Below are positions 1 through 64,000 of a stretch of DNA of 64,000 nt, piece by piece. The stretch lies in NCBI RefSeq assembly GCF_902859645.1, contig NZ_CADIJR010000011.1, forward strand, positions 57,309 to 121,308, written 5' to 3'. The translations under genes were made by a program, and so were the position numbers. The notes beneath the pieces were generated by a model. The model was given only the letters and a program-made list of their open reading frames with translations. It was not told the origin of the DNA and made no database searches. The stretch's first letter is position 1; each line of letters begins with the position of its first letter. Source of the stretch: Achromobacter insuavis. Its GTDB lineage: Bacteria; Pseudomonadota; Gammaproteobacteria; Burkholderiales; Burkholderiaceae_B.

Positions 1-1
1 T

Positions 2-1336
2 CCGCACACACTCAGGCGTGATGACGTCATTGACTTCGATAGCCTGCGGCATTTCGAGCCATTCGCACCTTTTGAGATCGCCGCAGAACTCCGGCCTGCG
101 GAGCCGCCTCCGTTGATCACGGTTCCAGCTCCTTCGGGTTTGAAGCGGCTGATCCCTGGGGCCGGAAAAAGGCACCAACTGGCCAAGGAGAAGGCCAGGA
201 TACAGAACCAACAGCGGTTGGAATCGTTCGAGTTATGGGAAGAGGATAAGCGGGCACAGGTTGCCATGCTGCGTGACCAGTATCTCCAAAAAAAAACTGC
301 ATACGATGCCGAGATGGCACGGCGCAATGCTGAGGTCGACGAGTTTCAAGCGGCCTATCTGGCGCGCGAGGGTGATGCCGTCATTGCGTACAACGAGATG
401 GTCTTGGTTCGCTCGGAATACCCCGAGGAAGGGTTTCCGCAGAAATTCCGAATGACCTATCTTGAAGAGAACGAGACGTTGGTTGTGGAGTATGAACTAC
501 CCCTTATATCCGTCGTGCCCACGGAGCTGGAGCATCGCTACGTCAAGACCCGAGACCAGATTGACACCAAAGCGCGAAAGCCCGCGGATATCAAGCGCTT
601 ATACCAAGGCGTCATAGCAGCGATAACGCTGCGAACCCTGCATGAATTGTTCGAAGCGGATCAAGCCGATGCGCTCGCGCTCGTGACCTTCAATGGCATC
701 GTGGATACCATAGACCCATCCAACGGGCGGGAGGTCCGTGTTCCTGTCGTCTCCGTGAGGGCAGAGAAATCCGAGTTTCAAGAATTGCTTCTGGATCGTG
801 TCGACATGATCGCCTGCTTGCGCAATCTGGGTGCACACGTGTCGAGCCGTCCCGAAGAACTGCAGGCTATCAAGCCGATCGTCGAGTTCGATATGGTCGA
901 CAAACGTTTCATCGAGCAAGGAGACGTACTCAGCGATCTGGAGTCGAGGCCTAATCTGCTGGACCTGACCCCTGGTGAATTTGAGGTGCTGGTGTCGAAC
1001 CTGTTCAGCAGCATGGGACTGGATACCAAGCTCACCCGGGCGTCTCGGGATGGAGGCGTCGATGCCGTTGCCTTTGATACGCGCCCGATCCTGGGGGGGA
1101 AGGTCGTGATCCAGGCTAAACGGTATCGCGACACAGTTGGCGTGGCAGCGGTACGAGACCTTTTCGGCACGATGATGAACGAAGGCGCGACCAAAGGTAT
1201 CCTCGTATGCACAAGCGGCTATGGGGTCGACGCCTACAAGTTCTCTCAGGACAAGCCCATTGAATTGATTGACGGGGGCGGGTTGCTGTATCTGCTTAGA
1301 GAGCATGCGGGTATCGAGGCAAAGATCCTTGTCTAG
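2..1336 (+). CDS. Mrr-like restriction endonuclease domain protein, 5' truncated by window
   Basis: The frame is open from base 2 with no stop, so the real start lies outside the window; the first in-window start-like codon is the TTG at 113. The N-terminal third is charged and probably coiled coil. The last ~110 residues look like the Mrr-type PD-(D/E)XK domain: a conserved FEVLVSNLFSSMGL helix, then DGGVDAV and the VVIQAKRY strand, giving the D...QxK catalytic set, then AVRDLFGTM. Mrr-family domains cleave DNA, often modified DNA; here the role is inferred, probably host defence, since other accessory genes follow. The substrate cannot be told. It is transcribed toward the leucine-rich-repeat gene on the opposite strand. 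Confidence 0.75.
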   Translation, partial: PHTLRRDDVIDFDSLRHFEPFAPFEIAAELRPAEPPPLITVPAPSGLKRLIPGAGKRHQLAKEKARIQNQQRLESFELWEEDKRAQVAMLRDQYLQKKTAYDAEMARRNAEVDEFQAAYLAREGDAVIAYNEMVLVRSEYPEEGFPQKFRMTYLEENETLVVEYELPLISVVPTELEHRYVKTRDQIDTKARKPADIKRLYQGVIAAITLRTLHELFEADQADALALVTFNGIVDTIDPSNGREVRVPVVSVRAEKSEFQELLLDRVDMIACLRNLGAHVSSRPEELQAIKPIVEFDMVDKRFIEQGDVLSDLESRPNLLDLTPGEFEVLVSNLFSSMGLDTKLTRASRDGGVDAVAFDTRPILGGKVVIQAKRYRDTVGVAAVRDLFGTMMNEGATKGILVCTSGYGVDAYKFSQDKPIELIDGGGLLYLLREHAGIEAKILV

Positions 1337-1401
1337 AGGGCAGGGAGCGTAGCCCTCTTCACATGCGAATCAAATCTGAGCCGACTTCCTTTAGCGCTAC
1401 T

Positions 1402-2274
1402 CTAAGTTGTTGCTCCGATATTCACTCGCGGGATTTTTGCGCGTAATTTGGCTTCCCAATCGCGTAGCCCTATATCGCCGCATCCCACCAATGTCATCTC
1501 CTGCAATCCCGCAAGCTCTCCCAGCACGTCGATATCCGTGATCCGTTTGCAATACTGAATATTCAATTGCTCCAACGCCGGCAGGGCGGCAATCGGGCCA
1601 ATGGTTTCCAACAGGCCTTGATTCTTGAGCCGCAACGACCGTAGTCCGGAAAGCTGTTCAATCCCCGCCAGCGTTTTCAACGAGCGTCCCGCCATCAGCC
1701 CCAGCGATACAAGAGGCAACGCCGCGATGCGGTTAAACAGTGATTCATCGAACGATACATTGAATAGATTCAATTCCTGCAACGGCAGCCGCAAGACCTG
1801 ATCGAGCAGTTTTCCCGCCTTGTCCGGCAGCATCGACAGCGACGTCAGCGCCGGAAAATCCTCCGCCTTGAACCGCATCGGAACGTTCACCTCCAGCGAT
1901 TCCAATTGCGGCATCGACCCCGCTGACCAGGTATATGACCCCGGGCAATCAAAAATCGACAGATGCCGCAGGCTGGCCGGCAGCATCTCGGCGCGAAGAT
2001 TCTTGACGACCGAGGCCTGGATATTGCCGGGTCCGATGGACAGATGCGTCAGAGACGGCAGCTGGGCAATCAATGCCGGCAATTCCTGCACCGGATCCAG
2101 GGGCGGCGCCCATAGATGGACGTATTCGATCGCCGCCAGCGTGGCCGCGTCGGGCGGCGCGTCGTAGAACAGGATTTGATCCGAGCCATGCGCCTGCGCG
2201 GCCTGCCGGCTGTGCATCAACAGCCATCGCTTGTCGCGGCCGGGTTGGGGCGTTGAGAACGGGATCAGCGACAT
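1402..2274 (-). CDS. leucine-rich-repeat protein of unknown function
   Basis: 290 residues, no signal peptide or membrane segment visible. From about residue 60 to 280 there are roughly nine irregular repeats with the LxxLxxLxL spacing (for example LPSLTHLSIG, LASLRHLSIF-like, LQELNLFNV, LRSLRLKNQGL, LEQLNIQYC, LQEMTLVGC), as in cytosolic bacterial LRR proteins used for protein binding. ATG start at 2274; a second, unrelated LRR-like gene is at 52988. It sits 36 bp downstream of the DUF4034 pseudogene on the same strand and could be co-transcribed with it. A role as immunity or recognition protein is only a guess. Confidence 0.7.
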   Translation of the reverse strand: MSLIPFSTPQPGRDKRWLLMHSRQAAQAHGSDQILFYDAPPDAATLAAIEYVHLWAPPLDPVQELPALIAQLPSLTHLSIGPGNIQASVVKNLRAEMLPASLRHLSIFDCPGSYTWSAGSMPQLESLEVNVPMRFKAEDFPALTSLSMLPDKAGKLLDQVLRLPLQELNLFNVSFDESLFNRIAALPLVSLGLMAGRSLKTLAGIEQLSGLRSLRLKNQGLLETIGPIAALPALEQLNIQYCKRITDIDVLGELAGLQEMTLVGCGDIGLRDWEAKLRAKIPRVNIGATT

Positions 2275-2310
2275 GCGAGCTCCGGAGTGATGATGGCTGG
2301 GCCTGACTGC

Positions 2311-3970
2311 TTATTCCGCGGCTTTGGGCGGCAGATCCTCCGCCGTCACGCCGCCGCGCCCCATATACGCGCCGAACACCGTGCCAATGGTCTTGACCAG
2401 GCTATGCGAGTTCATTACCTCGCCATGGATATCGTCGATACCCTCGTCGTCCGGTTGCAGCTTGCTGGCGTGCCCGACCCATTCGATGGCGGCAAAACGG
2501 TTCTTCTTGGCGCCATGGCCGCGCGCATAGGCCAGCCCGATCTCGGCGCTGGCGCGGGCGGCGCGCCAGTCGTCGTCTTCGTCGACCAGCGGCCGCAGAT
2601 ACTCGCGCACGCCGCTCTGTTTTTCCGCGTCGGTGCCGTGGTCGCGCAGCAGCACCCCGATGCGCAAGCGCGCCAGGGCGTCGGCGCGCGGTTCCTCGCG
2701 CGATTCCTGCAGCAGCCGCAATACCGTCTCGACATTCTCGCGGCGCGAGAAATCCATCTTGCCGTCGAACAGGTGCCGATGCGCCATGTTGTACTTGGCC
2801 AGCGGCGAACCATCGTCCACCGCGCGTTGCAGCCATTCGTCGCGCACCGCCTCGTCCAGATAATGGTCGGGCGTGTTGTCGCGGAAGCCGCGGTGAATGT
2901 CGTACATGCTGCTGGCCGCGTCGGGAAAACGCCGATCCGTCAATTGGCGTGTCAGGAAATAACCTTCCTCGTGCGCGCCGCCATCCCACAGCATCGCGGC
3001 GGCCGCCAGCACGTTGAAACTGTCGTCCGTCTGGTCGCGGCCGAGTTCGGCGGCGCGGTCTAGCAGTTGTTGCGCCTTGGCCGGATCCTTTTCAAACCCC
3101 CACAGCCCGAACTGATGCGCCACCGCCACCAACCCCTGCGGGGTCGCCAACTGGTCCCAGCCGCTCATGCGTTCCAGCACGCGCTTGAACGCGCCGTCGT
3201 CGTCCGGAATGTGGTGAATCAGCGTCACGTGCGCGAAACTGCGGAATGGCCCGTCCACTTCGCCAAAATACATATTCCCCGGGAACGCCGCCACGCTCTG
3301 CGCGTGCAGCGCACGGGCACGCGCGTGGTCGCCCAGCGAATAACTGACGAAATTCGCGAACCGACCGAGCGCCTCGCCGCGTTCTTCCGGCCGCAAATCG
3401 CGCTGCAGGAACGATTCGAAGGCCTGGCGATGGGTTTGCACCGCCTGCGTTTCCTCCGATTCCGGAAAATCGCTCAGCTCGTCCCACAGGCCGATCCAGC
3501 GGATCGCGTTGCGTTGCGGTTCCGTCAGCGTCTCGCATTTGCATCATGGTCACGCAGGCCGCGACGGGACGCGGCGACAGCGTCATGGCTTTCAATAGCG
3601 CGGCGGCGGCGGTTTCGCAGGCCAGGGCGGCGCCGATCCAGCGATCCTGCGTCACGCTGTCCGCCCAGCCAAAGCCGCGGATATCCGCGGCGCGGCCGAA
3701 GCAGAAGTTACCCAGGACCAGGTGTGCGTGGTAGGAGTCGGGGCAGGCGGCGATCCAGGCCTGGAGGAAGTCGGCGGCCTGCGGGTAGGGGACGGTGCTG
3801 TAGTCGAAGAGGGTGCCGGAGAGGACGGCTTCGGAATACGCGGAAATCTGGCTGGCAGGGAGCGACCAATCCTGTTGTTCCAGGTCGGCGTAGTAGGCGT
3901 CGATGCGGGGGAAGGCGCGGGCTTGGACCAGCGCGCGAGAATGGGAGCGTACAGCAGAAGGTGAATACAA
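2311..3970 (-). pseudogene. DUF4034/Sel1-like repeat protein, frameshifted
   Basis: Two overlapping minus-strand frames together make one protein of about 550 residues. The upstream frame (from a TTG at 3970) carries the DUF4034-like N-terminus: ARAFPRIDAYYADLE, then PDSYHAHLVLGNFCFGRAADIRGFGW and a helix ending CVTMMQM near 3540. The downstream frame can be read back from 3441 to a stop at 3544-3546, with TLTEPQRNAIRWIGLWDE just before MQTHRQAFESF, and continues through TPR/Sel1-like helices (RAVDDGSPLAKYNMAHRHL) to 2311. One indel at about 3525-3550 separates them. No ATG or GTG start is available for the front part. It may be decay or a sequencing error. Confidence 0.65.
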
Positions 3971-4094
3971 GGACTGGGCCTGCGTGGAAGGTTAAATCGA
4001 TGACCCACAGGGAATAGTACCGTTGAGGGGGGGGCTATATTTTTAACCTCTTTAAGTATTCCGAAAATTAACTCAATTTTTTGGGAGAGCGTTG

Positions 4095-4129
4095 CCAGCT
4101 ACATGCATTCTTATAATGCCTGTAGCTGG
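4095..4129. repeat. inverted repeat downstream of SIR2 gene
   Basis: Perfect 9-bp arms CCAGCTACA / TGTAGCTGG with a further GCATT / AATGC pairing inside, in AT-rich DNA 60 bp past the stop of the SIR2-type gene. There is no clean T-tract on either strand, so it may be a weak terminator or the scar of an insertion rather than a standard terminator. Confidence 0.5.
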
Positions 4130-4188
4130 GGTCTTTGGTGGGTATGGATAATTATTATAAACAATTCAAGATCGTTTTGGATTTAATG

Positions 4189-6783
4189 TCAGCGCTTTGA
4201 TGGCGAGAATGCCCTCTTTTTCGGCGCTTTGGTTAAAGTTGGTTGGGGGTGAGTTTTTTTCCAATACTTGGAAAGAATTCCCTTAAAATAATCATCCTCT
4301 TTGAAGTGCTTCATGCCGTAGTTGATGCACTCTTTTAGTTTTTCCCGCATTTCTTCGTCATGGGGTTGGGCATTGCAAATATCGATTAAATAATCGCAAA
4401 TGGTGGCTGTCGGATACGAATCTGATGTGCCGCGTCTTTGTCGTTCAAATTCCAGGCAGTCTACGCCTTCGGTGAGTAATGTTCGATCCTTATAGCCGTC
4501 GTGTGCATATTTTGCTACTAACGCCGCGCCAAGAGAATGTCTGGTCTGGAAAGAATCATAAAATTCCAACCCTGTTCTAAAGCACTCTATTGCGTCATCA
4601 TAACGCTGGAGTTTTCTGTAAAATCGGCCAAATTGCAGCCAAAAAACTCCATCATGCCCATACCATTTTTGGGCTTGGTGGTATATTTTTTCTGTTTCTG
4701 TTTTTCTTATTGATTTAGAAAAGTATTGCTCATAGAGAAAATTGAAAGATATAAGACTTTTATATATCTGATATGGAACTGGGTGAAACTTGATGTCGTC
4801 TACCGTGAACTTATTCGATAAATATTCTAGCATTTTTAGAATTTGCTCTTTTCCTCCTCGGTGTGAAATACAATTATCGAAATAATAGTCTGCAATCACT
4901 CTGTGTCGACAAGAGAGGACCCCTCTGGAGCCGAAATCTACGATGATTCCGGAAAGGCTTTCCTCGATGTATCTTTGGATTTCGGATACTGCAATTTGAG
5001 TCATTCCCGCGACATAATTTATCGGAGCATTTGAACCGATGTGATTTAGTATGGCGACAATGCTCAGAATTGTCTTTGCGTTCTCCTCCTTTACGGAGTG
5101 AAACTCATTATGTATCTTTGTCTCGAAATTTTCATGAGTAGTCAACGAATAAAGCGCAGAGAGCAAGTCGCCATTAAAACCTCGTTCTCTACTCATTAGG
5201 GTCCCTGCTTGACGTTCCAAGGGCAGCTCTGAAAAATCACCGAGCTTTATTGCATGGCTATTTATTTTTGAACATATTGCAGTCGCGTCATCATAACTAA
5301 GAGCGCCAAATTCAAATATTTGGGGGACTGTTAGAACGTCCGAAAGGTGACGTAAATTGGCCTTGTACTCATACTGTCTATCTTCTAAGATAAACAGGCA
5401 ATAAGATTTTATCTTGTCATGTAATTCTGAAGATATAGAATTGATAGCGTAGTAAAATTCGGTAGAATTGTAAAATACAAATATGGCCTTTGATTTCTCG
5501 GAAAATCCGGAAATTATTGATATAAATTTACCAAGGTCAATGCCGTTCGACGAGTTGAATTCGTATACGTATGGGTACTTTTCAACAATATCAATTAGCG
5601 CAGACCGAATTCCCGTTGTTTTTCCCGAGCCGCTTGGCCCAATAACATGAAATATGCCGATTCCAGTGGTTGCTGTCGCAAGATTTATGGCAATTGAACT
5701 CGCTAGCGCGCCAATGCGTTGGGTTTTTGCATGCGCGTCATTAATTATGTAGAACCATTCAGGGTGGGCTCCTGTTACGAAATGGCGAAGAATTCCTGAT
5801 TCGGTTCGTGATTTTTCAATTGAATCTACAACTGGGTTGAAGGCTTCTTTGAACCATGTCATTGCTCCAACCGTGGATATCTTTGTCTTTACAGCGGGAA
5901 TGGACTCGAGGACCAGATCCACCAGTTTTTTCGGGCGCAAATTGGTGTATATGGTGCTAAAAAAATCTTCTGCGGTGGCGTCAATAACGTAGTACCCTGC
6001 TTCTATATAATTTTCTTTTTTTATTGGATCGGGGTCTGGTAGAACTATCCAGTTTTGCGCGGGAGTGGAGGGGCGACCATATGTATCTCCTCGGCGAGAA
6101 ACGTACGTGTCGATGTCTGACTCATCGAGTTGATTGCCAATTACGACTAGGCCCCCTAGGAGCATTCTGGCGGCAAGTTCGTTATGCCAATCGAATAATT
6201 TATTTGAGGCGATGGCATAATCTAAGCTGGAAAATATAAAGCCTTTTTCCAATTCATAGATAGTTCCATGGATCGACACTACAGGAGTGCATCCAATTAT
6301 ATTGGACGTGGAGGCTTGGTCGCTGTAATTAAAAAATTCAAAATCGCAGGACGACTTTCCTTTGCCTTTGCATGCGTCATAAGCTACGTTCAATACATTA
6401 TCAATATTTGTTGTGTAGATTCGACTCCACACGTATTGAAAAATATTTTCTTGCCATTTTTCTGCGCGATCAACGATAAAGAAATTTTTTAAGTATTCGT
6501 TGAAATTTTCAATTTTTCTAGATGCGTATGTGTATGCGTCTTTTAATGTTGTTTTGGGGCCAATTGGGGTGTTGCATTTTTCGAGTAATGCTTCCTTTAG
6601 CCCATCTCCTGTCGGTATTTCCCCGTTAATGGATTTATTCCGGTAGCTAAAGCCAGCACCTAAAAGAAGTGCGATTTCTCCCTTCTCAATGAGAGGGCAT
6701 ATTTGGTTCTTTATGATTTGTGCATCAACTTCATTCATGGTAGTTGCCAGTAAATAATAGTTACGCCACGTGTAGGATAGCAT
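4189..6783 (-). CDS. SIR2-like / P-loop NTPase (STAND-like) / TPR protein, probable anti-phage defence effector
   Basis: 864 residues. Residues ~30-280 read as a SIR2-like NAD-binding domain: LLLGAGFS (39-46), YTTNIDNVL (123-131), VSIHGT (169-174) with the catalytic-type His, and GNQLDESDI (216-224). A central NTPase follows, with Walker A GPSGSGKTT (382-390) and a hydrophobic Walker-B-like strand AIFVFYN (433-439), then a winged-helix/helical region (LSCRHRVIADYYF). The C-terminus has TPR-like helices (FGRFYRKLQRYDDAIECFRTGLEFY). SIR2 domains in such proteins (defence-associated sirtuins, SIR2-STAND Avs5) deplete NAD on phage infection; this function is inferred. The gene is far richer in A/T than its neighbours, a sign of transfer. 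ATG at 6783 has GAGGA upstream; an internal ATG at 6738 lacks one. Confidence 0.8.
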   Translation of the reverse strand: MLSYTWRNYYLLATTMNEVDAQIIKNQICPLIEKGEIALLLGAGFSYRNKSINGEIPTGDGLKEALLEKCNTPIGPKTTLKDAYTYASRKIENFNEYLKNFFIVDRAEKWQENIFQYVWSRIYTTNIDNVLNVAYDACKGKGKSSCDFEFFNYSDQASTSNIIGCTPVVSIHGTIYELEKGFIFSSLDYAIASNKLFDWHNELAARMLLGGLVVIGNQLDESDIDTYVSRRGDTYGRPSTPAQNWIVLPDPDPIKKENYIEAGYYVIDATAEDFFSTIYTNLRPKKLVDLVLESIPAVKTKISTVGAMTWFKEAFNPVVDSIEKSRTESGILRHFVTGAHPEWFYIINDAHAKTQRIGALASSIAINLATATTGIGIFHVIGPSGSGKTTGIRSALIDIVEKYPYVYEFNSSNGIDLGKFISIISGFSEKSKAIFVFYNSTEFYYAINSISSELHDKIKSYCLFILEDRQYEYKANLRHLSDVLTVPQIFEFGALSYDDATAICSKINSHAIKLGDFSELPLERQAGTLMSRERGFNGDLLSALYSLTTHENFETKIHNEFHSVKEENAKTILSIVAILNHIGSNAPINYVAGMTQIAVSEIQRYIEESLSGIIVDFGSRGVLSCRHRVIADYYFDNCISHRGGKEQILKMLEYLSNKFTVDDIKFHPVPYQIYKSLISFNFLYEQYFSKSIRKTETEKIYHQAQKWYGHDGVFWLQFGRFYRKLQRYDDAIECFRTGLEFYDSFQTRHSLGAALVAKYAHDGYKDRTLLTEGVDCLEFERQRRGTSDSYPTATICDYLIDICNAQPHDEEMREKLKECINYGMKHFKEDDYFKGILSKYWKKTHPQPTLTKAPKKRAFSPSKR

Positions 6784-6906
6784 CTATCCTCAAATACCCA
6801 TAGGAGTAATCCGAACGTCTAGTTGTTCCTAAGCGCTTGATCCGAGGATAAAGAGATGCGCCGGTCTTTGCCATCCCATACACTGCCCCAACAACCAAGG
6901 AGCCCC

Positions 6907-7119
6907 ATGTCGATTCAAACCCTAGGCCGTTGCGGTGTCGTTCTGTTTCTCGCCGCGCTGACTTCCGGCTGTTCCCTGACCAACGAATGCCGCTGGAATC
7001 GCAGCAGTTGCATGTATGACGGCAAGTATGAGCCTGGCGAGGAAGACTACGCGGAATCCGAGGCGAAGCGCCTGAACAAGGCCTCGACCGATCGGTTGCG
7101 TAGAAGCTCGGGGGATTGA
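6907..7119 (+). CDS. small lipoprotein
   Basis: 70 residues from the ATG at 6907, chosen over an upstream in-frame ATG at 6856 because AAGGAG lies just before it and because it puts a signal peptide at the N-terminus. The leader is VVLFLAALTSGC with the lipobox LTSGC, so the mature protein would be a lipid-anchored, charged ~48-residue peptide with two further cysteines (NECRWNRSSCMYDG), ending in an acidic then basic helix. Burkholderiales carry many such orphan lipoproteins. No function can be assigned. Confidence 0.7.
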   Translation: MSIQTLGRCGVVLFLAALTSGCSLTNECRWNRSSCMYDGKYEPGEEDYAESEAKRLNKASTDRLRRSSGD

Positions 7120-7232
7120 GCGCTAGCTCATCGCAGGCGGTGGGGTGGCTAGTGGCCCGGCATCCTGTCGATGGCCCACTCTGGCGACGTGCTGGCATCC
7201 CGATGGCGCCAAGCACACCGCAACCGCGCCAA

Positions 7233-7544
7233 TCAATGCAATGACCCTTCCGTCATCGCCACTCCAATATCCAACCGCGCCCCGTCCATAGCCGACTCTG
7301 CAAGATCCGCAATGTGATCGCAGAGGCTTTCAATGCCGCCTAGCAAGTTGGCGTTGATCCACGGCTCCAGCGGCTCCACGCCGGTGCCCTCGGGTTCCGT
7401 CGCGCTATTCCCCACGATCCGGGCGATGGCCCAGATGCCCAGGCAAGCCCGTTCTATCTTCCGAAGATCAGCAAATCGAATAGGGACGCTCTCCGGATCA
7501 TCCGGGGTGGCCCAGCGGTCAAGGGTGTAGGAGTGGTCGTTCAT
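7233..7544 (-). CDS. conserved hypothetical protein, 103 aa
   Basis: ATG at 7544. A small acidic cytosolic protein with a hydrophobic helix (ERACLGIWAIARIVG) and a second helix near the C-terminus (LLGGIESLCDHIADLAESAMDG). It resembles short orphan proteins found in Pseudomonas and Burkholderiales, but I do not recognise a named family. It stands alone between a lipoprotein gene and a 347-bp non-coding stretch. Confidence 0.55.
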   Translation of the reverse strand: MNDHSYTLDRWATPDDPESVPIRFADLRKIERACLGIWAIARIVGNSATEPEGTGVEPLEPWINANLLGGIESLCDHIADLAESAMDGARLDIGVAMTEGSLH

Positions 7545-7891
7545 CGCGGCTGCCTCTGTCGTTAAGCCCGCGCCCCGTTGTCATTCGGGGTGGGCGAGCG
7601 CAAGGCCAGGTTGACAGACCGGTAGCAAAGGCAACCAGCGCACGCGAACGTGCCCCAGCCAAGGCTCGCCCATGGAGGGACGTGCGTCAGCCTTCGGATA
7701 TGAAAACGCCGCTATTGCGGCGGGTATCCGCCTTTGCTATTCCGGCTGTCAATCCGGACGATCGTTGTTACGATCGCAAGATGAGTATGGGCGTGACGCA
7801 CATTGGCAGCAATGCCAAGGGTGACATTCTCATCCCTATCCGAGACGCGCGTTCAATAAGAAGAGGACCCCACAGGGTCCTTTTTCAATTC
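7545..7891. other. intergenic region with hairpin and terminator, possible small RNA
   Basis: No convincing coding frame. On the + strand there is a GC-rich hairpin CGCCGC-tatt-GCGGCG at 7707-7722 and, at 7864-7885, a hairpin followed by TTTTT. A + strand transcript ending there would have no obvious protein, so a small RNA is possible. Confidence 0.35.
7864..7885 (+). terminator. Rho-independent terminator
   Basis: Stem AGGACCC / GGGTCCT with loop CACA, followed directly by TTTTT on the + strand. It lies 7 bp beyond the stop of the minus-strand methyltransferase gene, so it could also slow that transcript, but the U-tract is on the + strand. Confidence 0.6.
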
Positions 7892-8740
7892 TCAAGCCGC
7901 TCGCGGCAGGAAAAACCGATCCTTCAACTCCTGCAACCCGATCCGATCCAGCATCTCCGTCAGCCGTTCAGCGGGCTTGCGACGCGGCAGATCCTTGTAC
8001 TGCGCGATGATCAGCTCATTCTTCATCGAATGTTCCCACCCGACCAGTTCCGTCACGCTGACCTGGTATCCATGCGCCTCCAACTGCAAGCACCGCAGCA
8101 CGTTAGTGATCTGGCTGCCAAACTCCCGCGTGTGCAGCGGATGCCGCCAGATCTCCGCCAGCGGATCGGCCAGCGCCTTGGCCTTGTTCTTCCTCAGCAC
8201 CGACGCCACTTCCGCCTGGCAGCAGGGCACGACCACGATGTACTTGGCCTTTTTCTCCAGCGCGAAATGGATCGCGTCGTCGGTGGCGGTGTTGCAGGCG
8301 TGCAGGGCCGTGACCACGTCGATGGTCGCGGGCAGTTTGTCGGAGGTGATGGATTCGGCCACCGACAGGTTCAGGAACGACATGCCGCCAAAGCCCAGGC
8401 GCTGCGCCAGTTCTTCGGATGACTTGACCAGTTCCTCGCGGGTTTCGATGCCGTAGATGTGCGAGCCGTTCTTCAGCGCGTCCGGCTGTTCCTTGAAGAA
8501 CAGGTCGTACAGGATGAAGCCCAGGTACGACTTGCCCGCGCCGTGGTCGGCGAGGGTGACGGCGCCGCGTTGTTGCTGGACGTCCTTGAGCAGCGGTTCG
8601 ATGAACTGGAACAGGTGGTAGACCTGCTTGAGCTTGCGGCGGCTGTCCTGGTTCATCTTGCCGTCGCGGGTCAGGATGTGCAGGGCCTTGAGCAGTTCGA
8701 TCGACTGGCCGGGGCGGATGTCGTGGGTTTTGTCGGACAT
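7892..8740 (-). CDS. class I SAM-dependent methyltransferase (Methyltransf_32-like)
   Basis: 282 residues from the ATG at 8740 (MSDKTHDIRPG). The helical N-terminus (QDSRRKLKQVYHLFQFIEPL) is followed by the SAM-binding glycine-rich motif LADHGAGKSYLGFIL and an acidic end-of-strand-2 motif YGIETREELV, then DVVTALHACNTATDDAIHF and VVVPCCQAE, the pattern of the PF13679 group that includes eukaryotic METTL25-type and bacterial orphans. The Cys-rich HACNTAT and PCCQ segments are typical of that group. The substrate is unknown; RNA or protein is likely. It is monocistronic, with a GC-rich hairpin just upstream. Confidence 0.75.
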   Translation of the reverse strand: MSDKTHDIRPGQSIELLKALHILTRDGKMNQDSRRKLKQVYHLFQFIEPLLKDVQQQRGAVTLADHGAGKSYLGFILYDLFFKEQPDALKNGSHIYGIETREELVKSSEELAQRLGFGGMSFLNLSVAESITSDKLPATIDVVTALHACNTATDDAIHFALEKKAKYIVVVPCCQAEVASVLRKNKAKALADPLAEIWRHPLHTREFGSQITNVLRCLQLEAHGYQVSVTELVGWEHSMKNELIIAQYKDLPRRKPAERLTEMLDRIGLQELKDRFFLPRAA

Positions 8741-8752
8741 GGGGGTAAGGCA

Positions 8753-8779
8753 ATGCGCCCCGCGTGGGGCGGGGCGCAT
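8753..8779. repeat. GC-rich inverted repeat between operon end and methyltransferase gene
   Basis: Arms ATGCGCCCC / GGGGCGCAT, perfect over 9 bp, 40 bp past the stop of the CMD-protein gene and 13 bp before the methyltransferase start. It may end the long minus-strand operon, but no U-tract follows. Confidence 0.45.
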
Positions 8780-8818
8780 GAATAGGCGGAAAGCGCCATT
8801 TTAACGAAAATGCCGGTA

Positions 8819-9988
8819 TCAGACCTGCACGACCACCGGTTCGCCCAGGTTCAACATCAACCGGTTGGCCCACGCGAAGATCGCGTCCGAATGCAGCAGG
8901 TCCAGCACTTCGCCGTCGCTCAGGCCCACGTCCTTCAACGCCTGGATGCTGGCCGCATCCACCGAGGCCGGCGCGTCCGTGATCTGGATCGAGAACTTGC
9001 CGATCGCCAGTTCGCGCGCGGTGGTGCCGGCGGTGGCCGGGTCCTCGAACACCTGCGCGATCACGTCATTGCGCTTGGCCAGTTGCTCGAAGCGCTGCGC
9101 GTGCACCGAGGCGCAGTAGACGCAGCCGTTGACGCGCGACACCACGGTCGCGCCCAGTTCACGCTCGGCGCGCGACAGGCCGCCGGGCGCGTACATGATG
9201 GCGTTGAACGCGGTGGAGCGCTGGCGCAGGATCTCGGGCTGGTGCACCAGGAACAGGTAGTAATCCGAGACCTTGGCCTTGGGGTGGCTTTCTTCCAGGA
9301 CCGCGATCTGCTCGGGCGTGGCGCTGTCGACCTGGACCACGTCGAGCCACGCCTTCCACTCCAGCACTTCGTTGGTGAAGCCGTGGGCCTTGATGACGGC
9401 GCCGGGTTCGGTGGCGGCGGTGTTGGCCGGGAAGGGCGCGGGCGGCGTGCCGGCCGCGGCGGGCTTGGCTGCCTGCGCCTGCATGGCTTGCAGGCCGGCG
9501 ACCAGGCGCACCTGGTACGACAGGAACGCCACCAGTTGCGACAGCGTGACCACGGCAGGCGTGGAGACGCCGGCGGCCGGCAGGGTCTTGAGCGCGGCCT
9601 CGTCGCCTTCGACGGGCTTTTCGATCAGCTTGCGGGTGAATTCCAGGATCGCGGCCAGGCGCGGGTCGGCGGCGTCCGCCGGCTTGCCGGACTCGGCCAC
9701 CTGGATGTCGGCGGCGCTGGCGCCGGCCTCGACCAGGCGCTGGCGGTAGTGCGCGGCCAGCGCCGGCGACGGCGTCAGGCGCGCGGCGTACAGCGCGACC
9801 AGCAGGCGCTCGGCCAGCGTCAGGCCGGGCAGGGCCGGGTCGAACAGGGCGTCGTAGCTGCCCTGGGTGGCGGCGGCGACCTTGTCGCGCTGGTGGCGCA
9901 CGGCGTAGGCGGCGCTGTCGGCCTTCAGGCCGACGAGCTGGTCCACCAGGTCGCGGGCGGCGTCATAGACGATGGGTGCTTGTGCCAT
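8819..9988 (-). CDS. double carboxymuconolactone-decarboxylase/AhpD-like protein
   Basis: 389 residues built as two all-helical CMD/AhpD halves. The N-terminal half (to ~180) lacks the redox pair, having LSQLVAFLSYQVRL at the matching helix. The C-terminal half (~200-389) keeps the classic motif NGCVYCASVHAQRF, with CxxC and the downstream His of AhpD-type peroxidases. In related operons these two units occur as separate proteins (from memory the Avi_7170 and Avi_7169 families), so this looks like a fusion. ATG at 9988 with AAGGAG 9 bp upstream. Last gene of the LysR-headed ABC operon. Likely a thiol-dependent peroxidase or isomerase acting on the imported compound; the substrate is unknown. 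Confidence 0.8.
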   Translation of the reverse strand: MAQAPIVYDAARDLVDQLVGLKADSAAYAVRHQRDKVAAATQGSYDALFDPALPGLTLAERLLVALYAARLTPSPALAAHYRQRLVEAGASAADIQVAESGKPADAADPRLAAILEFTRKLIEKPVEGDEAALKTLPAAGVSTPAVVTLSQLVAFLSYQVRLVAGLQAMQAQAAKPAAAGTPPAPFPANTAATEPGAVIKAHGFTNEVLEWKAWLDVVQVDSATPEQIAVLEESHPKAKVSDYYLFLVHQPEILRQRSTAFNAIMYAPGGLSRAERELGATVVSRVNGCVYCASVHAQRFEQLAKRNDVIAQVFEDPATAGTTARELAIGKFSIQITDAPASVDAASIQALKDVGLSDGEVLDLLHSDAIFAWANRLMLNLGEPVVVQV

Positions 9989-10012
9989 TGGGAAAGTCTC
10001 CTTGGATGTCGT

Positions 10013-11371
10013 TCAACCGGCGTTGCCGGGCGTGGCGGCCGCGCCGGCCTGGGCGCGATCCGCGGACGGCGCGGCCTGGCCGCGCGCCTTGACCGCGGCG
10101 TCCAGGAACTTCAGCACGCCTTCCCAGGACTCCTGGTCGGCGCGCGCATTGTCCTTGGGGTTGCCGCCGCTGGTGCTGATCTTGCCGGACACGGGGTGGG
10201 CGTAGACCAGCTGGGTGGTGGGCACGTAGGGGAACAGGATCGAGTGGCCGCCGTTCTCGTAGTCCAGCCATTGGACGGGATACGGATGCCGCACCTCGGC
10301 CAGCTTGTCCCGCACCATCTTCGAATACAGGCTGGACGGCCACGAGCCGTCGTCGGTGGCGGATAGCAGCATTACCGGACCCTGGATGTCCTCGACCTTG
10401 ATGCGGGCGCGGGCCACGGCGTCGGGGTCCTGCAGCGCGGTGAGGATGGCCTTTTCATGACGATGCGGCGAGGGGCCTTCGTCGAACGGCGCCCAGGTGG
10501 CGGTGCGGTTGTTTTCCCAGACGTGCGGCAGGGGCTTGCCGCCCAGCAGCCAGGTCGGGCCTTCGCGGCCGATCTTGGGGTCGCAGGCGTTCTGGCCGCT
10601 GTGGACCACGGCGCCGGGCACGTAGGCCACGACCGCCGAGACTTCGGTGGGGAAGGTGGCGCCCAGCAGCAGCACCAGTTCGCCGCCGCGCGACTGGCCG
10701 CTGATGGCGACGAAGTCGTGCTTGGGCTGGACCTTCTTGCGCAGCCAGCGCAGGCCGGTCTGGAAGTACTCCAGCGGCGTGTTGGAGATGTAGTCCGACA
10801 GGCCCGGCGCCTTGAAGTAGGCCAGGGCGAAGGCGGCGTAGCCGCGCGACGCGTACAGCGCGGCGCGCGGTTCGTTGATGCCGCCGCCCGAGCCGTTCAG
10901 GATCAGCACGGCGGGATGCGAGCCGGGCGTGGCGCCGGGCGGCAGGTAGAGCGTGCCGACCAGGCCTTCCTCGCGCACTTCCTGGCGGGTGACGCCGTCG
11001 GCCGCCAGGCGCTGGGTGAAGCGGGCGATGCTCTGCGCGCCGGCGGCGCGCGCCACGACTTCGGTGACCAGCGCCTCGGTGACCGGGTGGTTGAAGTGCT
11101 CGCGGCTGGGCGAGTCCACGGGCGACTGCGACCAGATCAGGCCCATGGGCGAGACGCCGCCGTAGTCGCCCGAGACGGGCGCGTCGCGGCTCAGGTCGAC
11201 CACGCCGTCCTCGCCCGCGACGAAGGCGGCCTGGCTCTGCCAGAGCACGCCGTTGCGGCGGGTGAGGGCGGTGATCTCCACCGTCTGGCCGGGCGCGACG
11301 TGCTCCACCCGGATCTGGCGGGGCACGTCGATGAGCGCGTCGGCGGGTTGGATGCTCAGGGTAGGAACCAT
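10013..11371 (-). CDS. BAAT / acyl-CoA thioester hydrolase-like alpha/beta hydrolase
   Basis: 452 residues. The N-terminus (LSIQPADALIDVPRQI, LWQSQAAF, DLSRDAPVSGDYGGVSPMGLIWS) is the immunoglobulin-like domain of acyl-CoA thioesterase/bile-acid-CoA:amino-acid N-acyltransferase proteins. The C-terminal alpha/beta-hydrolase domain has VLILNGSGGGINEPRAALYASRGYA and a nucleophile elbow ISGQSRGGELVLLLG (GQSRG, Ser), with the His in ENGGHSILFPY. Bacterial members hydrolyse acyl or amide bonds of varied substrates. It lies 24 bp upstream of the CMD gene and 10 bp after the solute-binding protein gene, so it probably acts on the transported molecule. Confidence 0.8.
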   Translation of the reverse strand: MVPTLSIQPADALIDVPRQIRVEHVAPGQTVEITALTRRNGVLWQSQAAFVAGEDGVVDLSRDAPVSGDYGGVSPMGLIWSQSPVDSPSREHFNHPVTEALVTEVVARAAGAQSIARFTQRLAADGVTRQEVREEGLVGTLYLPPGATPGSHPAVLILNGSGGGINEPRAALYASRGYAAFALAYFKAPGLSDYISNTPLEYFQTGLRWLRKKVQPKHDFVAISGQSRGGELVLLLGATFPTEVSAVVAYVPGAVVHSGQNACDPKIGREGPTWLLGGKPLPHVWENNRTATWAPFDEGPSPHRHEKAILTALQDPDAVARARIKVEDIQGPVMLLSATDDGSWPSSLYSKMVRDKLAEVRHPYPVQWLDYENGGHSILFPYVPTTQLVYAHPVSGKISTSGGNPKDNARADQESWEGVLKFLDAAVKARGQAAPSADRAQAGAAATPGNAG

Positions 11372-11381
11372 GATGCGCCCC

Positions 11382-12953
11382 TTACTTGCCCGAGTCCTTG
11401 GTGACCATCATGGCGGCGGTGCGGTCGCTGGTCATCGGGGTGACCTTCAGGCCCTTCTTGGTGGCCCAGATGTTCTTGTAGTGGTACAGCGGAATGATGC
11501 CGACGTCATCGGACACGATCTTGACCGAGTCGCGCAGGATGGCTTCACGCTTGGCCACGTCGAATTCCGAGGTGGACTGGTCCAGCGCGGCGTCGACCTT
11601 GGCGTTGCTGTAGTGGCCCCAGTTGGAGGCGCCCAGGCCCTTCTTGGCGTCGACGGTGGCCAGGATGTTGACCAGCGCGTAGCTGGCTTCGCCCGTGCCG
11701 TTGCCCCAGGCCAGCATGCTGACCGCGAATTCGTTCTTGTTGGCGCGGCCCGAGTACACGGCCCACGGCACCACTTCCACTTGCGTCTTGACGCCGACGC
11801 GGGTCCAGAACTGCGCCACCGCCTGGGCCGTTTCCGGGCCTTGCGGGTAGCGGTCGTTGGGCACGTGCATGGTCAGCTTGAAGCCGTCGGGGAAACCGGC
11901 TTCGGCCAGCAGCTTCTTGGCCTTCTCGACGTCGTTGGGGATGTCCTTGACGTCGGGGTTGTAGCCGAAGGTGCCCTTGGGCATCCACTGGTTGGCTTCG
12001 GTGGCGGCGCCCTGCAGGATGCGGTCGGCGATGGCCTTGCGGTTGATCGCCAGGTTCAGCGCCTGGCGCACGCGCACGTCCAGCAGCGGGTTCTTGTCCA
12101 GCGGCTTGCCGTTGTTGTCGGTGATGTACTGGTTGGGCGCGGGGTTGAAGCTGGGCTGCAGGATCATGACGCGCAGGCCATCGTACGGGTAGACCGAGAT
12201 GTTGGCGGCCTTCTGCAGCTTGGTCAGGTCGGACACCGAGACCTTGTCGATCACGTCGACGTCGCCGGCCAGCAGCGCGGCGGTGCGGGCGGCGGCGTTG
12301 TTGATGTAGCGGTAGTTGACCTTGTCCCAGGTGGCCTTCTCGCCCCAGTAGCCGTCGTTGCGTTCCATGATGACGCGGTCGCCGGGAGTGTAGGACACGA
12401 ACTTGTAGGGGCCGGTGCCGACCATGGCCTTGCCCGAGTTGTAGTCTTCGGTGGTGGACTTCTCGCCGACGTGCTTGCTGACCACGTGCACCGACGCCAG
12501 GTTCAGCGGCAGGTCGGGGTTGGGGGCCTTGGTCTTGACGATCAGGGTCAGCGGGTCCTTGGCGGTCATCGTGTCGATGGTGCGCAGGTAGCCGGCGTAG
12601 GTGGCCACGCTGCCGGGCACGGCGCGGGCGCGGGTGTACGAGTAGATCAGGTCGTCGGCGGTGAACGGCGTGCCGTCCTGCCACTTGACGCCTTCGCGCA
12701 GCTTGAATTCCCAGGTGGTGCTGTCCAGCGGCTTCCAGCTCACGGCCAGGCCGGGCTGCAGCTTGTTCCACTTGTTCTCGATCAGCAGGTCCCAGAAGTG
12801 CAGGGCCACCGAGCGGTCGCCGGCGTGGTTGTTCAGTTGCGGGTCGAGCGAGGACAGCGGATCGGCAAAGCCGATCGACAGGTTGTCGGCCGAGGCCGCG
12901 GCGGACGCGCCCAGGATGGCGGCGGTCAGGGTCGAGAGAATCAGGCGTTTCAT
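11382..12953 (-). CDS. ABC transporter periplasmic solute-binding protein, family 5
   Basis: 523 residues, with a Sec signal peptide (MKRLILSTLTAAILGASAAASA) predicted to be cut near residue 22. SBP_bac_5 features follow: LDPQLNNHAGDRSVALHFWDLL, LAVSWKPLDSTTWEFKLREGV, DGTPFTADDLIYSYTRAR, VGTGPYKFVSYTPGDRV, and VRQALNLAINRKAIADRIL. This family feeds dipeptide, oligopeptide, nickel or opine importers. It fits, from memory, the KPN_01854 subgroup that travels with CMD proteins and FMN-dependent monooxygenases. Downstream of the two ATPases in the same operon; periplasmic. The ligand is not predictable from sequence. Confidence 0.85.
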   Translation of the reverse strand: MKRLILSTLTAAILGASAAASADNLSIGFADPLSSLDPQLNNHAGDRSVALHFWDLLIENKWNKLQPGLAVSWKPLDSTTWEFKLREGVKWQDGTPFTADDLIYSYTRARAVPGSVATYAGYLRTIDTMTAKDPLTLIVKTKAPNPDLPLNLASVHVVSKHVGEKSTTEDYNSGKAMVGTGPYKFVSYTPGDRVIMERNDGYWGEKATWDKVNYRYINNAAARTAALLAGDVDVIDKVSVSDLTKLQKAANISVYPYDGLRVMILQPSFNPAPNQYITDNNGKPLDKNPLLDVRVRQALNLAINRKAIADRILQGAATEANQWMPKGTFGYNPDVKDIPNDVEKAKKLLAEAGFPDGFKLTMHVPNDRYPQGPETAQAVAQFWTRVGVKTQVEVVPWAVYSGRANKNEFAVSMLAWGNGTGEASYALVNILATVDAKKGLGASNWGHYSNAKVDAALDQSTSEFDVAKREAILRDSVKIVSDDVGIIPLYHYKNIWATKKGLKVTPMTSDRTAAMMVTKDSGK

Positions 12954-12984
12954 GTTCGGGGTCCTTGGTGAGGGGGAACTTCTT

Positions 12985-14133
12985 TCAGGCCATGTCGTTC
13001 AGGTGACAGGCGCTCAGGTGGTTGATGGCGATTCCCTTCAGGGTGGGAACCTCGGTTTTGCAGCGCGCCATCGCATGCGGACAGCGCGGGTGGAAGTGGC
13101 AGCCGCCGGGCGGGTTCAGCGGGCTGGGAATCTCGCCCTTGATGGCGGTGAAGGTCTTGTGGCGCGATTTCAGGTTGGGGATCTCGGCCAGCAGCGCCTG
13201 GGTGTACGGATGGTTGGGGCGGCGGAAGACCTCGTCCACCGGCGCCGTCTCGACCACGCGGCCCAGGTACATGATGACCACGCGGTCCGACAGGTGCTCG
13301 ACCACGCCCAGGTCGTGGCTGATGAACAGGTACGTCAGGTTGAGCTGTTCGCGCAGGTCCATGAACAGATTCAGGATCTGCGCCTGGATCGACACGTCCA
13401 GCGCGGCCACGGCCTCGTCGCACACCAGCATCGACGGCTGCACCGCCAGGGCGCGGGCGATGCCGATGCGCTGGCGCTGGCCGCCGCTGAACTGGTGCGG
13501 ATAGCGCTGGCGCAGGGCCGGGTCGAGGCCGGCGCGTTGCAGCTGGGCGCTGACGTAGTCGTCGAAGTCGCCGTTGCCGACCAGGCCGTGGATGCGGGCG
13601 GCCTCGCCGACGATCTCGTCCACGCGCAGGCGGGGGTTCAGGCTGGCGTACGGGTCCTGGAAGATCATCTGCACCTTCAGGCGCGCGGCGTGGGCCTGGG
13701 CCGGCGTCATGTCGGCGGGGCGCAGGCCGTTGATCAGCACCTCGCCGCCGGACGGCGTCAGCAGGCCGGCCGCGATGCGGCCCAGCGTGGACTTGCCGCA
13801 GCCGGACTCACCGACCAGGCCGACCACTTCGCCGGGGCGCACCACCAGGTCCACATGATCGACGGCGCGGGTGATGGCGGGCGGCTTGGACAGGCCCAGG
13901 CGCTGCAAGGCGCGGCCGGCGGCGCCGACGGGGCGTTCGCCAAAGCGCTTGCTGACCTGGCGCAGGTCGATGAGCGGGGTGGCGTTGCCGGCCGAGCGCG
14001 CGGCGGCGTCTCCGGCCCCGGCGTCGAGCGCGGCGGGATGGGCAGCGGCGTGCACGCCATCGCCGGTTGCGGTGCCCGAGGGCGGCGCCGCGTTGGCGCC
14101 GTCGCGGGTGTCCGGAATCGTCGTCTGGCTCAT
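12985..14133 (-). CDS. oligopeptide-type ABC transporter ATPase (DppF/OppF-like)
   Basis: 382 residues starting at the ATG at 14133, which overlaps the TGA of the preceding ATPase gene (ATGA). A ~55-residue Ala/Gly-rich N-terminal extension precedes the ABC domain: Walker A VGESGCGKSTLG, Q-loop MIFQDPYASLNPR, signature FSGGQRQRIGIARAL, Walker B MLVCDEAVAALD, H-loop FISHDL. The C-terminal oligo_HPY region is present, with the CHFHPRCPHAMARC cysteine motif typical of Dpp/Opp ATPases, which may bind a cluster or metal. It pairs with the next ATPase to drive the importer at the inner membrane. Confidence 0.88.
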   Translation of the reverse strand: MSQTTIPDTRDGANAAPPSGTATGDGVHAAAHPAALDAGAGDAAARSAGNATPLIDLRQVSKRFGERPVGAAGRALQRLGLSKPPAITRAVDHVDLVVRPGEVVGLVGESGCGKSTLGRIAAGLLTPSGGEVLINGLRPADMTPAQAHAARLKVQMIFQDPYASLNPRLRVDEIVGEAARIHGLVGNGDFDDYVSAQLQRAGLDPALRQRYPHQFSGGQRQRIGIARALAVQPSMLVCDEAVAALDVSIQAQILNLFMDLREQLNLTYLFISHDLGVVEHLSDRVVIMYLGRVVETAPVDEVFRRPNHPYTQALLAEIPNLKSRHKTFTAIKGEIPSPLNPPGGCHFHPRCPHAMARCKTEVPTLKGIAINHLSACHLNDMA

Positions 14134-15152
14134 GCCGTCACCTCGCCCAGTTGGCGCGACGGATGAAAGCAGCGCACCTGATGGCCGGGCAGCACGTCGG
14201 TGATGGCGGGCTGCTGGCCGCATTGCGCCGTGGCGCGCGCGCAGCGCGCCGCGAAGGCACAGCCGGCGGGCAGGGTGAGCAGGTTGGGTGTCATGCCGGG
14301 AATCTGGCGCAGGCGTTGGCCGCGCTGGTTGTTGCTGGGCAGGCTGTCGATCAGGCCCACCGTGTAGGGATGCTGCGGACGGTCGAGCACGTCGTCGACC
14401 TTGCCGTGTTCGACGATGCGGCCGGCGTACATCACCGCCACGTCGTCGGCCAGGCCCGCCACCACCGACAGGTCGTGGGTGATCCAGATGAGGCTGGTGC
14501 CGTGTTGCTGCGCCAGCTTCTGCACTTCGGACAGGATCTGCGCCTGGATGGTGACGTCCAGCGCCGTGGTCGGCTCGTCGGCGATGATGAGGTCGGGCCG
14601 GTGCAGCATGGCGATGGCGATCGCCACGCGCTGGCGCATGCCGCCGGACAACTGGTGCGGATACGCCAGCAGCCGTTCTTCCGGGCTGGGAATGCCCATC
14701 ATGCCGAGCGTGTCGCGGGCCAGCTCGCGCGCCTGCGACTTGCTCATGTTGTTGTGGGCGCGCACCGTTTCGATCATCTGCACGTCGACCCGCAGCACCG
14801 GGTTCAACGTCATCATCGGATCCTGGAAGATCATGGCGATGCGGTTGCCCTGCAGCTTGCGCAGCTCGCGCGGGGCCAGCTGGGTCAGGTCGCGGCCCTG
14901 GAACAGCACCTGGCCGCCGACCACGCGGCCGGGGGCGTCCACCAGGCCCATGATCGAAAAGCCGGTGACGGATTTGCCCGAGCCGGACTCGCCGACCAGG
15001 CCCAGGATCTTGCCGCGCTCCAGCGTGAAGGACACGTCGTCCACGGCGGGCAGGGTGCCGGCGCGGGTGAAGAAGTGGGTGCGCAGGTTGCGCACTTCCA
15101 GGGTCGGCACGTTGGCGGCGGCCGGCGCCGCGACGGGACGGGCGGCGCTCAT
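14130..15152 (-). CDS. oligopeptide-type ABC transporter ATPase (DppD/OppD-like)
   Basis: 340 residues from the ATG at 15152, overlapping the TGA of the upstream permease gene. The ABC domain begins at ~18 (LEVRNLRTHFFTRAG): Walker A GLVGESGSGKSVTG, Q-loop MIFQDPMMTLNP, signature LSGGMRQRVAIAIAM, Walker B LIIADEPTTALD, H-loop WITHDLSVV. The C-terminal HPY region has CAFAARCARATAQC. Second ATPase of the heterodimer; cytoplasmic face of the inner membrane. An in-frame reading continues far upstream, but that is just the permease gene read out of frame. Confidence 0.88.
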   Translation of the reverse strand: MSAARPVAAPAAANVPTLEVRNLRTHFFTRAGTLPAVDDVSFTLERGKILGLVGESGSGKSVTGFSIMGLVDAPGRVVGGQVLFQGRDLTQLAPRELRKLQGNRIAMIFQDPMMTLNPVLRVDVQMIETVRAHNNMSKSQARELARDTLGMMGIPSPEERLLAYPHQLSGGMRQRVAIAIAMLHRPDLIIADEPTTALDVTIQAQILSEVQKLAQQHGTSLIWITHDLSVVAGLADDVAVMYAGRIVEHGKVDDVLDRPQHPYTVGLIDSLPSNNQRGQRLRQIPGMTPNLLTLPAGCAFAARCARATAQCGQQPAITDVLPGHQVRCFHPSRQLGEVTA

Positions 15153-16084
15153 TTGTGGGTCCTCGGGTTCAGCACGTCGCGCAGGCGGTCGCCCACCAGA
15201 TTGATGGCGACGATGGTGACCAGCAGCGCGATGCCGGGGTAGAAACTGATCCAGTATTCGCCGGACAGCATGTATTGGAAGCCGTTGGAGATCAGCAGCC
15301 CCAGCGACGGTTCGGTCACGGGCACGCCCAGGCCCAGGAAGCTCAGCGTGGCTTCGAGCGTGATGGCGCGCGCGATCTGCAGGGTGCCGATGACGATCAG
15401 CGGCGGCAGGCAGTTGGGCAGGATGTGCTTGAGCATGATCCGCCAGTTGGGGATGTCCAGGCAGCGCGCCGCCTCGACGTACTCGCGGCGACGCTCGACC
15501 AGGGCCTGGCCGCGCGCGGTGCGGGCGTAGTAGGCCCATTCCAGGATCACCAGCGTCAGCACCACGTTGCCCACGCCCTTGCCCAGGTAGGCCAGGATCA
15601 TCATGGCCACCAGGATCGACGGGAACGACAGGATCAGGTCGACCAGCCGCATGATCAGCGCATCGACCTTGCCGCCGGCATACGCCGCCAGCAGGCCCAG
15701 CAGCGTGCCGATGATGCCGGCGATCAGCGCCGAGCCCACGCCCACCATCAGGCTGATGCGCAGGCCGTACAGGATGCCCGACAGCAGGTCGCGGCCCTGG
15801 CCGTCGGTGCCGAGCCAGTAGTGGAAGGTGTTCAGGCCGTTCATCGTGCCCGGCGCCAGGCGCGCGTCCAGCACGTCGATCTGCAACAGGTCGTAGGGGT
15901 TCTGCGGCGAGATCCACGGCGCCAGGATGGCGGCCAGGATCAGCAGGGTGGCGATCACCAGCCCGAACACCGCCGTCTTGGACGACAGGAATTCCAGCAG
16001 GTTGCGGCGCCAGGGCGATTCGCGCTTGAGCGCAGGGGCGGCGGTTTGCATGGCATTTGCCTGGGGAGTGTTCGGAGCGCTCAT
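15149..16084 (-). CDS. ABC transporter permease (DppC-like)
   Basis: 311 residues from the ATG at 16084, which overlaps the stop of the previous permease gene. A hydrophilic N-terminus and a first TM helix (FGLVIATLLILAAILAP) are followed by the periplasmic loop HYWLGTDGQGRDLLSGILYG, a DppC signature. The binding-protein-dependent transport domain has further TM helices and the EAA-like loop EAARCLDIPNWRIMLKHILP, and it ends LVGDRLRDVLNPR. With the DppB-like partner it forms the inner-membrane channel. Confidence 0.88.
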   Translation of the reverse strand: MSAPNTPQANAMQTAAPALKRESPWRRNLLEFLSSKTAVFGLVIATLLILAAILAPWISPQNPYDLLQIDVLDARLAPGTMNGLNTFHYWLGTDGQGRDLLSGILYGLRISLMVGVGSALIAGIIGTLLGLLAAYAGGKVDALIMRLVDLILSFPSILVAMMILAYLGKGVGNVVLTLVILEWAYYARTARGQALVERRREYVEAARCLDIPNWRIMLKHILPNCLPPLIVIGTLQIARAITLEATLSFLGLGVPVTEPSLGLLISNGFQYMLSGEYWISFYPGIALLVTIVAINLVGDRLRDVLNPRTHK

Positions 16085-17055
16085 GCCGAGGCCTCCAGCC
16101 GCACCCGCGGGTCCAGCACTTTGTACAGGATGTCGACGATCAGGTTGAGCGTCACGAACAGGCACACCACCACGATCAGGTAGGCCACGATCACCGGGCG
16201 GTCCAGCGCGTTCAGGCTGTCCAGGATCAGTTTGCCGGCGCCGGGCCAGGCGAAGATGCTTTCGGTGATGACGGCGAAGGCGATGGTCGAGCCCAGCTCC
16301 AGGCCCAGCACCGTCACCAGCGGGATCATGGTGTTGCGCAGCACGTGCACACAGACCACCCGGAACGGCGACAGGCCCTTGGCGCGGGCGAACTTGACGA
16401 AGTCCAGCGGCATCACGTCGCGCACGCCGGCGCGGGTCAGGCGGATCACCAGCGAGATCTTGAACAGCGACAGGTTCAGCGCCGGCAGGATCAGGTGGCG
16501 CCAGCCGTCGGCCGTCAGCCACGACCACTGGAAGCCCAGGAATTCCACCGTCTGGCCGCGGCCGCTGGCCGGCAGCCAGCCCAGCGACACGCTGAAGGTC
16601 ATGATCAGCATCAGCGCGACCCAGAAGGTCGGCAGCGAAAAGCCGACGATGCTGCCCGCCATCACCAGCTTGGAGAAGCGGCTGTCGGGATACAGCCCGG
16701 CCAACAGGCCCAGCGGCAGCCCGATGATCACCGCCAGCAGCAGCGCGGCGATGGCCAGTTCCAGGGTCGCCGGCAGGCGCTGGATCACCAGTTCGACGGC
16801 GGGGATGTTGTAGACGAAGCTGTTGCCCAGGTTGCCGTGCAGCGCCCCGTTCAGAAAGCCCAGGTACTGTTGCCACAGGGGCTTGTCCAGCCCCAGTTCG
16901 GCGATGATGCGGGCGCGGTCGACCTGGTCGACGTCCTGGCCGATCAGGATGTCGACGGGGTTGCCGATGGCGTGCAGCCCGACGAAGACGATCAGCGTCA
17001 TCAGGAACACGACCACCGCGGCTTGCGCCACGCGGCGGAGCAGCCAGCCGGTCAT
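16081..17055 (-). CDS. ABC transporter permease (DppB-like)
   Basis: 324 residues from the ATG at 17055, overlapping the TGA of the monooxygenase gene. It starts with an N-terminal TM helix (LLRRVAQAAVVVFLMTLIVF) of the DppB/OppB type. The EAA loop reads FVKFARAKGLSPFRVVCVHV, and FAWPGAGKLILDSLNALDRP matches the conserved C-terminal loop of the family. About six TM helices. It pairs with the DppC-like permease. Confidence 0.88.
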   Translation of the reverse strand: MTGWLLRRVAQAAVVVFLMTLIVFVGLHAIGNPVDILIGQDVDQVDRARIIAELGLDKPLWQQYLGFLNGALHGNLGNSFVYNIPAVELVIQRLPATLELAIAALLLAVIIGLPLGLLAGLYPDSRFSKLVMAGSIVGFSLPTFWVALMLIMTFSVSLGWLPASGRGQTVEFLGFQWSWLTADGWRHLILPALNLSLFKISLVIRLTRAGVRDVMPLDFVKFARAKGLSPFRVVCVHVLRNTMIPLVTVLGLELGSTIAFAVITESIFAWPGAGKLILDSLNALDRPVIVAYLIVVVCLFVTLNLIVDILYKVLDPRVRLEASA

Positions 17056-18527
17056 TGCGCGGTCTCCGCTTGCCGGGCCGCGCCGGGCGCCGGGGCCGGC
17101 GTCCATTCGTCGCCGAACACCTCGGGTTCCGCGAACGCTTCCATGTTGGCGTAGTGCGTCGCCACGTCCTCGCGGTAGAACAGGCCGGCGATGCCTTGCG
17201 CCAGGCGCTTGGCGCCTTCGCTGATGGCCGGGATGTCGCCCGACACGGTGCCGTGCGTCAGCGCGGCCGGGTACGAGAAGCAGTGCACCCGGTCCAGGCC
17301 GGGACAGGCGCCCGGGGTTTTTTCCTGCAGCTCGAAGGCCGCGCCCAGGTCGGGCGAGTCATGCAGTTCCTGGTCTTGCTCGCCAGCGGCGGGGGTGTAG
17401 CGGTCGCCCCAGGCGCGCACGTGCGGCGCCAGCGCGGCGAATTCCGGACGCACGGTCCAGTCGATGCGGAAGCCGGTCGAGAACACCAGGAAGTCCAGCG
17501 TGAAGACGCCCTTGGGCGTGGTGACGCGGATCGCATCATCCACCAGCGCCAGGTCCTGCACGCCACAGCCCAGGTTGAAGCGGGCGTTCGGGTGGCGCGA
17601 CACGCGCAGCGTGCTGCCGCGCGGCGGCGGCACCTGGGCGGCGTTGATGTAGTGGCGGATCTTCCACTTCCAGTCGTCGGGCAGGTTCAGGTGGCCGTGG
17701 GTCAGGCCGGGGTTGCCGGCGCCCTTGCCCTTGTTGATGCGCGGGATGTCGTTGCGGCGGATCAGCAGGTCGACGCTGGCCGCGCCCGCTTCCAGGGCGG
17801 TGGCGGCGCTGTCCATGGCCGACGCGCCCGCGCCCACCACGCCGACGCGCTTGCCGGCCAGGGTGGCGTAGTCCAGCACGTCCGACGAATGGGCCCAGCG
17901 GTTGCGCGGCAGCTTGCGCGCGAAGTCCGGTACGTAGGCGCCGCCCAGGCCGTCGCGGCCGGTGGCCAGCACCACGCGGCGCGCCAGCACGGTCTGGCGG
18001 CCGGCGGGCGATTCGATGTCCAGCTGCACCAGCTGGTCGGCGCGCGGCAGCACGGCCAGCACGCGGTGCTGGTTGCGCACGTCCAGGTTCAGCACGCGGC
18101 GGTACCAGCGCAGGTAGTCCATCCACTGCAGGCGCGGGATCTTGTCCAGCGCGTCCCAGGCTTCGCCGCCGAACTGCGCCTCGAACCAGGCGCGGAAGGT
18201 CAGGGCGGGCAGGCCCAGCGCCGGACCCGTCAACTGCTTGGGCGAGCGCAGGGTTTCCATGCGCGCGGTGGTGGCCCACGGGCCTTCATAGCCTTCGGGC
18301 GACTGGTCGAAGATCGGCGCGATGATGCCCAGGTGCGTCAGCGAGGCCGCCGCGGCCAGGCCAGCCATGCCGCCGCCGATGATGGCCACGTCCAGCACCG
18401 GCTGGCCGTCGACCAGGCGCGGCGTGACCCAGGGCTTGGCGGGGATTTCCAGCCAGGACAAATCCTGGCGCAGGCGCGCTTCCAGCGCGGCCAGGCCTTG
18501 CGGGGCGGGAGCGAGGGGTTGGTTCAT
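17052..18527 (-). CDS. FAD/NAD(P)-binding flavin-containing monooxygenase-like protein
   Basis: 491 residues. Two Rossmann motifs are seen: FAD site VAIIGGGMAGLAAAASL (~47-63) and NAD(P) site GKRVGVVGAGASAMDSAATAL (~220). Between them lie FDQSPEGYEGPWATTARMETL and VVLATGRDG, and later DFLVFSTGFRIDW, as in flavin-containing and Baeyer-Villiger-type monooxygenases. The strict BVMO/FMO fingerprint FxGxxxHxxxW is not clear (WAHSSDVLDY stands there). It probably oxidises the substrate taken up by the ABC importer it is fused to by ATGA overlap; the exact reaction is unknown. Confidence 0.8.
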   Translation of the reverse strand: MNQPLAPAPQGLAALEARLRQDLSWLEIPAKPWVTPRLVDGQPVLDVAIIGGGMAGLAAAASLTHLGIIAPIFDQSPEGYEGPWATTARMETLRSPKQLTGPALGLPALTFRAWFEAQFGGEAWDALDKIPRLQWMDYLRWYRRVLNLDVRNQHRVLAVLPRADQLVQLDIESPAGRQTVLARRVVLATGRDGLGGAYVPDFARKLPRNRWAHSSDVLDYATLAGKRVGVVGAGASAMDSAATALEAGAASVDLLIRRNDIPRINKGKGAGNPGLTHGHLNLPDDWKWKIRHYINAAQVPPPRGSTLRVSRHPNARFNLGCGVQDLALVDDAIRVTTPKGVFTLDFLVFSTGFRIDWTVRPEFAALAPHVRAWGDRYTPAAGEQDQELHDSPDLGAAFELQEKTPGACPGLDRVHCFSYPAALTHGTVSGDIPAISEGAKRLAQGIAGLFYREDVATHYANMEAFAEPEVFGDEWTPAPAPGAARQAETAQ

Positions 18528-19492
18528 GCGGGCGTATCCGTAAGAGGGGCGTCATCACCGTAGATCGACTGCAGCAGCGCGCCGTGCTGGCAGGCGTCGT
18601 GCAGCACGAAGCCGGGCAGCAACTGCGCGGCGGCCTGCGCCAGGGCATCGGCCATGGCCTGGCAGGCCGGCGTCAGGGGCTGCGACTGCGAGGTGATGAC
18701 CCCGAAGAAAAAGGGAATGTCCAGGTCGATCGGGCGGATCGCCACGCCCGCCATCGGCGCGCCGTAGGCGGTAATGGGTTCCAGCACCGACACGCCCAGG
18801 CCGGCGCGCACGGCGGCCAGGGCGTTGACGGACGAATTGGTTTCGATGGCGCCGGCGGCATGGCCCAGCGCCGCGTCCAGCCGGCGGCGCAGACGGTAGG
18901 GATTGGCCATGGTGATGACGCGGCGCCCGGCCAGCTCGGCCACCGGCACCACCTCATGGCGCGCGGCCGGATCGTTTTCGGGCAGCGCCACCACACAGGG
19001 CGCCTGGCCGATCCAGTGCACGGTCAGGCCGCGATGCTCCAGCGGCAGGCTGGTCGCGCCCAGTTGCGCCGCGCCGCTCAGGACGGCGTGCACCACGCGC
19101 TCGGGCGAGGCGCTGCGCAGTTCGATGCGGGGGGCGAGGTTGGCGTGCGGCTCGATGCGCTTGAGCGCGTCCGGCACCAGCCCGGCGGCCAGCGCCGAGG
19201 TGGCCGCCAGCAGCAGCGGCTGGGTCTGGCCGCGGGCGATTTCCTCGGCCCGGTCGCGGATCTGGCGCAGGCTGGACAAGGCGCGTTCGACGTCGTCGTA
19301 GAGCAGGAAGCCCTGCTCGGTCGGCGTCACGCGCGGCCCGCTGCGGGCGAACAGGGCATAGCCGATCTCGGCCTCCAGTTCCTGCAGCAGGCGGCTGATC
19401 GCGGGTTGCGAGCGGCCAAGCAGACGCCCGGCAGCGGTGACGCTGCCCGTGGACATGACGGCCGCGAAGGCCTCGAGTTGACGAAGTTCCAT
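18524..19492 (-). CDS. LysR-family transcriptional regulator heading the ABC operon
   Basis: 322 residues. N-terminal winged HTH MELRQLEAFAAVMSTGSVTA, GRSQPAISRLLQELEAEIGY, LFARSGPRVTPTEQG; the rest is the LysR effector-binding domain. Unusually for a LysR gene it is not divergent from its targets: it is the first gene of the operon and its stop overlaps the start of the monooxygenase gene (ATGA), so it should be co-expressed with all eight downstream genes. A 46-bp inverted-repeat structure lies 60 bp upstream of its ATG. Confidence 0.88.
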   Translation of the reverse strand: MELRQLEAFAAVMSTGSVTAAGRLLGRSQPAISRLLQELEAEIGYALFARSGPRVTPTEQGFLLYDDVERALSSLRQIRDRAEEIARGQTQPLLLAATSALAAGLVPDALKRIEPHANLAPRIELRSASPERVVHAVLSGAAQLGATSLPLEHRGLTVHWIGQAPCVVALPENDPAARHEVVPVAELAGRRVITMANPYRLRRRLDAALGHAAGAIETNSSVNALAAVRAGLGVSVLEPITAYGAPMAGVAIRPIDLDIPFFFGVITSQSQPLTPACQAMADALAQAAAQLLPGFVLHDACQHGALLQSIYGDDAPLTDTPA

Positions 19493-19553
19493 CTGTCTTG
19501 CTTTATGCCAAGGACGAATTCTTGCGTATCGAGTATGCGCTCGGCAAATAATT

Positions 19554-19599
19554 AAAGGGCATAAGCAAATTCCCTAATCGGGATTTCCTTATGCCCTTT
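19554..19599. repeat. 12-bp perfect inverted repeat upstream of lysR operon
   Basis: Arms AAAGGGCATAAG / CTTATGCCCTTT separated by 22 bp, which holds a second small pairing TCCC-taatc-GGGA. Placed 61 bp upstream of the LysR ATG. It could be a terminator for leftward transcripts from the small gene at 19781, a regulator-binding site, or an element scar. Confidence 0.6.
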
Positions 19600-19780
19600 C
19601 ATTACTTCGCGTTATTTCAATGACTTACGGGATTACCCGTGGGTCAGCCGTCGCAAGCGGGGGACTTTTGGGGGATTTCTCGTTGGCGTCTCGCCCGCAT
19701 ACTGATCCGACATGCTGCCGGCGCCGTGGATAAAGCCTCCGGCGAAATGGAGCAGGCTCGCATGGCTCGAACAGTCTTTC

Positions 19781-20134
19781 TCAACTCTTGAACACGTCTG
19801 CTTTGCCCAACGGCGCATTGGCCTCTGTGGGGGCAGGCAGCAGCTCGAAGTTTCGACCGAAGGCATGAACGCCGCAGCTGTCGACGGTGCCTGCGGGATC
19901 CCACTGTCCGTTCCTGGTCACAATGATCGCTTCACCCATGAGTGCGACTCGGAGGGCGAAGACCCAGAACGTGAATTCTGATTGCCTGATCATCCCGTAT
20001 TGGACCTGGCCCATGGTGACGGACTGCGGCGGTGGTATCAGGCCAAGCGTCCATTTCAGGGCGATGCCAACGGGCCAGAGGCGCGCACGAACGCTTGTGG
20101 GTTTGAAGTACAGGAGCTTGACGCGGGTTGCCAT
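19781..20134 (-). CDS. hypothetical protein, 117 aa
   Basis: ATG at 20134 with a purine-rich GAGGGG upstream. The N-terminus (MATRVKLLYFKPTSVRARLW) is basic, then there is a hydrophobic stretch (FWVFALRVALMGEAIIVT) that might be membrane-associated. No family recognised and codon bias is weaker than in neighbours, so it may be a recent arrival. The ~180 bp between its stop and the inverted repeat shows no gene. Confidence 0.4.
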   Translation of the reverse strand: MATRVKLLYFKPTSVRARLWPVGIALKWTLGLIPPPQSVTMGQVQYGMIRQSEFTFWVFALRVALMGEAIIVTRNGQWDPAGTVDSCGVHAFGRNFELLPAPTEANAPLGKADVFKS

Positions 20135-20288
20135 GGCATACCCCTCTATCGTGTGTAACGCACGGTCAGCCTATCAAAGCGCATGGCCACCAAATACACA
20201 GGAAAACCCTGAAACTGCACCGCGGATTCGAAGGTCAAGCGCGGTCCGTTCCGCAAGAGGTCAGTCCGCCGGCACGATAGCGCCGGAA

Positions 20289-21014
20289 TTACATCACCTT
20301 TACCGCTCGGCCGATGAACTGGATCGGGCCGGTCGGTTTGCCGATGGGCGAGCCGGTGGCCGGCTCCAGCGTCAATTCAAACAACTGGTTGGGTTCCAGC
20401 GGGGGCAGCTTGTCCAGCGGGATGCGCACGGGTTCGCCCGGCTTGACCAGGCCCAGCGACACCGGGCCGGCCCAACTGTCGGCCTTGGTCCAGAACTCCA
20501 GCGCGCGATCGGCCGGAACTTGCACCGCCGCGATCGGCACCAGTTGCACCTCGCGCTGGCCGGCCTGGGCCTGCACGACCCAGCCGGGCGTCTGCGACTG
20601 GGGGGCGACCAGTACCACCATGTATTGCACCGGGCCGGGCGTTTGCGCGGGACGCAAGGCCAGGGCGCCGGCCAGGACCAGCGCGGCGGCCACGCCGCTG
20701 GCGGCCGCGCCGCGCCAGAAGAACAGGCTGTCCCACCAGGCCGGACGCCGCGGCCGGCCGGCCTGGCGGGCAGCGTGTTGGCGATACAGCGTTGTCTCGA
20801 TGCGCGGCCACAGCCCGGGCGACGGCTCGACCGGCGCGGCCAGATCCGTCAGTGGCAGCAGGCGCTCTTCCCAGCGGTCGACGGCGGCGCGCAGCGCGGC
20901 ATCGTGCGGCAGCCGGGCCTCGACGTCGCGGCGGCGCGCGCCGGGCAAGGTGCCCAGCACGTATTCGCCGGCCAATTCGTCCAGGCCGTCGGGGGTGTCA
21001 GGCAAGGCGCTCAT
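20289..21014 (-). CDS. anti-sigma factor, RskA/anti-sigma-K type
   Basis: 241 residues from the ATG at 21014, which overlaps the TGA of the sigma gene by 4 bp; another in-frame ATG 9 bp upstream is possible. The N-terminal zinc-less anti-sigma domain has DELAGEYVLGTLPGARRRDVEARL; a single TM helix follows (GAAASGVAAALVLAGALAL, ~100-120). The periplasmic anti-sigma-K domain ends in GPIQFIGRAVKVM. It would hold the partner ECF sigma factor at the membrane until a signal releases it. Confidence 0.88.
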   Translation of the reverse strand: MSALPDTPDGLDELAGEYVLGTLPGARRRDVEARLPHDAALRAAVDRWEERLLPLTDLAAPVEPSPGLWPRIETTLYRQHAARQAGRPRRPAWWDSLFFWRGAAASGVAAALVLAGALALRPAQTPGPVQYMVVLVAPQSQTPGWVVQAQAGQREVQLVPIAAVQVPADRALEFWTKADSWAGPVSLGLVKPGEPVRIPLDKLPPLEPNQLFELTLEPATGSPIGKPTGPIQFIGRAVKVM

Positions 21015-21646
21015 GCCAGGCATTCCTTCAGCGCTTTCAGGCTGCGCTTGATCCAGGCTTTGACGGTGCCCAGCGGCGCGCCCAGGCGCTGTGCGATTTC
21101 GCTGTGCGACAGGCCTTCGACGTAGGCATGCAGCACGCAGTTGCGGCGCACGGGCTCCAGTTGTTCCAGGCAGGGGCCGATACGGCCGGCGCTGTCGCGC
21201 CAGTCGAAAGCGTCGCGGGTGTCATGCCAGGCGTCGATCGCGTCGCGAGCATCCAGCGCGGCGGCGGTATCGTCGTCCACCGCGGTTTCGTGGCGCTCGT
21301 CCCGCACGGCGTTCAGCGCCAGGTTGCGGGCCACGCGATAGAGCCAGCCGCGGGCCGAGCCGCGCGCGGCGTCGAAGCTGTCAGCCCGGTTCCAGATATT
21401 GACGAAGGCGTCGTGCACGATGTCCTCGGCCCGGGCGCGGTCGCGCACGATGCGCTGGGCCACGCCCAGCAACCGCGGCCCTTCTTGGCGATACAGCGCT
21501 TCCAGCGCCGTGCGGCGCCCCGCGGCGCACTGCGCGAGGGCCGCTTCGTAATCGAAATCCGGAACAGGTCGGTTCGGCATGCAGGCGGGGGCAGTGGCGG
21601 TGGGCGTGGACCCGGGCAAGGGCCGGGCGGCGGCGGATGCAGGCAT
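21011..21646 (-). CDS. ECF-family RNA polymerase sigma factor
   Basis: 211 residues from the ATG at 21646, or 189 from an internal ATG at 21580 (MPNRPVPDFDYE), which is nearer the usual length. Region 2 contains DIVHDAFVNIWNRADSFD and ARGWLYRVARNLALNAVRD; region 4 contains CVLHAYVEGLSHSEIAQRLG and PLGTVKAWIKRSLKALKECL. It resembles the SigK-like ECF group, which pairs with RskA-type anti-sigma factors, as seen here by overlap. DUF3455 lies 32 bp upstream on the same strand and may be a target or part of the operon. Confidence 0.9.
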   Translation of the reverse strand: MPASAAARPLPGSTPTATAPACMPNRPVPDFDYEAALAQCAAGRRTALEALYRQEGPRLLGVAQRIVRDRARAEDIVHDAFVNIWNRADSFDAARGSARGWLYRVARNLALNAVRDERHETAVDDDTAAALDARDAIDAWHDTRDAFDWRDSAGRIGPCLEQLEPVRRNCVLHAYVEGLSHSEIAQRLGAPLGTVKAWIKRSLKALKECLA

Positions 21647-21678
21647 GTTACCGGACTCCCGCCGCCGCCCGCTGGGTG

Positions 21679-22227
21679 TCAGTCCGCCTTCCAGAAGAGG
21701 TAGTCGGCCTGGTAGGACACCTGACTGCGCTGGCCGGCCGTGGTGCACGGCGTCTGGGGCGCCACGCCGCCCTTGAGCGCCGTGCGCTGGATGTAGGCGA
21801 CGCCAGTCAGGGCGCCGGCGCCCACGGCGGGATTGGCCTTGACCAATTGATAGGGCAGGTTGCCCGCGCCGGCCGGCGCCACGGCGACTTGCGTACCGGT
21901 CAGCTTGGAGCCGTCCGCGGCCTCCCAGGTGGCGGGCGGGCCGTAGTAGGTGCCGACCTGCTTGCCCTGGCGGTCTTTCAGGACCGCCTTCGGGCCGGCG
22001 AACACCCATTCCAGCTGCTCCTTGGCGTCGGCCTTGGCGCGGCATTCATAGGTGATGTCGCCGGTCCCGACGGTTTCCCAGGCCACTTTGTGGCCGGCGG
22101 GTACCTGGACGGCGGCGGGCAGGGCGTCTTGCGATGCCGCCATGGCCGGGGCGGCTTGCAGCAGGCCGCAAGCGGCCAGCAGGGCGGCAGCGAAATGGCC
22201 GGTGGCGGGGAAGGGGCGAGTCGTCAT
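21679..22227 (-). CDS. DUF3455 secreted protein
   Basis: 182 residues from the ATG at 22227. Signal peptide (FAAALLAACGLLQAAPAMAA). The mature part has VPAGHKVAWETVGTGDITYEC, EWVFAGPKAVLKDRQGKQVGTYYGPPATWEAADGS, and ends CTTAGQRSQVSYQADYLFWKAD, the DUF3455 pattern with two conserved Cys. Function unknown. DUF3455 genes commonly sit beside ECF sigma/anti-sigma pairs, as here, suggesting an envelope stress role. A 9-bp hairpin lies in its leader. Confidence 0.85.
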   Translation of the reverse strand: MTTRPFPATGHFAAALLAACGLLQAAPAMAASQDALPAAVQVPAGHKVAWETVGTGDITYECRAKADAKEQLEWVFAGPKAVLKDRQGKQVGTYYGPPATWEAADGSKLTGTQVAVAPAGAGNLPYQLVKANPAVGAGALTGVAYIQRTALKGGVAPQTPCTTAGQRSQVSYQADYLFWKAD

Positions 22228-22260
22228 GAGCGGTCTCCTGCGGAAGAGGAATCTGCGGGT

Positions 22261-22283
22261 ACGGCGCACGGAATGTGCGCCGT
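22261..22283. repeat. hairpin in leader of DUF3455/sigma operon
   Basis: Perfect 9-bp arms ACGGCGCAC / GTGCGCCGT around GGAAT, 34 bp upstream of the DUF3455 ATG. It may be an operator or an RNA stem in the 5' leader. Confidence 0.45.
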
Positions 22284-22407
22284 TGCAGGTACTACACGCG
22301 AGAGCCGTTATTGGATGCAGGCCGAGGAGATTATTTTCTTTTTTTGACCCGAATGGCATTGCCTGGCGGCGCTATATAGAATTGGGTCCGAATAACGCCG
22401 CTTGTCC

Positions 22408-23109
22408 ATGCCTACACCTACACCAACACTGAACGCCGGGCGCGCCACGCCGTTGGCCGCCGGCCGGCGCGGCGCCGCAAGGGATCGCGCGCGCCTGTTG
22501 CGCCCGCTGGCGGCGTTGCTGTGCCTCGGCTTGAGCGCCTGCATCAATGTCCGGCCGATGCAGCCCCCGCCGCCGCTGTACGCCCTGTGGGCCAAGCCCG
22601 GGGTCGATCAGCAGGGGGTGCGCGGCGCGTTGCTCGACTGCGGCTTTCCCAGCGCCAGCCATGTCGACGGCGCGACCATCACCAACAACGACTATGCGCG
22701 GGGTGAGCAGTGCATGCTCGGCAAGGGCTTTGCCTACCAGGAGCGCCACACCTACTGCGACACCCATCCCCATCTGGCGGCCTGCCCGGCAATCGACGGC
22801 GCCGCGGCGGCGGAGTCACGGCAACGTCCGCCCGCCTATGAACAATGGACCCGGCCGGACGCCGACGCCCAGCGTGTGCAGCAAGCCATGCGGGCGTGCG
22901 GCTACGCCTCGGTGATCGAGCCGGGCGACGACATGCTGCTCAACGACATCGCCGCCGCGCAGCTGTGCATGCTCGACCAGGGCTTCCGGCTGACGCTGCC
23001 GGCCAACGCGCTGCTGTGCAGGAATCCGCCCATGCTGGCGGCCTGCCGCGGCCGCGTGATCGACACCGCCCATTGCTGCGCGCCGCCCCGGGCCGCCGGC
23101 CAGCGCTGA
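22408..23109 (+). CDS. lipoprotein with two tandem homologous domains
   Basis: 233 residues from the ATG at 22408. A long basic leader is followed by a hydrophobic segment and lipobox LSAC (Cys45). The mature protein has two alignable ~70-residue units: PPLYALWAKPGVDQQGVRGA...CGFPSA...ARGEQCMLGKGF...YC...LAACP and RPPAYEQWTRPDADAQRVQQ...CGYASV...AAAQLCMLDQGF...LLC...MLAACRG. Each has four matching cysteines, suggesting disulfide-stabilised repeats. Outer- or inner-membrane anchored in the periplasm. No known function. Confidence 0.7.
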   Translation: MPTPTPTLNAGRATPLAAGRRGAARDRARLLRPLAALLCLGLSACINVRPMQPPPPLYALWAKPGVDQQGVRGALLDCGFPSASHVDGATITNNDYARGEQCMLGKGFAYQERHTYCDTHPHLAACPAIDGAAAAESRQRPPAYEQWTRPDADAQRVQQAMRACGYASVIEPGDDMLLNDIAAAQLCMLDQGFRLTLPANALLCRNPPMLAACRGRVIDTAHCCAPPRAAGQR

Positions 23110-23124
23110 CGCGGCGGCCCGGCG

Positions 23125-23451
23125 TCAGTCCGTGCCGGGAAACGCCTCCACCCACTTGACGGTCACGTCGGGGAACGCGTCCACCAACTGGACCGTGAAG
23201 TCGGGAAAGGCATCGACGATCTTCCATTCACCGCAACTGTTGGCGAAGGCACCGACCTGCTTCACGCGGATGTCGGCGAAGGCATCGACGATCTTGACCT
23301 TGATGTCGGGAAAGGCGGTGACGAACTTGACCGACCCGCGCAGCGGAATGCCTTTGTAGGTGCAGCTGCTTTTGTCGACATCACCGGCCTGGGCGGTGAA
23401 AGCGGCGCCCAGCAGGGCGCTGGCGAGAAGGGCGCAAGGCAATGCGCGCAT
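23125..23451 (-). CDS. secreted repeat protein resembling the 7_1 septoil-knot family
   Basis: 108 residues from the ATG at 23451. Signal peptide (MRALPCALLASALLGAAFTA). The mature ~85 residues begin CTYKGIPLRG and then repeat a ten-residue unit VKxVxAFPDx: VKFVTAFPDI, VKIVDAFADI, VKQVGAFANS, WKIVDAFPDF, VQLVDAFPDV, VKWVEAFPG, with a second Cys in the middle (NSCGEW). This is the pattern I recall for the 'septoil knot' family, small proteins predicted to form a 7_1 trefoil-like torus knot. Biological role unknown. The periodicity is also visible in the DNA. Assignment is from memory of the family motif, so moderate. Confidence 0.75.
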   Translation of the reverse strand: MRALPCALLASALLGAAFTAQAGDVDKSSCTYKGIPLRGSVKFVTAFPDIKVKIVDAFADIRVKQVGAFANSCGEWKIVDAFPDFTVQLVDAFPDVTVKWVEAFPGTD

Positions 23452-23510
23452 GGGGAATGTCCTTGAATGCCGGGCCATGCCGGCGGCCCGAGGGAAGACG
23501 TGCCACCGGA

Positions 23511-24050
23511 TCATGCCAGCGGCGTCCGCAACCTCGCCATGCTGTATACGTCCACATAGCGCCCATCGCGGATGGCGTAGTCGCGCAACTGGCCCTCGAC
23601 CTCGAAGCCATGCTTGCGGTACAGCCCGACGGCGGCCTCGTTGTCGCAATAGACCATCAGCTCGACCCGGCGCAGGTTCATCCAGTCGTCCGCGACCCGC
23701 AGCAGCTCGCCCAGCAGGCGGCTGCCGATGCCCTGGCCCTGCCAGGCGCGGGCCACGCCCATGCCGATGGCGCCCGAGTGGCTGCGGCGCACGCGCGCGG
23801 ACTGCTCCAGGCTGGCGCTGCCGACGACCTCGCCCAGGTGGGTGGCGACCAGCGCCAGCAGGCGCTCGTCGTCCGGGGCCAGCAGCCTGCGCCAGCGCTC
23901 GGGCGGCTGGTAGGGCATCTGCAGCACCTGGCGCGCGACGTCGGAATCGTTATAGAGCGCGGCCATGCCGGGCAAGTGATGCTCGGCGAGGCGTTCGATG
24001 AGGATGGGGGAGGTCACGGGGGCGGCGGCAAGGGAGTCGGGCAACGCCAA
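23511..24050 (-). CDS. GNAT-family N-acetyltransferase
   Basis: 179 residues from a TTG at 24050; a GTG at 24017 (giving a protein starting TSPILIERLAEHHLPGM) is equally likely, as neither has a clear ribosome site. The acetyl-CoA loop is visible: GAIGMGVARAWQGQGIGSRLL (Q/RxxGxG/A), then VELMVYCDNEAAVGLYRKHG and a C-terminal strand RYVDVYSMARL. It resembles L-amino-acid or ribosomal-type GNATs. It follows the amidase gene by 19 bp on the same strand and may be part of that operon. Confidence 0.85.
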   Translation of the reverse strand: MALPDSLAAAPVTSPILIERLAEHHLPGMAALYNDSDVARQVLQMPYQPPERWRRLLAPDDERLLALVATHLGEVVGSASLEQSARVRRSHSGAIGMGVARAWQGQGIGSRLLGELLRVADDWMNLRRVELMVYCDNEAAVGLYRKHGFEVEGQLRDYAIRDGRYVDVYSMARLRTPLA

Positions 24051-24069
24051 TGATAGCGCTGGCCCGGCC

Positions 24070-25608
24070 TCACACCGCCGACACGCTCCCCGCCGCGCCG
24101 CCCGATGCCGTGCCCGGCGGCGCCGTCACGATCGACGTCAACGCCGGCTCCGCCGCCTTCAGCCCCGCCAGGTCCGGCCGCGGCCGTTGCAGTTCGGCGA
24201 TGCCCGCGAACGCCGACTCCATTCCCTGCGCCGCCGCCAGCACCTCGCGATCCCCACGGAACCGGCCCACGATCTGCAAGCCGAACGGCATGCCCTGGTG
24301 GTCCCGCCCGCAAGGCAGCGTCAGCGCCGGATGCGTGGTCAGCGTGATCACATACGTCAGCGCCAGCCAGCGGTAATAGTTCTCCTGGCGCTTGCCGTTG
24401 ATGGCCTCGGCATAGAGCTGCGTCCACGGGAACGGCGACACCGGCGTGGTGGGCGACAGGATCAGGTCGTAGTCGTCGAAGGCGCGCTGGAAGCGCTTGA
24501 TCAGCCGGGTTTGCTCGGCCTGCGCCCAGGCGCAATCCTTCAGGCTCATGGCCGCGCCCATCTCGAAATTGGCGCGGGTGTTGGGGCCGAGGCTGGCCGG
24601 GTCTTTCTCGTAGGCGTCGCGCATGCCGGCCACGAAGGCCTCGGCGCGCAGCACGTCGAAGCAGCGGTGGGCCTCGCCGAAGTCGATGTCGATGGGATCG
24701 CAGGCCGCGAACAGATGGCGCATGGCCGCGATCTTGGCGCGGAAGGTGGCGCGGATGCCGTCGTCCACGTCGCACAGCCTGAAGTCTTCGCTGTAGGCCA
24801 CGCGCAGCCGGCCCAGGTCGGCGACGCCAGGCGCCAGGAACTGCAGCGGATCGAGCGGATAGCTGAGCGGGTCGCCGGCGTCGGGCCCGGCGCTGGCGGC
24901 CATCTGCAGGCAGGCGTCGGCCACGGTGCGGCCCATCGGGCCGACCACCGAGATCGGCGTCCAGCCCAGCGGCTTGCGCACGCTCGGCACCACGCCGGGC
25001 GACGGCCGGAAGCCGACCACGCCGCACTTGGCGGCGGGGATGCGCAGCGAGCCGCCGGTGTCCGACCCGGTGCAGAGCGGGAACAGGTCGCTGGCCAGCG
25101 CGGCGGCCGAGCCGCCCGACGAGCCGCCGGCGTTCAGGTTCGGGTTGAAGGGATTGCCGGTCGCGCCCCACACGGTGTTGCGCGAGTTGGCGCCCGCGCC
25201 CATCTCGGGCACGTTGGTCTTGGCGGCCACGATGGCGCCGGCGCGGCGCAGGCGCGCCACCAGCGTCAAGTCCTCGGCCGGCACGTGGTCGCGGTAGATC
25301 GGCGAACCGTAGGTGGTGAGCAGGCCGGCGGTGGGCTCCAGGTCCTTGACGCCCAGCGGCAGGCCGTGCAGCAGGCCCAGCGTGTCGCCGGCCATCACCG
25401 CCTGTTCGGCGGCGCGCGCCTCGATGCGGGCGCGGTCGAAAGCGGTGGCGGTGACGGCGTTGATATAGGGGTTGACCGCCGCGATGCGCGCGATGCACGC
25501 CTCCAGCAGTTCGACCGGCGAGAGCTGGCGCGCGCCAATCAGGCGCCGCAGCTCCACGGCCGACAATGAAACCAGGGAATCGTCCAGGGTCATGACAGCA
25601 TCCTTCAT
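24070..25608 (-). CDS. amidase (amidase-signature family)
   Basis: 512 residues; the ATG at 25608 overlaps the TGA of the Bug gene. Catalytic triad context is intact: GLPLGVKDLEPTAG (Lys ~88), AGGSSGGSAAALASDL (cis-Ser ~163-164) and CTGSDTGGSLRIPAA (nucleophile Ser ~187). C-terminal FGLQIVGRFRGDREVL is also typical. It hydrolyses carboxamides to acids plus ammonia; exact substrate unknown. Its coupling to a Bug receptor and D-serine dehydratase suggests use of an amidated or amino-acid-like nutrient. Confidence 0.88.
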   Translation of the reverse strand: MKDAVMTLDDSLVSLSAVELRRLIGARQLSPVELLEACIARIAAVNPYINAVTATAFDRARIEARAAEQAVMAGDTLGLLHGLPLGVKDLEPTAGLLTTYGSPIYRDHVPAEDLTLVARLRRAGAIVAAKTNVPEMGAGANSRNTVWGATGNPFNPNLNAGGSSGGSAAALASDLFPLCTGSDTGGSLRIPAAKCGVVGFRPSPGVVPSVRKPLGWTPISVVGPMGRTVADACLQMAASAGPDAGDPLSYPLDPLQFLAPGVADLGRLRVAYSEDFRLCDVDDGIRATFRAKIAAMRHLFAACDPIDIDFGEAHRCFDVLRAEAFVAGMRDAYEKDPASLGPNTRANFEMGAAMSLKDCAWAQAEQTRLIKRFQRAFDDYDLILSPTTPVSPFPWTQLYAEAINGKRQENYYRWLALTYVITLTTHPALTLPCGRDHQGMPFGLQIVGRFRGDREVLAAAQGMESAFAGIAELQRPRPDLAGLKAAEPALTSIVTAPPGTASGGAAGSVSAV

Positions 25609-26591
25609 TCGATCTTGATATTGGCGCGCTGCGCGACATCGCGCATCTGCGGCAGTTCCTTCTGGATCAGCGCTTCGCCCTCGGCGGCGCTGGAGAAGGC
25701 CGCCTCGAAACCTTGCGCCTCCAGGCTCTTGCGCACGTCGGGCGAGTCGACCGTGGCGCGCAAGGCGGTTTCGAGTTTTTTCTTGACGTCCGCCGGCAGG
25801 CCGCGCGGGGCGGTGAACATCAGCCAGGTGTCCATGGCCACCGACGGATAGCCCTGCTCGGCGAAGGTCGGCACGTCGGGCAGGAAGGCCGAGCGGGCCG
25901 GGGCCGACACCGCCAGCACCCGCACCTTGCCCAGCTTGCTCTGCGGCAACGCGGCGGCCACCGTGTCGACCGAGAACGGGATCTGGCCGCCGATCAGGTC
26001 GGTCATGGCCGGCGCGCTGCCCTTGTAGGGCACGTGGATCATCTTGATGCCGGCGGCGGCCACGAACGCCTCGCCGACGAAGTGCGCGGTGGTGCCGGCG
26101 CCGAACGAGCCGTAGGCGGGCGGTTCCTTCTCGCGCGCCTTGGCGTAGGCCACCAGTTCCTTCAGGTCCTTGACCGGCACCTGCGGGTTGGCCAGCAGCG
26201 CCAGGCCGGTGCGGCCGACGATGCCGAGCGGCTCGAAGCTCTTGACCGGGTCGTACGGCAGCTTGGCCTGGATCGCCGGGTTGACCGTGAAGGTGGTGCC
26301 GGAGCTGACCAGCAGCGTGTAGCCGTCGGGCGCGGCCTTGGCGACGTAGCCGGCGCCGATCGCGGTGCCCGCGCCGGCGCGGTTTTCCACCACCACGGTC
26401 TGGCCCAGTTCCTGGCCGAGCTTTTGCGCGATGACGCGGCCGAGCACGTCGGTCGCGCCGCCGGGCGGGAAGGGCACGACCAGGGTGATGGGACGGGTCG
26501 GGTAGCCGGCCTGGGCGCTGGCCGGGGCGGGCGCGGCGAGGGCGCCCGCGAGGGTGACACCAAGGGCAATCAAGGCAGTCTTCATGGTCAT
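25605..26591 (-). CDS. Bug-family tripartite tricarboxylate receptor protein
   Basis: 328 residues. Start ATG at 26591 overlaps the stop of dsdA; a second ATG is 6 bp on. Signal peptide ([21 protein letters not shown]). Family motifs: [68 protein letters not shown]. Bug proteins bind carboxylates and related solutes in the periplasm; no TctA/TctB membrane genes are nearby, as is usual for the hundreds of orphan Bug genes in Bordetella/Achromobacter. Confidence 0.9.
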
Positions 26592-28003
26592 GCTCGACGA
26601 GAGTGGTGGAGGGACGGCGCGCCGGTCGGCGCCTGGGGGGCGGCCGCGAGTCGTTGCCCGCGGCTCAGGAATCGGCCGTACTCCTCGGCCGGCACGTACA
26701 GCCCGCCCGTGGTCCAGGCCAGGTGCGTGGCGCGCGCCAGATGCGGCCGCAGGCCGCGCTGGCGCAGCCATTGCTGCCCGGCCAGGCTGCCCAACAGTTG
26801 GCGCGGACCGGAAAAACCGGCCGCCGCCGACGGCTCGATGCGCAGGCCTTCGCTGTCGTGCAGCCGCGCCAGATCGCCGTAGAGCGTGTCATCGGCCACC
26901 GTGTAGACGCCGGCCAGCGACTGGCCGACGGCGGCATACGCCAGGTCGGAGGCGCGCGGCACCGCCAGGCCGTCGGCCTCGGTCTGGTTGGTCAGGCCGA
27001 TGTCGTAGACCGACGGCGGCACCGGCACGCCGGGCAATTGGCCATGGCCGGCCATCATGCGCAGCAAGAAGCAGGGCGACTGCACCGGTTCGGCAAAGAA
27101 GCAGTGCGCGTGCGCGCCATACAGCAATGACAGGCCGAATGCGATGCCACCCGGCGCGCCGCCCACGCCGCAGGGCAGGTAGACGAACAGCGGATGCTCG
27201 GCATCGACCACGATGCCGGCCTGCGCGATCTGTTCGCGCAGCCGCAGCGCAGCCGCCGCGTAGCCCAGGAACAGCGAGGCCGAGCGTTCGTCGTCGACGA
27301 AGTAGCCGTGCGCATCGGCCTGGACCTGGCGGCGGCCGGCGGCCACGGCCTTTTCATAGTCGCCGGGGTGTTCCACCACCTCGACGCCCCGGGCGCGCAG
27401 GCGCGCCTTCTTCCATTCCTTGGCGTCGGCCGACATGTGCACGGCGGCGCGAAAACCCAACGCCGAAGCGATCACGCCGATCGACAGGCCCAGGTTGCCG
27501 GTCGAGCCCACGGCCACCTGGTATTGCGCGAAACAGGCGCGCGCGGCGGGCGTGCCGAGCTTGCGGTAGTCATCGCCGGGCGCGACCAGGCCATGCGCCA
27601 GGGCCAGCTTCTCGGTGAACTCCAGCACTTCGTGAATGCCGCCGCGGGCCTTGATGGAGCCGGCCACCGGCAGGGCGTGGTCGGCCTTGATCCACAGGCG
27701 CCCCGACGCCGCCGGCAGCCCCAGCGCCTGCTGCATGGCGGCGGCGTCGCGCAGCGGCGATTCGATCACGCCCGCGGCGGCCTCCAGTTCCGGGAACAAC
27801 TGCGCCAGCAGCGGGGCAAAGCGCGCGAAGCGGTCATGCGCCGCTTGCACATCGGCCAGGGTGAAGGCGACGCCGGCGCCGGTCGCGGCGTTGTCTGGGC
27901 GCGTCCACAGCAGCGGTCGCGCCGCGCGCAACGCCTGCAAGGAAAAAGCGGAAACCGAAGCGTGGGACGGGATCATGACTGCGCGCCAAAGGGGTGATGT
28001 CAT
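26588..28003 (-). CDS. dsdA: D-serine ammonia-lyase (D-serine dehydratase)
   Basis: 471 residues. PLP-dependent fold type II enzyme converting D-serine to pyruvate and ammonia. Seen: [14 protein letters not shown], the PLP lysine in [18 protein letters not shown], phosphate loop [31 protein letters not shown], and [17 protein letters not shown]. The ATG at 28003 places the PLP lysine at residue 118, the position known for the E. coli enzyme, which supports this start over the ATG at 27976. First gene of a dsdA/Bug/amidase operon with ATGA overlaps, divergent from a LysR gene, its probable activator. Confidence 0.88.
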
Positions 28004-28097
28004 CGAACGGTCACATCCTAGGCGGGGGTCATGCATTGCGGCAATATGAATTGCTAGAATCGTTCATTGCGTTTTTCGCAAACCAAGGGCAAACCCG

Positions 28098-29027
28098 ATG
28101 AACCCACAAATCCTGCAGGAAATGGCCGTGCGCTACTTCCTGGAAGTGGCGCGCTGCGGCTCGGTCAGCGTCGCGGCGGAGCGGCTGGACGTGGCGCCGT
28201 CGGCGGTCAGCCGCCAGATCGCCCGGCTCGAACGCGAACTGGGCACCTTGCTGTTCGAGCGCCGCTCGCGCGGCATGGCGCTCAACGCCGCCGGCGAACT
28301 GCTGGCCGCCCACGCCAAGCGCGCGCAGCAGGACGTGGACCGCGTGGCCGGTGAAATCATGGGACTGCGAGGCTTGCGCCAGGGACTGGTGCGGGTGGTG
28401 TGCACCGAGGGCTTCGTGCATGACTTCCTGCCGGCAGCCATCGCGGATTTCCGTCAGCAGTACGCGGGCATCCGCTTCACGCTGGACGTGTGCTCGCAAC
28501 GCGAGGTGCCGGCCCGGGTGCGCGATGGCGCGGCCGACGTCGGCGTGACGCTCAGCCTGACCTCGCATCGCGACGTGCGGGTTGAACTGCGCATGCCCGC
28601 GCCGGTGCGGGCCGTGGTGGCGACCGATCACCCGCTGGCCGGCCTGCCCGAGGTGTCGCTGGCGCAGTTGATGGCCTATCCGCTGGCCTTGCCCGATGCC
28701 GACTCCACCTTGCGGCAGTTGATCGACATCAGTTGCAGCCGCCAGCAGTTGCAGTGCGAGCCGGTGTTCTCCAGCCGCAGCGTCGACGCGCTGGTGGCTT
28801 TTGCCGGCGCCGGGGGCGGGGTGGCGTTCTGCGGCGAACTGGCGATCCGCTATCGCCTGCGCGGACGGCAGGTGGTGGCCGTGCCGCTACGCGACCGCGA
28901 AATGAACGAACGCCACTTCGAAGTGCAGACCCTGGCCGGGCGCGTCCTGCCGGAGGCCGCCAAGGCGTTCATCGCCAGCTTGCGCGCGCAACTGCGCGCG
29001 GACGGCGACGCGCTGCCGGCGTCCTAG
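28098..29027 (+). CDS. LysR-family regulator divergent from dsdA operon
   Basis: 309 residues. HTH: ALEVARCGSVSVAAERL-type helix followed by VAPSAVSRQIARLERELG and LLFERRSRGMALNAAGE. The effector domain has VRVVCTEGFVHDFLP and VAFAGAGGGVAFCGE. The 94-bp gap to dsdA holds a perfect palindrome ATTGC-G-GCAAT at 28033-28043, a fair LysR half-site pair. It presumably controls the dsdA/Bug/amidase operon. Its stop overlaps the end of the following minus-strand gene by 4 bp. Confidence 0.88.
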   Translation: MNPQILQEMAVRYFLEVARCGSVSVAAERLDVAPSAVSRQIARLERELGTLLFERRSRGMALNAAGELLAAHAKRAQQDVDRVAGEIMGLRGLRQGLVRVVCTEGFVHDFLPAAIADFRQQYAGIRFTLDVCSQREVPARVRDGAADVGVTLSLTSHRDVRVELRMPAPVRAVVATDHPLAGLPEVSLAQLMAYPLALPDADSTLRQLIDISCSRQQLQCEPVFSSRSVDALVAFAGAGGGVAFCGELAIRYRLRGRQVVAVPLRDREMNERHFEVQTLAGRVLPEAAKAFIASLRAQLRADGDALPAS

Positions 29028-29302
29028 CGTTCCGTCGCGAACTGGCCGGCCTGGCGCGTGGCCAGCCAGGCGCGGCCCTTGGGCGTCAAGGTGGCCACGG
29101 GGGCGTCGCCGCCAGGGCGGCGGGCCAGGTCCACCAGGCCGTTGCTGGTGGCGTCTTCCCAGGCGGACAGGCGCGGGCACGAGGTGCGCCAGGCCTTCAT
29201 GATGTCGGCATAGGTGCGCGGCTGCTCGGCAACCCAGATCAGGAACTGCGTCAGGTTGCCCAATTGCGAGGCGCTGGCCTCGATGGCGGGGGTGTCGGAC
29301 AC
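29024..29302 (-). CDS. conserved hypothetical protein, 92 aa
   Basis: GTG start at 29302 chosen because AGGAG lies 6 bp upstream; an in-frame ATG at 29335 lacks one. The sequence (LGNLTQFLIWVAEQPRTYAD, IMKAWRTSCPRLSAWEDA, VATLTPKGRAWLA) looks like a small winged-helix protein: helix, recognition helix, then a TPKGRAWL wing as in MarR-like folds. Conserved small genes like this occur in Achromobacter/Bordetella. It could be a DNA-binding protein, but no function is known. Confidence 0.6.
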   Translation of the reverse strand: MSDTPAIEASASQLGNLTQFLIWVAEQPRTYADIMKAWRTSCPRLSAWEDATSNGLVDLARRPGGDAPVATLTPKGRAWLATRQAGQFATER

Positions 29303-29372
29303 GGCGGGCTCCTGGAGCGATCGGCCGGCTTTCACGATACTCCCGCGCCAGGGCCGCGGCCAGTGGCGGGCG

Positions 29373-29457
29373 TTCAGCGGTCCGTCCAGCGTCCTGCTTC
29401 AGCGGCCTATTCAGCAGCCTGTTCAGGGGCCCTTTCAGCACCGCATTCAGCGGCCCG
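29373..29457. repeat. tandem repeat of 12-bp units
   Basis: Seven imperfect copies of a unit close to TTCAGCGGCCTA in a row (one copy is 13 bp), followed by a degenerate eighth. It lies between two small minus-strand genes. No gene needs it; it may vary in copy number between strains. Confidence 0.75.
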
Positions 29458-29494
29458 TTTCAGCGCCAGCCCGGCGGCCGGCGACGTGGCGCGC

Positions 29495-29704
29495 TCAGGC
29501 GAGCCGCGCCACGATGTCGCCCGGCCGCGCCATCTCGTGATACAGGTCGTCCAGGCAGGCCGCCAGTTCGTCTTCCGTGACATCCGCCGGAATCACGATC
29601 TCGTCGGCGCGCACGCGCTTGCCCGCGACGGACTGGTACACGGCCCATTGGCCGGCCTCGCGCACGATATCCAGCTGCAGGCGGCGGTAGATGTCGAATC
29701 TCAT
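29495..29704 (-). CDS. small conserved hypothetical protein, 69 aa
   Basis: ATG at 29704. Sequence MRFDIYRRLQLDIVREAGQW, AVYQSVAGKRVRADEIVIPA, DVTEDELAACLDDLYHEMARPGD. The pattern of a short beta strand, W-x-x-Y, GKR, an IPA(D) turn and a final acidic helix with HEMARP is a widespread family of ~70-residue proteins (I think DUF7661-like). Cytosolic; function unknown. Confidence 0.65.
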   Translation of the reverse strand: MRFDIYRRLQLDIVREAGQWAVYQSVAGKRVRADEIVIPADVTEDELAACLDDLYHEMARPGDIVARLA

Positions 29705-29771
29705 GATCGGTGGCAACGGGATCGAGGGGGCGGGGACCGCGGCGCCTCGGCGCGCGCCGCGTTGGGGACAG

Positions 29772-30188
29772 TCACTGGCTGATGAGTTTCTTCATCGACG
29801 GCGCGGGATGCAGCGTGTACTGCTCGCGCTCATAGAACGGGATCGCGTCGGGCCGGGCATCCAGGAACACCGCGCCCATGCCGCGGGCGCGCGCATCGGC
29901 CTCGGCGTAGGCCATCAACGCGCGGCCGGCGCCGCTGCCGCGCACCGCTTCGTCGACCACCAGATCGTCGACATGCAGATGCGGACCGCGCGCCAGCGTG
30001 TGCACCGGCCGCATGCCCATCACGCCGATCAGCTTGCCGTCGCGGTAGGCCCCGACCAGTTCGTAGCCGCTGTGCGATTGCCGGCGCACCCGCTGCAGGA
30101 ATTCCGCCTCGTCCAGTGCGCGCAACTGCTTGATCAGGGGAAAGGCTTGCGCCCAGGCGGACGGCTCGATTCGGCTGAGGGTCAACAT
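29772..30188 (-). CDS. GNAT-family N-acetyltransferase
   Basis: 138 residues from the ATG at 30188. YELVGAYRDGKLIGVMGMRP, then HLHVDDLVVDEAVRGSGAGRALMAYAEADAR holds the acetyl-CoA-binding R-G-x-G-x-G/A loop, and GAVFLDARPDAIPFYEREQY is the family's beta-bulge/Tyr region. A stand-alone small GNAT; substrate unknown. It is divergent from the small gene at 30249, with 60 bp between the starts. Confidence 0.85.
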   Translation of the reverse strand: MLTLSRIEPSAWAQAFPLIKQLRALDEAEFLQRVRRQSHSGYELVGAYRDGKLIGVMGMRPVHTLARGPHLHVDDLVVDEAVRGSGAGRALMAYAEADARARGMGAVFLDARPDAIPFYEREQYTLHPAPSMKKLISQ

Positions 30189-30248
30189 GGTGTCTCCGGA
30201 AAGTTTTGGCGGCAGGCTACCATGGCCTATTGCCAACAAGGAGACATC

Positions 30249-30488
30249 ATGGACGTGGTGGACGGATTTCAGATCACGCGCGGCGCGGTCCAGGTACAGG
30301 ACGGCTATCTGCCGATGATCGAGGCGCAGGGGCTGTCGGCCGATGGCCGCACGCTGCGCGGGGCGGTGCCCGTGACGGAATACGGGGTGTTCGACGACCA
30401 GGAAGAGGCCATCAACGCCGGCTGGACCATCCGCGTGCGCGCCATCACCGTCGAGGATGACGGCTTGTCGATACGGATCGACCAATAG
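30249..30488 (+). CDS. small hypothetical protein, 79 aa
   Basis: ATG at 30249 preceded by AAGGAG at a good distance. Sequence MDVVDGFQITRGAVQVQDGY, LSADGRTLRGAVPVTEYGVF, WTIRVRAITVEDDGLSIRID: all-beta and acidic. Good codon bias and a strong ribosome site support it being real. No family recognised. Confidence 0.65.
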   Translation: MDVVDGFQITRGAVQVQDGYLPMIEAQGLSADGRTLRGAVPVTEYGVFDDQEEAINAGWTIRVRAITVEDDGLSIRIDQ

Positions 30489-30511
30489 GCTTGCCGAACG
30501 CAATCCTGGAC

Positions 30512-30542
30512 AAAAAAAATCCGGCCCGAAGGCCGGAAAAAA
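30512..30542 (-). terminator. Rho-independent terminator
   Basis: Stem CCGGCC-cgaa-GGCCGG flanked by A-runs on both sides. Read on the minus strand the stem is followed by A then eight T, so it should end the transcript of the dehydrogenase gene at 30696; on the + strand it would be a poor terminator. Confidence 0.7.
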
Positions 30543-30695
30543 CTTACAACAACAAGCACAACAGCTCGCCGGCACGAGCCAGTGCGGTGAGAAATTTATC
30601 AGATATGCGATAAATTGAAAGGCGCCGTGTCCATGCAATGGACAAAAAGGGCCGGATCGCGGGTTTTCCCGAGACGTCGAGGGCGTCCCGCCGCG

Positions 30696-31661
30696 TCAGA
30701 TCACGCGCGTCACCGCGACGCCATTGCGGAACCAGCCATCCAGGTTCGCCAGCATCAGGTCCGCCATCGCCCGCCGCGTTTCGTGGGTGCCGCTGGCGAT
30801 GTGCGGCAGCATCACCACGTTGTCCATGGCATTGAGCGCGGCGGGCGTGGCCGGCTCGTGTTCGAACACGTCCAGGCCCGCGCCGGCGATGCGGCCGGCC
30901 TGCAGGGCCTCGACCAGCGCGGCCTCGTCCACCACCGTGCCGCGCGCGATGTTGATCAGCCAGCCTTGCGGACCCAGCGCTTTCAGTACCTCGGCGTCGA
31001 CCAGGTGCCGCGTGGCGCCGCCGCCCGGCACCGCCAGCACCAGGAAGTCGCACTCCGCGGCCAGCGCCGTGACGCTCGGGCAGTAGCGGTAATGCGCCGG
31101 CGCGTCCGGCCGCGGCTTGCGGTTGGTGTACAGGATGGGCATGTCGAACGCCTCCGCGCGCCGCGCGATCTGCAGCCCGATATTGCCCAGCCCGACGATG
31201 CCGCAACGCTTGCCGCTCATGCGGGTGCCCAGGCCGAAGCCTTCCTGCGGCCAGCGGCCGGCGCGCACGAAGCGGTCGGCCTCGGCGATGCGGCGCGAGG
31301 TCGCCAGCATCAAGGCCAGCGCCGTGTCCGCCACGCAGGCATCGAGCACGCCCGGCGTGTTGGTGACCAGCACCTGGCGCGCCTGCGCCGCCGCCAGATC
31401 GATGGAGTCGTAGCCGACGCCGAAACTGAAGACCCCCTCCAGCGCCGGCAGCGCCTCGATCAGCTCGCGCGTGGCGCCGAAGCGGCCGCTGGTGGCGATG
31501 CCGCGGATGGCCGGGCCGTGCTCGCGCAGCAGCGCGGCTTGGTCGGGGCTTTGCCACCAGCGGTGCACGCGGTAGCGCGACTCCAGCTCGGCGGTCAGCT
31601 CGGGCAGCAGGGGGCCGACCATCAGCAGGTCGGCGGTGGGGGAAGCTTGGGGAACGGTCAT
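30696..31661 (-). CDS. D-2-hydroxyacid dehydrogenase (glyoxylate/hydroxypyruvate reductase-like)
   Basis: 321 residues from the ATG at 31661. NAD(P) motif CGIVGLGNIGLQIARR, substrate and catalytic context FSFGVGYDSIDL, NIARGTVVDEAALVEAL (catalytic Arg), GAGLDVFEHEP (Glu) and VVMLPHIASGTHETR (His). This matches GhrB/hydroxypyruvate reductase-like enzymes that reduce 2-oxoacids. The A-x-R after the glycine motif instead of D suggests NADPH use. About 100 bp downstream of a Bug receptor gene on the same strand, probably one operon handling a hydroxyacid. Confidence 0.88.
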   Translation of the reverse strand: MTVPQASPTADLLMVGPLLPELTAELESRYRVHRWWQSPDQAALLREHGPAIRGIATSGRFGATRELIEALPALEGVFSFGVGYDSIDLAAAQARQVLVTNTPGVLDACVADTALALMLATSRRIAEADRFVRAGRWPQEGFGLGTRMSGKRCGIVGLGNIGLQIARRAEAFDMPILYTNRKPRPDAPAHYRYCPSVTALAAECDFLVLAVPGGGATRHLVDAEVLKALGPQGWLINIARGTVVDEAALVEALQAGRIAGAGLDVFEHEPATPAALNAMDNVVMLPHIASGTHETRRAMADLMLANLDGWFRNGVAVTRVI

Positions 31662-31765
31662 GGAGTGGGCGCTACGTTTGCTGCGGCGATGCCGGGGAGG
31701 GCGGAACCGCTGTTGAGGAAGAGAGGATCGGCGGCGCCGGTTCGCGGACCGGCGCCGCCAGGTTG

Positions 31766-32761
31766 TCATTGCACCTGGATATGGCGTGTCTTGATGATCT
31801 GCCCGTAACGCTCGCGCTCGCTGGCCGCCAGCGTTTCCAGCTGCCTGGGCGTGGAGCCATGCGCCACCGCGCCCTGCGATTCGAGCTTGGCTTTCATCGC
31901 CGGATCATTGGTGATGTCGCGGATCGCGGCCGACAGCTTGTCGATCACCGCCTGCGGCGTGCCCGCCGGCGCCAGCACCGCCGTCCACGACCCGGTCTGC
32001 GCATTCTTGACGCCGGCCTCGTCGATGGTCGGCACGTTCGGCAGGGCGGGCGAGCGCGTGGCGCCGGTCACCGCCAGCGCGCGCAGCTTGCCGGAGTTGA
32101 CGTAGGGAATGGTCTCCAGCACCGACGCGAACAGCATGTCGACGCGGCCGGCCATCAGGTCGGTCATGGCGGGGCCGCCGCCCTTGTAGGGCACGTGCAT
32201 CAGGTCGACCCCGGTGGCCTGCTGGAAGATTTCGCCCGACAGGTGGGGCGCGCCGCCGGTGCCCGAACTGGCGTAGGTGTGCTTGCCGGGCTGCGCGCGC
32301 GCCAGCGCCACCAGTTCCGGCACGTCCTTGGCCGGCAGGCTGGCGGGCACCACCAGCACGAACGGCAGGTCCGAGAACAGCGACACCGGCGCGAAGGCCT
32401 TGGCCGGGTCGGAATGCAGCTTGTAGATCCAGGGATTGATGGCCAGCATGCCGGAGTTGGCGAACAGCAGCGTGTAGCCGTCGGCATTGGCGCGCGCCAC
32501 CAGATCGGCGGCGATCTGGCCGCCGGCGCCCGGACGGTTGTCCACCACCACCGAGGCGGCCAGCTTGTCGCCCAGCGCGGCCGCCAGCAGGCGCGCCGAG
32601 ATGTCGGTGCCGCCGCCGGGGGCGAACGGCACGATCAGGTTGATCGGGCGTTCCGGGTACGGCGCGGCCCGCGCGGCGGCGGGCAGGATGGCACACGTGG
32701 CCAGGGCCAGCGCGGCGGCGATGAGCCGCCGGCGCGGGCGGTGGGTGGGGCTTGTCTCCAT
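31766..32761 (-). CDS. Bug-family tripartite tricarboxylate receptor protein
   Basis: 331 residues with a Tat-like twin-Arg stretch and hydrophobic core (RRRLIAAALALATCAIL), cleavage near ARA. Motifs: YPERPINLIVPFAPGGGTDISAR, VVDNRPGAGGQIAADLV, NADGYTLLFANSG, HVPYKGGGPAMTDLMAG. A periplasmic solute-binding protein for a carboxylate or similar. Divergent from a LysR gene (171 bp gap) and followed by a 2-hydroxyacid dehydrogenase. Confidence 0.9.
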   Translation of the reverse strand: METSPTHRPRRRLIAAALALATCAILPAAARAAPYPERPINLIVPFAPGGGTDISARLLAAALGDKLAASVVVDNRPGAGGQIAADLVARANADGYTLLFANSGMLAINPWIYKLHSDPAKAFAPVSLFSDLPFVLVVPASLPAKDVPELVALARAQPGKHTYASSGTGGAPHLSGEIFQQATGVDLMHVPYKGGGPAMTDLMAGRVDMLFASVLETIPYVNSGKLRALAVTGATRSPALPNVPTIDEAGVKNAQTGSWTAVLAPAGTPQAVIDKLSAAIRDITNDPAMKAKLESQGAVAHGSTPRQLETLAASERERYGQIIKTRHIQVQ

Positions 32762-32932
32762 GGCTTTCTCTTTGTAGTGAGCGGCTCGGGCCGCGGGGAA
32801 AACGATGCTGCGATGACACTCCTTCTGGCCCGGCCGGTCAGGCGCCTGGCGTTGCGGCCGAGTATAGGAATGCCAGCCGATGGATGACTGTTCGAGCTAT
32901 AAATAGCATTGATCAATTCAAGGATTGGATCG

Positions 32933-33826
32933 ATGGAATTCCGCCAGCTCGAATGTTTCATCGCCGTGGCCGAGGAACTGCACTTCGGCCGCGCCGCCGC
33001 GCGGCTGTGCATGACGCAGCCGCCGCTGTCGCGCCAGATCCAGCTGCTGGAGCAGGACCTGGGCGTGACGCTGTTCGAGCGCAGCAGCCGCCAGGTGGAA
33101 CTGAGCGCGGCCGGCCGCCGTTTCCTGCGCGATGCGCGCCACCTGCTGGAATACTCGGCGCGCGCCGCCGCCACCGCGCGGCGCACCTCCGGCGGCGACG
33201 CCGGCCACATCACCCTGGGCTTCACGGCGGTGGCGTCGTACCGGCTGATGCCCTCGCTCATCATGCGGGCGCGCAAGCGGCTGCCGGGCGTGGAGATCCA
33301 GTTGCGCGAAACCGTCAGCACCGACCTGTCGCGCCTGCTGGTGGCGCGCGAGCTGGACGCGATCCTGGCGCGCAGCGTGCCGCAGCAGGCCGGCATCGCG
33401 TCGCGCCTGATCGAGCGCGAACCGCTGGTGCTGGCGCTGCCCGCCGGCTCACCGCTGTGCGAGCAGGCGGTGGTGCCGCTGCGATTGCTGCAAGGCCAGC
33501 CGTTCGTGCTGTATTCGCCGCGCGAGGGCAAGTATTTCTACGACCGCATCGTCGGCGCCTTCGGCCTGGCCGACGTGCAGCCCGACTACGTGCAGCGCGC
33601 CAGCCAGACGCATACCTTGCTGGCGCTGGTGCGGGCAGGGCTGGGGGTGGGCATCGTGCCCGACTCGGCGCGGGAATTGCGCCTGGAGGGGGTGGAGTTC
33701 CGCTCGCTGGGCCAGCGCGACCTGTATGCGGACATGTACCTGGCCTGGCAAGCGCAGCACGACAACCCGGCGCTGGGCGCATTCCTGGAGCAGGTGGCGG
33801 AAGTGCGGGCGGCGTCGGCCGCTTGA
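32933..33826 (+). CDS. LysR-family regulator divergent from Bug/dehydrogenase operon
   Basis: 297 residues from the ATG at 32933. HTH: MEFRQLECFIAVAEELHFGR, MTQPPLSRQIQLLEQDLG, LFERSSRQVELSAAG, the typical CbbR/CatR-like start with QPPLSRQI. The intergenic region has the palindrome ATTGATCAAT at 32908-32917 just before the start, a likely autoregulatory site. It probably responds to a carboxylate bound or processed by the neighbouring genes. Confidence 0.88.
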   Translation: MEFRQLECFIAVAEELHFGRAAARLCMTQPPLSRQIQLLEQDLGVTLFERSSRQVELSAAGRRFLRDARHLLEYSARAAATARRTSGGDAGHITLGFTAVASYRLMPSLIMRARKRLPGVEIQLRETVSTDLSRLLVARELDAILARSVPQQAGIASRLIEREPLVLALPAGSPLCEQAVVPLRLLQGQPFVLYSPREGKYFYDRIVGAFGLADVQPDYVQRASQTHTLLALVRAGLGVGIVPDSARELRLEGVEFRSLGQRDLYADMYLAWQAQHDNPALGAFLEQVAEVRAASAA

Positions 33827-33877
33827 ACCGGCGCCGGCGAAACCGGCTGGGGGCGTAATTGACGAGAGCCCTGACCC

Positions 33878-34261
33878 TCAGGCCGGCATCTTCTTCTTGC
33901 CCAGCAGCGCCAGCGTCAGCGCGCGGCCGCGCCGCATGAAGGGATACAGCGCCGCCGACAGGCACGGCCGGCGGAACACGGCGGCGTTGATCTGGTTGAA
34001 CAGGTCGCTGTCGGAACTGATGAGCGCCAGCCGGTTGACGCAATCGGCGCCCCAATAGACCTGGCCATCCAGCCGCAGCAGCATGCCTTCGTTCAGGTCA
34101 TAGCCCTGCTTGCGGAAATGCGCCACCAGATCGGGGTGTTGGCGCATGTCGAGCAATTCAATGGGGCCGACGGCCTTGCGCAGCCGCATCATCCGCACGT
34201 AGTTCGAGCAGAAGGGGCAGTCGCCGTCGTACAGCAGGAAGTTCTGGTGGCCGGTTTCCAT
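33878..34261 (-). CDS. DCC-family thiol-disulfide oxidoreductase (DUF393)
   Basis: 127 residues from the ATG at 34261. N-terminal LLYDGDCPFCSNYVRMMRL is the DxxCxxC motif that names the family, followed by VGPIELLDMRQHPDL and MLLRLDGQVYWGADCVNRLAL. A thioredoxin-like fold is expected. The cellular partner is unknown. Confidence 0.85.
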   Translation of the reverse strand: METGHQNFLLYDGDCPFCSNYVRMMRLRKAVGPIELLDMRQHPDLVAHFRKQGYDLNEGMLLRLDGQVYWGADCVNRLALISSDSDLFNQINAAVFRRPCLSAALYPFMRRGRALTLALLGKKKMPA

Positions 34262-34336
34262 GTAGAAGAGCTTAGCAGGGGCCGCGGCCGGGCGCAGCAA
34301 TATCGGCCGGCCGGGTCCGCCGCAGCCTCGCGCCGT

Positions 34337-34948
34337 TCAGGCCGCCGCCTCCGCCCACGCCAGCGCCAGGGCGTAGTCGCGCACATCCCGCGGCCATGGC
34401 GCGACCTGGCGCGCAAAGCCTTCGCGATCCTCGGCGTATAGCGCCCGCGTGGCTTCCTCGAAGCCCGGCAGGTTGCCGCCCATGCTCGACATGAAGTGGT
34501 ACGCCGCCTCCTGCCGCTGGCGCCGCTGGTCGCGCGCCTCGTTGTCGCGGCGCGCCTGCTCCACCAGCTTGCGCAGCGCCACCGACGCGCCGCCCGGCTG
34601 CGCCGCCAGCCAGTCCCAATGGCGCGGCAGCAGCGTCACTTCGCGCGGCACCACGCCCAGCTTGGGCCGGCCGCGGCCGCGCGGGGCGGCCTCGACGGAG
34701 TCCGCTTCATCAGTCGTCGCGGCGGCGGCCGCCGGCGGCTGATAGCGCTTGCGGATCTCGGCCTCGCCGCCGCGCAAGTCCAGGTCGACCTGCTTGCCGC
34801 TCTGGTCGTCGAACACCAGGATGGCGGCGTCGGCGCGCGCGGCCTGGGCCTGCTTGACCGACAGCGCCACGTCCGCGAGCGCGCCCCGCGCCAGCAGGCG
34901 GTGGCCGTCGAACGCGGTATGGGTGGAGGGAAGGGCAGTCTGCGTCAT
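34337..34948 (-). CDS. DUF2239 family protein
   Basis: 203 residues. The N-terminus (FDGHRLLARGALADVALSVK) and the mid segment ILVFDDQSGKQVDLDLRGGEAEI, then RGRGRPKLGVVPREVTLLPRHWDWLAAQPGGASVALRKLV, match DUF2239; the C-terminus AYHFMSSMGGNLPGFEEATRALYA is also characteristic. The GRPKLGVVPREVTLLPRHW segment looks like a ribbon-helix-helix-style DNA-binding motif, so a regulator is plausible. A TTGACA-N17-CACAAT promoter lies upstream. Confidence 0.85.
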   Translation of the reverse strand: MTQTALPSTHTAFDGHRLLARGALADVALSVKQAQAARADAAILVFDDQSGKQVDLDLRGGEAEIRKRYQPPAAAAATTDEADSVEAAPRGRGRPKLGVVPREVTLLPRHWDWLAAQPGGASVALRKLVEQARRDNEARDQRRQRQEAAYHFMSSMGGNLPGFEEATRALYAEDREGFARQVAPWPRDVRDYALALAWAEAAA

Positions 34949-34992
34949 GAGGAATGCGAAGGATATTCGCCCGGATGAATTTGATGATCCGC

Positions 34993-35021
34993 ATTGTGGG
35001 CATTGCCCGGGGCCTTGTCAA
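34993..35021 (-). promoter_or_regulatory. sigma70-type promoter for DUF2239 gene
   Basis: On the minus strand TTGACA (35016-35021), 17-bp spacer, CACAAT (34993-34998), ending 45 bp before the ATG at 34948. Confidence 0.5.
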
Positions 35022-35036
35022 TATAATCCGGGTAAA

Positions 35037-35060
35037 AATAGTGCAAGGAATAGTGCAAGG
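35037..35060. repeat. two tandem 12-bp repeats upstream of guaB
   Basis: AATAGTGCAAGG occurs twice head to tail without a mismatch, 57 bp upstream of the guaB -35 box. It may be a duplicated regulator site or a chance slip duplication. Confidence 0.6.
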
Positions 35061-35076
35061 TCGCAACGCCTATTGA

Positions 35077-36630
<1,554 letters not shown>

Positions 36631-36663
36631 TCCCCGTACAGTCAACTACAATGTCATGCATCG

Positions 36664-36717
36664 CGCACCGGCAGAACCGCAAAATCAGTCAGCGGGTCTG
36701 CCGGTGCGGTTTTATTT
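36664..36717 (+). terminator. terminator/attenuator between guaB and guaA
   Basis: 17-bp stem with one mismatch (36664-36680 with 36692-36708), 11-nt loop, followed by GTTTTATTT. It ends guaB transcripts or tunes read-through into guaA, which starts 34 bp on. No separate strong promoter for guaA was seen, so partial read-through seems needed. Confidence 0.7.
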
Positions 36718-36750
36718 ACTGCGGTTTCATTCATTACCGGTAGAGTCTCC

Positions 36751-38343
36751 ATGCACCAGCGCATCCTCATTCTCGACTACGGTTCGCAAGTCACCCAACT
36801 GATCGCCCGCCGCGTCCGCGAAGCCGGCGTCTACTCCGAAGTGCATCCCGGCGACGTCGACGATGCCTTCATCCGCGACCAGATGGCGCAGGGCCTGAAG
36901 GGCATCATCCTGTCCGGCAGCCACGCATCGGCCTACGAAGAAGGCTCCATGCGCGTGCCGCACGCCGTGTTCGAGCTGGGCGTGCCCGTGCTGGGCATCT
37001 GTTATGGCATGCAGTCCATGGCGCAACAGCTGGGCGGCGTGGTCAGCTTCTCCGACCACCGCGAATTCGGCTACGCCGAAGTCCGCGCCCACGGCCACAC
37101 CAAGCTGCTGGAAGGCCTGGAAGACTTCGCCACCGCCGAAGGCCACGGCATGCTCAAGGTCTGGATGAGCCACGGCGACAAGGTCACCGAGCTGCCCCCG
37201 GGCTTCAAGCTGATGGCCTCCACGCCGTCCTGCCCCATCGCCGGCATGGCCGACGAAGAGCGCCGCTTCTACGCCGTGCAGTTCCACCCCGAAGTCACGC
37301 ACACCGTGCAAGGCAAGGCCATGCTGGCCCGCTTCGTCAACGAGATCTGCGAATGCCAGGGCGACTGGAACATGCCCGACTACGTCGCCGAAGCCGTCGC
37401 CCGCATCCGCGAGCAGGTCGGTGAAGACGAAGTCATCCTCGGCCTGTCCGGCGGCGTCGACTCGTCGGTGGCCGCGGCCCTGATCCACAAGGCCATCGGC
37501 GACCAGCTGACCTGCGTCTTCGTCGACCACGGCCTCTTGCGCCTGGACGAAGGCAAGCAGGTCATGCAGACCTTCGCCGAGAACATGGGCGTCAAGATCA
37601 TCCACGTCGACGCCACCGCCCAGTTCATGGGCAAGCTGTCCGGCGTGGCCGACCCCGAAGCCAAGCGCAAGATCATCGGCCGCGAATTCGTCGAAGTGTT
37701 CCAGGAACAAGCCGGCAAGCAGAAGAGCGCCAAGTGGCTGGCCCAGGGCACCATCTACCCCGACGTCATCGAATCGGCCGGCGCCAAGACCGGCAAGGCC
37801 ACCTCGATCAAGTCGCACCACAACGTCGGCGGCCTGCCGGACACGTTGAACCTGCAGCTGCTGGAACCCCTGCGCGAACTGTTCAAGGACGAAGTCCGCG
37901 AACTCGGCGTGGCCCTCGGCCTGCCGCCGCAGATGGTCTACCGCCATCCGTTCCCGGGCCCGGGCCTGGGCGTGCGCATCCTGGGCGAAGTCAAGCACGA
38001 GTACGCCGAGCTGCTGCGCCGCGCGGATGCGATCTTCATCGAAGAACTGCGCAATACCAAGGACGAGGCCAGCGGCCTGACCTGGTACGAGCTGACCTCG
38101 CAAGCCTTTGCCGTGTTCCTGCCGGTGAAGTCGGTGGGGGTGATGGGGGATGGCCGTACGTATGAATACGTCGTGGCCCTGCGTGCTGTGCAGACGTTTG
38201 ACTTCATGACGGCTGATTGGGCGCCGTTGCCGCATCCGTTGCTGGCTCGGGTTTCCTCGCGGATTATTAATGAAGTGCGGGGGATCAACCGGGTGGTGTA
38301 TGACGTGTCGAGCAAGCCGCCTGCGACGATTGAGTGGGAGTGA
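36751..38343 (+). CDS. guaA: GMP synthase (glutamine-hydrolysing)
   Basis: 530 residues. Amidates XMP to GMP with ATP and glutamine. Class I amidotransferase domain (1-~195): [20 protein letters not shown], catalytic Cys84 in [17 protein letters not shown], and His/Glu in [16 protein letters not shown]-pyrophosphatase domain: PP-loop [19 protein letters not shown], then YPDVIESAG and [10 protein letters not shown]; dimerisation domain with [19 protein letters not shown], and the C-terminal end KPPATIEWE. The gene's 3' end is a known integration site for genomic islands, consistent with accessory genes downstream, although no integrase is present here. Confidence 0.97.
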
Positions 38344-38361
38344 TCCCGCGTCGCTCTGCGA

Positions 38362-38405
38362 ACGGTAAATGAAAAAGGCGCTTCGGCGCCTTTTTCATTT
38401 ACCGT
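38362..38405 (+). terminator. Rho-independent terminator after guaA
   Basis: A perfect 20-bp stem (38362-38381 with 38386-38405) capped by the stable TTCG tetraloop. The G/C core is flanked by A-run and T-run, so it works in both directions. Very strong. Confidence 0.92.
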
Positions 38406-38605
38406 GCTTTCCGACGGAGGGCTACCCGGCCGTCACCAATCCAGGCTGTAGCTTACCGCTGTCGTCGTCACCAAACGGCAGGAGGCTGCGTTCACGCGCT
38501 TGTTGGATGCGGTCGGGAGCGAGCAGCTGGTCGCGCAGGAAACCTTGGCAACTACACTAATGCCCAAACGGCTCGAATCCAATCCATGCTGCTCGAGGGG
38601 GAGTA

Positions 38606-39214
38606 ATGCAGGCAAAAGACGCACGTGCCAGATGGCAGGCAGAGCAGTTGCAATTGGCCGGAAGGCATCTTCTCGACGCCGCCAAGTCCATGAGGATGGG
38701 TCCTATGCCGGAATCGCCGTTCGGACGCACTGATGAGGGCTTTGAGGACTATCGAGGCATTACGCTCGCTGAAGCGGTCCGCTACCTGAGCATCGAAAGG
38801 GTCGATCTCTCCGACGCCGTGTTCAAGGACGGGGCCAGCATCAATGAGTCCGAGGCAAAGGGATGCAAGTTTGAGCGCATCGATATGCGTAACGTGTTTG
38901 TGCGAAGGAAATTCGATTCGTGCGGCTTTGTCGGCGCGAAGCTCAATGGGGCGCGGTTGGGCGGGGAATTCATTGGCTGTGACTTCTCGCGTTCGAATCT
39001 ATCCAGGTCCTTTGCGACGGACTGCAAGTTCGTTGATTGCAAATTTGCCGGGGCAAATCTCTCGGGCATTCATTTCATCAGTTGTGTATTCGATGGGTGT
39101 GACTTCACGGGAGTGAAGGTCATGTCTGGATCAGTTGCGAGGAGCAGGTTTGTGGGCGGTATTGCCCTGGAGCAGCTGCAAGGCTGTATCACGGATGGGG
39201 TCGTGATTCGTTAG
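38606..39214 (+). CDS. pentapeptide-repeat protein
   Basis: 202 residues from the ATG at 38606, with GAGGGGGAG upstream. After a helical N-terminus (DARARWQAEQLQLAGRHLLD) pentapeptide units run from ~75 to ~190: VDLSDAVFKDGAS, CKFERIDMRN, FVGAKLNGARLGG, CDFSRSNLSRS, CKFVDCKFAGANLSGIHF, CVFDGCDFTGVKV. The fold is a right-handed quadrilateral beta-helix. Such proteins bind partners, some protect DNA gyrase. No cargo domain; function unknown. Upstream (38406-38605) is non-coding apart from weak fragments. Confidence 0.8.
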   Translation: MQAKDARARWQAEQLQLAGRHLLDAAKSMRMGPMPESPFGRTDEGFEDYRGITLAEAVRYLSIERVDLSDAVFKDGASINESEAKGCKFERIDMRNVFVRRKFDSCGFVGAKLNGARLGGEFIGCDFSRSNLSRSFATDCKFVDCKFAGANLSGIHFISCVFDGCDFTGVKVMSGSVARSRFVGGIALEQLQGCITDGVVIR

Positions 39215-39247
39215 GGCCAAACGCCCCAGCGGGGCCGTCACCCCTGC

Positions 39248-39808
39248 TTATTGCATCAGCCGGGCCAACTCAGTCAATGCCCGTTCGACGTCGGAAGCAA
39301 ATTCTGCGAAATCCGTGGTCGGATTCAAGGGGCCGTCATGCCGGATAACCTCGTCCGACAGGGTGATCGCCGGTGCTGTCGTGACAACACGCATCTTCAA
39401 TGCCTCGGCTACCTGTCGCAGTTGATTGGCGCATTTGGTTCCGCCGTGTCCTCCGTATGTCACGATGGCCGTTGGCTTCGTCCGCCATTCGTCATAGAGG
39501 TGATCGATCGCGTTCTTTAGCGCGGCGGGGTAGCCCCAGTTGTACTGCGGTGTGACAAAGACCACGGCGTCGCAGGCTGAGATTTTCTCGCTCCATGCGT
39601 GCGTGTGGGGCTGGGCATACGGTGCGCCCAGGGCAGGCAATCCCGGCTCGTCGTCCATGGGCAGGTGCCAGGCTTTCAGGTCTACGATCTCGTAGGTCGA
39701 GTCCGTGCAAGTCCCGCCAATATCGGCGACCCATTGTGCGATCCTGGGGCAATTTCTTCCTGCCCGTGTGCTGCCCATGATAACGAGCACCAATGTTGAT
39801 TGGCTCAT
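39248..39808 (-). CDS. NADPH-dependent FMN reductase family protein
   Basis: 186 residues. Flavodoxin-like: VLVIMGSTRAGRNCPRIAQW (FMN phosphate site), VVFVTPQYNWGYPAALKNAIDHLYDEW (the family's YNxxxPxxLKNAIDxL motif), and AIVTYGGHGGTKCANQLRQV. These enzymes reduce FMN, quinones or azo dyes using NAD(P)H. It is just upstream, on the same strand, of nothing intact: only the remnant of an MFS gene lies beyond its start. Confidence 0.88.
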   Translation of the reverse strand: MSQSTLVLVIMGSTRAGRNCPRIAQWVADIGGTCTDSTYEIVDLKAWHLPMDDEPGLPALGAPYAQPHTHAWSEKISACDAVVFVTPQYNWGYPAALKNAIDHLYDEWRTKPTAIVTYGGHGGTKCANQLRQVAEALKMRVVTTAPAITLSDEVIRHDGPLNPTTDFAEFASDVERALTELARLMQ

Positions 39809-39818
39809 CGCTTATCCC

Positions 39819-40040
39819 CTAGTTTGTTGAAGTCAACTTCGTTGCGGACCGTGCCGGTGCCATCAACGGAACGAAGCACAGTGCCGATAGCCCGACTGCG
39901 GCCATGAAGACGAAAGCGTCGGCATAAGCGAGCGTTTTGGCTTGCTGTGCAGCCGTTTGTGCGAGTAGCGCTTCGGCCATGCTACGCGCTTGCGTGGCTT
40001 GCGCCCCTCGCTGAATAAGTGCAGCGGTCACGGACGTCAT
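39819..40040 (-). pseudogene. C-terminal remnant of an EmrB-type MFS transporter
   Basis: 73 residues that resemble only the end of a 14-TM DHA2/EmrB drug pump: TAALIQRGAQATQARSMAEALL, then QQAKTLAYADAFVFMAAVGLSALCFVPLMAP, the last TM helix. An in-frame TAG is 2 codons upstream of the first ATG, and no further transporter sequence is found beyond it. So it is a leftover of a deleted gene, truncated where the next accessory segment begins. Confidence 0.65.
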
Positions 40041-40055
40041 CTGGCCCTAACCGCG

Positions 40056-40081
40056 AATTTGTCCAGGATCTCCGACAAATT
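40056..40081. repeat. inverted repeat, possible operator
   Basis: Perfect 8-bp arms AATTTGTC / GACAAATT separated by 10 bp, the geometry of a TetR-type operator. It lies next to the broken end of the MFS pump remnant and may be left from its former control region. Confidence 0.45.
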
Positions 40082-40142
40082 TAGAGAACCACTTCGAAGA
40101 CATGACCATGAGTCCTGCGATCCGAAATCGCAGTGGGTCCCT

Positions 40143-40871
40143 TTAACCCCGCGGGCTTGGGATGCCCGTTGATTGCAGACCTTTGATGACCCTCAGCGCC
40201 GACGATAAGGCATAGTGTTGTTGTGAGAAGTCATATGAGCGGCCGCCATCAACGGAAAGATTCAAATAATATCCGCGCTGATGCACGTCAGGGACTTTGA
40301 CGCTCATGGAAAATGAATCCCCAATCATCGCGGGATAACGAGAGAAGAACTCCCCGATTCGCGCACGAACCTTGGGGCCGATTCTGACCTCAGGATCAAG
40401 CAACGATTCCACTTCGATTTGGAACAGTTCAACGCCCGCTCGCACGAGGGCGTCCATATGCGAAGCTCTGTCCAGCAGCGAAAGATCGTCCTTGAGCAAG
40501 AAAAGTCCGTTGGCAATTTTGCCCACATCCAGTCTCGACAGCGCATCCAGCTGCGCCAGGCTCAATTCGGTTTTTTCCGGATCCACAACCGTGAACTCCA
40601 GATAGCGAGGCTTCAACTCTGCAATGATCTGCCTGCAAAACCCAATGTCATCGACGCCGCCAACCGGATGGACGGCATGCGCGCAATCGAGCACGCTGCC
40701 GAGGCGCCTGCACTGATCCAGGTCCAGCGCGCTCGCGCAGGATGAACGCGCCACGACAAAGCCTGCGATGTCGATCGAACCCAGTTTTTCAGCCTCGGAA
40801 ATCGACCTTATTTGATTGACTTTTATCACTTCCACCTCTGCCAGATCGGCCATAGCCATGTCGATGTTCAA
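40143..40871 (-). CDS. hypothetical protein, 242 aa, third gene of an unrecognised cassette
   Basis: Start is a TTG at 40871, overlapping the TGA of the 54-residue gene; ATGs at 40859 and 40853 are alternatives. The sequence is soluble and mixed alpha/beta: DLAEVEVIKVNQIRSISEAE, DIAGFVVARSSCASALDLDQ, LKPRYLEFTVVDPEKTELSL, FSRYPAMIGDSFSMSVKVPD, YYLNLSVDGGRSYDFSQQHY. No family recognised. Context with a secreted protein and a tiny protein suggests a three-part unit. Confidence 0.6.
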   Translation of the reverse strand: MNIDMAMADLAEVEVIKVNQIRSISEAEKLGSIDIAGFVVARSSCASALDLDQCRRLGSVLDCAHAVHPVGGVDDIGFCRQIIAELKPRYLEFTVVDPEKTELSLAQLDALSRLDVGKIANGLFLLKDDLSLLDRASHMDALVRAGVELFQIEVESLLDPEVRIGPKVRARIGEFFSRYPAMIGDSFSMSVKVPDVHQRGYYLNLSVDGGRSYDFSQQHYALSSALRVIKGLQSTGIPSPRG

Positions 40872-41032
40872 TCCCGCCAACCTATCGATGCCGCCTCTCG
40901 CTTGAGCGCAGCCATGAATGACGAAACATCGAGGCCCTTGAATTCATACTTGTTCAAGGACGCTTCAACATAGTCGAAGAAATGGCTGGCCACGATGGAT
41001 CTCTGCTGCGCCTCGCTGTATCCGCCTGGCAA
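40868..41032 (-). CDS. hypothetical 54-residue protein
   Basis: Short frame beginning with TTG at 41032, with CAGGA 7 bp upstream, and ending in a TGA that overlaps the next gene. Product: MPGGYSEAQQRSIVASHFFD, YVEASLNKYEFKGLDVSSFM, AALKREAASIGWRD. It is well behaved as a small helical protein and fills the gap exactly (12 bp after the previous stop). It is also in frame with that previous gene, separated by its TAG, so a single longer protein interrupted by one nonsense codon is the alternative. Confidence 0.5.
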   Translation of the reverse strand: MPGGYSEAQQRSIVASHFFDYVEASLNKYEFKGLDVSSFMAALKREAASIGWRD

Positions 41033-41044
41033 CTGGGCGTCCTG

Positions 41045-41674
41045 CTATTTGAACTGGATCCCTTTGATAGCCAGCATGGGTGAAAGCAGGCACGTGAACG
41101 TGACTGCGGCAAGGTCCGGTCCTGACGACTTGTAGAAAGCCGTGCCCTCTACCGCGATGTCGTATCGTTCCGCTTTCGTTCCCGCGATCGAGGCGCCTGA
41201 GCGATAGCGAGGGCCATCAATGCCAATTTCCACAACCGTGGAGTAAACGCTATGGTCGAAATCGGGACGGTTGATCTTCGCGGGGGCGGCATCCACGCAA
41301 ACCTTGGCCGCCATTGACTGGCCTTTGGGCGTATTGATTCCCGGTTTGAACTGTTGCGGACGAATCAAACGCCAATTGTTGCCCTCGGGGCTATATGAGG
41401 CAGGTTCGTACTTCCCGGTGCCTTTGCGAAGATAGCATTCGACCAGTTGCGGACTGATTCCATCTATTGCGATGAAAGTTGAATCTGGATTGAATGAGCG
41501 CGCGCTCTTGAGGTAGCGGGAGTCAATTTCAAACGGCACCGTCTTGCCGTTGGCGCGGGATGCGCAAAGCTCCTCTTTTTGTGGGTCATTGCCAATAGCA
41601 TCGTTCCGTATCATCTCGGCTTGGGCAAGGCATGAAAAAAACAGCAATCCAAAACCCAGTGGCAACCAGCGCAT
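41045..41674 (-). CDS. secreted hypothetical protein, 209 aa, first gene of cassette
   Basis: ATG at 41674. Signal peptide (MRWLPLGFGLLFFSCLAQAE). Mature protein has four or more Cys (ELCASRANG, VECYLRKGTG, AKVCVDAAP, FTCLLSPML) and is mostly beta. A Bacteria-wide family is not recognised. Stop TAG at 41045; the frame continues without other stops to 40868, see the 54-residue gene. Base composition is somewhat less G/C-biased than in housekeeping neighbours. Confidence 0.65.
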   Translation of the reverse strand: MRWLPLGFGLLFFSCLAQAEMIRNDAIGNDPQKEELCASRANGKTVPFEIDSRYLKSARSFNPDSTFIAIDGISPQLVECYLRKGTGKYEPASYSPEGNNWRLIRPQQFKPGINTPKGQSMAAKVCVDAAPAKINRPDFDHSVYSTVVEIGIDGPRYRSGASIAGTKAERYDIAVEGTAFYKSSGPDLAAVTFTCLLSPMLAIKGIQFK

Positions 41675-42204
41675 TCAATGTCTCCAGGTTGATCCGCACG
41701 ACGTGGGATTGGGCGAAAATACTATAGCTATTTCAAACTTCAATCAATTCGTTTGATATTGCAGTGCCTGCGCCGCCATGGGAGCTGTTGTCCCCGCGCC
41801 GTAGTAACCCGTTCGCCGAACGGGATAGCAAGCGGGGTCTTTTCTTCATCGGCCTATCCGTGATCTTCAGCTCTCATGACATGCCTCGCATGCAAAATCC
41901 CGGACAGGCCCTGAAAAGGCGCGGTTTTGGCACGATCTTCGACCACACCGCCACGTCGCCCTCGGGGCGTTTACATCAGTTAATGACTCGGTACAGAACG
42001 CAAGAGTCATGGGTCGGAACAGCCCGCCCCTTGCGGTACGATCTTCGCTCCTACCGCGTCCCCCTTTTGCGATACAGCCTTTCGAGCTATCACGGGCGCT
42101 GCCAAAAGCAGCTGTCGTTCCTTCGAAGGCCAACGCTTTGTCGTTCAACGGCAAGCCTGGTATCCATCCCCACGCTGAACAAATCACGAAAACGGAGAAA
42201 CCGA
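41675..42204. other. 530-bp non-coding region with structured element
   Basis: Divergent control region between the cassette (minus) and the secreted-protein gene at 42205 (+). It contains a nested hairpin at 41792-41837. Open frames here give no plausible protein and read as low-complexity, so I treat it as a leader or regulatory region. Confidence 0.4.
41792..41837 (+). repeat. nested hairpin in long leader
   Basis: Outer arms CCCCGC / GCGGGG enclose a perfect inner stem CCCGTTC-gcc-GAACGGG (41808-41824); the run TCTTTTCTT follows on the + strand. It may be a terminator of a short leader RNA or an attenuator for the gene at 42205. It does not match a riboswitch I know. Confidence 0.4.
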
Positions 42205-43341
42205 ATGCACGTAAAGGTTCTTGCACTGTGTTTGATGACAGGCTTCGCCACTTCCGCCGCGGCCCAAGACAGCACCCAAACCCTGCAACAAGCCTTGAAG
42301 CAGATTCCCCAGGTCGTCCTCTCCGCGCCGGCGGCGATGCAGGTGCTTTTCCTGGACGTGCAAGCCTGGCGATCGCTGGAAAAAACCGGCCCTTCCGCGG
42401 ACGGCATGCGCCGCCTGTCCATTGCGCAACCGATCCGTCCGCTCGAATCCATCGGGTTTGGCCTGGAGCCGTGGTCGGCCAACGCCAAGGTCCCGTTCGA
42501 CGAGGTCTCCTATTTCGCCGGATTTGGCCAGGCGCCCTCGAATATCAGCTATTGGGGATTGAAGGACAAGAAGGCCGTCGGGACATTGGTTGCCAGCCTG
42601 AAGCAGGGCGATTTCGCCGCGGTCGACGGCGATGCGCCGGGCCTCATCGCCAATGATGGCGAAGGCAAGATGAACATGCAGAAGGCCAATCAGAAGGATC
42701 CCTGGCGCGGCATGATGGGCAAGGCCAGCTTTGTGCTGCCGCTCGATACCGCGTTGATCCAGGCGTCGTCGGCAACGGGCATGAAGATACTGGCCCAGCC
42801 TGCGCCGTCGGTGGCGGATAGCGAAGTCGTGGCCGCCTCGCTTGCCGGCCTGAAGGAGGGCGTGCCCGGGGACCGAGGCCGGATCGTGCAGGCCGCGGTC
42901 ATCTCGCCCATCATGGGTCTGGCCGCCGTGGATCCCGCGAAGGTGTTGTTGTCGACCAATGGCGATGCGGATATCGCCAAGCAGAATCTCAAGGCCGCCG
43001 TCGAGGCGAATGGCCGGGGCATTCCGCCTTATTTCTCGGGGGTTCTGGCCGATGCCCAGATCAACAATCTGCCCGCGATCGTGATTTCCCTGGCTTACGC
43101 CGATTGCGCCACGGCCAAGCAGGCCGTGGATGGGGTCAGCGCCGCCTGGAAGGAAAGCATGGCTGGTGCGAAGGATGCCAAGGTTGCCGGCACGACGGTC
43201 CAGGCCGGCAAGCTGTGCGCAGCGGTGGTGAGAGTGACTGCGCCGAAGGCGGAGAACGCCGGCAATCCGGTGCTGGCCGAGGTGATGAATCGCTATATGC
43301 GGCGCGAATTCACCGTCCTGCAGATTGGCGCGGCGCGCTGA
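42205..43341 (+). CDS. secreted hypothetical protein, 378 aa
   Basis: ATG at 42205, ACGGAG upstream. Signal peptide (MHVKVLALCLMTGFATSAAA). The mature protein is Ala-rich, alpha/beta: TLQQALKQIPQVVLSAPAAM, VLFLDVQAWRSLEKTGPSAD, FDEVSYFAGFGQAPSNISYW, GLIANDGEGKMNMQKAN, and INNLPAIVISLAYADCATAK. Only two or three Cys. No known domain recognised; a periplasmic protein with a two-lobed fold is possible. It ends before a strong bidirectional terminator and probably is monocistronic. Confidence 0.7.
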   Translation: MHVKVLALCLMTGFATSAAAQDSTQTLQQALKQIPQVVLSAPAAMQVLFLDVQAWRSLEKTGPSADGMRRLSIAQPIRPLESIGFGLEPWSANAKVPFDEVSYFAGFGQAPSNISYWGLKDKKAVGTLVASLKQGDFAAVDGDAPGLIANDGEGKMNMQKANQKDPWRGMMGKASFVLPLDTALIQASSATGMKILAQPAPSVADSEVVAASLAGLKEGVPGDRGRIVQAAVISPIMGLAAVDPAKVLLSTNGDADIAKQNLKAAVEANGRGIPPYFSGVLADAQINNLPAIVISLAYADCATAKQAVDGVSAAWKESMAGAKDAKVAGTTVQAGKLCAAVVRVTAPKAENAGNPVLAEVMNRYMRREFTVLQIGAAR

Positions 43342-43414
43342 GCAAGGTCGCGGTAGACAGGCGGTCTGATGGTGATTGGGGCGCTTAGCTCCGCGGTCAG
43401 ATCAACGGGAGTTG

Positions 43415-43442
43415 AAAAAAAGGCGCGAAAGCGCCTTTTTTT
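43415..43442. terminator. bidirectional Rho-independent terminator
   Basis: Stem AAAAAAAGGCGC-gaaa-GCGCCTTTTTTT. It serves the + strand gene ending at 43341 and the minus-strand helicase gene ending at 43529. Confidence 0.85.
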
Positions 43443-43528
43443 GATAGTGGGAAAGGTGGTTAACACGATTCCGATTCCGCTGGCGGTGCTGGTATTGAAG
43501 GAGGATTGGTTCGCCCGCCAGAGCGAAG

Positions 43529-45943
43529 TTAGTCGCTATCCAGCACGGTCAACATCTCCGCGATAATGTTGAACCCATCGAACTCAGCGTTCCGCTCAAT
43601 CACGATCGGTTCGTATCCGGGATGAGAGGAATCCGGGCGCAGCGTGATTCGCTCATGCCGCCAAGAGCCATCCTCGTTAACCACTTTTTCGCTCGAATAG
43701 ACCTTGATCGTGTACCGTCCGCCGGTCTCGGGATCATCGATGCCACGGTGTTCGGCGATGACGACCTTACCTTGTCGTGTTCCGCCTGGATTGGCGCGGA
43801 ACAGACACCAGGAACCGTTCGGAATGCGCTGGTTCATCGATTCGCCGATGACCTGGGCGACGAACAATCCGGGTTGCGGGGCGACCCAATCGGGCAGCTC
43901 CAACCACTGGGTTGCCGAGTTTTCGAACGCTTGTACATCAGAGAACTTGCCTGCGGCCATTCGCAAATCGACTAGCGGAATGGCGGGAACACCGGATGTT
44001 CGCTCTTCGTCGGTGACTCGACGTAGCGGAATGACGTTGCCGATTACCTGCTGAGTCTCGTCATGCCGTGCTGATTCGATGATCGCTCGTACTCTGCTGC
44101 GTAGATACTCGGCCAAGGGTCGATCGGTGCAATAGACGAAGCAGCCTTTCATACCGCGCGTCATGAGCGTGCGATAGGTGTTCTTGACCACAAGATCTGC
44201 TAGTCCCTGCGCTTCATGCGGATTCTCGCGCATCATCTTTTTCAGTCCACGCACGGATTGATCGGAGGAGGCCCGCTTGTTGGCATCGATGACGACGCGG
44301 CCATTTCGATATGCCAGGTCATCACCGATGATCACGCCGACATAGTCAAGTTCCAGCCCCTGGCAGGTATGGATGCAGCCGACTTGCTCGACGGACCGGG
44401 GCTTCATGATCCAGAGGCCGCCGTCTTCTGTGAGGTTCCAGCGCCTGTGATAGTCAAATTCCGGGATTTGGATGTCCCAGGCTTCGGGCTTTTTCTTACT
44501 CGGCCAGGGCCAGCAGTATCCGGCTACAACGCGAGATCGATTGTTCGCCCTGTTCTTCTGTTCGATCAGCGCATGCATCTCGCAGGGATCATCGAATACG
44601 CGAAAGTCGTATTCACTCTGGTCGATAGTGACGTTGGCCGTTGGACGGATCTCCAGCGTGTTATCCAACCACGCGAGGTAGCCTTCCGAACCATTGCAGC
44701 GGAACTGTGACGTCAGGGCGAGTTCCGTAATCTCGGCTCCCTGCGTCTTGGCATGATGTCTTAATTCATCGGAATGGCCGACATCGTATATGGTCACGCG
44801 CTGATCATCGTCGGTGAAGAATACCGCACAGCGTGCGGACCGAATGATCTCCATGACCTGGTGCTCACCTTCGTTGCGGTACAGGCCGCTTTTCTCGTTC
44901 AGCCGATGTGATTCATCCACGATGAGCACATCGTAGGTATCGGCATCGCTGTTCATGAAAGCGCCGGAACCGCTGAAGAGATTGCCTATGCGTGTCTTGG
45001 TGAAGGTGCCGGTCAATTTGGCCTGAAGCACTTCGCGCGGAGCGCGGTTTTTTGATACATAGCGAGCATTGCGCTGGCGGCTGATGAACTCGGCCAGCAG
45101 ATTGACGGCCAGCACGGATTTCCCTGTTCCCGGGCCGCCCTGGACGATGATGACCTGCTTTTTTTCCTTGGCCTTTGCTTCAATCTGCAGGATGGTTTCG
45201 TAGACCACTTTCTGGTCGTCGATGAGTATGAACTCTTGCTTGCCCTGCATGATGTTGGCTACGTAGTCCATCAAACTCTTCGATGGTTTGATGTGGCCGT
45301 TCTCAATTGCATAGAGCGACTTCAGCCGATCGCCGCGACGCACGTGGGTGCTGATGAAACGACTGAGCTTGTCTTTATCGCTCTTGAGGAACAGGGGGGC
45401 CCGCTCGATGTACGGTTTGTAGTCGGGATGATCGATTTGGCCATCGCTCGGATGGTTGTGCAGGTAGGCGCAGGGCAGCAAATGCATGCCGCCCTTGTGT
45501 ACGGCGGTGTTGAGATCCTCCAGCCGGGCGGCATACGACCAAGCCTGGTAAGAGGGATGCGGACCTTCCACTTCGCGTGTCTGGCCTCCGCGTCGGGCCC
45601 AGATGACGCCATCCTTCCCTCCATGACGGGAACTGGACCACTGTTTTAATTCGATGATGACGACTTTGGGTTGTCCGTGATCATCCTCACCGGTCACCAT
45701 GAAGTCGATACGTTGGGAGCTGTTGGGCAGTTGATACTCGATCGCCACGCCTGCCTCATCGGGGATCTCGTCGTCCTGCAGCACCTTGGCCATTTCGAAC
45801 AACGAGTTCCGCCACGACCGGACTTCGCTGGCTCCGCCGCCATTGGCGCCGGCGTGACGCACGTGGCGAAGCATGATGTCCTCTATGTCTTCACGCAACG
45901 CATGTTGAAGGAATTCGGTCTTGCTGGCTTGGTAGATGATCAC
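43529..45943 (-). CDS. PD-(D/E)XK nuclease / Schlafen-group-3 helicase / S24 peptidase-like fusion protein
   Basis: 804 residues from the GTG at 45943 (MIIYQASKTEFLQ). Residues ~60-100 carry RIDFM (Asp80) and VVIIELKQW (Glu98, Lys100), a PD-(D/E)XK nuclease core. A DUF2075/SLFN-g3 helicase follows: Walker A VQGGPGTGKSVLAV (268-281), Walker B VLIVDESHRL, VFFTDDDQRV, signature LTSQFRCNGSEGYLAWL, motif V HTCQGLELDYVGVIIGDDL, motif VI YRTLMTRGMKGCFVY. The last ~130 residues look like an S24/LexA domain: VAQVIGESMNQRIPNG (Ser702) and RYTIKVYSSEKV (Lys747). It probably cleaves and unwinds nucleic acid in phage defence or SOS-linked repair; inferred. Pairs with the MazG-like gene 22 bp upstream. Confidence 0.82.
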   Translation of the reverse strand: MIIYQASKTEFLQHALREDIEDIMLRHVRHAGANGGGASEVRSWRNSLFEMAKVLQDDEIPDEAGVAIEYQLPNSSQRIDFMVTGEDDHGQPKVVIIELKQWSSSRHGGKDGVIWARRGGQTREVEGPHPSYQAWSYAARLEDLNTAVHKGGMHLLPCAYLHNHPSDGQIDHPDYKPYIERAPLFLKSDKDKLSRFISTHVRRGDRLKSLYAIENGHIKPSKSLMDYVANIMQGKQEFILIDDQKVVYETILQIEAKAKEKKQVIIVQGGPGTGKSVLAVNLLAEFISRQRNARYVSKNRAPREVLQAKLTGTFTKTRIGNLFSGSGAFMNSDADTYDVLIVDESHRLNEKSGLYRNEGEHQVMEIIRSARCAVFFTDDDQRVTIYDVGHSDELRHHAKTQGAEITELALTSQFRCNGSEGYLAWLDNTLEIRPTANVTIDQSEYDFRVFDDPCEMHALIEQKNRANNRSRVVAGYCWPWPSKKKPEAWDIQIPEFDYHRRWNLTEDGGLWIMKPRSVEQVGCIHTCQGLELDYVGVIIGDDLAYRNGRVVIDANKRASSDQSVRGLKKMMRENPHEAQGLADLVVKNTYRTLMTRGMKGCFVYCTDRPLAEYLRSRVRAIIESARHDETQQVIGNVIPLRRVTDEERTSGVPAIPLVDLRMAAGKFSDVQAFENSATQWLELPDWVAPQPGLFVAQVIGESMNQRIPNGSWCLFRANPGGTRQGKVVIAEHRGIDDPETGGRYTIKVYSSEKVVNEDGSWRHERITLRPDSSHPGYEPIVIERNAEFDGFNIIAEMLTVLDSD

Positions 45944-45965
45944 GTCTATGCCTGTGTCACATCGA

Positions 45966-46316
45966 TCAAAGCTGGTCGTATTTCTTGTTGCTGCCTTTGG
46001 CGCGCTCGACAGGGTACTTCTGCGCATTCAACTTGATCTTGGCCTGCGCTGCCTTGATCGGGTCGATGCCAAGCACGTTGCTCAATTGAACGAGATAGAG
46101 CAGGACATCCGCAATTTCAGCACCGACGGCATCGAGTTTCTCCGGGGCAAGGTTTCGGCTTTCAGCTTCGGTCATCCATTGAAAGTGCTCGAGCAGTTCG
46201 CCAGTCTCCACGATGAGGGCCGAGGCCAGGTTCTTGGGAGAATGAAATTGTTCCCACTCCCGCTCGTGCGCAAATTTGCGTTGCTGCTGGGCGAGGTCTC
46301 GAAGCGAATCTGTCAT
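45966..46316 (-). CDS. MazG-like nucleotide pyrophosphohydrolase
   Basis: 116 residues from the ATG at 46316 (MTDSLRDLAQQQRKFAHERE). All-alpha NTP-PPase: ALIVETGELLEHFQW supplies the first ExxE pair and GAEIADVLLYLVQLSNVLGI the ExxD pair that bind Mg; the pattern ends in AQAKIKLNAQKYPVERAKGS, as in dCTPase/RS21-C6 proteins. These hydrolyse dNTPs to dNMPs plus PPi, sometimes non-canonical ones. The stop is 22 bp before the helicase-nuclease start, so the two make one transcript. Nucleotide depletion together with a nuclease would fit an anti-phage role. Confidence 0.88.
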   Translation of the reverse strand: MTDSLRDLAQQQRKFAHEREWEQFHSPKNLASALIVETGELLEHFQWMTEAESRNLAPEKLDAVGAEIADVLLYLVQLSNVLGIDPIKAAQAKIKLNAQKYPVERAKGSNKKYDQL

Positions 46317-46392
46317 GGTGCGTTGGCTGGGAAAATGACCCGATATGACATCGCGGACCAGCGCGATCCCATATCGGTATGCAGGTGGCATT

Positions 46393-46587
46393 GTGAATAA
46401 GCGGATCTGCGATAAGTGCTATCTCACCGGAGAAAAAGGCTTGGCGATAGCCGTTAACTCAAGTGATGATGAGGAATACCGCGAAATCCGCTGCACTCGC
46501 CAGTATATCCAACGTCACTATGGCTTCGTGTTGCGAGCGCTCGATCCTATGCTGGCTCTGTGCCGGCTAGTCCGACGACTGCATTGA
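46393..46587 (+). CDS. possible small protein, 64 aa
   Basis: GTG at 46393 with AGGTGG just upstream; divergent from the MazG-like gene, starts 77 bp apart. Sequence MNKRICDKCYLTGEKGLAIA, VNSSDDEEYREIRCTRQYIQ, RHYGFVLRALDPMLALCRLV, ending in RRLH. A CxxC pair near the start could bind zinc. Weak evidence. Confidence 0.35.
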   Translation: MNKRICDKCYLTGEKGLAIAVNSSDDEEYREIRCTRQYIQRHYGFVLRALDPMLALCRLVRRLH

Positions 46588-46614
46588 TTGGATTGTTGGC
46601 GAGTCGTGGCCGGG

Positions 46615-47598
46615 TTATTTCGTCAAACGCCCGGCCAATTCCCCCACCGCAATCGCAATCTTCCCCCGCAGCCCATTATTCGCGCTCTCCAGCCGCGCAT
46701 GCGCCGCCGGAATATCGGCAAGCGAATACACCGCGCCCACGTGCGGCCGCAACTGGCCACGTTCCACCAAGGCGCTCAGCTCATCCAGCTTGCCGCGATT
46801 CTGTCGCGTGAACACGAAGTGGAAGCTGGCGTTCTTGCCCCACGCCTGGATCAGGTTCTGCGGCTGGGCGATATCGACAATCGAGACCACGCGCCCCAGC
46901 TGCGCCAGCACGTCGGGGCTGCGCGATAGCGTGTTGCCGCCTATGGTGTCGAACACCACGTCGACGCCGCGCCCGCCGGTCTCGCGCAGGATCGCGTCGA
47001 CATAGTCTTCCTTTTCGTAGTCGATGGTGACGTCGGCGCCCAGGCCGCGCACGAATTCGGCATTGTCGTCGCGTACCGTGGTGAAGACCCGGGCGCCGAT
47101 GGCCTTGGCGAGCTGGATCGCCACATGGCCGACGCCGCCGGCGCCGCCATGCACCAGGATGCTCTCGCCGACGCGCAGTCCGGCGCGCACGACCAGGGCT
47201 TCCCACGCCGTGCCGCCGACCAGGGTCAGGCTGGCCGCTTCCAGATGGCTGAGCGAGGCCGGTTTCTTGCCGACGATACTCTCGGCGGCCACGTGGTATT
47301 CGGCGTAGCTGCCGGGGCCGTCGAAGATCTGCGGGGTGTACCAGACTTCATCGCCGGGCGCGAAGGCGGTCACGCCCGGTCCGACGGCTTCGACCACGCC
47401 GGAGACGTCGTGGCCGGTGATGGCGGGCAGGGGCACCAGGTCGGGGTAGTCGCCCCGGCGGACCTGATAGTCGAGCGGGTTGATGGAGGTCGCGTGGACA
47501 CGGACCAGGACCTGGCCCGGTTGCGGAGCGGGCTTGGGGACGTCGTGCAGTTCAAAGGATTCAGGGCCGCCGAAGGCGGTGAGTACGAGGGCTTTCAT
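46615..47598 (-). CDS. zinc-type MDR oxidoreductase (quinone reductase-like)
   Basis: 327 residues. Medium-chain dehydrogenase: [52 protein letters not shown], and NADPH motif [19 protein letters not shown]. The catalytic-zinc Cys/His set is absent, as in the quinone oxidoreductase (QOR) branch. It reduces quinones or enones using NADPH. A 22-bp operator-like palindrome is 29 bp upstream of its ATG and repeats in front of the ArsR gene, so ArsR should repress it. Confidence 0.88.
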
Positions 47599-47626
47599 TG
47601 AGTGGTTCCTTATTTCGGTAAAACGG

Positions 47627-47648
47627 GATATCGGGAAATTTCGATATC
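47627..47648 (-). promoter_or_regulatory. ArsR operator in front of the MDR gene
   Basis: GATATCG-N8-CGATATC: perfect 7-bp arms (47627-47633, 47642-47648) with spacer GGAAATTT. The same ATATCG-N8-CGATAT pattern lies at 48105-48124. Confidence 0.65.
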
Positions 47649-47790
47649 ATGGGGCAAAAAAGTGAGAGGCAGGGCAAAGAGAAAAGAGGGGAGCAACGAA
47701 GGGGCGCGCGGGTGCAAAAGCAAAGCGGGCAGTGCAAGACAGCCGCGCACACCGGCGGGGACGGGGACGCCAGTCCCAGGCCACAACAAC

Positions 47791-48093
47791 CTACAGCTCT
47801 TTCCCGATGATCTCGGCCAGGGCGCTGATGGTGGCTTCGTTGCGCTTGTAGTACGTCCACGAGCCGATGCGCGTGGCTTCGACCAGGCCGGCGCGTTGCA
47901 GCGTGGCGAGGTAGTCGGACACCGTGGACTGCGACAGCCCGACGCCTTCCTGGATGCTGCTGACGCAGACGCCGACCGTATGCACATCCCCCTCGTCCTG
48001 CGGCGGGAAGCTGTTGGCGGGGTCCTTCAAACCCTTCAGGATTTCAAGGCGCGTGCGATTCGAGAGGGCTTTGAAGACGTCGAGCAGGTCCAT
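47791..48093 (-). CDS. ArsR-family transcriptional regulator
   Basis: 100 residues from the ATG at 48093 (MDLLDVFKALSNRTRLEIL). Winged HTH: ALSNRTRLEILKGL, GLSQSTVSDYLATLQRAGLV, and wing RIGSWTYYKRNEAT. No metal-binding CxC; a lone Cys in VGVCVSSIQ suggests redox or electrophile sensing, as in QsrR/YgaV-like members. An operator copy sits 12 bp upstream of its start, giving autoregulation, and another controls the adjacent MDR gene. The gene lies 192 bp upstream of the MDR gene on the same strand. Confidence 0.88.
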   Translation of the reverse strand: MDLLDVFKALSNRTRLEILKGLKDPANSFPPQDEGDVHTVGVCVSSIQEGVGLSQSTVSDYLATLQRAGLVEATRIGSWTYYKRNEATISALAEIIGKEL

Positions 48094-48104
48094 GGGAAGG
48101 CATG

Positions 48105-48124
48105 ATATCGGAAATTCGCGATAT
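48105..48124 (-). promoter_or_regulatory. ArsR autoregulatory operator
   Basis: ATATCG-N8-CGATAT with spacer GAAATTCG, 12 bp before the arsR-family ATG. Same arms and spacing as the site at 47627. Confidence 0.65.
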
Positions 48125-48159
48125 GTCAATGCCGAAAATTCCCTGGGGGCAAGTCGCTC

Positions 48160-49032
48160 TTAACGCGCCAACCGGTAGATACGGCCGTCCGAGCCTGAGA
48201 GGGAGGTGACGTAGATGTCTGGCGACTCGGCCGAAACGGCCAGATTCGAGTGGTGCTCGCCGGGTATGTCGCGCGCTTGCAGCAACGCTCCTGTTCGGTC
48301 CAGCACCCAATAGCCGCCACCGTTGAACAGGGCGATGTACATCAATCCATCCGGTCCGATGCGAACGCCATCCGGCGTGTGCCGCCCCTTGGACGAAGGC
48401 GGCGCCAGGGCGTCGAGCCGCGCGAACAGGCCAGGGCGACTCAAGGCGCCGCCGGGGGCGGTCTGGTATCGCAGGATGCTGTCCGTGCCGCTCTCGCCGA
48501 CGTACAAGGTCTGTTCATCGGTAGAGAGCGCGATGCCGTTTGCGTTGTCCAGGCCGCTGGCGACTTCATCGGCGACATCGCTCGACCGAGGCAGGAAGAA
48601 GACTTTACCTTGGCCCGGTCGTTCTCCCGACGCCGTGAAATAGAGATCGCCCTGGCGGTTTGCGGTCAGGTCGTTGGGACGGTTGAATCGTTCCCCCGAT
48701 CGCGCCTGGCTGACGGTGCCCAGCGGCTTGCCCTCGATGGAGAGGTTCTCGATCACGCCGCCGTCGTAGCAGGCCACCCACAGCGTGCCGTTGGCAGCGG
48801 CCAGTCCGTTGGCGCCGCAGCCGGGCAGGGTGGCGATCACCTGGTTGCCCGTGGCGTCTAGCTTGTTCACCGTCGAAGCCTGGTAGTCCACGAAATACAA
48901 GGTCTGGTTCACGAGGATGGTGCCCTCGGGAAAGCCCTGGCCGTCGACGACGACGTGGGCGGCCGCGGATTGGGCGCAGGCGCTGCCGGCCAATGTCGCG
49001 GCGAGCATGAGGCAAGTGAGGAGTCTGGGCAT
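48160..49032 (-). CDS. SMP-30/gluconolactonase-like beta-propeller protein
   Basis: 290 residues. Signal peptide (MPRLLTCLMLAATLAGSACA). Repeating blades: PEGTILVNQTLYFVDYQAST, ANGLAAANGTLWVACYDGG, FNRPNDLTANRQGDLYFTAS, GLDNANGIALSTDEQTLYVG, and PDGVRIGPDGLMYIALFNGG. The RPNDLT and NGIALS motifs are typical of SMP-30/LRE lactonases. Periplasmic. Third gene of the MarR-linked run after the NTF2-like and MDR genes; 72 bp past the MDR stop. Confidence 0.82.
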   Translation of the reverse strand: MPRLLTCLMLAATLAGSACAQSAAAHVVVDGQGFPEGTILVNQTLYFVDYQASTVNKLDATGNQVIATLPGCGANGLAAANGTLWVACYDGGVIENLSIEGKPLGTVSQARSGERFNRPNDLTANRQGDLYFTASGERPGQGKVFFLPRSSDVADEVASGLDNANGIALSTDEQTLYVGESGTDSILRYQTAPGGALSRPGLFARLDALAPPSSKGRHTPDGVRIGPDGLMYIALFNGGGYWVLDRTGALLQARDIPGEHHSNLAVSAESPDIYVTSLSGSDGRIYRLAR

Positions 49033-49104
49033 GGGAAGGTTTCGCTCAAGGATGCAACGGGAGGGGGGCGGGCGTGGCCCCGGGACGGGCCACGCCGCCG
49101 CTGG

Positions 49105-50058
49105 TCAAGGGACCATGATGACCCGGCCAAAGGCCTGCCGGGACATCACGTGGCGATGCGCCGCCTGGGCCTCGCGCAAGGAGAACGTCTTGTCGATCAC
49201 CACGTGCAGTTCTCCCGCGGCCACGCGTTGCAGCAATGCCTGGACGCTGGCGTGTACGCGTGCGTGCTCCTGGTCCAGCAACGTCGGGAAGAAGACGCCG
49301 TGCAGGCTCTGGTTGCCGCGCCACAGGCTCACCGGATCGAATTTTTCCTGGTCGCGCCCGGACACGCCCACTGTCACCAGCCTGCCTTTATGGGCCAGCG
49401 CCAAGGTACTGCCGGCGATGCTGTCGACGATGAGATCCACTCCTCGTCCCGCTGTGAGAGCGGATATCTGCTCGACAAAGTCGCTGGTGGAATAGTTGAT
49501 GCCTGCCGTCATGCCAAAGGTGTTCAGCCGCGCCAGCCGCGCATCGTCCGATGCCGTGGCATACACCGTCGCGCCAGCGTGATGCGCCAGTTGGATGGCG
49601 GCCAATCCGAGCGCGCCGGCGCCCGCATGAATCAATACGGTTTCACCGGCAGCCAGGCCGCCTGCCGCAAAGAGGCATTCATGCGCGGTTCCCCAGGCGA
49701 CGGGGACCGCGGCGGCGGTTGGCGTATCCAGCGTCGCGGGGATCAGCCAGGTGTCGGACGCTGGCGCGGCCACGCGTTGCGCATGCGATCCCCAGGACAG
49801 TACCGCGACGACGCGGTCGCCGGGTTTTCGGTCGCGCACCTGCGCTCCCACGGCCTGGATGGTGCCGGCGCACTGATATCCCACGATGTGGGGAATCCGC
49901 GCCAACGGGCGGATTTCTCGATTGATGAGGTCGCCGCCTTCCACAGATATCGCCTCGATGCCGATCAGCACCTCATCGGGCCCGCAGACCGGTTCGTCAA
50001 CGGTTTCATAGCGGAACACGTCGGGGGAGCCGTTTTCGTAATACACCGCCGCTTTCAT
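49105..50058 (-). CDS. NADPH quinone oxidoreductase-like MDR enzyme
   Basis: 317 residues from the ATG at 50058 with AAGGAG upstream (MKAAVYYENGSPDVFRYETV). Zinc-less MDR of the QOR type: IVGYQCAGTIQAVGAQVRDRKPGDRV, NADPH motif VLIHAGAGALGLAAIQLAHHAG, GRGVDLIVDSIAGSTL, and C-terminal VIDKTFSLREAQAAH. Similar in kind, not sequence-close, to the MDR at 46615. Starts 23 bp after the NTF2-like gene; likely one operon under the MarR regulator at 50712. Confidence 0.88.
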   Translation of the reverse strand: MKAAVYYENGSPDVFRYETVDEPVCGPDEVLIGIEAISVEGGDLINREIRPLARIPHIVGYQCAGTIQAVGAQVRDRKPGDRVVAVLSWGSHAQRVAAPASDTWLIPATLDTPTAAAVPVAWGTAHECLFAAGGLAAGETVLIHAGAGALGLAAIQLAHHAGATVYATASDDARLARLNTFGMTAGINYSTSDFVEQISALTAGRGVDLIVDSIAGSTLALAHKGRLVTVGVSGRDQEKFDPVSLWRGNQSLHGVFFPTLLDQEHARVHASVQALLQRVAAGELHVVIDKTFSLREAQAAHRHVMSRQAFGRVIMVP

Positions 50059-50081
50059 GATGAATCTCCTTGCCCGGATGG

Positions 50082-50573
50082 CTACTGCGCTGAAATGGGA
50101 ACGATCGAGCCAATGCGCCATCCCGCCGGTGTGCGCACCGCCACTTCGTAGACCAGGTAGGCGGCTGTGTGCGCGTCGGCGGCGGTGTGTCCCAAGGTGA
50201 TCTGGGTCGGGGCGTAGAGCTGGGCCACATCCGGCGTCAAGGGAATGATGCGCAGCTTCGCCAGGTCGGGCTCGAATTTCCAGATGCCCTTGAAGGTCTC
50301 GCGGAAGTGTTCTATCAGTTCGGACTTGCCCCAGAACTGATACGGCCGGGCGACGAACGTCACTGGGTCGCCCACGACGCCGGGCGTGGCGAACACCGCG
50401 CTGAAGGCGCCGAGGTCATGAGCCGTCGCCGCTCGGGCCTGCTGTTCAAAGACCGCTTGCACCTGTTGCCGGTCGGCTTGCGTGAATGCCGTCGCGACCG
50501 GGCTGGCGCCGGCGGCGATCGGCATGGCGCAGGCCATGCCGCCGATCAGCAGCGTTCTGAATGTCGCTTGCAT
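50082..50573 (-). CDS. secreted NTF2/SnoaL-like protein
   Basis: 163 residues from the ATG at 50573. Signal peptide (TLLIGGMACAMPIAAGASP). The mature protein: TQADRQQVQAVFEQQARAATAHDL, then FATPGVVGDPVTFVARPYQFWGKSELIEHFRETFKGIW, and final strands AAYLVYEVAVRTPAGWRIGS, the NTF2-like cone. A small-molecule binding or isomerase role is possible. First gene of the MarR-flanked operon; a MarR-type site lies 60 bp upstream. Confidence 0.8.
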   Translation of the reverse strand: MQATFRTLLIGGMACAMPIAAGASPVATAFTQADRQQVQAVFEQQARAATAHDLGAFSAVFATPGVVGDPVTFVARPYQFWGKSELIEHFRETFKGIWKFEPDLAKLRIIPLTPDVAQLYAPTQITLGHTAADAHTAAYLVYEVAVRTPAGWRIGSIVPISAQ

Positions 50574-50632
50574 CGTGCGGATCCGCGAGGCGGCCCGGCG
50601 TATAGCGAGAAAATCTGTCAACATGATTTAGC

Positions 50633-50652
50633 CTTATATGCCCATATTTGAT
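50633..50652. promoter_or_regulatory. candidate MarR site upstream of NTF2 operon
   Basis: CTTATATGCCC (50633-50643) continuing into CATATTTG, giving a palindrome ATATG-CC-CATAT. The same 11-mer in the reverse orientation is upstream of the MarR gene at 51193. Confidence 0.5.
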
Positions 50653-50711
50653 GGCATCAACGGAACGTGGGCGCGTCACGCAATGCGACGGAGCTGTCTC
50701 AAGATTGGGGG

Positions 50712-51158
50712 TTAACCTGGGAGCGAAAGGTCCAGGGTGGTGATGCGGTGCATGATGCGACGCATCGCCAGCGCGTCGTCCTTGCCGAATACGGCTTCGA
50801 ACTGTTGCTGGGCGCGTTGCCAGGCCTTTCTGCCGACGGCTTCCATCTTCGCGCCCGCGTCGGTCAAGGTGATTTCCCTTTCTCTCCGGTCCTGCTTGCC
50901 TACCGCGATGCGGATGAGGCCGTCGCGCTCGAGCGGGCGCAGGTTATGCCCCATCGTTGCGCGATCGGTGACCAGATGTGCGGCCAATTCGGCAATCGTG
51001 AGCGCCCCGCGCGTGGCGAGCAGATTCAGGATCGCGTATTGGGTGTTGCGCAGGTCGGCCTGGGCCAGGCAAAGGTCATAAAACCGGCCCAGATGACGGG
51101 CGGCCTTGCGAATGGCGGTGCTGTTGCACACGCCGGGAGGCAGGTCGTGTTGGCTCAT
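50712..51158 (-). CDS. MarR-family transcriptional regulator
   Basis: 148 residues. Winged HTH: LRNTQYAILNLLATRGALTI, AELAAHLVTDRATMGHNLRP, LERDGLIRIAVGKQDRREREITLTDAG with the conserved DxR wing. Two Cys near the N-terminus (GVCNSTAIRKAARHLGRFYDLCLA) could sense oxidants as in OhrR. It probably represses the NTF2-MDR-SMP-30 operon, 138 bp downstream on the same strand, and itself. Confidence 0.87.
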   Translation of the reverse strand: MSQHDLPPGVCNSTAIRKAARHLGRFYDLCLAQADLRNTQYAILNLLATRGALTIAELAAHLVTDRATMGHNLRPLERDGLIRIAVGKQDRREREITLTDAGAKMEAVGRKAWQRAQQQFEAVFGKDDALAMRRIMHRITTLDLSLPG

Positions 51159-51192
51159 GGATCAGGTCGGTTGGAACGTGCGGGAATATTAC

Positions 51193-51203
51193 GGGCATAT
51201 AAG
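51193..51203. promoter_or_regulatory. candidate MarR autoregulatory site
   Basis: GGGCATATAAG, reverse complement of the 11-mer at 50633-50643, 35 bp upstream of the MarR ATG. Confidence 0.45.
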
Positions 51204-51323
51204 TTCATTTGTCAAAGGCCATGCAGGAAGACGGCAGAGAAAGGCTTGACGCAATTGCCTTAGACTATTGCAACATTGCATGGCGTGCCGATGCCCCGCC
51301 TACTCAGATTCATATCCGGCCAG

Positions 51324-51917
51324 ATGAAACTCTCATTGTTCAAAGCAAGTGTTTTCGCCATGACCCTGTTGGGGGCCACGGTTGTCCACGCACAGCAGCC
51401 GCAGGTCGGCGCCTGGCGCAAGGTCTCCGATTCCCAGCTCGATAAGCAATTCCATTTCTCGATGCTGCCCGCCGCGGCGCCGGTGGCGAGCAAGTGGGCG
51501 GCCTTCGACGCCAAGGCCGGCAAGGTGGTGTGCTGCCTGGTGGTGCAGGGCGAAGCGGTCACCGAGGCCGAGCTGGAAAGCGCCTACGACATTCCCGGCC
51601 CGTGGATCACCGACCTGACCAACGGTTGGAACCTCGACGCGGCGCCGTACCGGCCGCGCGTGCAGCTGCTGCGCGTCGAAGGAGCGCTGGCCGGGCACGA
51701 ATTCGGCGGCGGCGCGGATGCGCGGGGCGGCTTGCTGGTCCCGGCCGATACGCGCGCGGTGGCGCGGGATGCGCTGGAGATTGGCGGCCAGCGCTACACC
51801 GTGACGCGCCAGGACGCCTCGCTGGCCGATGACGATGGCGGCCTGACCACCTACAGCCTGCGCCCGGCCGCGGGCGGCGCGGCGTTGCAGGTGGAAGTGC
51901 CGTTCGCGACGTATTGA
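51324..51917 (+). CDS. secreted hypothetical protein, 197 aa
   Basis: ATG at 51324, so that the protein starts with a clean signal peptide (MKLSLFKASVFAMTLLGATV, cut after HAQ); longer in-frame starts at 51276 and 51291 would bury it. Mature protein: VGAWRKVSDSQLDKQFHFSM, AKAGKVVCCLVVQGEAVTEA, YRPRVQLLRVEGALAGHEF, IGGQRYTVTRQDASLADDD, a beta-rich protein of unknown family. The stop is 2 bp before the start of the next gene, so it is translated with the membrane protein at 51920. Confidence 0.65.
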   Translation: MKLSLFKASVFAMTLLGATVVHAQQPQVGAWRKVSDSQLDKQFHFSMLPAAAPVASKWAAFDAKAGKVVCCLVVQGEAVTEAELESAYDIPGPWITDLTNGWNLDAAPYRPRVQLLRVEGALAGHEFGGGADARGGLLVPADTRAVARDALEIGGQRYTVTRQDASLADDDGGLTTYSLRPAAGGAALQVEVPFATY

Positions 51918-51919
51918 GC

Positions 51920-52933
51920 ATGGGCGAGACCCTGCGGATCGAAGCGGCCCCGCTGACCGGCGACGACATCGCGCTGCTGCGCCGATGCAGCCGCAGCAAG
52001 ACCTTGGCGCTGATAGCCTGCCTGTTCATCTTTCTGCTGCTGGTCAGCATGACGCTGCTGGTCGCCGTGCTGGCCGTGTCCGAATGGCGCTCGCTGCGCG
52101 GCGCCGATGGCGTGATGCTGCTGCTGGTGGTCGTCGGCGCCGGCGTGGGCATGGCGTTCTTCGGGCGGCGTCTGCTGCGGGTGCCGCGCGCCTGGCGCAG
52201 CGTCGCGCGCGCGCTCAAGGGGCGCGCGCCCAAGCAGATCGTGTCGGGCCGCCTGACCGGTTTCGGGCCGGGCGAGCGGCCGGGCATCACTTATGTGTTC
52301 GGCGACCAGCGCGTGGATGTGGCGCTGCCGTTCTGGAACGAGGTCACCAGCGATACCCGCAGCGGCGCCCGGCCGGCCGACGCCGTGGCGTTGACGGATC
52401 TGCCGGTGCGGCTGCACGTGCTGCCGTTGTTGCCGGATGCGCCGGGCTTGTTGCTGCGGGTGGATTACCCGATGAGCGGGCAGGCCTGGACGTCGCTCGA
52501 GGAGATCAGCGACGCCGATCGCGAGAGCGTGAGACGCGAAGAGCGGGGCGTGCGCAAGTTCTTCCTGCTGGCGGCGCTGGCGCCGCTGGCGGTCAGCCTG
52601 TTCGTGCCGCCGGTGATCCTGCTGGCGGCGGTCCTGGCGCTGATGGGGCTGGTGCTGGGCATGCGCAGTCCGCGCCTGAAGCGCGCGCGTCACAAGCAGG
52701 GCGTGCGCGGGGTGGTGGAAGAGGCCGTGACGTATCGCCTGCGCACGCCGAACTCGCTCACGGCATCGCTGGCCCACAATTACCGCGTGGGCGGCGTGAT
52801 GTATCGGGTCGACCATCTCGGGCCCGCCGCGCTGCCGGGGCAGCGCGTGGAATTCGAATACGTGGACGCTGGCGCGCTGGGGCAACGGGAGCTGTCCTTC
52901 CAGATCGAAGACCAGCCCGCCATGACGTTGTGA
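51920..52933 (+). CDS. membrane protein of unknown function, 337 aa
   Basis: ATG at 51920. Two TM helices near the N-terminus (LALIACLFIFLLLVSMTLL and VMLLLVVVGAGVGMAFF) and two more at ~215-250 (FFLLAALAPLAVSLFV, VILLAAVLALMGLVLGM). Between them and at the C-terminus are soluble beta-rich regions (GRLTGFGPGERPGITYVFGD; VTYRLRTPNSLTASLAHNY). The layout recalls DUF3592-like membrane proteins. Middle gene of a three-gene run with the secreted protein and the LRR-like protein. Confidence 0.65.
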   Translation: MGETLRIEAAPLTGDDIALLRRCSRSKTLALIACLFIFLLLVSMTLLVAVLAVSEWRSLRGADGVMLLLVVVGAGVGMAFFGRRLLRVPRAWRSVARALKGRAPKQIVSGRLTGFGPGERPGITYVFGDQRVDVALPFWNEVTSDTRSGARPADAVALTDLPVRLHVLPLLPDAPGLLLRVDYPMSGQAWTSLEEISDADRESVRREERGVRKFFLLAALAPLAVSLFVPPVILLAAVLALMGLVLGMRSPRLKRARHKQGVRGVVEEAVTYRLRTPNSLTASLAHNYRVGGVMYRVDHLGPAALPGQRVEFEYVDAGALGQRELSFQIEDQPAMTL

Positions 52934-52987
52934 CCGCGCGCTTGCCCGGCAGGCGCGATGAATCTTGATGACGACAGGGAGTGAGGC

Positions 52988-54196
52988 GTGTCCGAACCAA
53001 TCGATGTGTCCGGCGAACCCACGGGCTCGGTGAGCCGCGATGGCCGTTTCCGGCTGGGCCTGACCGGGCCGGACAGCCACGTGCTGGTCAGGGAGGCCGG
53101 TCGCGGGGACGTGATCCTCGGGCCTGCCGGCATGGACCGGAAGGCGGATCTGCGCGTGGCGCCTGATGACGCGATTCATTGGCCGGCGTTCGATCCGTTC
53201 GCCACGCCGGCCGGCTCGCCCTGGCCGCGCCACCTCTACTATCACGGCAATGACAGCGGCTTTCTGGGATGGTCCGAACGACGCCGCATCGAACAGTTCA
53301 CCTGGGCGCCGGCGTTTGCCGATGCGCGCCGCATCGACGCCCGCGCGGCCGATATCCAGACGCTGCAGATCCGGCTCGATGCGGTGGTGGGGCATCTGGA
53401 CATCAAGGTGCCCGGCGGCATGCGCCTGGGCCTGCTGGGCGATCTTTCCCGGATCGCCGTCACGGGGGCGGCGCCGGACATGCTGTCGCTGCATCCCGCG
53501 TTGGGCCGGCGCGCCAGCCAGGCGCCCTATGTGCTGCCCGACCTGGGCATGCTGCGGACGGTGACGACGCTGGCGATGTACGGCGAGCCGTTGGCGCAGC
53601 CGATATCGTTGCAGGGGATCGAGCGCTTTGCCGCGTTGGAACAGCTGTCGCTGTGGGGCGGCTTTGCCGACTGGGACGCGCTGGCCCGCCTGCCGCGCCT
53701 GAAGAGCCTGGAGATCCGCTTCGCGCCGGACCTGGCGGGCCTGCCGGCGCTGGATAGCTGGCCGTTGCTGGAGCGCTTCATCGGCTTCAACGTCGAGGAC
53801 GGCGCGGGCAAGCGGCTGAAGGCGCAACTGAAGGCGCGGGAAAAGGTCCGCGCGTGGGCGGACTACACCTCGGTCAGCAAGCTGCGCAAGCCGGAGTGGT
53901 GGCAAAGCGAATATGGGCGGCCGTTTTCGGGGTGGAGCGGCCGCATGGCGAAGTCGGCCAACGCGGCTTATGACATCGCCCTCGATGCCTTGCAAGGGGC
54001 CCGCGACGCGGATGCGGCGCAGTCGGCCATCCAGGCGTTCGCCGGCCATTTCAACGACATGAAGGGCATCGAGACCGCCGAGCGCGAAGACATCGGCGAG
54101 GCCGTGTGGCAATTCAGCCAGCTCGCGCGGGTGGTCGAGCTGGGCGTGACGGAGGCGCAGGCGTTGCGTTGGTTCGATGAGGTTCGGGACTATTGA
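52988..54196 (+). CDS. leucine-rich-repeat-like hypothetical protein, 402 aa
   Basis: GTG start at 52988. The N-terminal ~170 residues are of unknown fold (GRFRLGLTGPDSHVLVREAG, WPRHLYYHGNDSGFLGWSE, TWAPAFADARRIDARAADIQ). A short LRR-like middle follows: LRTVTTLAMYG, FAALEQLSLWGGF, LPRLKSLEIRFAPDLAGLPA; then a helical C-terminus ending ALRWFDEVRDY. Third gene of the run; its stop is 5 bp from the end of a convergent AraC gene. Function unknown. Confidence 0.6.
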   Translation: MSEPIDVSGEPTGSVSRDGRFRLGLTGPDSHVLVREAGRGDVILGPAGMDRKADLRVAPDDAIHWPAFDPFATPAGSPWPRHLYYHGNDSGFLGWSERRRIEQFTWAPAFADARRIDARAADIQTLQIRLDAVVGHLDIKVPGGMRLGLLGDLSRIAVTGAAPDMLSLHPALGRRASQAPYVLPDLGMLRTVTTLAMYGEPLAQPISLQGIERFAALEQLSLWGGFADWDALARLPRLKSLEIRFAPDLAGLPALDSWPLLERFIGFNVEDGAGKRLKAQLKAREKVRAWADYTSVSKLRKPEWWQSEYGRPFSGWSGRMAKSANAAYDIALDALQGARDADAAQSAIQAFAGHFNDMKGIETAEREDIGEAVWQFSQLARVVELGVTEAQALRWFDEVRDY

Positions 54197-54201
54197 CGGC
54201 G

Positions 54202-55140
54202 TCAATGCGTGGCCGCCAGCCCCTCCAGCCGCGCGGCCGGCAATAGCGAAAACACGGTCTTCATCTCGCGCGCTTCCTCGCCGGGGCTGCGCCCGAACAG
54301 GCGCTTGAACTCGCGGTTGAACTGCGACGCGCTTTCATAGCCGACGCGCCCGGCGGCCGCGGCGGCGGTGAGGTTGTCGCGGATCATCAACAGGCGGGCC
54401 TGGTGCAGCCGGATGGACTTGATGTACTGGATCGGCGAGGTGCCCGCCACGGTCTTGAAGTGGGCGTGGAAGGCGGGGGCGCTCAGGCCCGCTTCGCGCG
54501 CCAGGGTGGCGACCTCCATGGGCTGCGCATAGTCGTCGTGGATGCGTTGCAGCACCCGCGAGATGCGGCCGAAATTGCCCTGGCTGGCCAGCGCCGCGCG
54601 GATCGCGCCGCCCTGTTCGCCGACCAGCACGCGAAAGCACAATTCCCGCACGATGCCCGGGCCGATGATGCGGGCCTCGACGGGCGAGGCCAGCGCCCGC
54701 AGCAGCCGCAGCGTGGTGTCCGCCAGCGTGTCGTCCAGCGGCGTGGAGGTGATGCCTTCCGGCGCCGGCGGCGCCGGGCCGTCGCGGCCGTCCAGCGAGA
54801 GCACCAGGTCGGCGATCGTGGTCGGGTCGAGGCGGATCTGTATGGCCAGCAGGGGTTCCTCGGGCGAGGCGTCGGTTTCGGTGGAAAACGGCAGCGGCAC
54901 CGACAGCACCAGGTAATGGCGGGCGTCGTAGCGGTAGACCTTGTCGCCCAGGTAGCCGCGCTTGCTGCCCTGGCAGACGATGACGATGCAGGGTTCGTAC
55001 AGCACCGGGGTGCGTCCCAGCGGGTGGTCGGCGCGCATGAAGCGCACGCCGTCGAGCTGCGAGCGGGTGTAGCCCTGGTGCGGCGCGAGCTGGCCGAGCA
55101 GGGCGGACATCGTGTCTCGGGCGGGCAGCGGAGCCGTCAT
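54202..55140 (-). CDS. AraC-family regulator (AraC_N type)
   Basis: 312 residues from the ATG at 55140. N-terminal AraC_N domain: PCIVIVCQGSKRGYLGDKVYRYDARHYLVLSVPLPF, PLLAIQIRLDPTTIADLV. C-terminal two HTHs: MEVATLAREAGLSAPAFHAHFK and AAAAAGRVGYESASQFNREFKRLFGRSP. Divergent from a SDR gene (170 bp gap), the common layout in which it regulates that dehydrogenase. Confidence 0.88.
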   Translation of the reverse strand: MTAPLPARDTMSALLGQLAPHQGYTRSQLDGVRFMRADHPLGRTPVLYEPCIVIVCQGSKRGYLGDKVYRYDARHYLVLSVPLPFSTETDASPEEPLLAIQIRLDPTTIADLVLSLDGRDGPAPPAPEGITSTPLDDTLADTTLRLLRALASPVEARIIGPGIVRELCFRVLVGEQGGAIRAALASQGNFGRISRVLQRIHDDYAQPMEVATLAREAGLSAPAFHAHFKTVAGTSPIQYIKSIRLHQARLLMIRDNLTAAAAAGRVGYESASQFNREFKRLFGRSPGEEAREMKTVFSLLPAARLEGLAATH

Positions 55141-55309
55141 GGTGGAATGCCTCGGGTAAGAGTCTTGGGCATCATTTTGCACCGAATCGGCGATAAATAA
55201 AGAGCGGGAAAGAGGAATGGGCAATCATCCCATAGCCCTGTGCCTATCCGGCCGGGGCCGCCGCGCCTAGCATTTGATCCTGCAATCCAACCCCTCAGGA
55301 GATCAGGAA

Positions 55310-56164
55310 ATGCAAACGATCCAAACCAACAAGACCTGGTTCATCACCGGCGCGGCGCGCGGCATCGGGCTGTCGCTGGCCCGCCAGTTGCTGGCGCGCG
55401 GCGACCACGTGGCCGCCACCTCGCGCACGCTGGCCAGCCTGCACCAGGCGCTGGGCGACGATCATCCGCGCCTCTTGGCGCTGGAAGTGGACCTGGTGTC
55501 CGAGGCCAGCGTCCAGGCCGCCATCGACAAGACCATCGCCGCCTTCGGCCGCATCGACTACGTGGTCAACAATGCCGGCTACGGCCAGCAGGGCCCGATG
55601 GAGGCGCTGGACGACGACGAGGTGCGCCGCAATTTCGATGTCAACGTGTTCGCGCCGCTGCACGTGCTGCGCCATGTGCTGCCGCACCTGCGCAAGCAGG
55701 GCAGCGGCCATGTCTTCAACGTCGCCTCGATCGCCGGTTTCACCGGCGGCTACGCGGGCTGGGGCTGCTACGTGGCGACCAAGTTCGCGCTGGCCGGGCT
55801 GACCGAGACCCTGGCGGCGGAGACCGCCGAATTCGGCATCAAGGCCACCGTGGTGTACCCGGGGCCGGTGCGCACGGATTTCCTGAACGACAACAGCCTG
55901 GTCATCGCGCGCCGCAAGATCGCCGACTACACCGCGGCCCAGGCCTCGCTGGACCTGCACCGCGAAGGCATGAACGGCCGCCAGGACGGCGATCCCGAGA
56001 AGCTGGCCCTGCTGATCCAGGAGGTCGCGGCCCTGGACGCGCCGCCGCTGCATCTGTTCGTGGGCAAGATCGCCAATGACCTGGCCGAACAGAAGCTGGA
56101 GACGGTGCGGGGGGATTTCGATGCGTGGCGTCAGCGGGCGGGGGTGGGAACGGACTTTGCCTGA
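55310..56164 (+). CDS. short-chain dehydrogenase/reductase (SDR)
   Basis: 284 residues from the ATG at 55310, CAGGAG upstream. Cofactor motif WFITGAARGIGLSLA (TGxxxGIG), VVNNAGYGQQGP (NNAG), and active site VASIAGFTGGYAGWGCYVATKFAL (Ser, YxxxK). R40 after the second strand (VAATSRTL) suggests NADPH. Ketone or aldehyde reductase of unknown substrate; expected target of the divergent AraC gene. Confidence 0.9.
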   Translation: MQTIQTNKTWFITGAARGIGLSLARQLLARGDHVAATSRTLASLHQALGDDHPRLLALEVDLVSEASVQAAIDKTIAAFGRIDYVVNNAGYGQQGPMEALDDDEVRRNFDVNVFAPLHVLRHVLPHLRKQGSGHVFNVASIAGFTGGYAGWGCYVATKFALAGLTETLAAETAEFGIKATVVYPGPVRTDFLNDNSLVIARRKIADYTAAQASLDLHREGMNGRQDGDPEKLALLIQEVAALDAPPLHLFVGKIANDLAEQKLETVRGDFDAWRQRAGVGTDFA

Positions 56165-56185
56165 ACGGCGATGCGCCCGCCAACG

Positions 56186-57022
56186 TCAGCGCGCGGGCCG
56201 GTGTTGCAGGCAGAACATTGACTGCATGCCGGCCAGGAATTCGGCGTCGCTGCTGTGCCAGCGCGCGTTCGCCAGATGCTCGCTGTCGGGACCGGCCGGA
56301 AACCGCAGTTGTTCGCTCTCGTCCGTTGCCGCGGCGTGGATGGCCGCGGCAACCTGTTCGGGCGTCGTCACGGCAGCGCCGGGCGCGCCCAGTTGCGCGA
56401 ACAGCTGGGCGGCATACGCCTCATAAGGGGCAGTGATCAGCCCGTTCATGCGCGGCATGCCGTTCGCCGTGAACGCGGTGCCGGGGCCGTAGCCGGGTTC
56501 GACCAGGCGCACGCGCACCCCTACGGAATGCAGTTCGTAGTACAGGGCCTCGGTGAAGCCTTCGATGGCCCACTTGCTGGCTGCGTAGGGGGCCACCAGC
56601 GGCATGCCTGCGAAACAGACGCTGGACGTGACATTGATGATGGTGCCCTGGCCCCGTTCGCGCATCTGCGGGATGACGGCCTTGCTCGTACGCATGACGC
56701 CGAAGGTATTGGTTTCGAAGACCTCGCGTATGGTCGCCAGGGGCGTGGTTTCCAGCGGCGAGAGCAAACCGATGCCCGCGTTGTTGACCAGGACGTCGAT
56801 CTGGCCGAATGCCTCCAGCCCCTGGGTGATGGCCTGGTCGATGCTGTCCGCGTCGGTGACGTCCATGCGCACGACGCGCACGGCCCCCGGTCCGGCGGAA
56901 CGGAACAGGTCCGGATCCGGGCGGCGCATGGTCGCGATGACGTTCCATCCCTGCGCGGCGAAATAGTCGGCGGTGGCTTTGCCGTAGCCCGACGAGCAGC
57001 CGGTGATCAATGCGGTTTTCAT
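56186..57022 (-). CDS. short-chain dehydrogenase/reductase (SDR)
   Basis: 278 residues from the ATG at 57022 (MKTALITGCSSGYGKATADY). TGxxxGYG cofactor motif, VLVNNAGIGLLSPLE, and active site INVTSSVCFAGMPLVAPYAASKWA (Ser, YxxxK). R33 in ATMRRPDP again favours NADPH. Divergent from an AraC gene 73 bp away. Convergent with the SDR at 55310, 22 bp between their stops, so the region is two mirror-image AraC/SDR modules. Confidence 0.9.
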   Translation of the reverse strand: MKTALITGCSSGYGKATADYFAAQGWNVIATMRRPDPDLFRSAGPGAVRVVRMDVTDADSIDQAITQGLEAFGQIDVLVNNAGIGLLSPLETTPLATIREVFETNTFGVMRTSKAVIPQMRERGQGTIINVTSSVCFAGMPLVAPYAASKWAIEGFTEALYYELHSVGVRVRLVEPGYGPGTAFTANGMPRMNGLITAPYEAYAAQLFAQLGAPGAAVTTPEQVAAAIHAAATDESEQLRFPAGPDSEHLANARWHSSDAEFLAGMQSMFCLQHRPAR

Positions 57023-57095
57023 AGTCGCTCCTTGTTCGATAGGGGCATCGTAGAGCGGTTGACCAAGACGATAAATAGCGAATAGTCTATGACTC

Positions 57096-58115
57096 ATGCG
57101 AGATCGTCTTGATTCAGACCCGCTGGGCGCCGTCGTGGCCTTGCTGCGTCCGCGAACCGTTCTGTCCAAGTTCGTCAGTGGCGCGGGGCGATGGGCCGTG
57201 CAATATCCCGACTTCGGGCATCCCAGTTTTGGCTTGATGCTGACCGGCGCGTGCTGGCTGCACGTCGACGGCGGCGAGCCATTCCTGTTCGAGGCGGGAG
57301 ACTATCTGCTGTTGCCTTCCACCCCGGGCTTCCGGATGGGCAGTGACCCGGAGGCGTTGGAGACGCCGACGATACGCGTGGCCACGACCGAGCCCGTGGC
57401 GGACGTGCGTCACGGCGAGCCGCGCGACGAGGCTGCCGTCAGGATGTTGGGCGGTTTCTTCATGTTCGATGCCGCGAATGCGCCGTTGCTGTTGGAACGG
57501 TTGCCGAGGGTGGTGCATATCAAATCGGGCGATCGCGGCGCGGAGCGATTGCGCTGGATGACGGGCGTGATTGGCGAGGAAAGCGCGAACCCGCGGCCTG
57601 GCGGCGATGCGATCCTCACCCGCCTTGCCGAAATCATGCTGATCGAGGCGTTGCGCTGGCATCCGCCGCAAGCGGACGGCGCGGCGCCGCCTGGCGGCCT
57701 GTTGGCCGGGCTGGCGAATCCGCGCATGGCAGCCGCGCTGCGCCTGATCCACGGCGATGTCGCGCACCGCTGGACCATCGAGGAACTGGCGGGCCGGATC
57801 GGCATGTCGCGCGCGGCATTCGCGGCCCGTTTCATGCAAGTCCTGGGCGTTCCGCCAATGGAGTATGTGCTGCGCTGGCGCATGGCGCTGGCCAAGGACA
57901 TGTTGCGCCATGACGGCTTGTCCCTGGGAGAGGTCGCGCATGCAATCGGCTATCAGTCCGCGAGCGCCTTCAGCGCGGCGTTCAGCCGCTCGGTGGGGCT
58001 ATCGCCGAGCGTGTTTGCAAGAATGGATGCGGCCGGGGACGAGCCGCCGTCTCGCCCCGTGTCACCGCGGTCGCCCGCGCGTCGCCGGCGCCCTGATTTC
58101 CCCCGCGATCTCTGA
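57096..58115 (+). CDS. AraC-family regulator (cupin_6 type)
   Basis: 339 residues. Cupin-like N-terminus: GLMLTGACWLHVDGGEPFLF, EAGDYLLLPSTPGFRMGSDP. HTHs: WTIEELAGRIGMSRAAFAARF and LGEVAHAIGYQSASAFSAAFSRSVG. An unusually basic Pro/Arg tail (SPRSPARRRRPDFPRDL) overlaps the last 54 bp of the convergent Rrf2 gene. It likely controls the SDR at 56186. Confidence 0.87.
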   Translation: MRDRLDSDPLGAVVALLRPRTVLSKFVSGAGRWAVQYPDFGHPSFGLMLTGACWLHVDGGEPFLFEAGDYLLLPSTPGFRMGSDPEALETPTIRVATTEPVADVRHGEPRDEAAVRMLGGFFMFDAANAPLLLERLPRVVHIKSGDRGAERLRWMTGVIGEESANPRPGGDAILTRLAEIMLIEALRWHPPQADGAAPPGGLLAGLANPRMAAALRLIHGDVAHRWTIEELAGRIGMSRAAFAARFMQVLGVPPMEYVLRWRMALAKDMLRHDGLSLGEVAHAIGYQSASAFSAAFSRSVGLSPSVFARMDAAGDEPPSRPVSPRSPARRRRPDFPRDL

Positions 58116-58499
58116 CAGCGGAACCTCCCCGAACGCCGTCATCAGCGCCGCCGACGCCGTTGCCAGCGCGGCGTTGATGCGCCGGTTCACCGCCGCCTCC
58201 ACCGGGCAGGCGTCATTGTCCTGCGCGGGGCCGACGGCGAACAGGGACGTGTGCGCGATGGCTTCGCACACGTCCCGCACCGTCAGGGTGTCCAGGTCGC
58301 GGGCCAGCGCCCACCCGCCGCCCGGGCCGCCGGTGGAGGTGACGAAGCCCGCGTCGCGCAGCGCGCCCATGGTGCGGCGCACGACCACGGGATTGGTGTG
58401 CAGCATCAGCGCGATGGTCTGCGACGTGGTCGTGCCGCCGCGCAGGTGCATGTGGATCAGGACGTGCAGCAGGCGGGCGAGGCGGGTGTCTCGTTGCAT
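58062..58499 (-). CDS. Rrf2-family transcriptional regulator
   Basis: 145 residues from the ATG at 58499 (MQRDTRLARLLHVLIHMHLR). Winged HTH: TTTSQTIALMLHTNPVVVRRTMGALRDAGFV, then STGGPGGGWALARDLDTLTVRDVCEAI, the Rrf2 pattern. Only one Cys in the usual cluster region (DNDACPV), so it is probably not an Fe-S sensor but a YwnA/NsrR-like redox regulator lacking it. Divergent from the epoxide hydrolase gene, 88 bp apart. Confidence 0.87.
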   Translation of the reverse strand: MQRDTRLARLLHVLIHMHLRGGTTTSQTIALMLHTNPVVVRRTMGALRDAGFVTSTGGPGGGWALARDLDTLTVRDVCEAIAHTSLFAVGPAQDNDACPVEAAVNRRINAALATASAALMTAFGEVPLSEIAGEIRAPATRGRPR

Positions 58500-58586
58500 G
58501 GATTCGGGGCCGTGGAAATGTGCAACTTTTAATGTTACTCTTTTGGCGAACATTTGTGCCATTTCACGTCTTTATCGAGAGCCGAC

Positions 58587-59561
58587 ATGCCCGCAGCCCG
58601 CCAACGCTTCATCGAGACCAACGGTATCCGCCTCCACGTGAGGGAACAGGGCGAGGGGCCGTTGGTCATCCTCTGCCACGGCTTTCCCGAGACTTCGCAT
58701 GCCTGGCGTCATCAGCTCGATGCGCTGGGACAGGCGGGGTTTCACGCGGTCGCGCCGGATCTGCGCGGCTACGGCGACAGCGACTGTCCGCCGGACATCG
58801 CGCATTATTCGGCGCTCGACGTGATCGGCGATCTGGTCGGGCTGGCGGACGCGCTGGGCCAGCGCCGGGCGGTGCTGGTCGGCAACGACTGGGGCGCGTC
58901 GATCGCCTGGCAGGCGGCGCAGCTGCGGCCGGACCGGTTCCGGGCCGTGGCGGCGCTCGGCGTGCCGATGATGGGACGCGCGCCAATGGCGCCGAGCCGG
59001 CTGTTCCCGCAGAACGAACAGGCGTGGTTCTACACGCATTACTTCTGCGAGCCGGGTTTGGCCGAGCAGGAATTCGAGCGGGATATCGCGCTGACCTTGC
59101 GCAAGATCTATTACGGCGCCTCGGGCGCCCTGGGCCCGCGCGAGGCCGCGACGCCCAATCCCTTCGGCATGGTGCCGCGCGCGGGCGGGCTGCTGGACGC
59201 GCTGCCCGATCCGGCCGTGTTGCCGGCGTGGCTGGCCGCCGCGGACCTGGCGCAATTCGCGCGCGCCTTCGGCGTATCGGGTTTTCGTGGCGGCTTGAAC
59301 TACTACCGCAACCTGGATCGCAATTGGCGGGACCAGGCCGCCTTCGCCGGCCTGCGCGTCGAGGTGCCGGCGCTGTATCTGGCGGGCGAATACGACACGG
59401 GACTGGCCATGCCCGGCATGCGCCAGATCATCGAGGCCATGCCGGCCATCGTGCCCGATCTGCGCGGCTCGCAGGTGATCGCCGGCGCGGGGCACTGGTT
59501 GCCGCAAGAGGCGCCGGACGCGGTCAACGCGGCCTTGATCGGCTTTCTTCGGGCGCTGTGA
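58587..59561 (+). CDS. alpha/beta hydrolase, epoxide hydrolase type
   Basis: 324 residues from the ATG at 58587. Oxyanion motif LCHGFPETSHAW (HGxP), Asp nucleophile at ~101 in LVGNDWGASIAWQ, lid Tyr pair GGLNYYRNLDRNW, acid region LAGEYDTGLAMP and catalytic His GAGHWLPQEAP. This set, with Asp not Ser, points to soluble epoxide hydrolase or haloalkane-dehalogenase-like enzymes; the YYRN lid favours epoxides. Presumed target of the divergent Rrf2 regulator. Confidence 0.87.
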   Translation: MPAARQRFIETNGIRLHVREQGEGPLVILCHGFPETSHAWRHQLDALGQAGFHAVAPDLRGYGDSDCPPDIAHYSALDVIGDLVGLADALGQRRAVLVGNDWGASIAWQAAQLRPDRFRAVAALGVPMMGRAPMAPSRLFPQNEQAWFYTHYFCEPGLAEQEFERDIALTLRKIYYGASGALGPREAATPNPFGMVPRAGGLLDALPDPAVLPAWLAAADLAQFARAFGVSGFRGGLNYYRNLDRNWRDQAAFAGLRVEVPALYLAGEYDTGLAMPGMRQIIEAMPAIVPDLRGSQVIAGAGHWLPQEAPDAVNAALIGFLRAL

Positions 59562-59628
59562 GGGACGGGGGAACGCCTTTCGGCAAGGATGAGGCCGTGC
59601 GGCCAAGGAAGGCCGCGCGGATTCGGAC

Positions 59629-60462
59629 TCAGCCGGCTGCCTGCCGTTCCGTCATGTAGCGCCCCGGCGACGTCCCCAGCGCCTTGCGGAACATGGTGAC
59701 GAAGCCGCCGGCGCTTTCATAGCCCAGTTCATCGGCCACCTGTTGCACCGAGGCGCCGGTGCCGAGCCACTTCACCGCCAGCATCAGGTGCAGTTGCTGG
59801 CGCCAGCGGCCGAAGCTCATGCCGGTCTGCTGCGTGAGCAGCCGCGCCAGGGTGCGTTCGCTCAGGCCCACGCGCCGCGCCCAGCTCTGCATGGTGCCGC
59901 GGTCGGCGGGATGGTCCATGATGGCCTGCGCGATCTTGCGCAGGCGGGGATCGGACGGCATGGGCAGGTGCAGGGTGCCAAGCGGCGCCGACGCCAGTTC
60001 GTGCAGCAGCAGCCAGACCAGGTGCATGGCGGGGCCGTCTTCCGGGTACAGCAGCGGCAGCTGCGCGGAGCGGATCACCAGTTCGCGCAGCAGCGCCGTG
60101 GTCGACACCGCGCAGCAGGTGGCGGGCAGGTCGGCCGCGACCGCGGGATCGACGAAGGCGACGTAGACCTCGATGGTGCCGGCGGCGGTGATCTTGTGCA
60201 GCACGTCGCCCGGCACCCACAGCGCGCTCTGCGGAGGGACCAGCCACAGGGCGCCTTCGAGCTCGCAAGTGAGCACGCCGCGCAGCAGCAGCATCAGTTG
60301 CGCCTTGCGATGGCGGTGGAAATCCTTTTCGAGGCGATCCAGTCCGTGCAGGTCGAGGCTGGCCACGTCGATGCCGGTGGTGCCCATGGTCACGACGGGG
60401 CGCGGCACCAGGTCGGGATCGATCCACTCCGGGGCGTCGGCGAGGTTGGTCAGGACGGGCAT
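59629..60462 (-). CDS. AraC-family regulator with cupin N-terminus
   Basis: 277 residues. Cupin: DFHRHRKAQLMLLLRGVLTC, ELEGALWLVPPQSALWVPGD. HTHs: MQSWARRVGLSERTLARLLT and VQQVADELGYESAGGFVTMFRKALGTSP. The layout (FHRH, WVPP) is that of the NimR/YdeO-like AraC regulators that often control a divergent transport or modification gene. Divergent from the O-methyltransferase gene (133 bp). Confidence 0.88.
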   Translation of the reverse strand: MPVLTNLADAPEWIDPDLVPRPVVTMGTTGIDVASLDLHGLDRLEKDFHRHRKAQLMLLLRGVLTCELEGALWLVPPQSALWVPGDVLHKITAAGTIEVYVAFVDPAVAADLPATCCAVSTTALLRELVIRSAQLPLLYPEDGPAMHLVWLLLHELASAPLGTLHLPMPSDPRLRKIAQAIMDHPADRGTMQSWARRVGLSERTLARLLTQQTGMSFGRWRQQLHLMLAVKWLGTGASVQQVADELGYESAGGFVTMFRKALGTSPGRYMTERQAAG

Positions 60463-60595
60463 GGCGGCGGTTGCGCGGATTGGCAGGAATTTGGAATTTA
60501 TTGGCGTAGTTTACCAATGCTGCCAGATCCCGGGCTTCCTACCATGGCGGCACGGCGGCGCGATTTGCCACCGTTCATTGCCAAAGGAAGCAATC

Positions 60596-61300
60596 ATGGA
60601 TTCACTGAGCAGCGGGCGCGTCGCCCAAACCCTGCAACGCCTGTTGGCCGAGGCGGAGATCGCCGACAAGGGCCTGATGGACCAGTTCGAAGGCGGCATG
60701 GCCGCGCTGTCCGAGCAGGCCCATGCCGACATCATCGCCGACATGGTGGCCGAGGAACGGCGCGATCTGCGCGGCGTGTATCGCGGCTACGCCAACAACT
60801 TCCTCAACGTCGCCCCGGCGTATGGCCGGTTCCTGTATCAGTGCGCGCGGGCGCGGCGGGCCACGCGCATCGTCGAGTTCGGCACCTCGATGGGGATCTC
60901 CACGATCTACCTGGCCGCGGCCTTGCGCGACATGGGCGGCGGCCAGTTGATCGGCACCGAGCTGGAGCCGGAAAAAGCGGCGCGGGCCCGCGCCAACCTG
61001 GAGGCCGCCGGCCTGGCGGACCTGGTCGACATCCGCGTCGGCGATGCCCGCGAGACGCTGGCGCACGTGGATGGCGAGATCGATCTGGTGCTGCTGGACG
61101 GCGCCTTCAGCCTCTACCTGCCAGTGCTCAAGCTGCTCGAGCCGCACTTGCGCGGCGGCACGCCGATCCTGGCGGAGAACGCCTGGGAGCAGGGCAACGA
61201 CTACCTCGATTACGTGCGCGATCCCGCCAACGGTTATCTGTCGCAACCGCTGCCGGTCACCGAGGGCCGCGGCAACGAATTCACGATCGTGACGCGATGA
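60596..61300 (+). CDS. O-methyltransferase (SAM-dependent, COMT-like)
   Basis: 234 residues from the ATG at 60596, AAAGGA upstream. SAM motifs: RIVEFGTSMGISTIYLAAAL (motif I), LIGTELEPEKAARARANLEAAG, VDIRVGDARETL and IDLVLLDGAFSLYLPVLKLL, as in class-I O-methyltransferases of the DUF1442/caffeoyl-CoA type. Terminal VTEGRGNEFTIVTR. Start of a run with the siderophore-interacting protein, with which its stop overlaps or abuts. Confidence 0.85.
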   Translation: MDSLSSGRVAQTLQRLLAEAEIADKGLMDQFEGGMAALSEQAHADIIADMVAEERRDLRGVYRGYANNFLNVAPAYGRFLYQCARARRATRIVEFGTSMGISTIYLAAALRDMGGGQLIGTELEPEKAARARANLEAAGLADLVDIRVGDARETLAHVDGEIDLVLLDGAFSLYLPVLKLLEPHLRGGTPILAENAWEQGNDYLDYVRDPANGYLSQPLPVTEGRGNEFTIVTR

Positions 61301-61311
61301 ACGGAGAACGC

Positions 61312-62034
61312 ATGGAGATGACGAATCCCCCGCAGGGCCGGATGAGCCGCGCCTTCACCCGGCTGTTCATGAAGCCGACGCGCATCATGGCGGCCGAAAC
61401 CCTGGCGGGCGGCTTGCGCCTGCTGACGCTGCAAAGCCCGGCGTTCCGCGAGGCGCGCTGGGTGCCGGGGCAGAAAGTGCAGATCGCGATGGGATCGGCC
61501 TTCGTCGCCCGGACCTATACGCCGATCGACTGGGACGCGGCGCGGGGGCGCACCCGCATCGTGACGTATTCGCATGGCGCCGGCCCGGGCAGCGCCTGGG
61601 CGGAACGCGCCGAGCCGGGAGAGGAATGCGATGTGCTCGGTCCGCGCGCATCGCTCAACCTTGGCCGCATCGAGGGCGGCCGCGTGTTGCTGGGCGACGA
61701 GACCTCGGTGGGTGTCGCCTGCGCCCTTGGCCATGGCGCCGGCGATGGAATGCATTGCCTGCTCGAGGTCCACGCGCTGGCCGCCGTTCGTGACGCGCTG
61801 GCGCGGCTCGGGCGGGAGGACGTCGAGCTGTTCGGCCGCCAGGCCGGCGACGCGCATCTCGACGAGATCGAGCGGCGCCTGCCGGCGCTGGCGGCGGCGG
61901 GCGCGACCTTCATCCTGACGGGCCGGGCCTCGACCATCCAGCGCCAGCGGCGGGCGTTGAAGGCGCTGGGCGTGGCCTCGGGACGCATCATGGCCAAGGC
62001 CTACTGGGCGCCCGGCAAGACGGGACTGGACTGA
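61312..62034 (+). CDS. siderophore-interacting / FAD-binding reductase family protein
   Basis: 240 residues from the ATG at 61312, preceded by ACGGAG; an ATG at 61297 overlapping the previous TGA is an alternative. FAD-binding barrel: WVPGQKVQIAMGSAFVARTYTPIDWD (RxYTP) and TRIVTYSHGAGPGSAWAERAEPGEEC (G-P-x-S-x-W), DVLGPRASLNL, then an NAD-binding lobe VLLGDETSVGVA. The final AKAYWAPGKTGLD with Y-W-x-x-G matches the SIP/ViuB family, which reduces ferric siderophores, though GDETS and the lack of a siderophore locus leave the substrate open. Confidence 0.83.
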   Translation: MEMTNPPQGRMSRAFTRLFMKPTRIMAAETLAGGLRLLTLQSPAFREARWVPGQKVQIAMGSAFVARTYTPIDWDAARGRTRIVTYSHGAGPGSAWAERAEPGEECDVLGPRASLNLGRIEGGRVLLGDETSVGVACALGHGAGDGMHCLLEVHALAAVRDALARLGREDVELFGRQAGDAHLDEIERRLPALAAAGATFILTGRASTIQRQRRALKALGVASGRIMAKAYWAPGKTGLD

Positions 62035-62085
62035 CGCGGCGCGTCACCGGACTTGCCTATACTTTGTTTTTTTTGGCGGTCCGAT

Positions 62086-62832
62086 ATGGCGTTTCTGCGT
62101 TTCCTGCTCCTGGCCTTGGCGCTGTCACTGGCCGCGCCCGCCGCGGCGCTTGCCGGCGCGGCCGACAAGCCCGTGCGCGTCGCCGTGTATCGCGGGCCGG
62201 CCTCGTGCGACCACTGCGCGACGGCGGCCCGGCGCGCCATCGAGAAGACGGACGCGCGCTATCAGGTCGACTTCGTCGGCCCCGATGAGCCGATCGACAT
62301 CTCCGACGCCAGCCTGGCGCGCTACGACGTGTACGTGCAGCCGGGCGGCGGGCAGGACATCCCCGCCGCGCTGAACAGCCTGGGCGAGGCGCGGGTGGAC
62401 GCGATCCGCCGATTCGTCGCGCGCGGCGGACGTTATCTCGGGCTGTGCATGGGCGCCTATCTTGCCGACGCTTCCAACCTGGGCCTGATCGCGCAGGACC
62501 TGGATTCGGAGGTCGGACGCCCCGGCTTCCCGATCAAGACGATCGAGGACGCGGCCGTCGCCGTCCGCTGGGCGGGCAAGGACGACAGCGTCTTCTTCCA
62601 GGACGGCCCCTATCTGCGGCCTCAACCTGGCGATGCGCGTTTTCACGCCATCGCCAGCTACGCGAACGGCGATCTGGCCGCGGCCCGCTATTCGTTCGAG
62701 CGCGGCCTGGTGGTCCTGAGCGGCCCGCATCCTGAAGCCGGGCAATCGTGGTTCGAGGACGCGGGCATTGCGTTGGAAGAGATGCCCGGGCACGACCTGT
62801 TCAAGGACTTGCTGGACCAGCTCGACCTTTGA
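62086..62832 (+). CDS. secreted BPL_N-domain (class I glutamine amidotransferase-like) protein
   Basis: 248 residues from the ATG at 62086. Signal peptide (FLRFLLLALALSLAAPAAAL). The mature protein has VRVAVYRGPASCDHCATAAR, YDVYVQPGGGQDIPAALNSL and GGRYLGLCMGAYLADASNLG, the nucleophile elbow of DJ-1/GATase folds (Cys), plus VLSGPHPEAGQSWFEDAGI with His. It matches biotin-protein-ligase N-terminal (BPL_N) proteins of unknown periplasmic role. Weak linkage to the preceding gene, 51 bp apart. Confidence 0.8.
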   Translation: MAFLRFLLLALALSLAAPAAALAGAADKPVRVAVYRGPASCDHCATAARRAIEKTDARYQVDFVGPDEPIDISDASLARYDVYVQPGGGQDIPAALNSLGEARVDAIRRFVARGGRYLGLCMGAYLADASNLGLIAQDLDSEVGRPGFPIKTIEDAAVAVRWAGKDDSVFFQDGPYLRPQPGDARFHAIASYANGDLAAARYSFERGLVVLSGPHPEAGQSWFEDAGIALEEMPGHDLFKDLLDQLDL

Positions 62833-63233
62833 GGCCCGCCTTCGCGGGTCCTGACTGCGTCCCGATGGCGTGGGGACGCGGACAGCCAAAGAAAAGTCCG
62901 ATTTTGATGCGCTGCCCGCGGCCGTTTCGCGCGCGGCGGGCGGGTGCGCGGAAGCCGTCATGCACGGGGAAAAACGGTGCGCGGCAAGCGTTTGCGGGGG
63001 CGCGCGGCGGCGCCGTTGCATTCTTGACATGGCCAAGTCGTTCCACATAATCGCGATTGATTCATATCTGTGACTTTGGGTTGTCTTCGAATGCCAGGAT
63101 TCAATGCTCGGACCGAGCGAGCGCCGTCGATCAATGCGGCGTGGTCTTTCACCCATCCGGAACGGAACACGGCGGAGCCGCGCGCCAGGCGCGCCGGCTG
63201 TTCACTCCCGCGTTTCATTTTCCGGAGCACGCA
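62833..63233. other. 401-bp gap with promoter and long leader
   Basis: No coding frame of note. A small hairpin CCCGC-cttc-GCGGG follows the BPL_N stop at about 62836. A consensus promoter at 63024-63051 implies a ~175-nt leader for the DUF4198 gene, containing a GC-rich self-complementary stretch near 63180-63200. Confidence 0.45.
63024..63051 (+). promoter_or_regulatory. sigma70 promoter for DUF4198 gene
   Basis: Consensus TTGACA (63024-63029), 16-bp spacer, CATAAT (63046-63051). Confidence 0.65.
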
Positions 63234-64000
63234 ATGAAAAAAACCCTATCCCTCGCGATCGCGGCGCTGTCCCTGACCGCCACCGCGCAGGCCCACCAGA
63301 TCTGGATCGAGCAGCCGGCGGGCAAGCCCGCCGTCGTCCGTTTCGGCGAATTCGCCGAGAACCTGCGCGAGGCCTCGCCGGGCTACCTGGACAGTTTCAA
63401 CAAGGTGTCGGCGACCTTGATCACCGCCAAGGGCGAGACGCCGTTGCCCGTGACCAAGGCCGCCGATGGCTTCCGGCTGTCGCAAAAGATCGGCGCCAAG
63501 GACGGTCTGGTGGTGGACAGTTCCATGAACGCGCTGCGCAAGTTCACGCATGGCGGCGAAGCGCTCCAGACCTGGTTCCAGATGAATGCCCGCTATGTGC
63601 CCGACCCGGCCGTCGCGGTGGCGCCCAAGCTGGCCATCGACATCGTCCCGACCGGCAAGCCGGGCGAGTTCCTGGTGGCGCTCAAGGGCCAGCCGCTGCC
63701 CAAGACGAAGCTCGTCGCCATGGTGGAGTCGGGCTGGGAACAGACCGCCTACACCGATGCGCAGGGCAAGGCCCATCTCAACCTGCCGTGGAAGACGCAA
63801 TACGTGCTGCGCGCCATGCACATCGACCGCACGCCGGGCGAGCGTCCGGGCGCCGACGGGCCCGAGCACTACGACGCCATCGGCTACGTGACGACCCTGA
63901 CCTTCGTGAAGCCGGATGGCGTCGCGCCGCTGCCCGCCTTGCCGGTGCGCCCGCCCAACAAGCTGCCGGCCGCCGCCGCGCCGGCCGCGGCCGCGACCAC
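63234..64000 (+). CDS. DUF4198 periplasmic protein, 3' truncated by window
   Basis: Open from the ATG at 63234 to the window end (255 codons) without a stop. Signal peptide (MKKTLSLAIAALSLTATAQA). DUF4198 features: HQIWIEQPAGKPAVVRFGEF, LITAKGETPLPVTKAADGFR, IDIVPTGKPGEFLVALKGQP, and GWEQTAYTDAQGKAHLNLPW (Ig-like strands). The last visible part is Pro/Ala-rich (VRPPNKLPAAAAPAAAAT). Family members often sit beside TonB-dependent receptors and are thought to help metal uptake (nickel/cobalt); that is from family knowledge, no neighbour is visible. Confidence 0.8.
   Translation, partial: MKKTLSLAIAALSLTATAQAHQIWIEQPAGKPAVVRFGEFAENLREASPGYLDSFNKVSATLITAKGETPLPVTKAADGFRLSQKIGAKDGLVVDSSMNALRKFTHGGEALQTWFQMNARYVPDPAVAVAPKLAIDIVPTGKPGEFLVALKGQPLPKTKLVAMVESGWEQTAYTDAQGKAHLNLPWKTQYVLRAMHIDRTPGERPGADGPEHYDAIGYVTTLTFVKPDGVAPLPALPVRPPNKLPAAAAPAAAAT

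What the first reader, a model, noticed from the sequence alone, without database searches (positions are those of the whole stretch)
43529..46316. MazG-like pyrophosphohydrolase plus nuclease-helicase-S24 fusion: candidate defence system
Seen: a two-gene unit in which an 804-residue protein joins a PD-(D/E)XK core, a Schlafen-group-3 helicase with all motifs, and a C-terminal Ser/Lys pair laid out like LexA/UmuD peptidases. Known: SLFN helicases and MazG enzymes are both found in defence islands, and S24 domains self-cleave when RecA filaments form. Inference: DNA damage or phage entry would trigger self-cleavage and free the nuclease-helicase, while the partner depletes nucleotides. I know of no described system with the S24 domain at the end of this helicase.
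Basis: partly seen in the sequence, partly recalled or inferred. Interest (0 to 1): 0.82.

Follow-up and report, generated by a model that had tools for sequence, protein, structure and literature searches.

The report
Self-cleaving tail on DNA-cutting enzymes
A small mobile two-gene unit pairs a nucleotide-hydrolysing enzyme with a DNA-cutting motor whose tail looks able to cut itself off as the DNA-damage sensor LexA does, and the same kind of tail sits on other DNA-cutting defence enzymes, which suggests a shared damage-triggered switch.

Summary
A MazG-like gene (45966-46316, -) lies 22 bases upstream of an 804-residue gene (43529-45943, -): PD-(D/E)XK-like nuclease, Schlafen-group-3 helicase, C-terminal Peptidase_S24. 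(2) The pair is a ~3.3 kb insertion; three relatives show the empty site. (3) MazG adjoins 65 of 80 homologues, and also tail-less and GIY-YIG-like helicase-S24 forms, so MazG + nuclease-helicase is the core and the tail optional. (4) The same tail clade is fused to HsdR-like, BPTD_3080, type III Res-like and HNH nucleases, apart from LexA/UmuD/HTH regulators in a tree.

My reading: an accessory DNA-targeting, probably anti-phage, system with a portable self-cleavage switch. No SOS box enrichment was found. Cleavage, RecA dependence and defence are untested; the tail-only fold did not finish. My paper searches found no description.

The parts
45966..46316 (-). MazG-like NTP pyrophosphohydrolase gene, 116 aa (in-frame ATG 46391 would give 141 aa)
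   Evidence: PF12643 E 1.1e-14, PF03819 E 1.9e-5; metal ligands E62, E65, E92, D95 (numbering of the 141-aa frame) conserved in 81, 80, 81, 81 of 81 MazG rows taken from the homologous loci
43529..45943 (-). nuclease-helicase-S24 gene, 804 aa, GTG start, stop included
   Evidence: relatives; AlphaFold2 model mean pLDDT 83.7, pTM 0.71
45344..45943 (-). residues 1-200, PD-(D/E)XK-like nuclease region; D80, E98, K100, Q101 invariant
   Evidence: NERD PF08378 E 8e-4, below cut-off; 60 of 60 conservation
44114..45181 (-). residues 255-610, Schlafen-group-3 SF1 helicase
43979..44113 (-). residues 611-655, poorly conserved linker
   Evidence: mean top-residue fraction 0.37 for 612-655 against 0.63-0.71 for nuclease, helicase and tail
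43529..43978 (-). residues 656-804, LexA/UmuD-like Peptidase_S24 tail
   Evidence: PF00717 38 of 38 tails; LexA chains by profile, E 0.004-0.008
43949..43954 (-). predicted self-cleavage site A664|G665
   Evidence: A663 60/60, A664 57/60, G665 60/60; the profile aligns it with the VAAGE stretch of LexA; loop 662-671 has pLDDT under 50
43838..43840 (-). Ser702, predicted nucleophile
   Evidence: 88 of 89, 60 of 60
43703..43705 (-). Lys747, predicted general base
   Evidence: 89 of 89, 60 of 60
43344..46631 (.). segment absent from the empty sites of three relatives (36-56 other bases instead); this pair is its only recognised gene content
   Evidence: L118, L119, L120

Best explanation
A mobile two-gene accessory system, probably anti-phage. 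The nuclease-helicase engages and cuts DNA (inferred from domains); the MazG-like partner hydrolyses nucleoside triphosphates, either phage-related or damaged ones (inferred). The C-terminal S24 tail cleaves its own chain at A664|G665 when RecA-ssDNA filaments form (site and Ser/Lys shown by conservation; cleavage and RecA dependence inferred). I think it more likely than not that cleavage is a safety OFF switch: it exposes a ...AA carboxyl end like that of cleaved LexA, so ClpXP-type proteases destroy the nuclease-helicase when the host's own DNA is damaged, a built-in form of restriction alleviation. The same tail would do this job on other DNA-cutting defence enzymes (HsdR-like, BPTD_3080, type III Res-like, HNH).
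For: Domains; invariant cleavage site and dyad, with Ala or Cys before Gly (LexA and UmuD layouts recalled), aligned to LexA by profile; flexible loop at the site. MazG adjacency 65 of 80, also with tail-less and GIY-YIG-like forms. Accessory insertion with empty sites in 3 of 9 regions fetched; 9 of 398 genomes of the phylum match at E 1e-30 or better. Same tail on HsdR-like proteins (one in an HsdM-HsdS-AAA-HsdR row), BPTD_3080-like endonucleases (one with a DNA methylase gene about 1 kb upstream), a Res-like protein and an HNH protein. Tails form one clade (100/99) apart from 10 LexA/UmuD/HTH rows, and tail and helicase trees disagree. OFF direction: restriction subunits should be ready at phage entry (inference); LexA and LexA-like proteins carry ClpXP C-degrons at the cleavage site (PMC5742171, passages); HsdR of EcoKI is removed by ClpXP in restriction alleviation (PMC4231737, outline and abstract).
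Against: Nothing shows cleavage or RecA dependence. Tail-less relatives are natural genes with MazG, so removing the tail alone need not inactivate. Three Bacteroidota rows have Cys before Gly, so the new end would be -AC, not -AA. P2 Ala is not special to repressors: 7 of 10 distinct ordinary S24 sites that I judged genuine have it, among them the 5 that I took for LexA. The Res-like viral tail lacks the Gly. No SOS box enrichment. Nearby defence genes were tallied without a control. One LexA-like protein is reported as an exception to RecA control (PMC7101444, search listing only).
Confidence: 0.4

Rival explanations
1. ON switch: the tail holds the nuclease-helicase inactive; RecA-stimulated self-cleavage during infection or DNA damage releases an active 1-664 fragment, as UmuD is turned into UmuD'.
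For: Cleavage product would resemble the tail-less forms (618-642 aa apart from a 669-aa frame, 11 examined) that occur by themselves, mostly beside MazG; UmuD precedent (general knowledge); Cys-Gly variants.
Against: The same tail on restriction subunits in methylase-bearing systems would leave restriction off until damage; tail-less forms are evidently tolerated without this brake; -AA end resembles a degron.
Confidence: 0.3
2. The tail is an S24-fold docking or dimerisation module (binding RecA filaments or a partner) and cleavage is incidental or absent.
For: Cleavage Gly is lost in the Res-like tail; S24 domains dimerise (general knowledge).
Against: A663, G665, S702 and K747 are 60 of 60, among 17 invariant positions of the 146-residue tail; the site also stands in GIY-YIG-like, HsdR-like, BPTD_3080-like and HNH hosts.
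Confidence: 0.15
3. The pair is a DNA-repair or housekeeping module rather than defence: a helicase-nuclease that clears damaged intermediates and a nucleotide-pool cleaner, tied to DNA damage by the S24 tail.
For: MazG enzymes are pool cleaners and S24 is a DNA-damage module (general knowledge); no phage data.
Against: Patchy presence, empty sites, and (mostly tail-less) copies on plasmids, phage records and viral contigs; tail shared with restriction enzymes; neighbours include GajA, AbiEi and SoFic matches (no control).
Confidence: 0.15

Closest known systems
LexA / UmuD / S24 repressors (Peptidase_S24, PF00717)
   Same: Ser/Lys dyad, Ala(Cys)-Gly cleavage site 37 residues before the Ser, flexible cleavage loop, LexA found by profile
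   Different: No DNA-binding repressor domain; fused to a nuclease-helicase; tails form their own clade apart from the 10 regulators tested
Schlafen group 3 helicases (PF09848, formerly DUF2075)
   Same: Full-length match; helicase resembles human SLFN11/SLFN14 and UvrD
   Different: No SLFN AlbA_2 RNase core; PD-(D/E)XK-like or GIY-YIG-like at the N-terminus, S24 at the C-terminus
AbiO / Nhi / PADLOC PDC-S41
   Same: Partial helicase similarity (E 5.9e-15, 9.7e-14, 6.8e-19)
   Different: Best stretches cover only 183-209 residues of this protein, none of them in the S24 tail; the MazG protein matched no PADLOC model
Type I restriction HsdR under restriction alleviation
   Same: Helicase-nuclease that would be disarmed proteolytically when host DNA is at risk; two HsdR-like proteins carry the same tail
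   Different: EcoKI uses ClpXP on translocating HsdR with an unidentified degron (PMC4231737); here a cleavable tail would create one; no methylase or specificity gene in the inserted segment
MazG predicted as a defence domain (DefensePredictor, PMC13092281, section 8 read)
   Same: MazG pyrophosphohydrolase highlighted as an unvalidated predicted defence domain
   Different: The text read does not name this nuclease-helicase partner or an S24 tail; its figure was not available

Membership tests
Self-cleaving S24 (LexA/UmuD) peptidases | Peptidase_S24 profile over cut-off | tested here: met
   26.1 bits whole protein, 31.5 tail, cut-off 23.3
Self-cleaving S24 (LexA/UmuD) peptidases | Catalytic Ser and Lys | tested here: met
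   S702 88/89, K747 89/89; both 60/60
Self-cleaving S24 (LexA/UmuD) peptidases | Ala/Cys-Gly scissile bond upstream of the Ser in a flexible loop | tested here: met
   A664|G665, 37 before S702; loop pLDDT under 50
Self-cleaving S24 (LexA/UmuD) peptidases | S24 fold of the tail | tested here: inconclusive
   full-length model is beta-rich there, but the fold search barely covered it; tail-only job unfinished
Self-cleaving S24 (LexA/UmuD) peptidases | RecA-stimulated self-cleavage | not testable with these tools
   needs biochemistry
LexA-type repressor | N-terminal DNA-binding (HTH) domain | tested here: not met
   N-terminus is nuclease and helicase; no HTH among the 25 of 26 families shown
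Schlafen group 3 helicase | PF09848 match with Walker motifs | tested here: met
   E 3.4e-106; K275, D343, E344 60/60
Schlafen proper | SLFN core (AlbA_2) RNase domain | tested here: not met
   not among the 25 families shown of 26 at E up to 1
MazG-like NTP pyrophosphohydrolase | MazG profile and ExxE...ExxD metal ligands | tested here: met
   PF12643, PF03819 over cut-off; ligands 80-81 of 81
Type I/III restriction-modification | Cognate methylase (and specificity) gene beside the nuclease | tested here: not met
   no methylase-like gene recognised in the inserted segment; the frames there are this pair and overlapping or short frames, judged by eye
Known PADLOC defence system | Full-length match to a system protein | tested here: inconclusive
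   only partial helicase matches
Anti-phage defence system | Protection against phage | not testable with these tools
   context only: accessory, mobile, some defence genes nearby in relatives

The most novel reading that the evidence does not exclude
A portable LexA-type self-cleaving tail, distinct from the LexA/UmuD regulators, has been moved by domain shuffling onto several unrelated DNA-cutting defence enzymes (PD-(D/E)XK- and GIY-YIG-like Schlafen-group-3 helicases, HsdR, BPTD_3080 and type III Res-like enzymes, HNH), wiring bacterial immunity directly and post-translationally to RecA-sensed DNA damage as a general safety catch or trigger.
Probability: 0.5. Interest if true: 0.92.

Novelty: new variant of a known kind. 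Interest (0 to 1): 0.82.

Why it matters
How hosts stop DNA-cutting immunity from destroying their own damaged or unmodified DNA is an open problem; EcoKI's alleviation degron was looked for and not found (PMC4231737, abstract). A LexA-like tail that can cut itself off would be a simple, directly testable answer, and would link immunity to the SOS state without transcription. If cleavage instead activates, it is a damage-triggered immune effector. One mutant (Ser702 or Gly665) decides between them. The MazG + nuclease-helicase pair is itself a widespread candidate system for which my searches found no description.

Tried and rejected
Chance frame or misread motif: rejected by conservation. SOS transcription: CTGT-N8-ACAG scan of 80 upstream regions (window and 79 loci) gave no enrichment over base-shuffled sequence (no exact site, 0.6 expected; 4 with one mismatch, 9.5 expected; window best has 3 mismatches). 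E. coli copy: no match in the E. coli collection (5,426 genomes) by distant blastn. Solved structures by single sequence: only weak matches, E 0.6 or more. Fold search with the full model filled up with helicases, so it says nothing on the tail; no S24 row appeared in it, which is not evidence against. Tail in annotated records: the window tail found one plasmid (Halomonas); a Bacteroidales tail found that plasmid and two weak XRE regulators, and no phage record; the window tail alone was not run against phages. Defence-island test: 108 neighbour proteins (picked from 199, from 50 of 80 loci, leaving out near-duplicate loci and doubtful frames) matched 98 PADLOC models at E 1e-20 or better, but the tool gives counts per model only (2 members each in the 25 models shown) and I ran no control, so I give it little weight. 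One free 176-aa tail (G581, its frame open at the end of the stored stretch) and a 142-aa frame with a stop (G819) were not followed; G1000 (350 aa) and G1068 (510 aa, one stop) were not examined, and G940, G1046, G1013, G839 and G857 were judged Schlafen type from frame length alone. Paper searches found no description; preprints outside PMC and most subscription papers are not held.
Full report

The tail. I aligned 89 tails: the window, 79 of the 80 loci kept by the genome scan (L049 is cut short), and nine from other loci; at least one genome is counted twice (L025 = L036). A663 is kept in 88, A664 in 84, G665 in 87, S702 in 88 and K747 in 89. In the 60-row alignment (window and 59 of the 80 loci, chosen by me) the counts are 60, 57, 60, 60, 60; the four invariant ones are among 17 invariant tail positions. 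The three exceptions at 664 there are Cys, in Bacteroidota rows L102, L110, L115. Ala or Cys before Gly, some 35 residues before a Ser and followed by a Lys, is the layout of LexA and UmuD (general knowledge). My pattern picked 10 distinct plausible sites from 30 loci of ordinary S24 proteins of relatives: five that I take for LexA with VAA|G, one more VAA|G, and LAA|G, VPA|G, LSA|G, VRA|G; the other hits in that listing were spurious. The profile aligns the site with the VAAGE stretch of LexA chains in the PDB (E 0.004-0.008), and residues 662-671 are a low-confidence loop in the model. The linker before the tail is poorly conserved (0.37 against 0.63-0.71). So a working self-cleavage site is very likely; cleavage itself is not shown.

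The pair. MazG lies within 300 bases in 65 of 80: 50 upstream, 14 downstream on the same strand (mostly Halomonas-like, 96-108 bases) and 1 downstream on the other strand. Of the 15 without it, at least L064 and L068 begin within 350 bases of the end of the stored stretch. MazG also stands by tail-less forms (archaeon L023, Marivirga L019, which is broken into several frames, Microcystis phage L021, L029, L130, L131, L132, viral contig L137) and by GIY-YIG-like helicase-S24 forms (L031-L034, L133, L134). It lies about 1 kb off at L035 and L141, on the other strand at L139 and L142, and was not found at L020, L022, L136 and L138, nor at L140, which is cut 121 bases upstream. The GIY-YIG matches are all under Pfam's cut-off (19.0-22.2 bits against 22.6), so that nuclease name is likely but not certain. 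The core is thus MazG plus nuclease-helicase; the N-terminal nuclease differs between lineages and the tail is optional.

Mobility. Of nine relative regions fetched for the flanking gene, three (L118, L119, L120) have both flanks together with 36-56 bases in place of window 43344-46631. The other six did not show both immediate flanks joined; in one of them, G008, the pair lies about 13 kb from that flanking gene, still on the guaA side. Hits in relatives: 14 of 101 genomes, the window's own included and two of them only weak. At E 1e-30, 9 of 398 genomes of the phylum, own included. The genome belongs with Achromobacter: G008, of the same genus, has a contig C8 of the same length as an A. deleyi contig.

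The tail on other enzymes. Searching with the tail alone gave 9 of 369 (class draw, E 1e-10), 5 of 398 (phylum draw, E 1e-15) and 10 of 295 (order draw, E 1e-15) genomes, 21 distinct. Five of these carry it on other proteins: HsdR-like in G805 and G678 (HSDR_N, T1R_D3-like over cut-off; TIGR00348 190 bits, under its cut-off of 284.55), one of them in an HsdM-HsdS-AAA-HsdR row; BPTD_3080-like restriction endonuclease in G858 and G890 (E 1e-171 or better, but 589 and 575 bits, under the cut-off of 800), one with a DNA methylase gene about 1 kb upstream; and an HNH protein in G798. A viral contig has it on a ResIII protein, with the cleavage Gly lost. In a tree of 58 tails the nuclease tails are one side of a branch (100/99) against ten LexA/UmuD/HTH rows, with long branches among the latter and a warning from the program about them. 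The GIY-YIG-like tails, joined by the HNH tail, lie on a short branch among the PD tails (0.37), whereas their helicases are separated by a long branch (4.92; they match the helicase profile only weakly, so its length is rough), and tailed and tail-less PD forms are interleaved (6 changes, at least 2 forced by well-supported branches). I read this as the tail having moved as a module; I ran no formal test of the disagreement.

How it may work. Shown: architecture, conserved site and dyad, pairing, mobility, tail on several hosts. Inferred: DNA cutting, defence, RecA trigger, direction of the switch. For OFF: restriction subunits ought to be ready at entry; cleavage would leave ...AA, and LexA-like proteins carry ClpXP C-degrons at this very place (PMC5742171, passages); EcoKI HsdR is removed by ClpXP in alleviation (PMC4231737, abstract and outline). 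For ON: the product resembles natural tail-less forms, and UmuD is a precedent. Against OFF: -AC ends in three Bacteroidota rows, and P2 Ala is common in ordinary S24 proteins (7 of 10 sites). I put about 0.55 on OFF against ON, given that the tail cleaves. No SOS box enrichment was found, so any damage link would be post-translational.

Literature. Searches for DUF2075/MazG/Schlafen/S24/HsdR combinations found no description of the pair or the tail. DefensePredictor (PMC13092281, section 8 read) lists MazG as an unvalidated predicted defence domain. The BREX survey (PMC12839542, passages) mentions Schlafen RNases, not this helicase, in the passages seen. These statements are limited to that library.

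Noticed in passing
window 38343-46632: The stretch between guaA (36751-38343) and the quinone-oxidoreductase gene (46615-47598) differs between relatives; in G008 the same pair sits in another slot of the same interval.
   Followed up: partly
L018:7920-10390: In the unannotated Halomonas sp. PA16-9 plasmid copy, nuclease-helicase and S24 tail lie in two overlapping frames: a frameshift or a natural split.
   Followed up: no
L058, L060, L061, L063, L070, L071, L074-L076, L082, L083, L094, L095, L100: In this mostly Halomonas-like group the MazG gene is downstream of the nuclease-helicase, 96-108 bases away, instead of upstream.
   Followed up: partly
L021:5657-7863: Microcystis phage Mwe-JY31 carries a tail-less copy of the pair.
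   Followed up: no
L195:2277-5435: Viral-contig type III Res-like protein has the S24 tail with Ser and Lys but no Ala-Gly at the cleavage site: possibly a non-cleavable version.
   Followed up: no
L160:6280-8902: The HNH-S24 gene abuts a frame that looks like an IS30-type transposase (from memory, no call); its N-terminus may be disturbed.
   Followed up: no
L159:265-1932: A Schlafen AlbA_2 / HATPase_c_4 / Fic-like_C protein is encoded directly upstream of an HsdR-S24 gene.
   Followed up: no
L051:12618-13166: A second MazG-like frame, 59% identical to the window's, lies about 4 kb downstream of the pair.
   Followed up: no
window 43413-43443: Short GC hairpin between A and T runs just past the end of the operon, terminator-like; read by eye, not in the list.
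   Followed up: no
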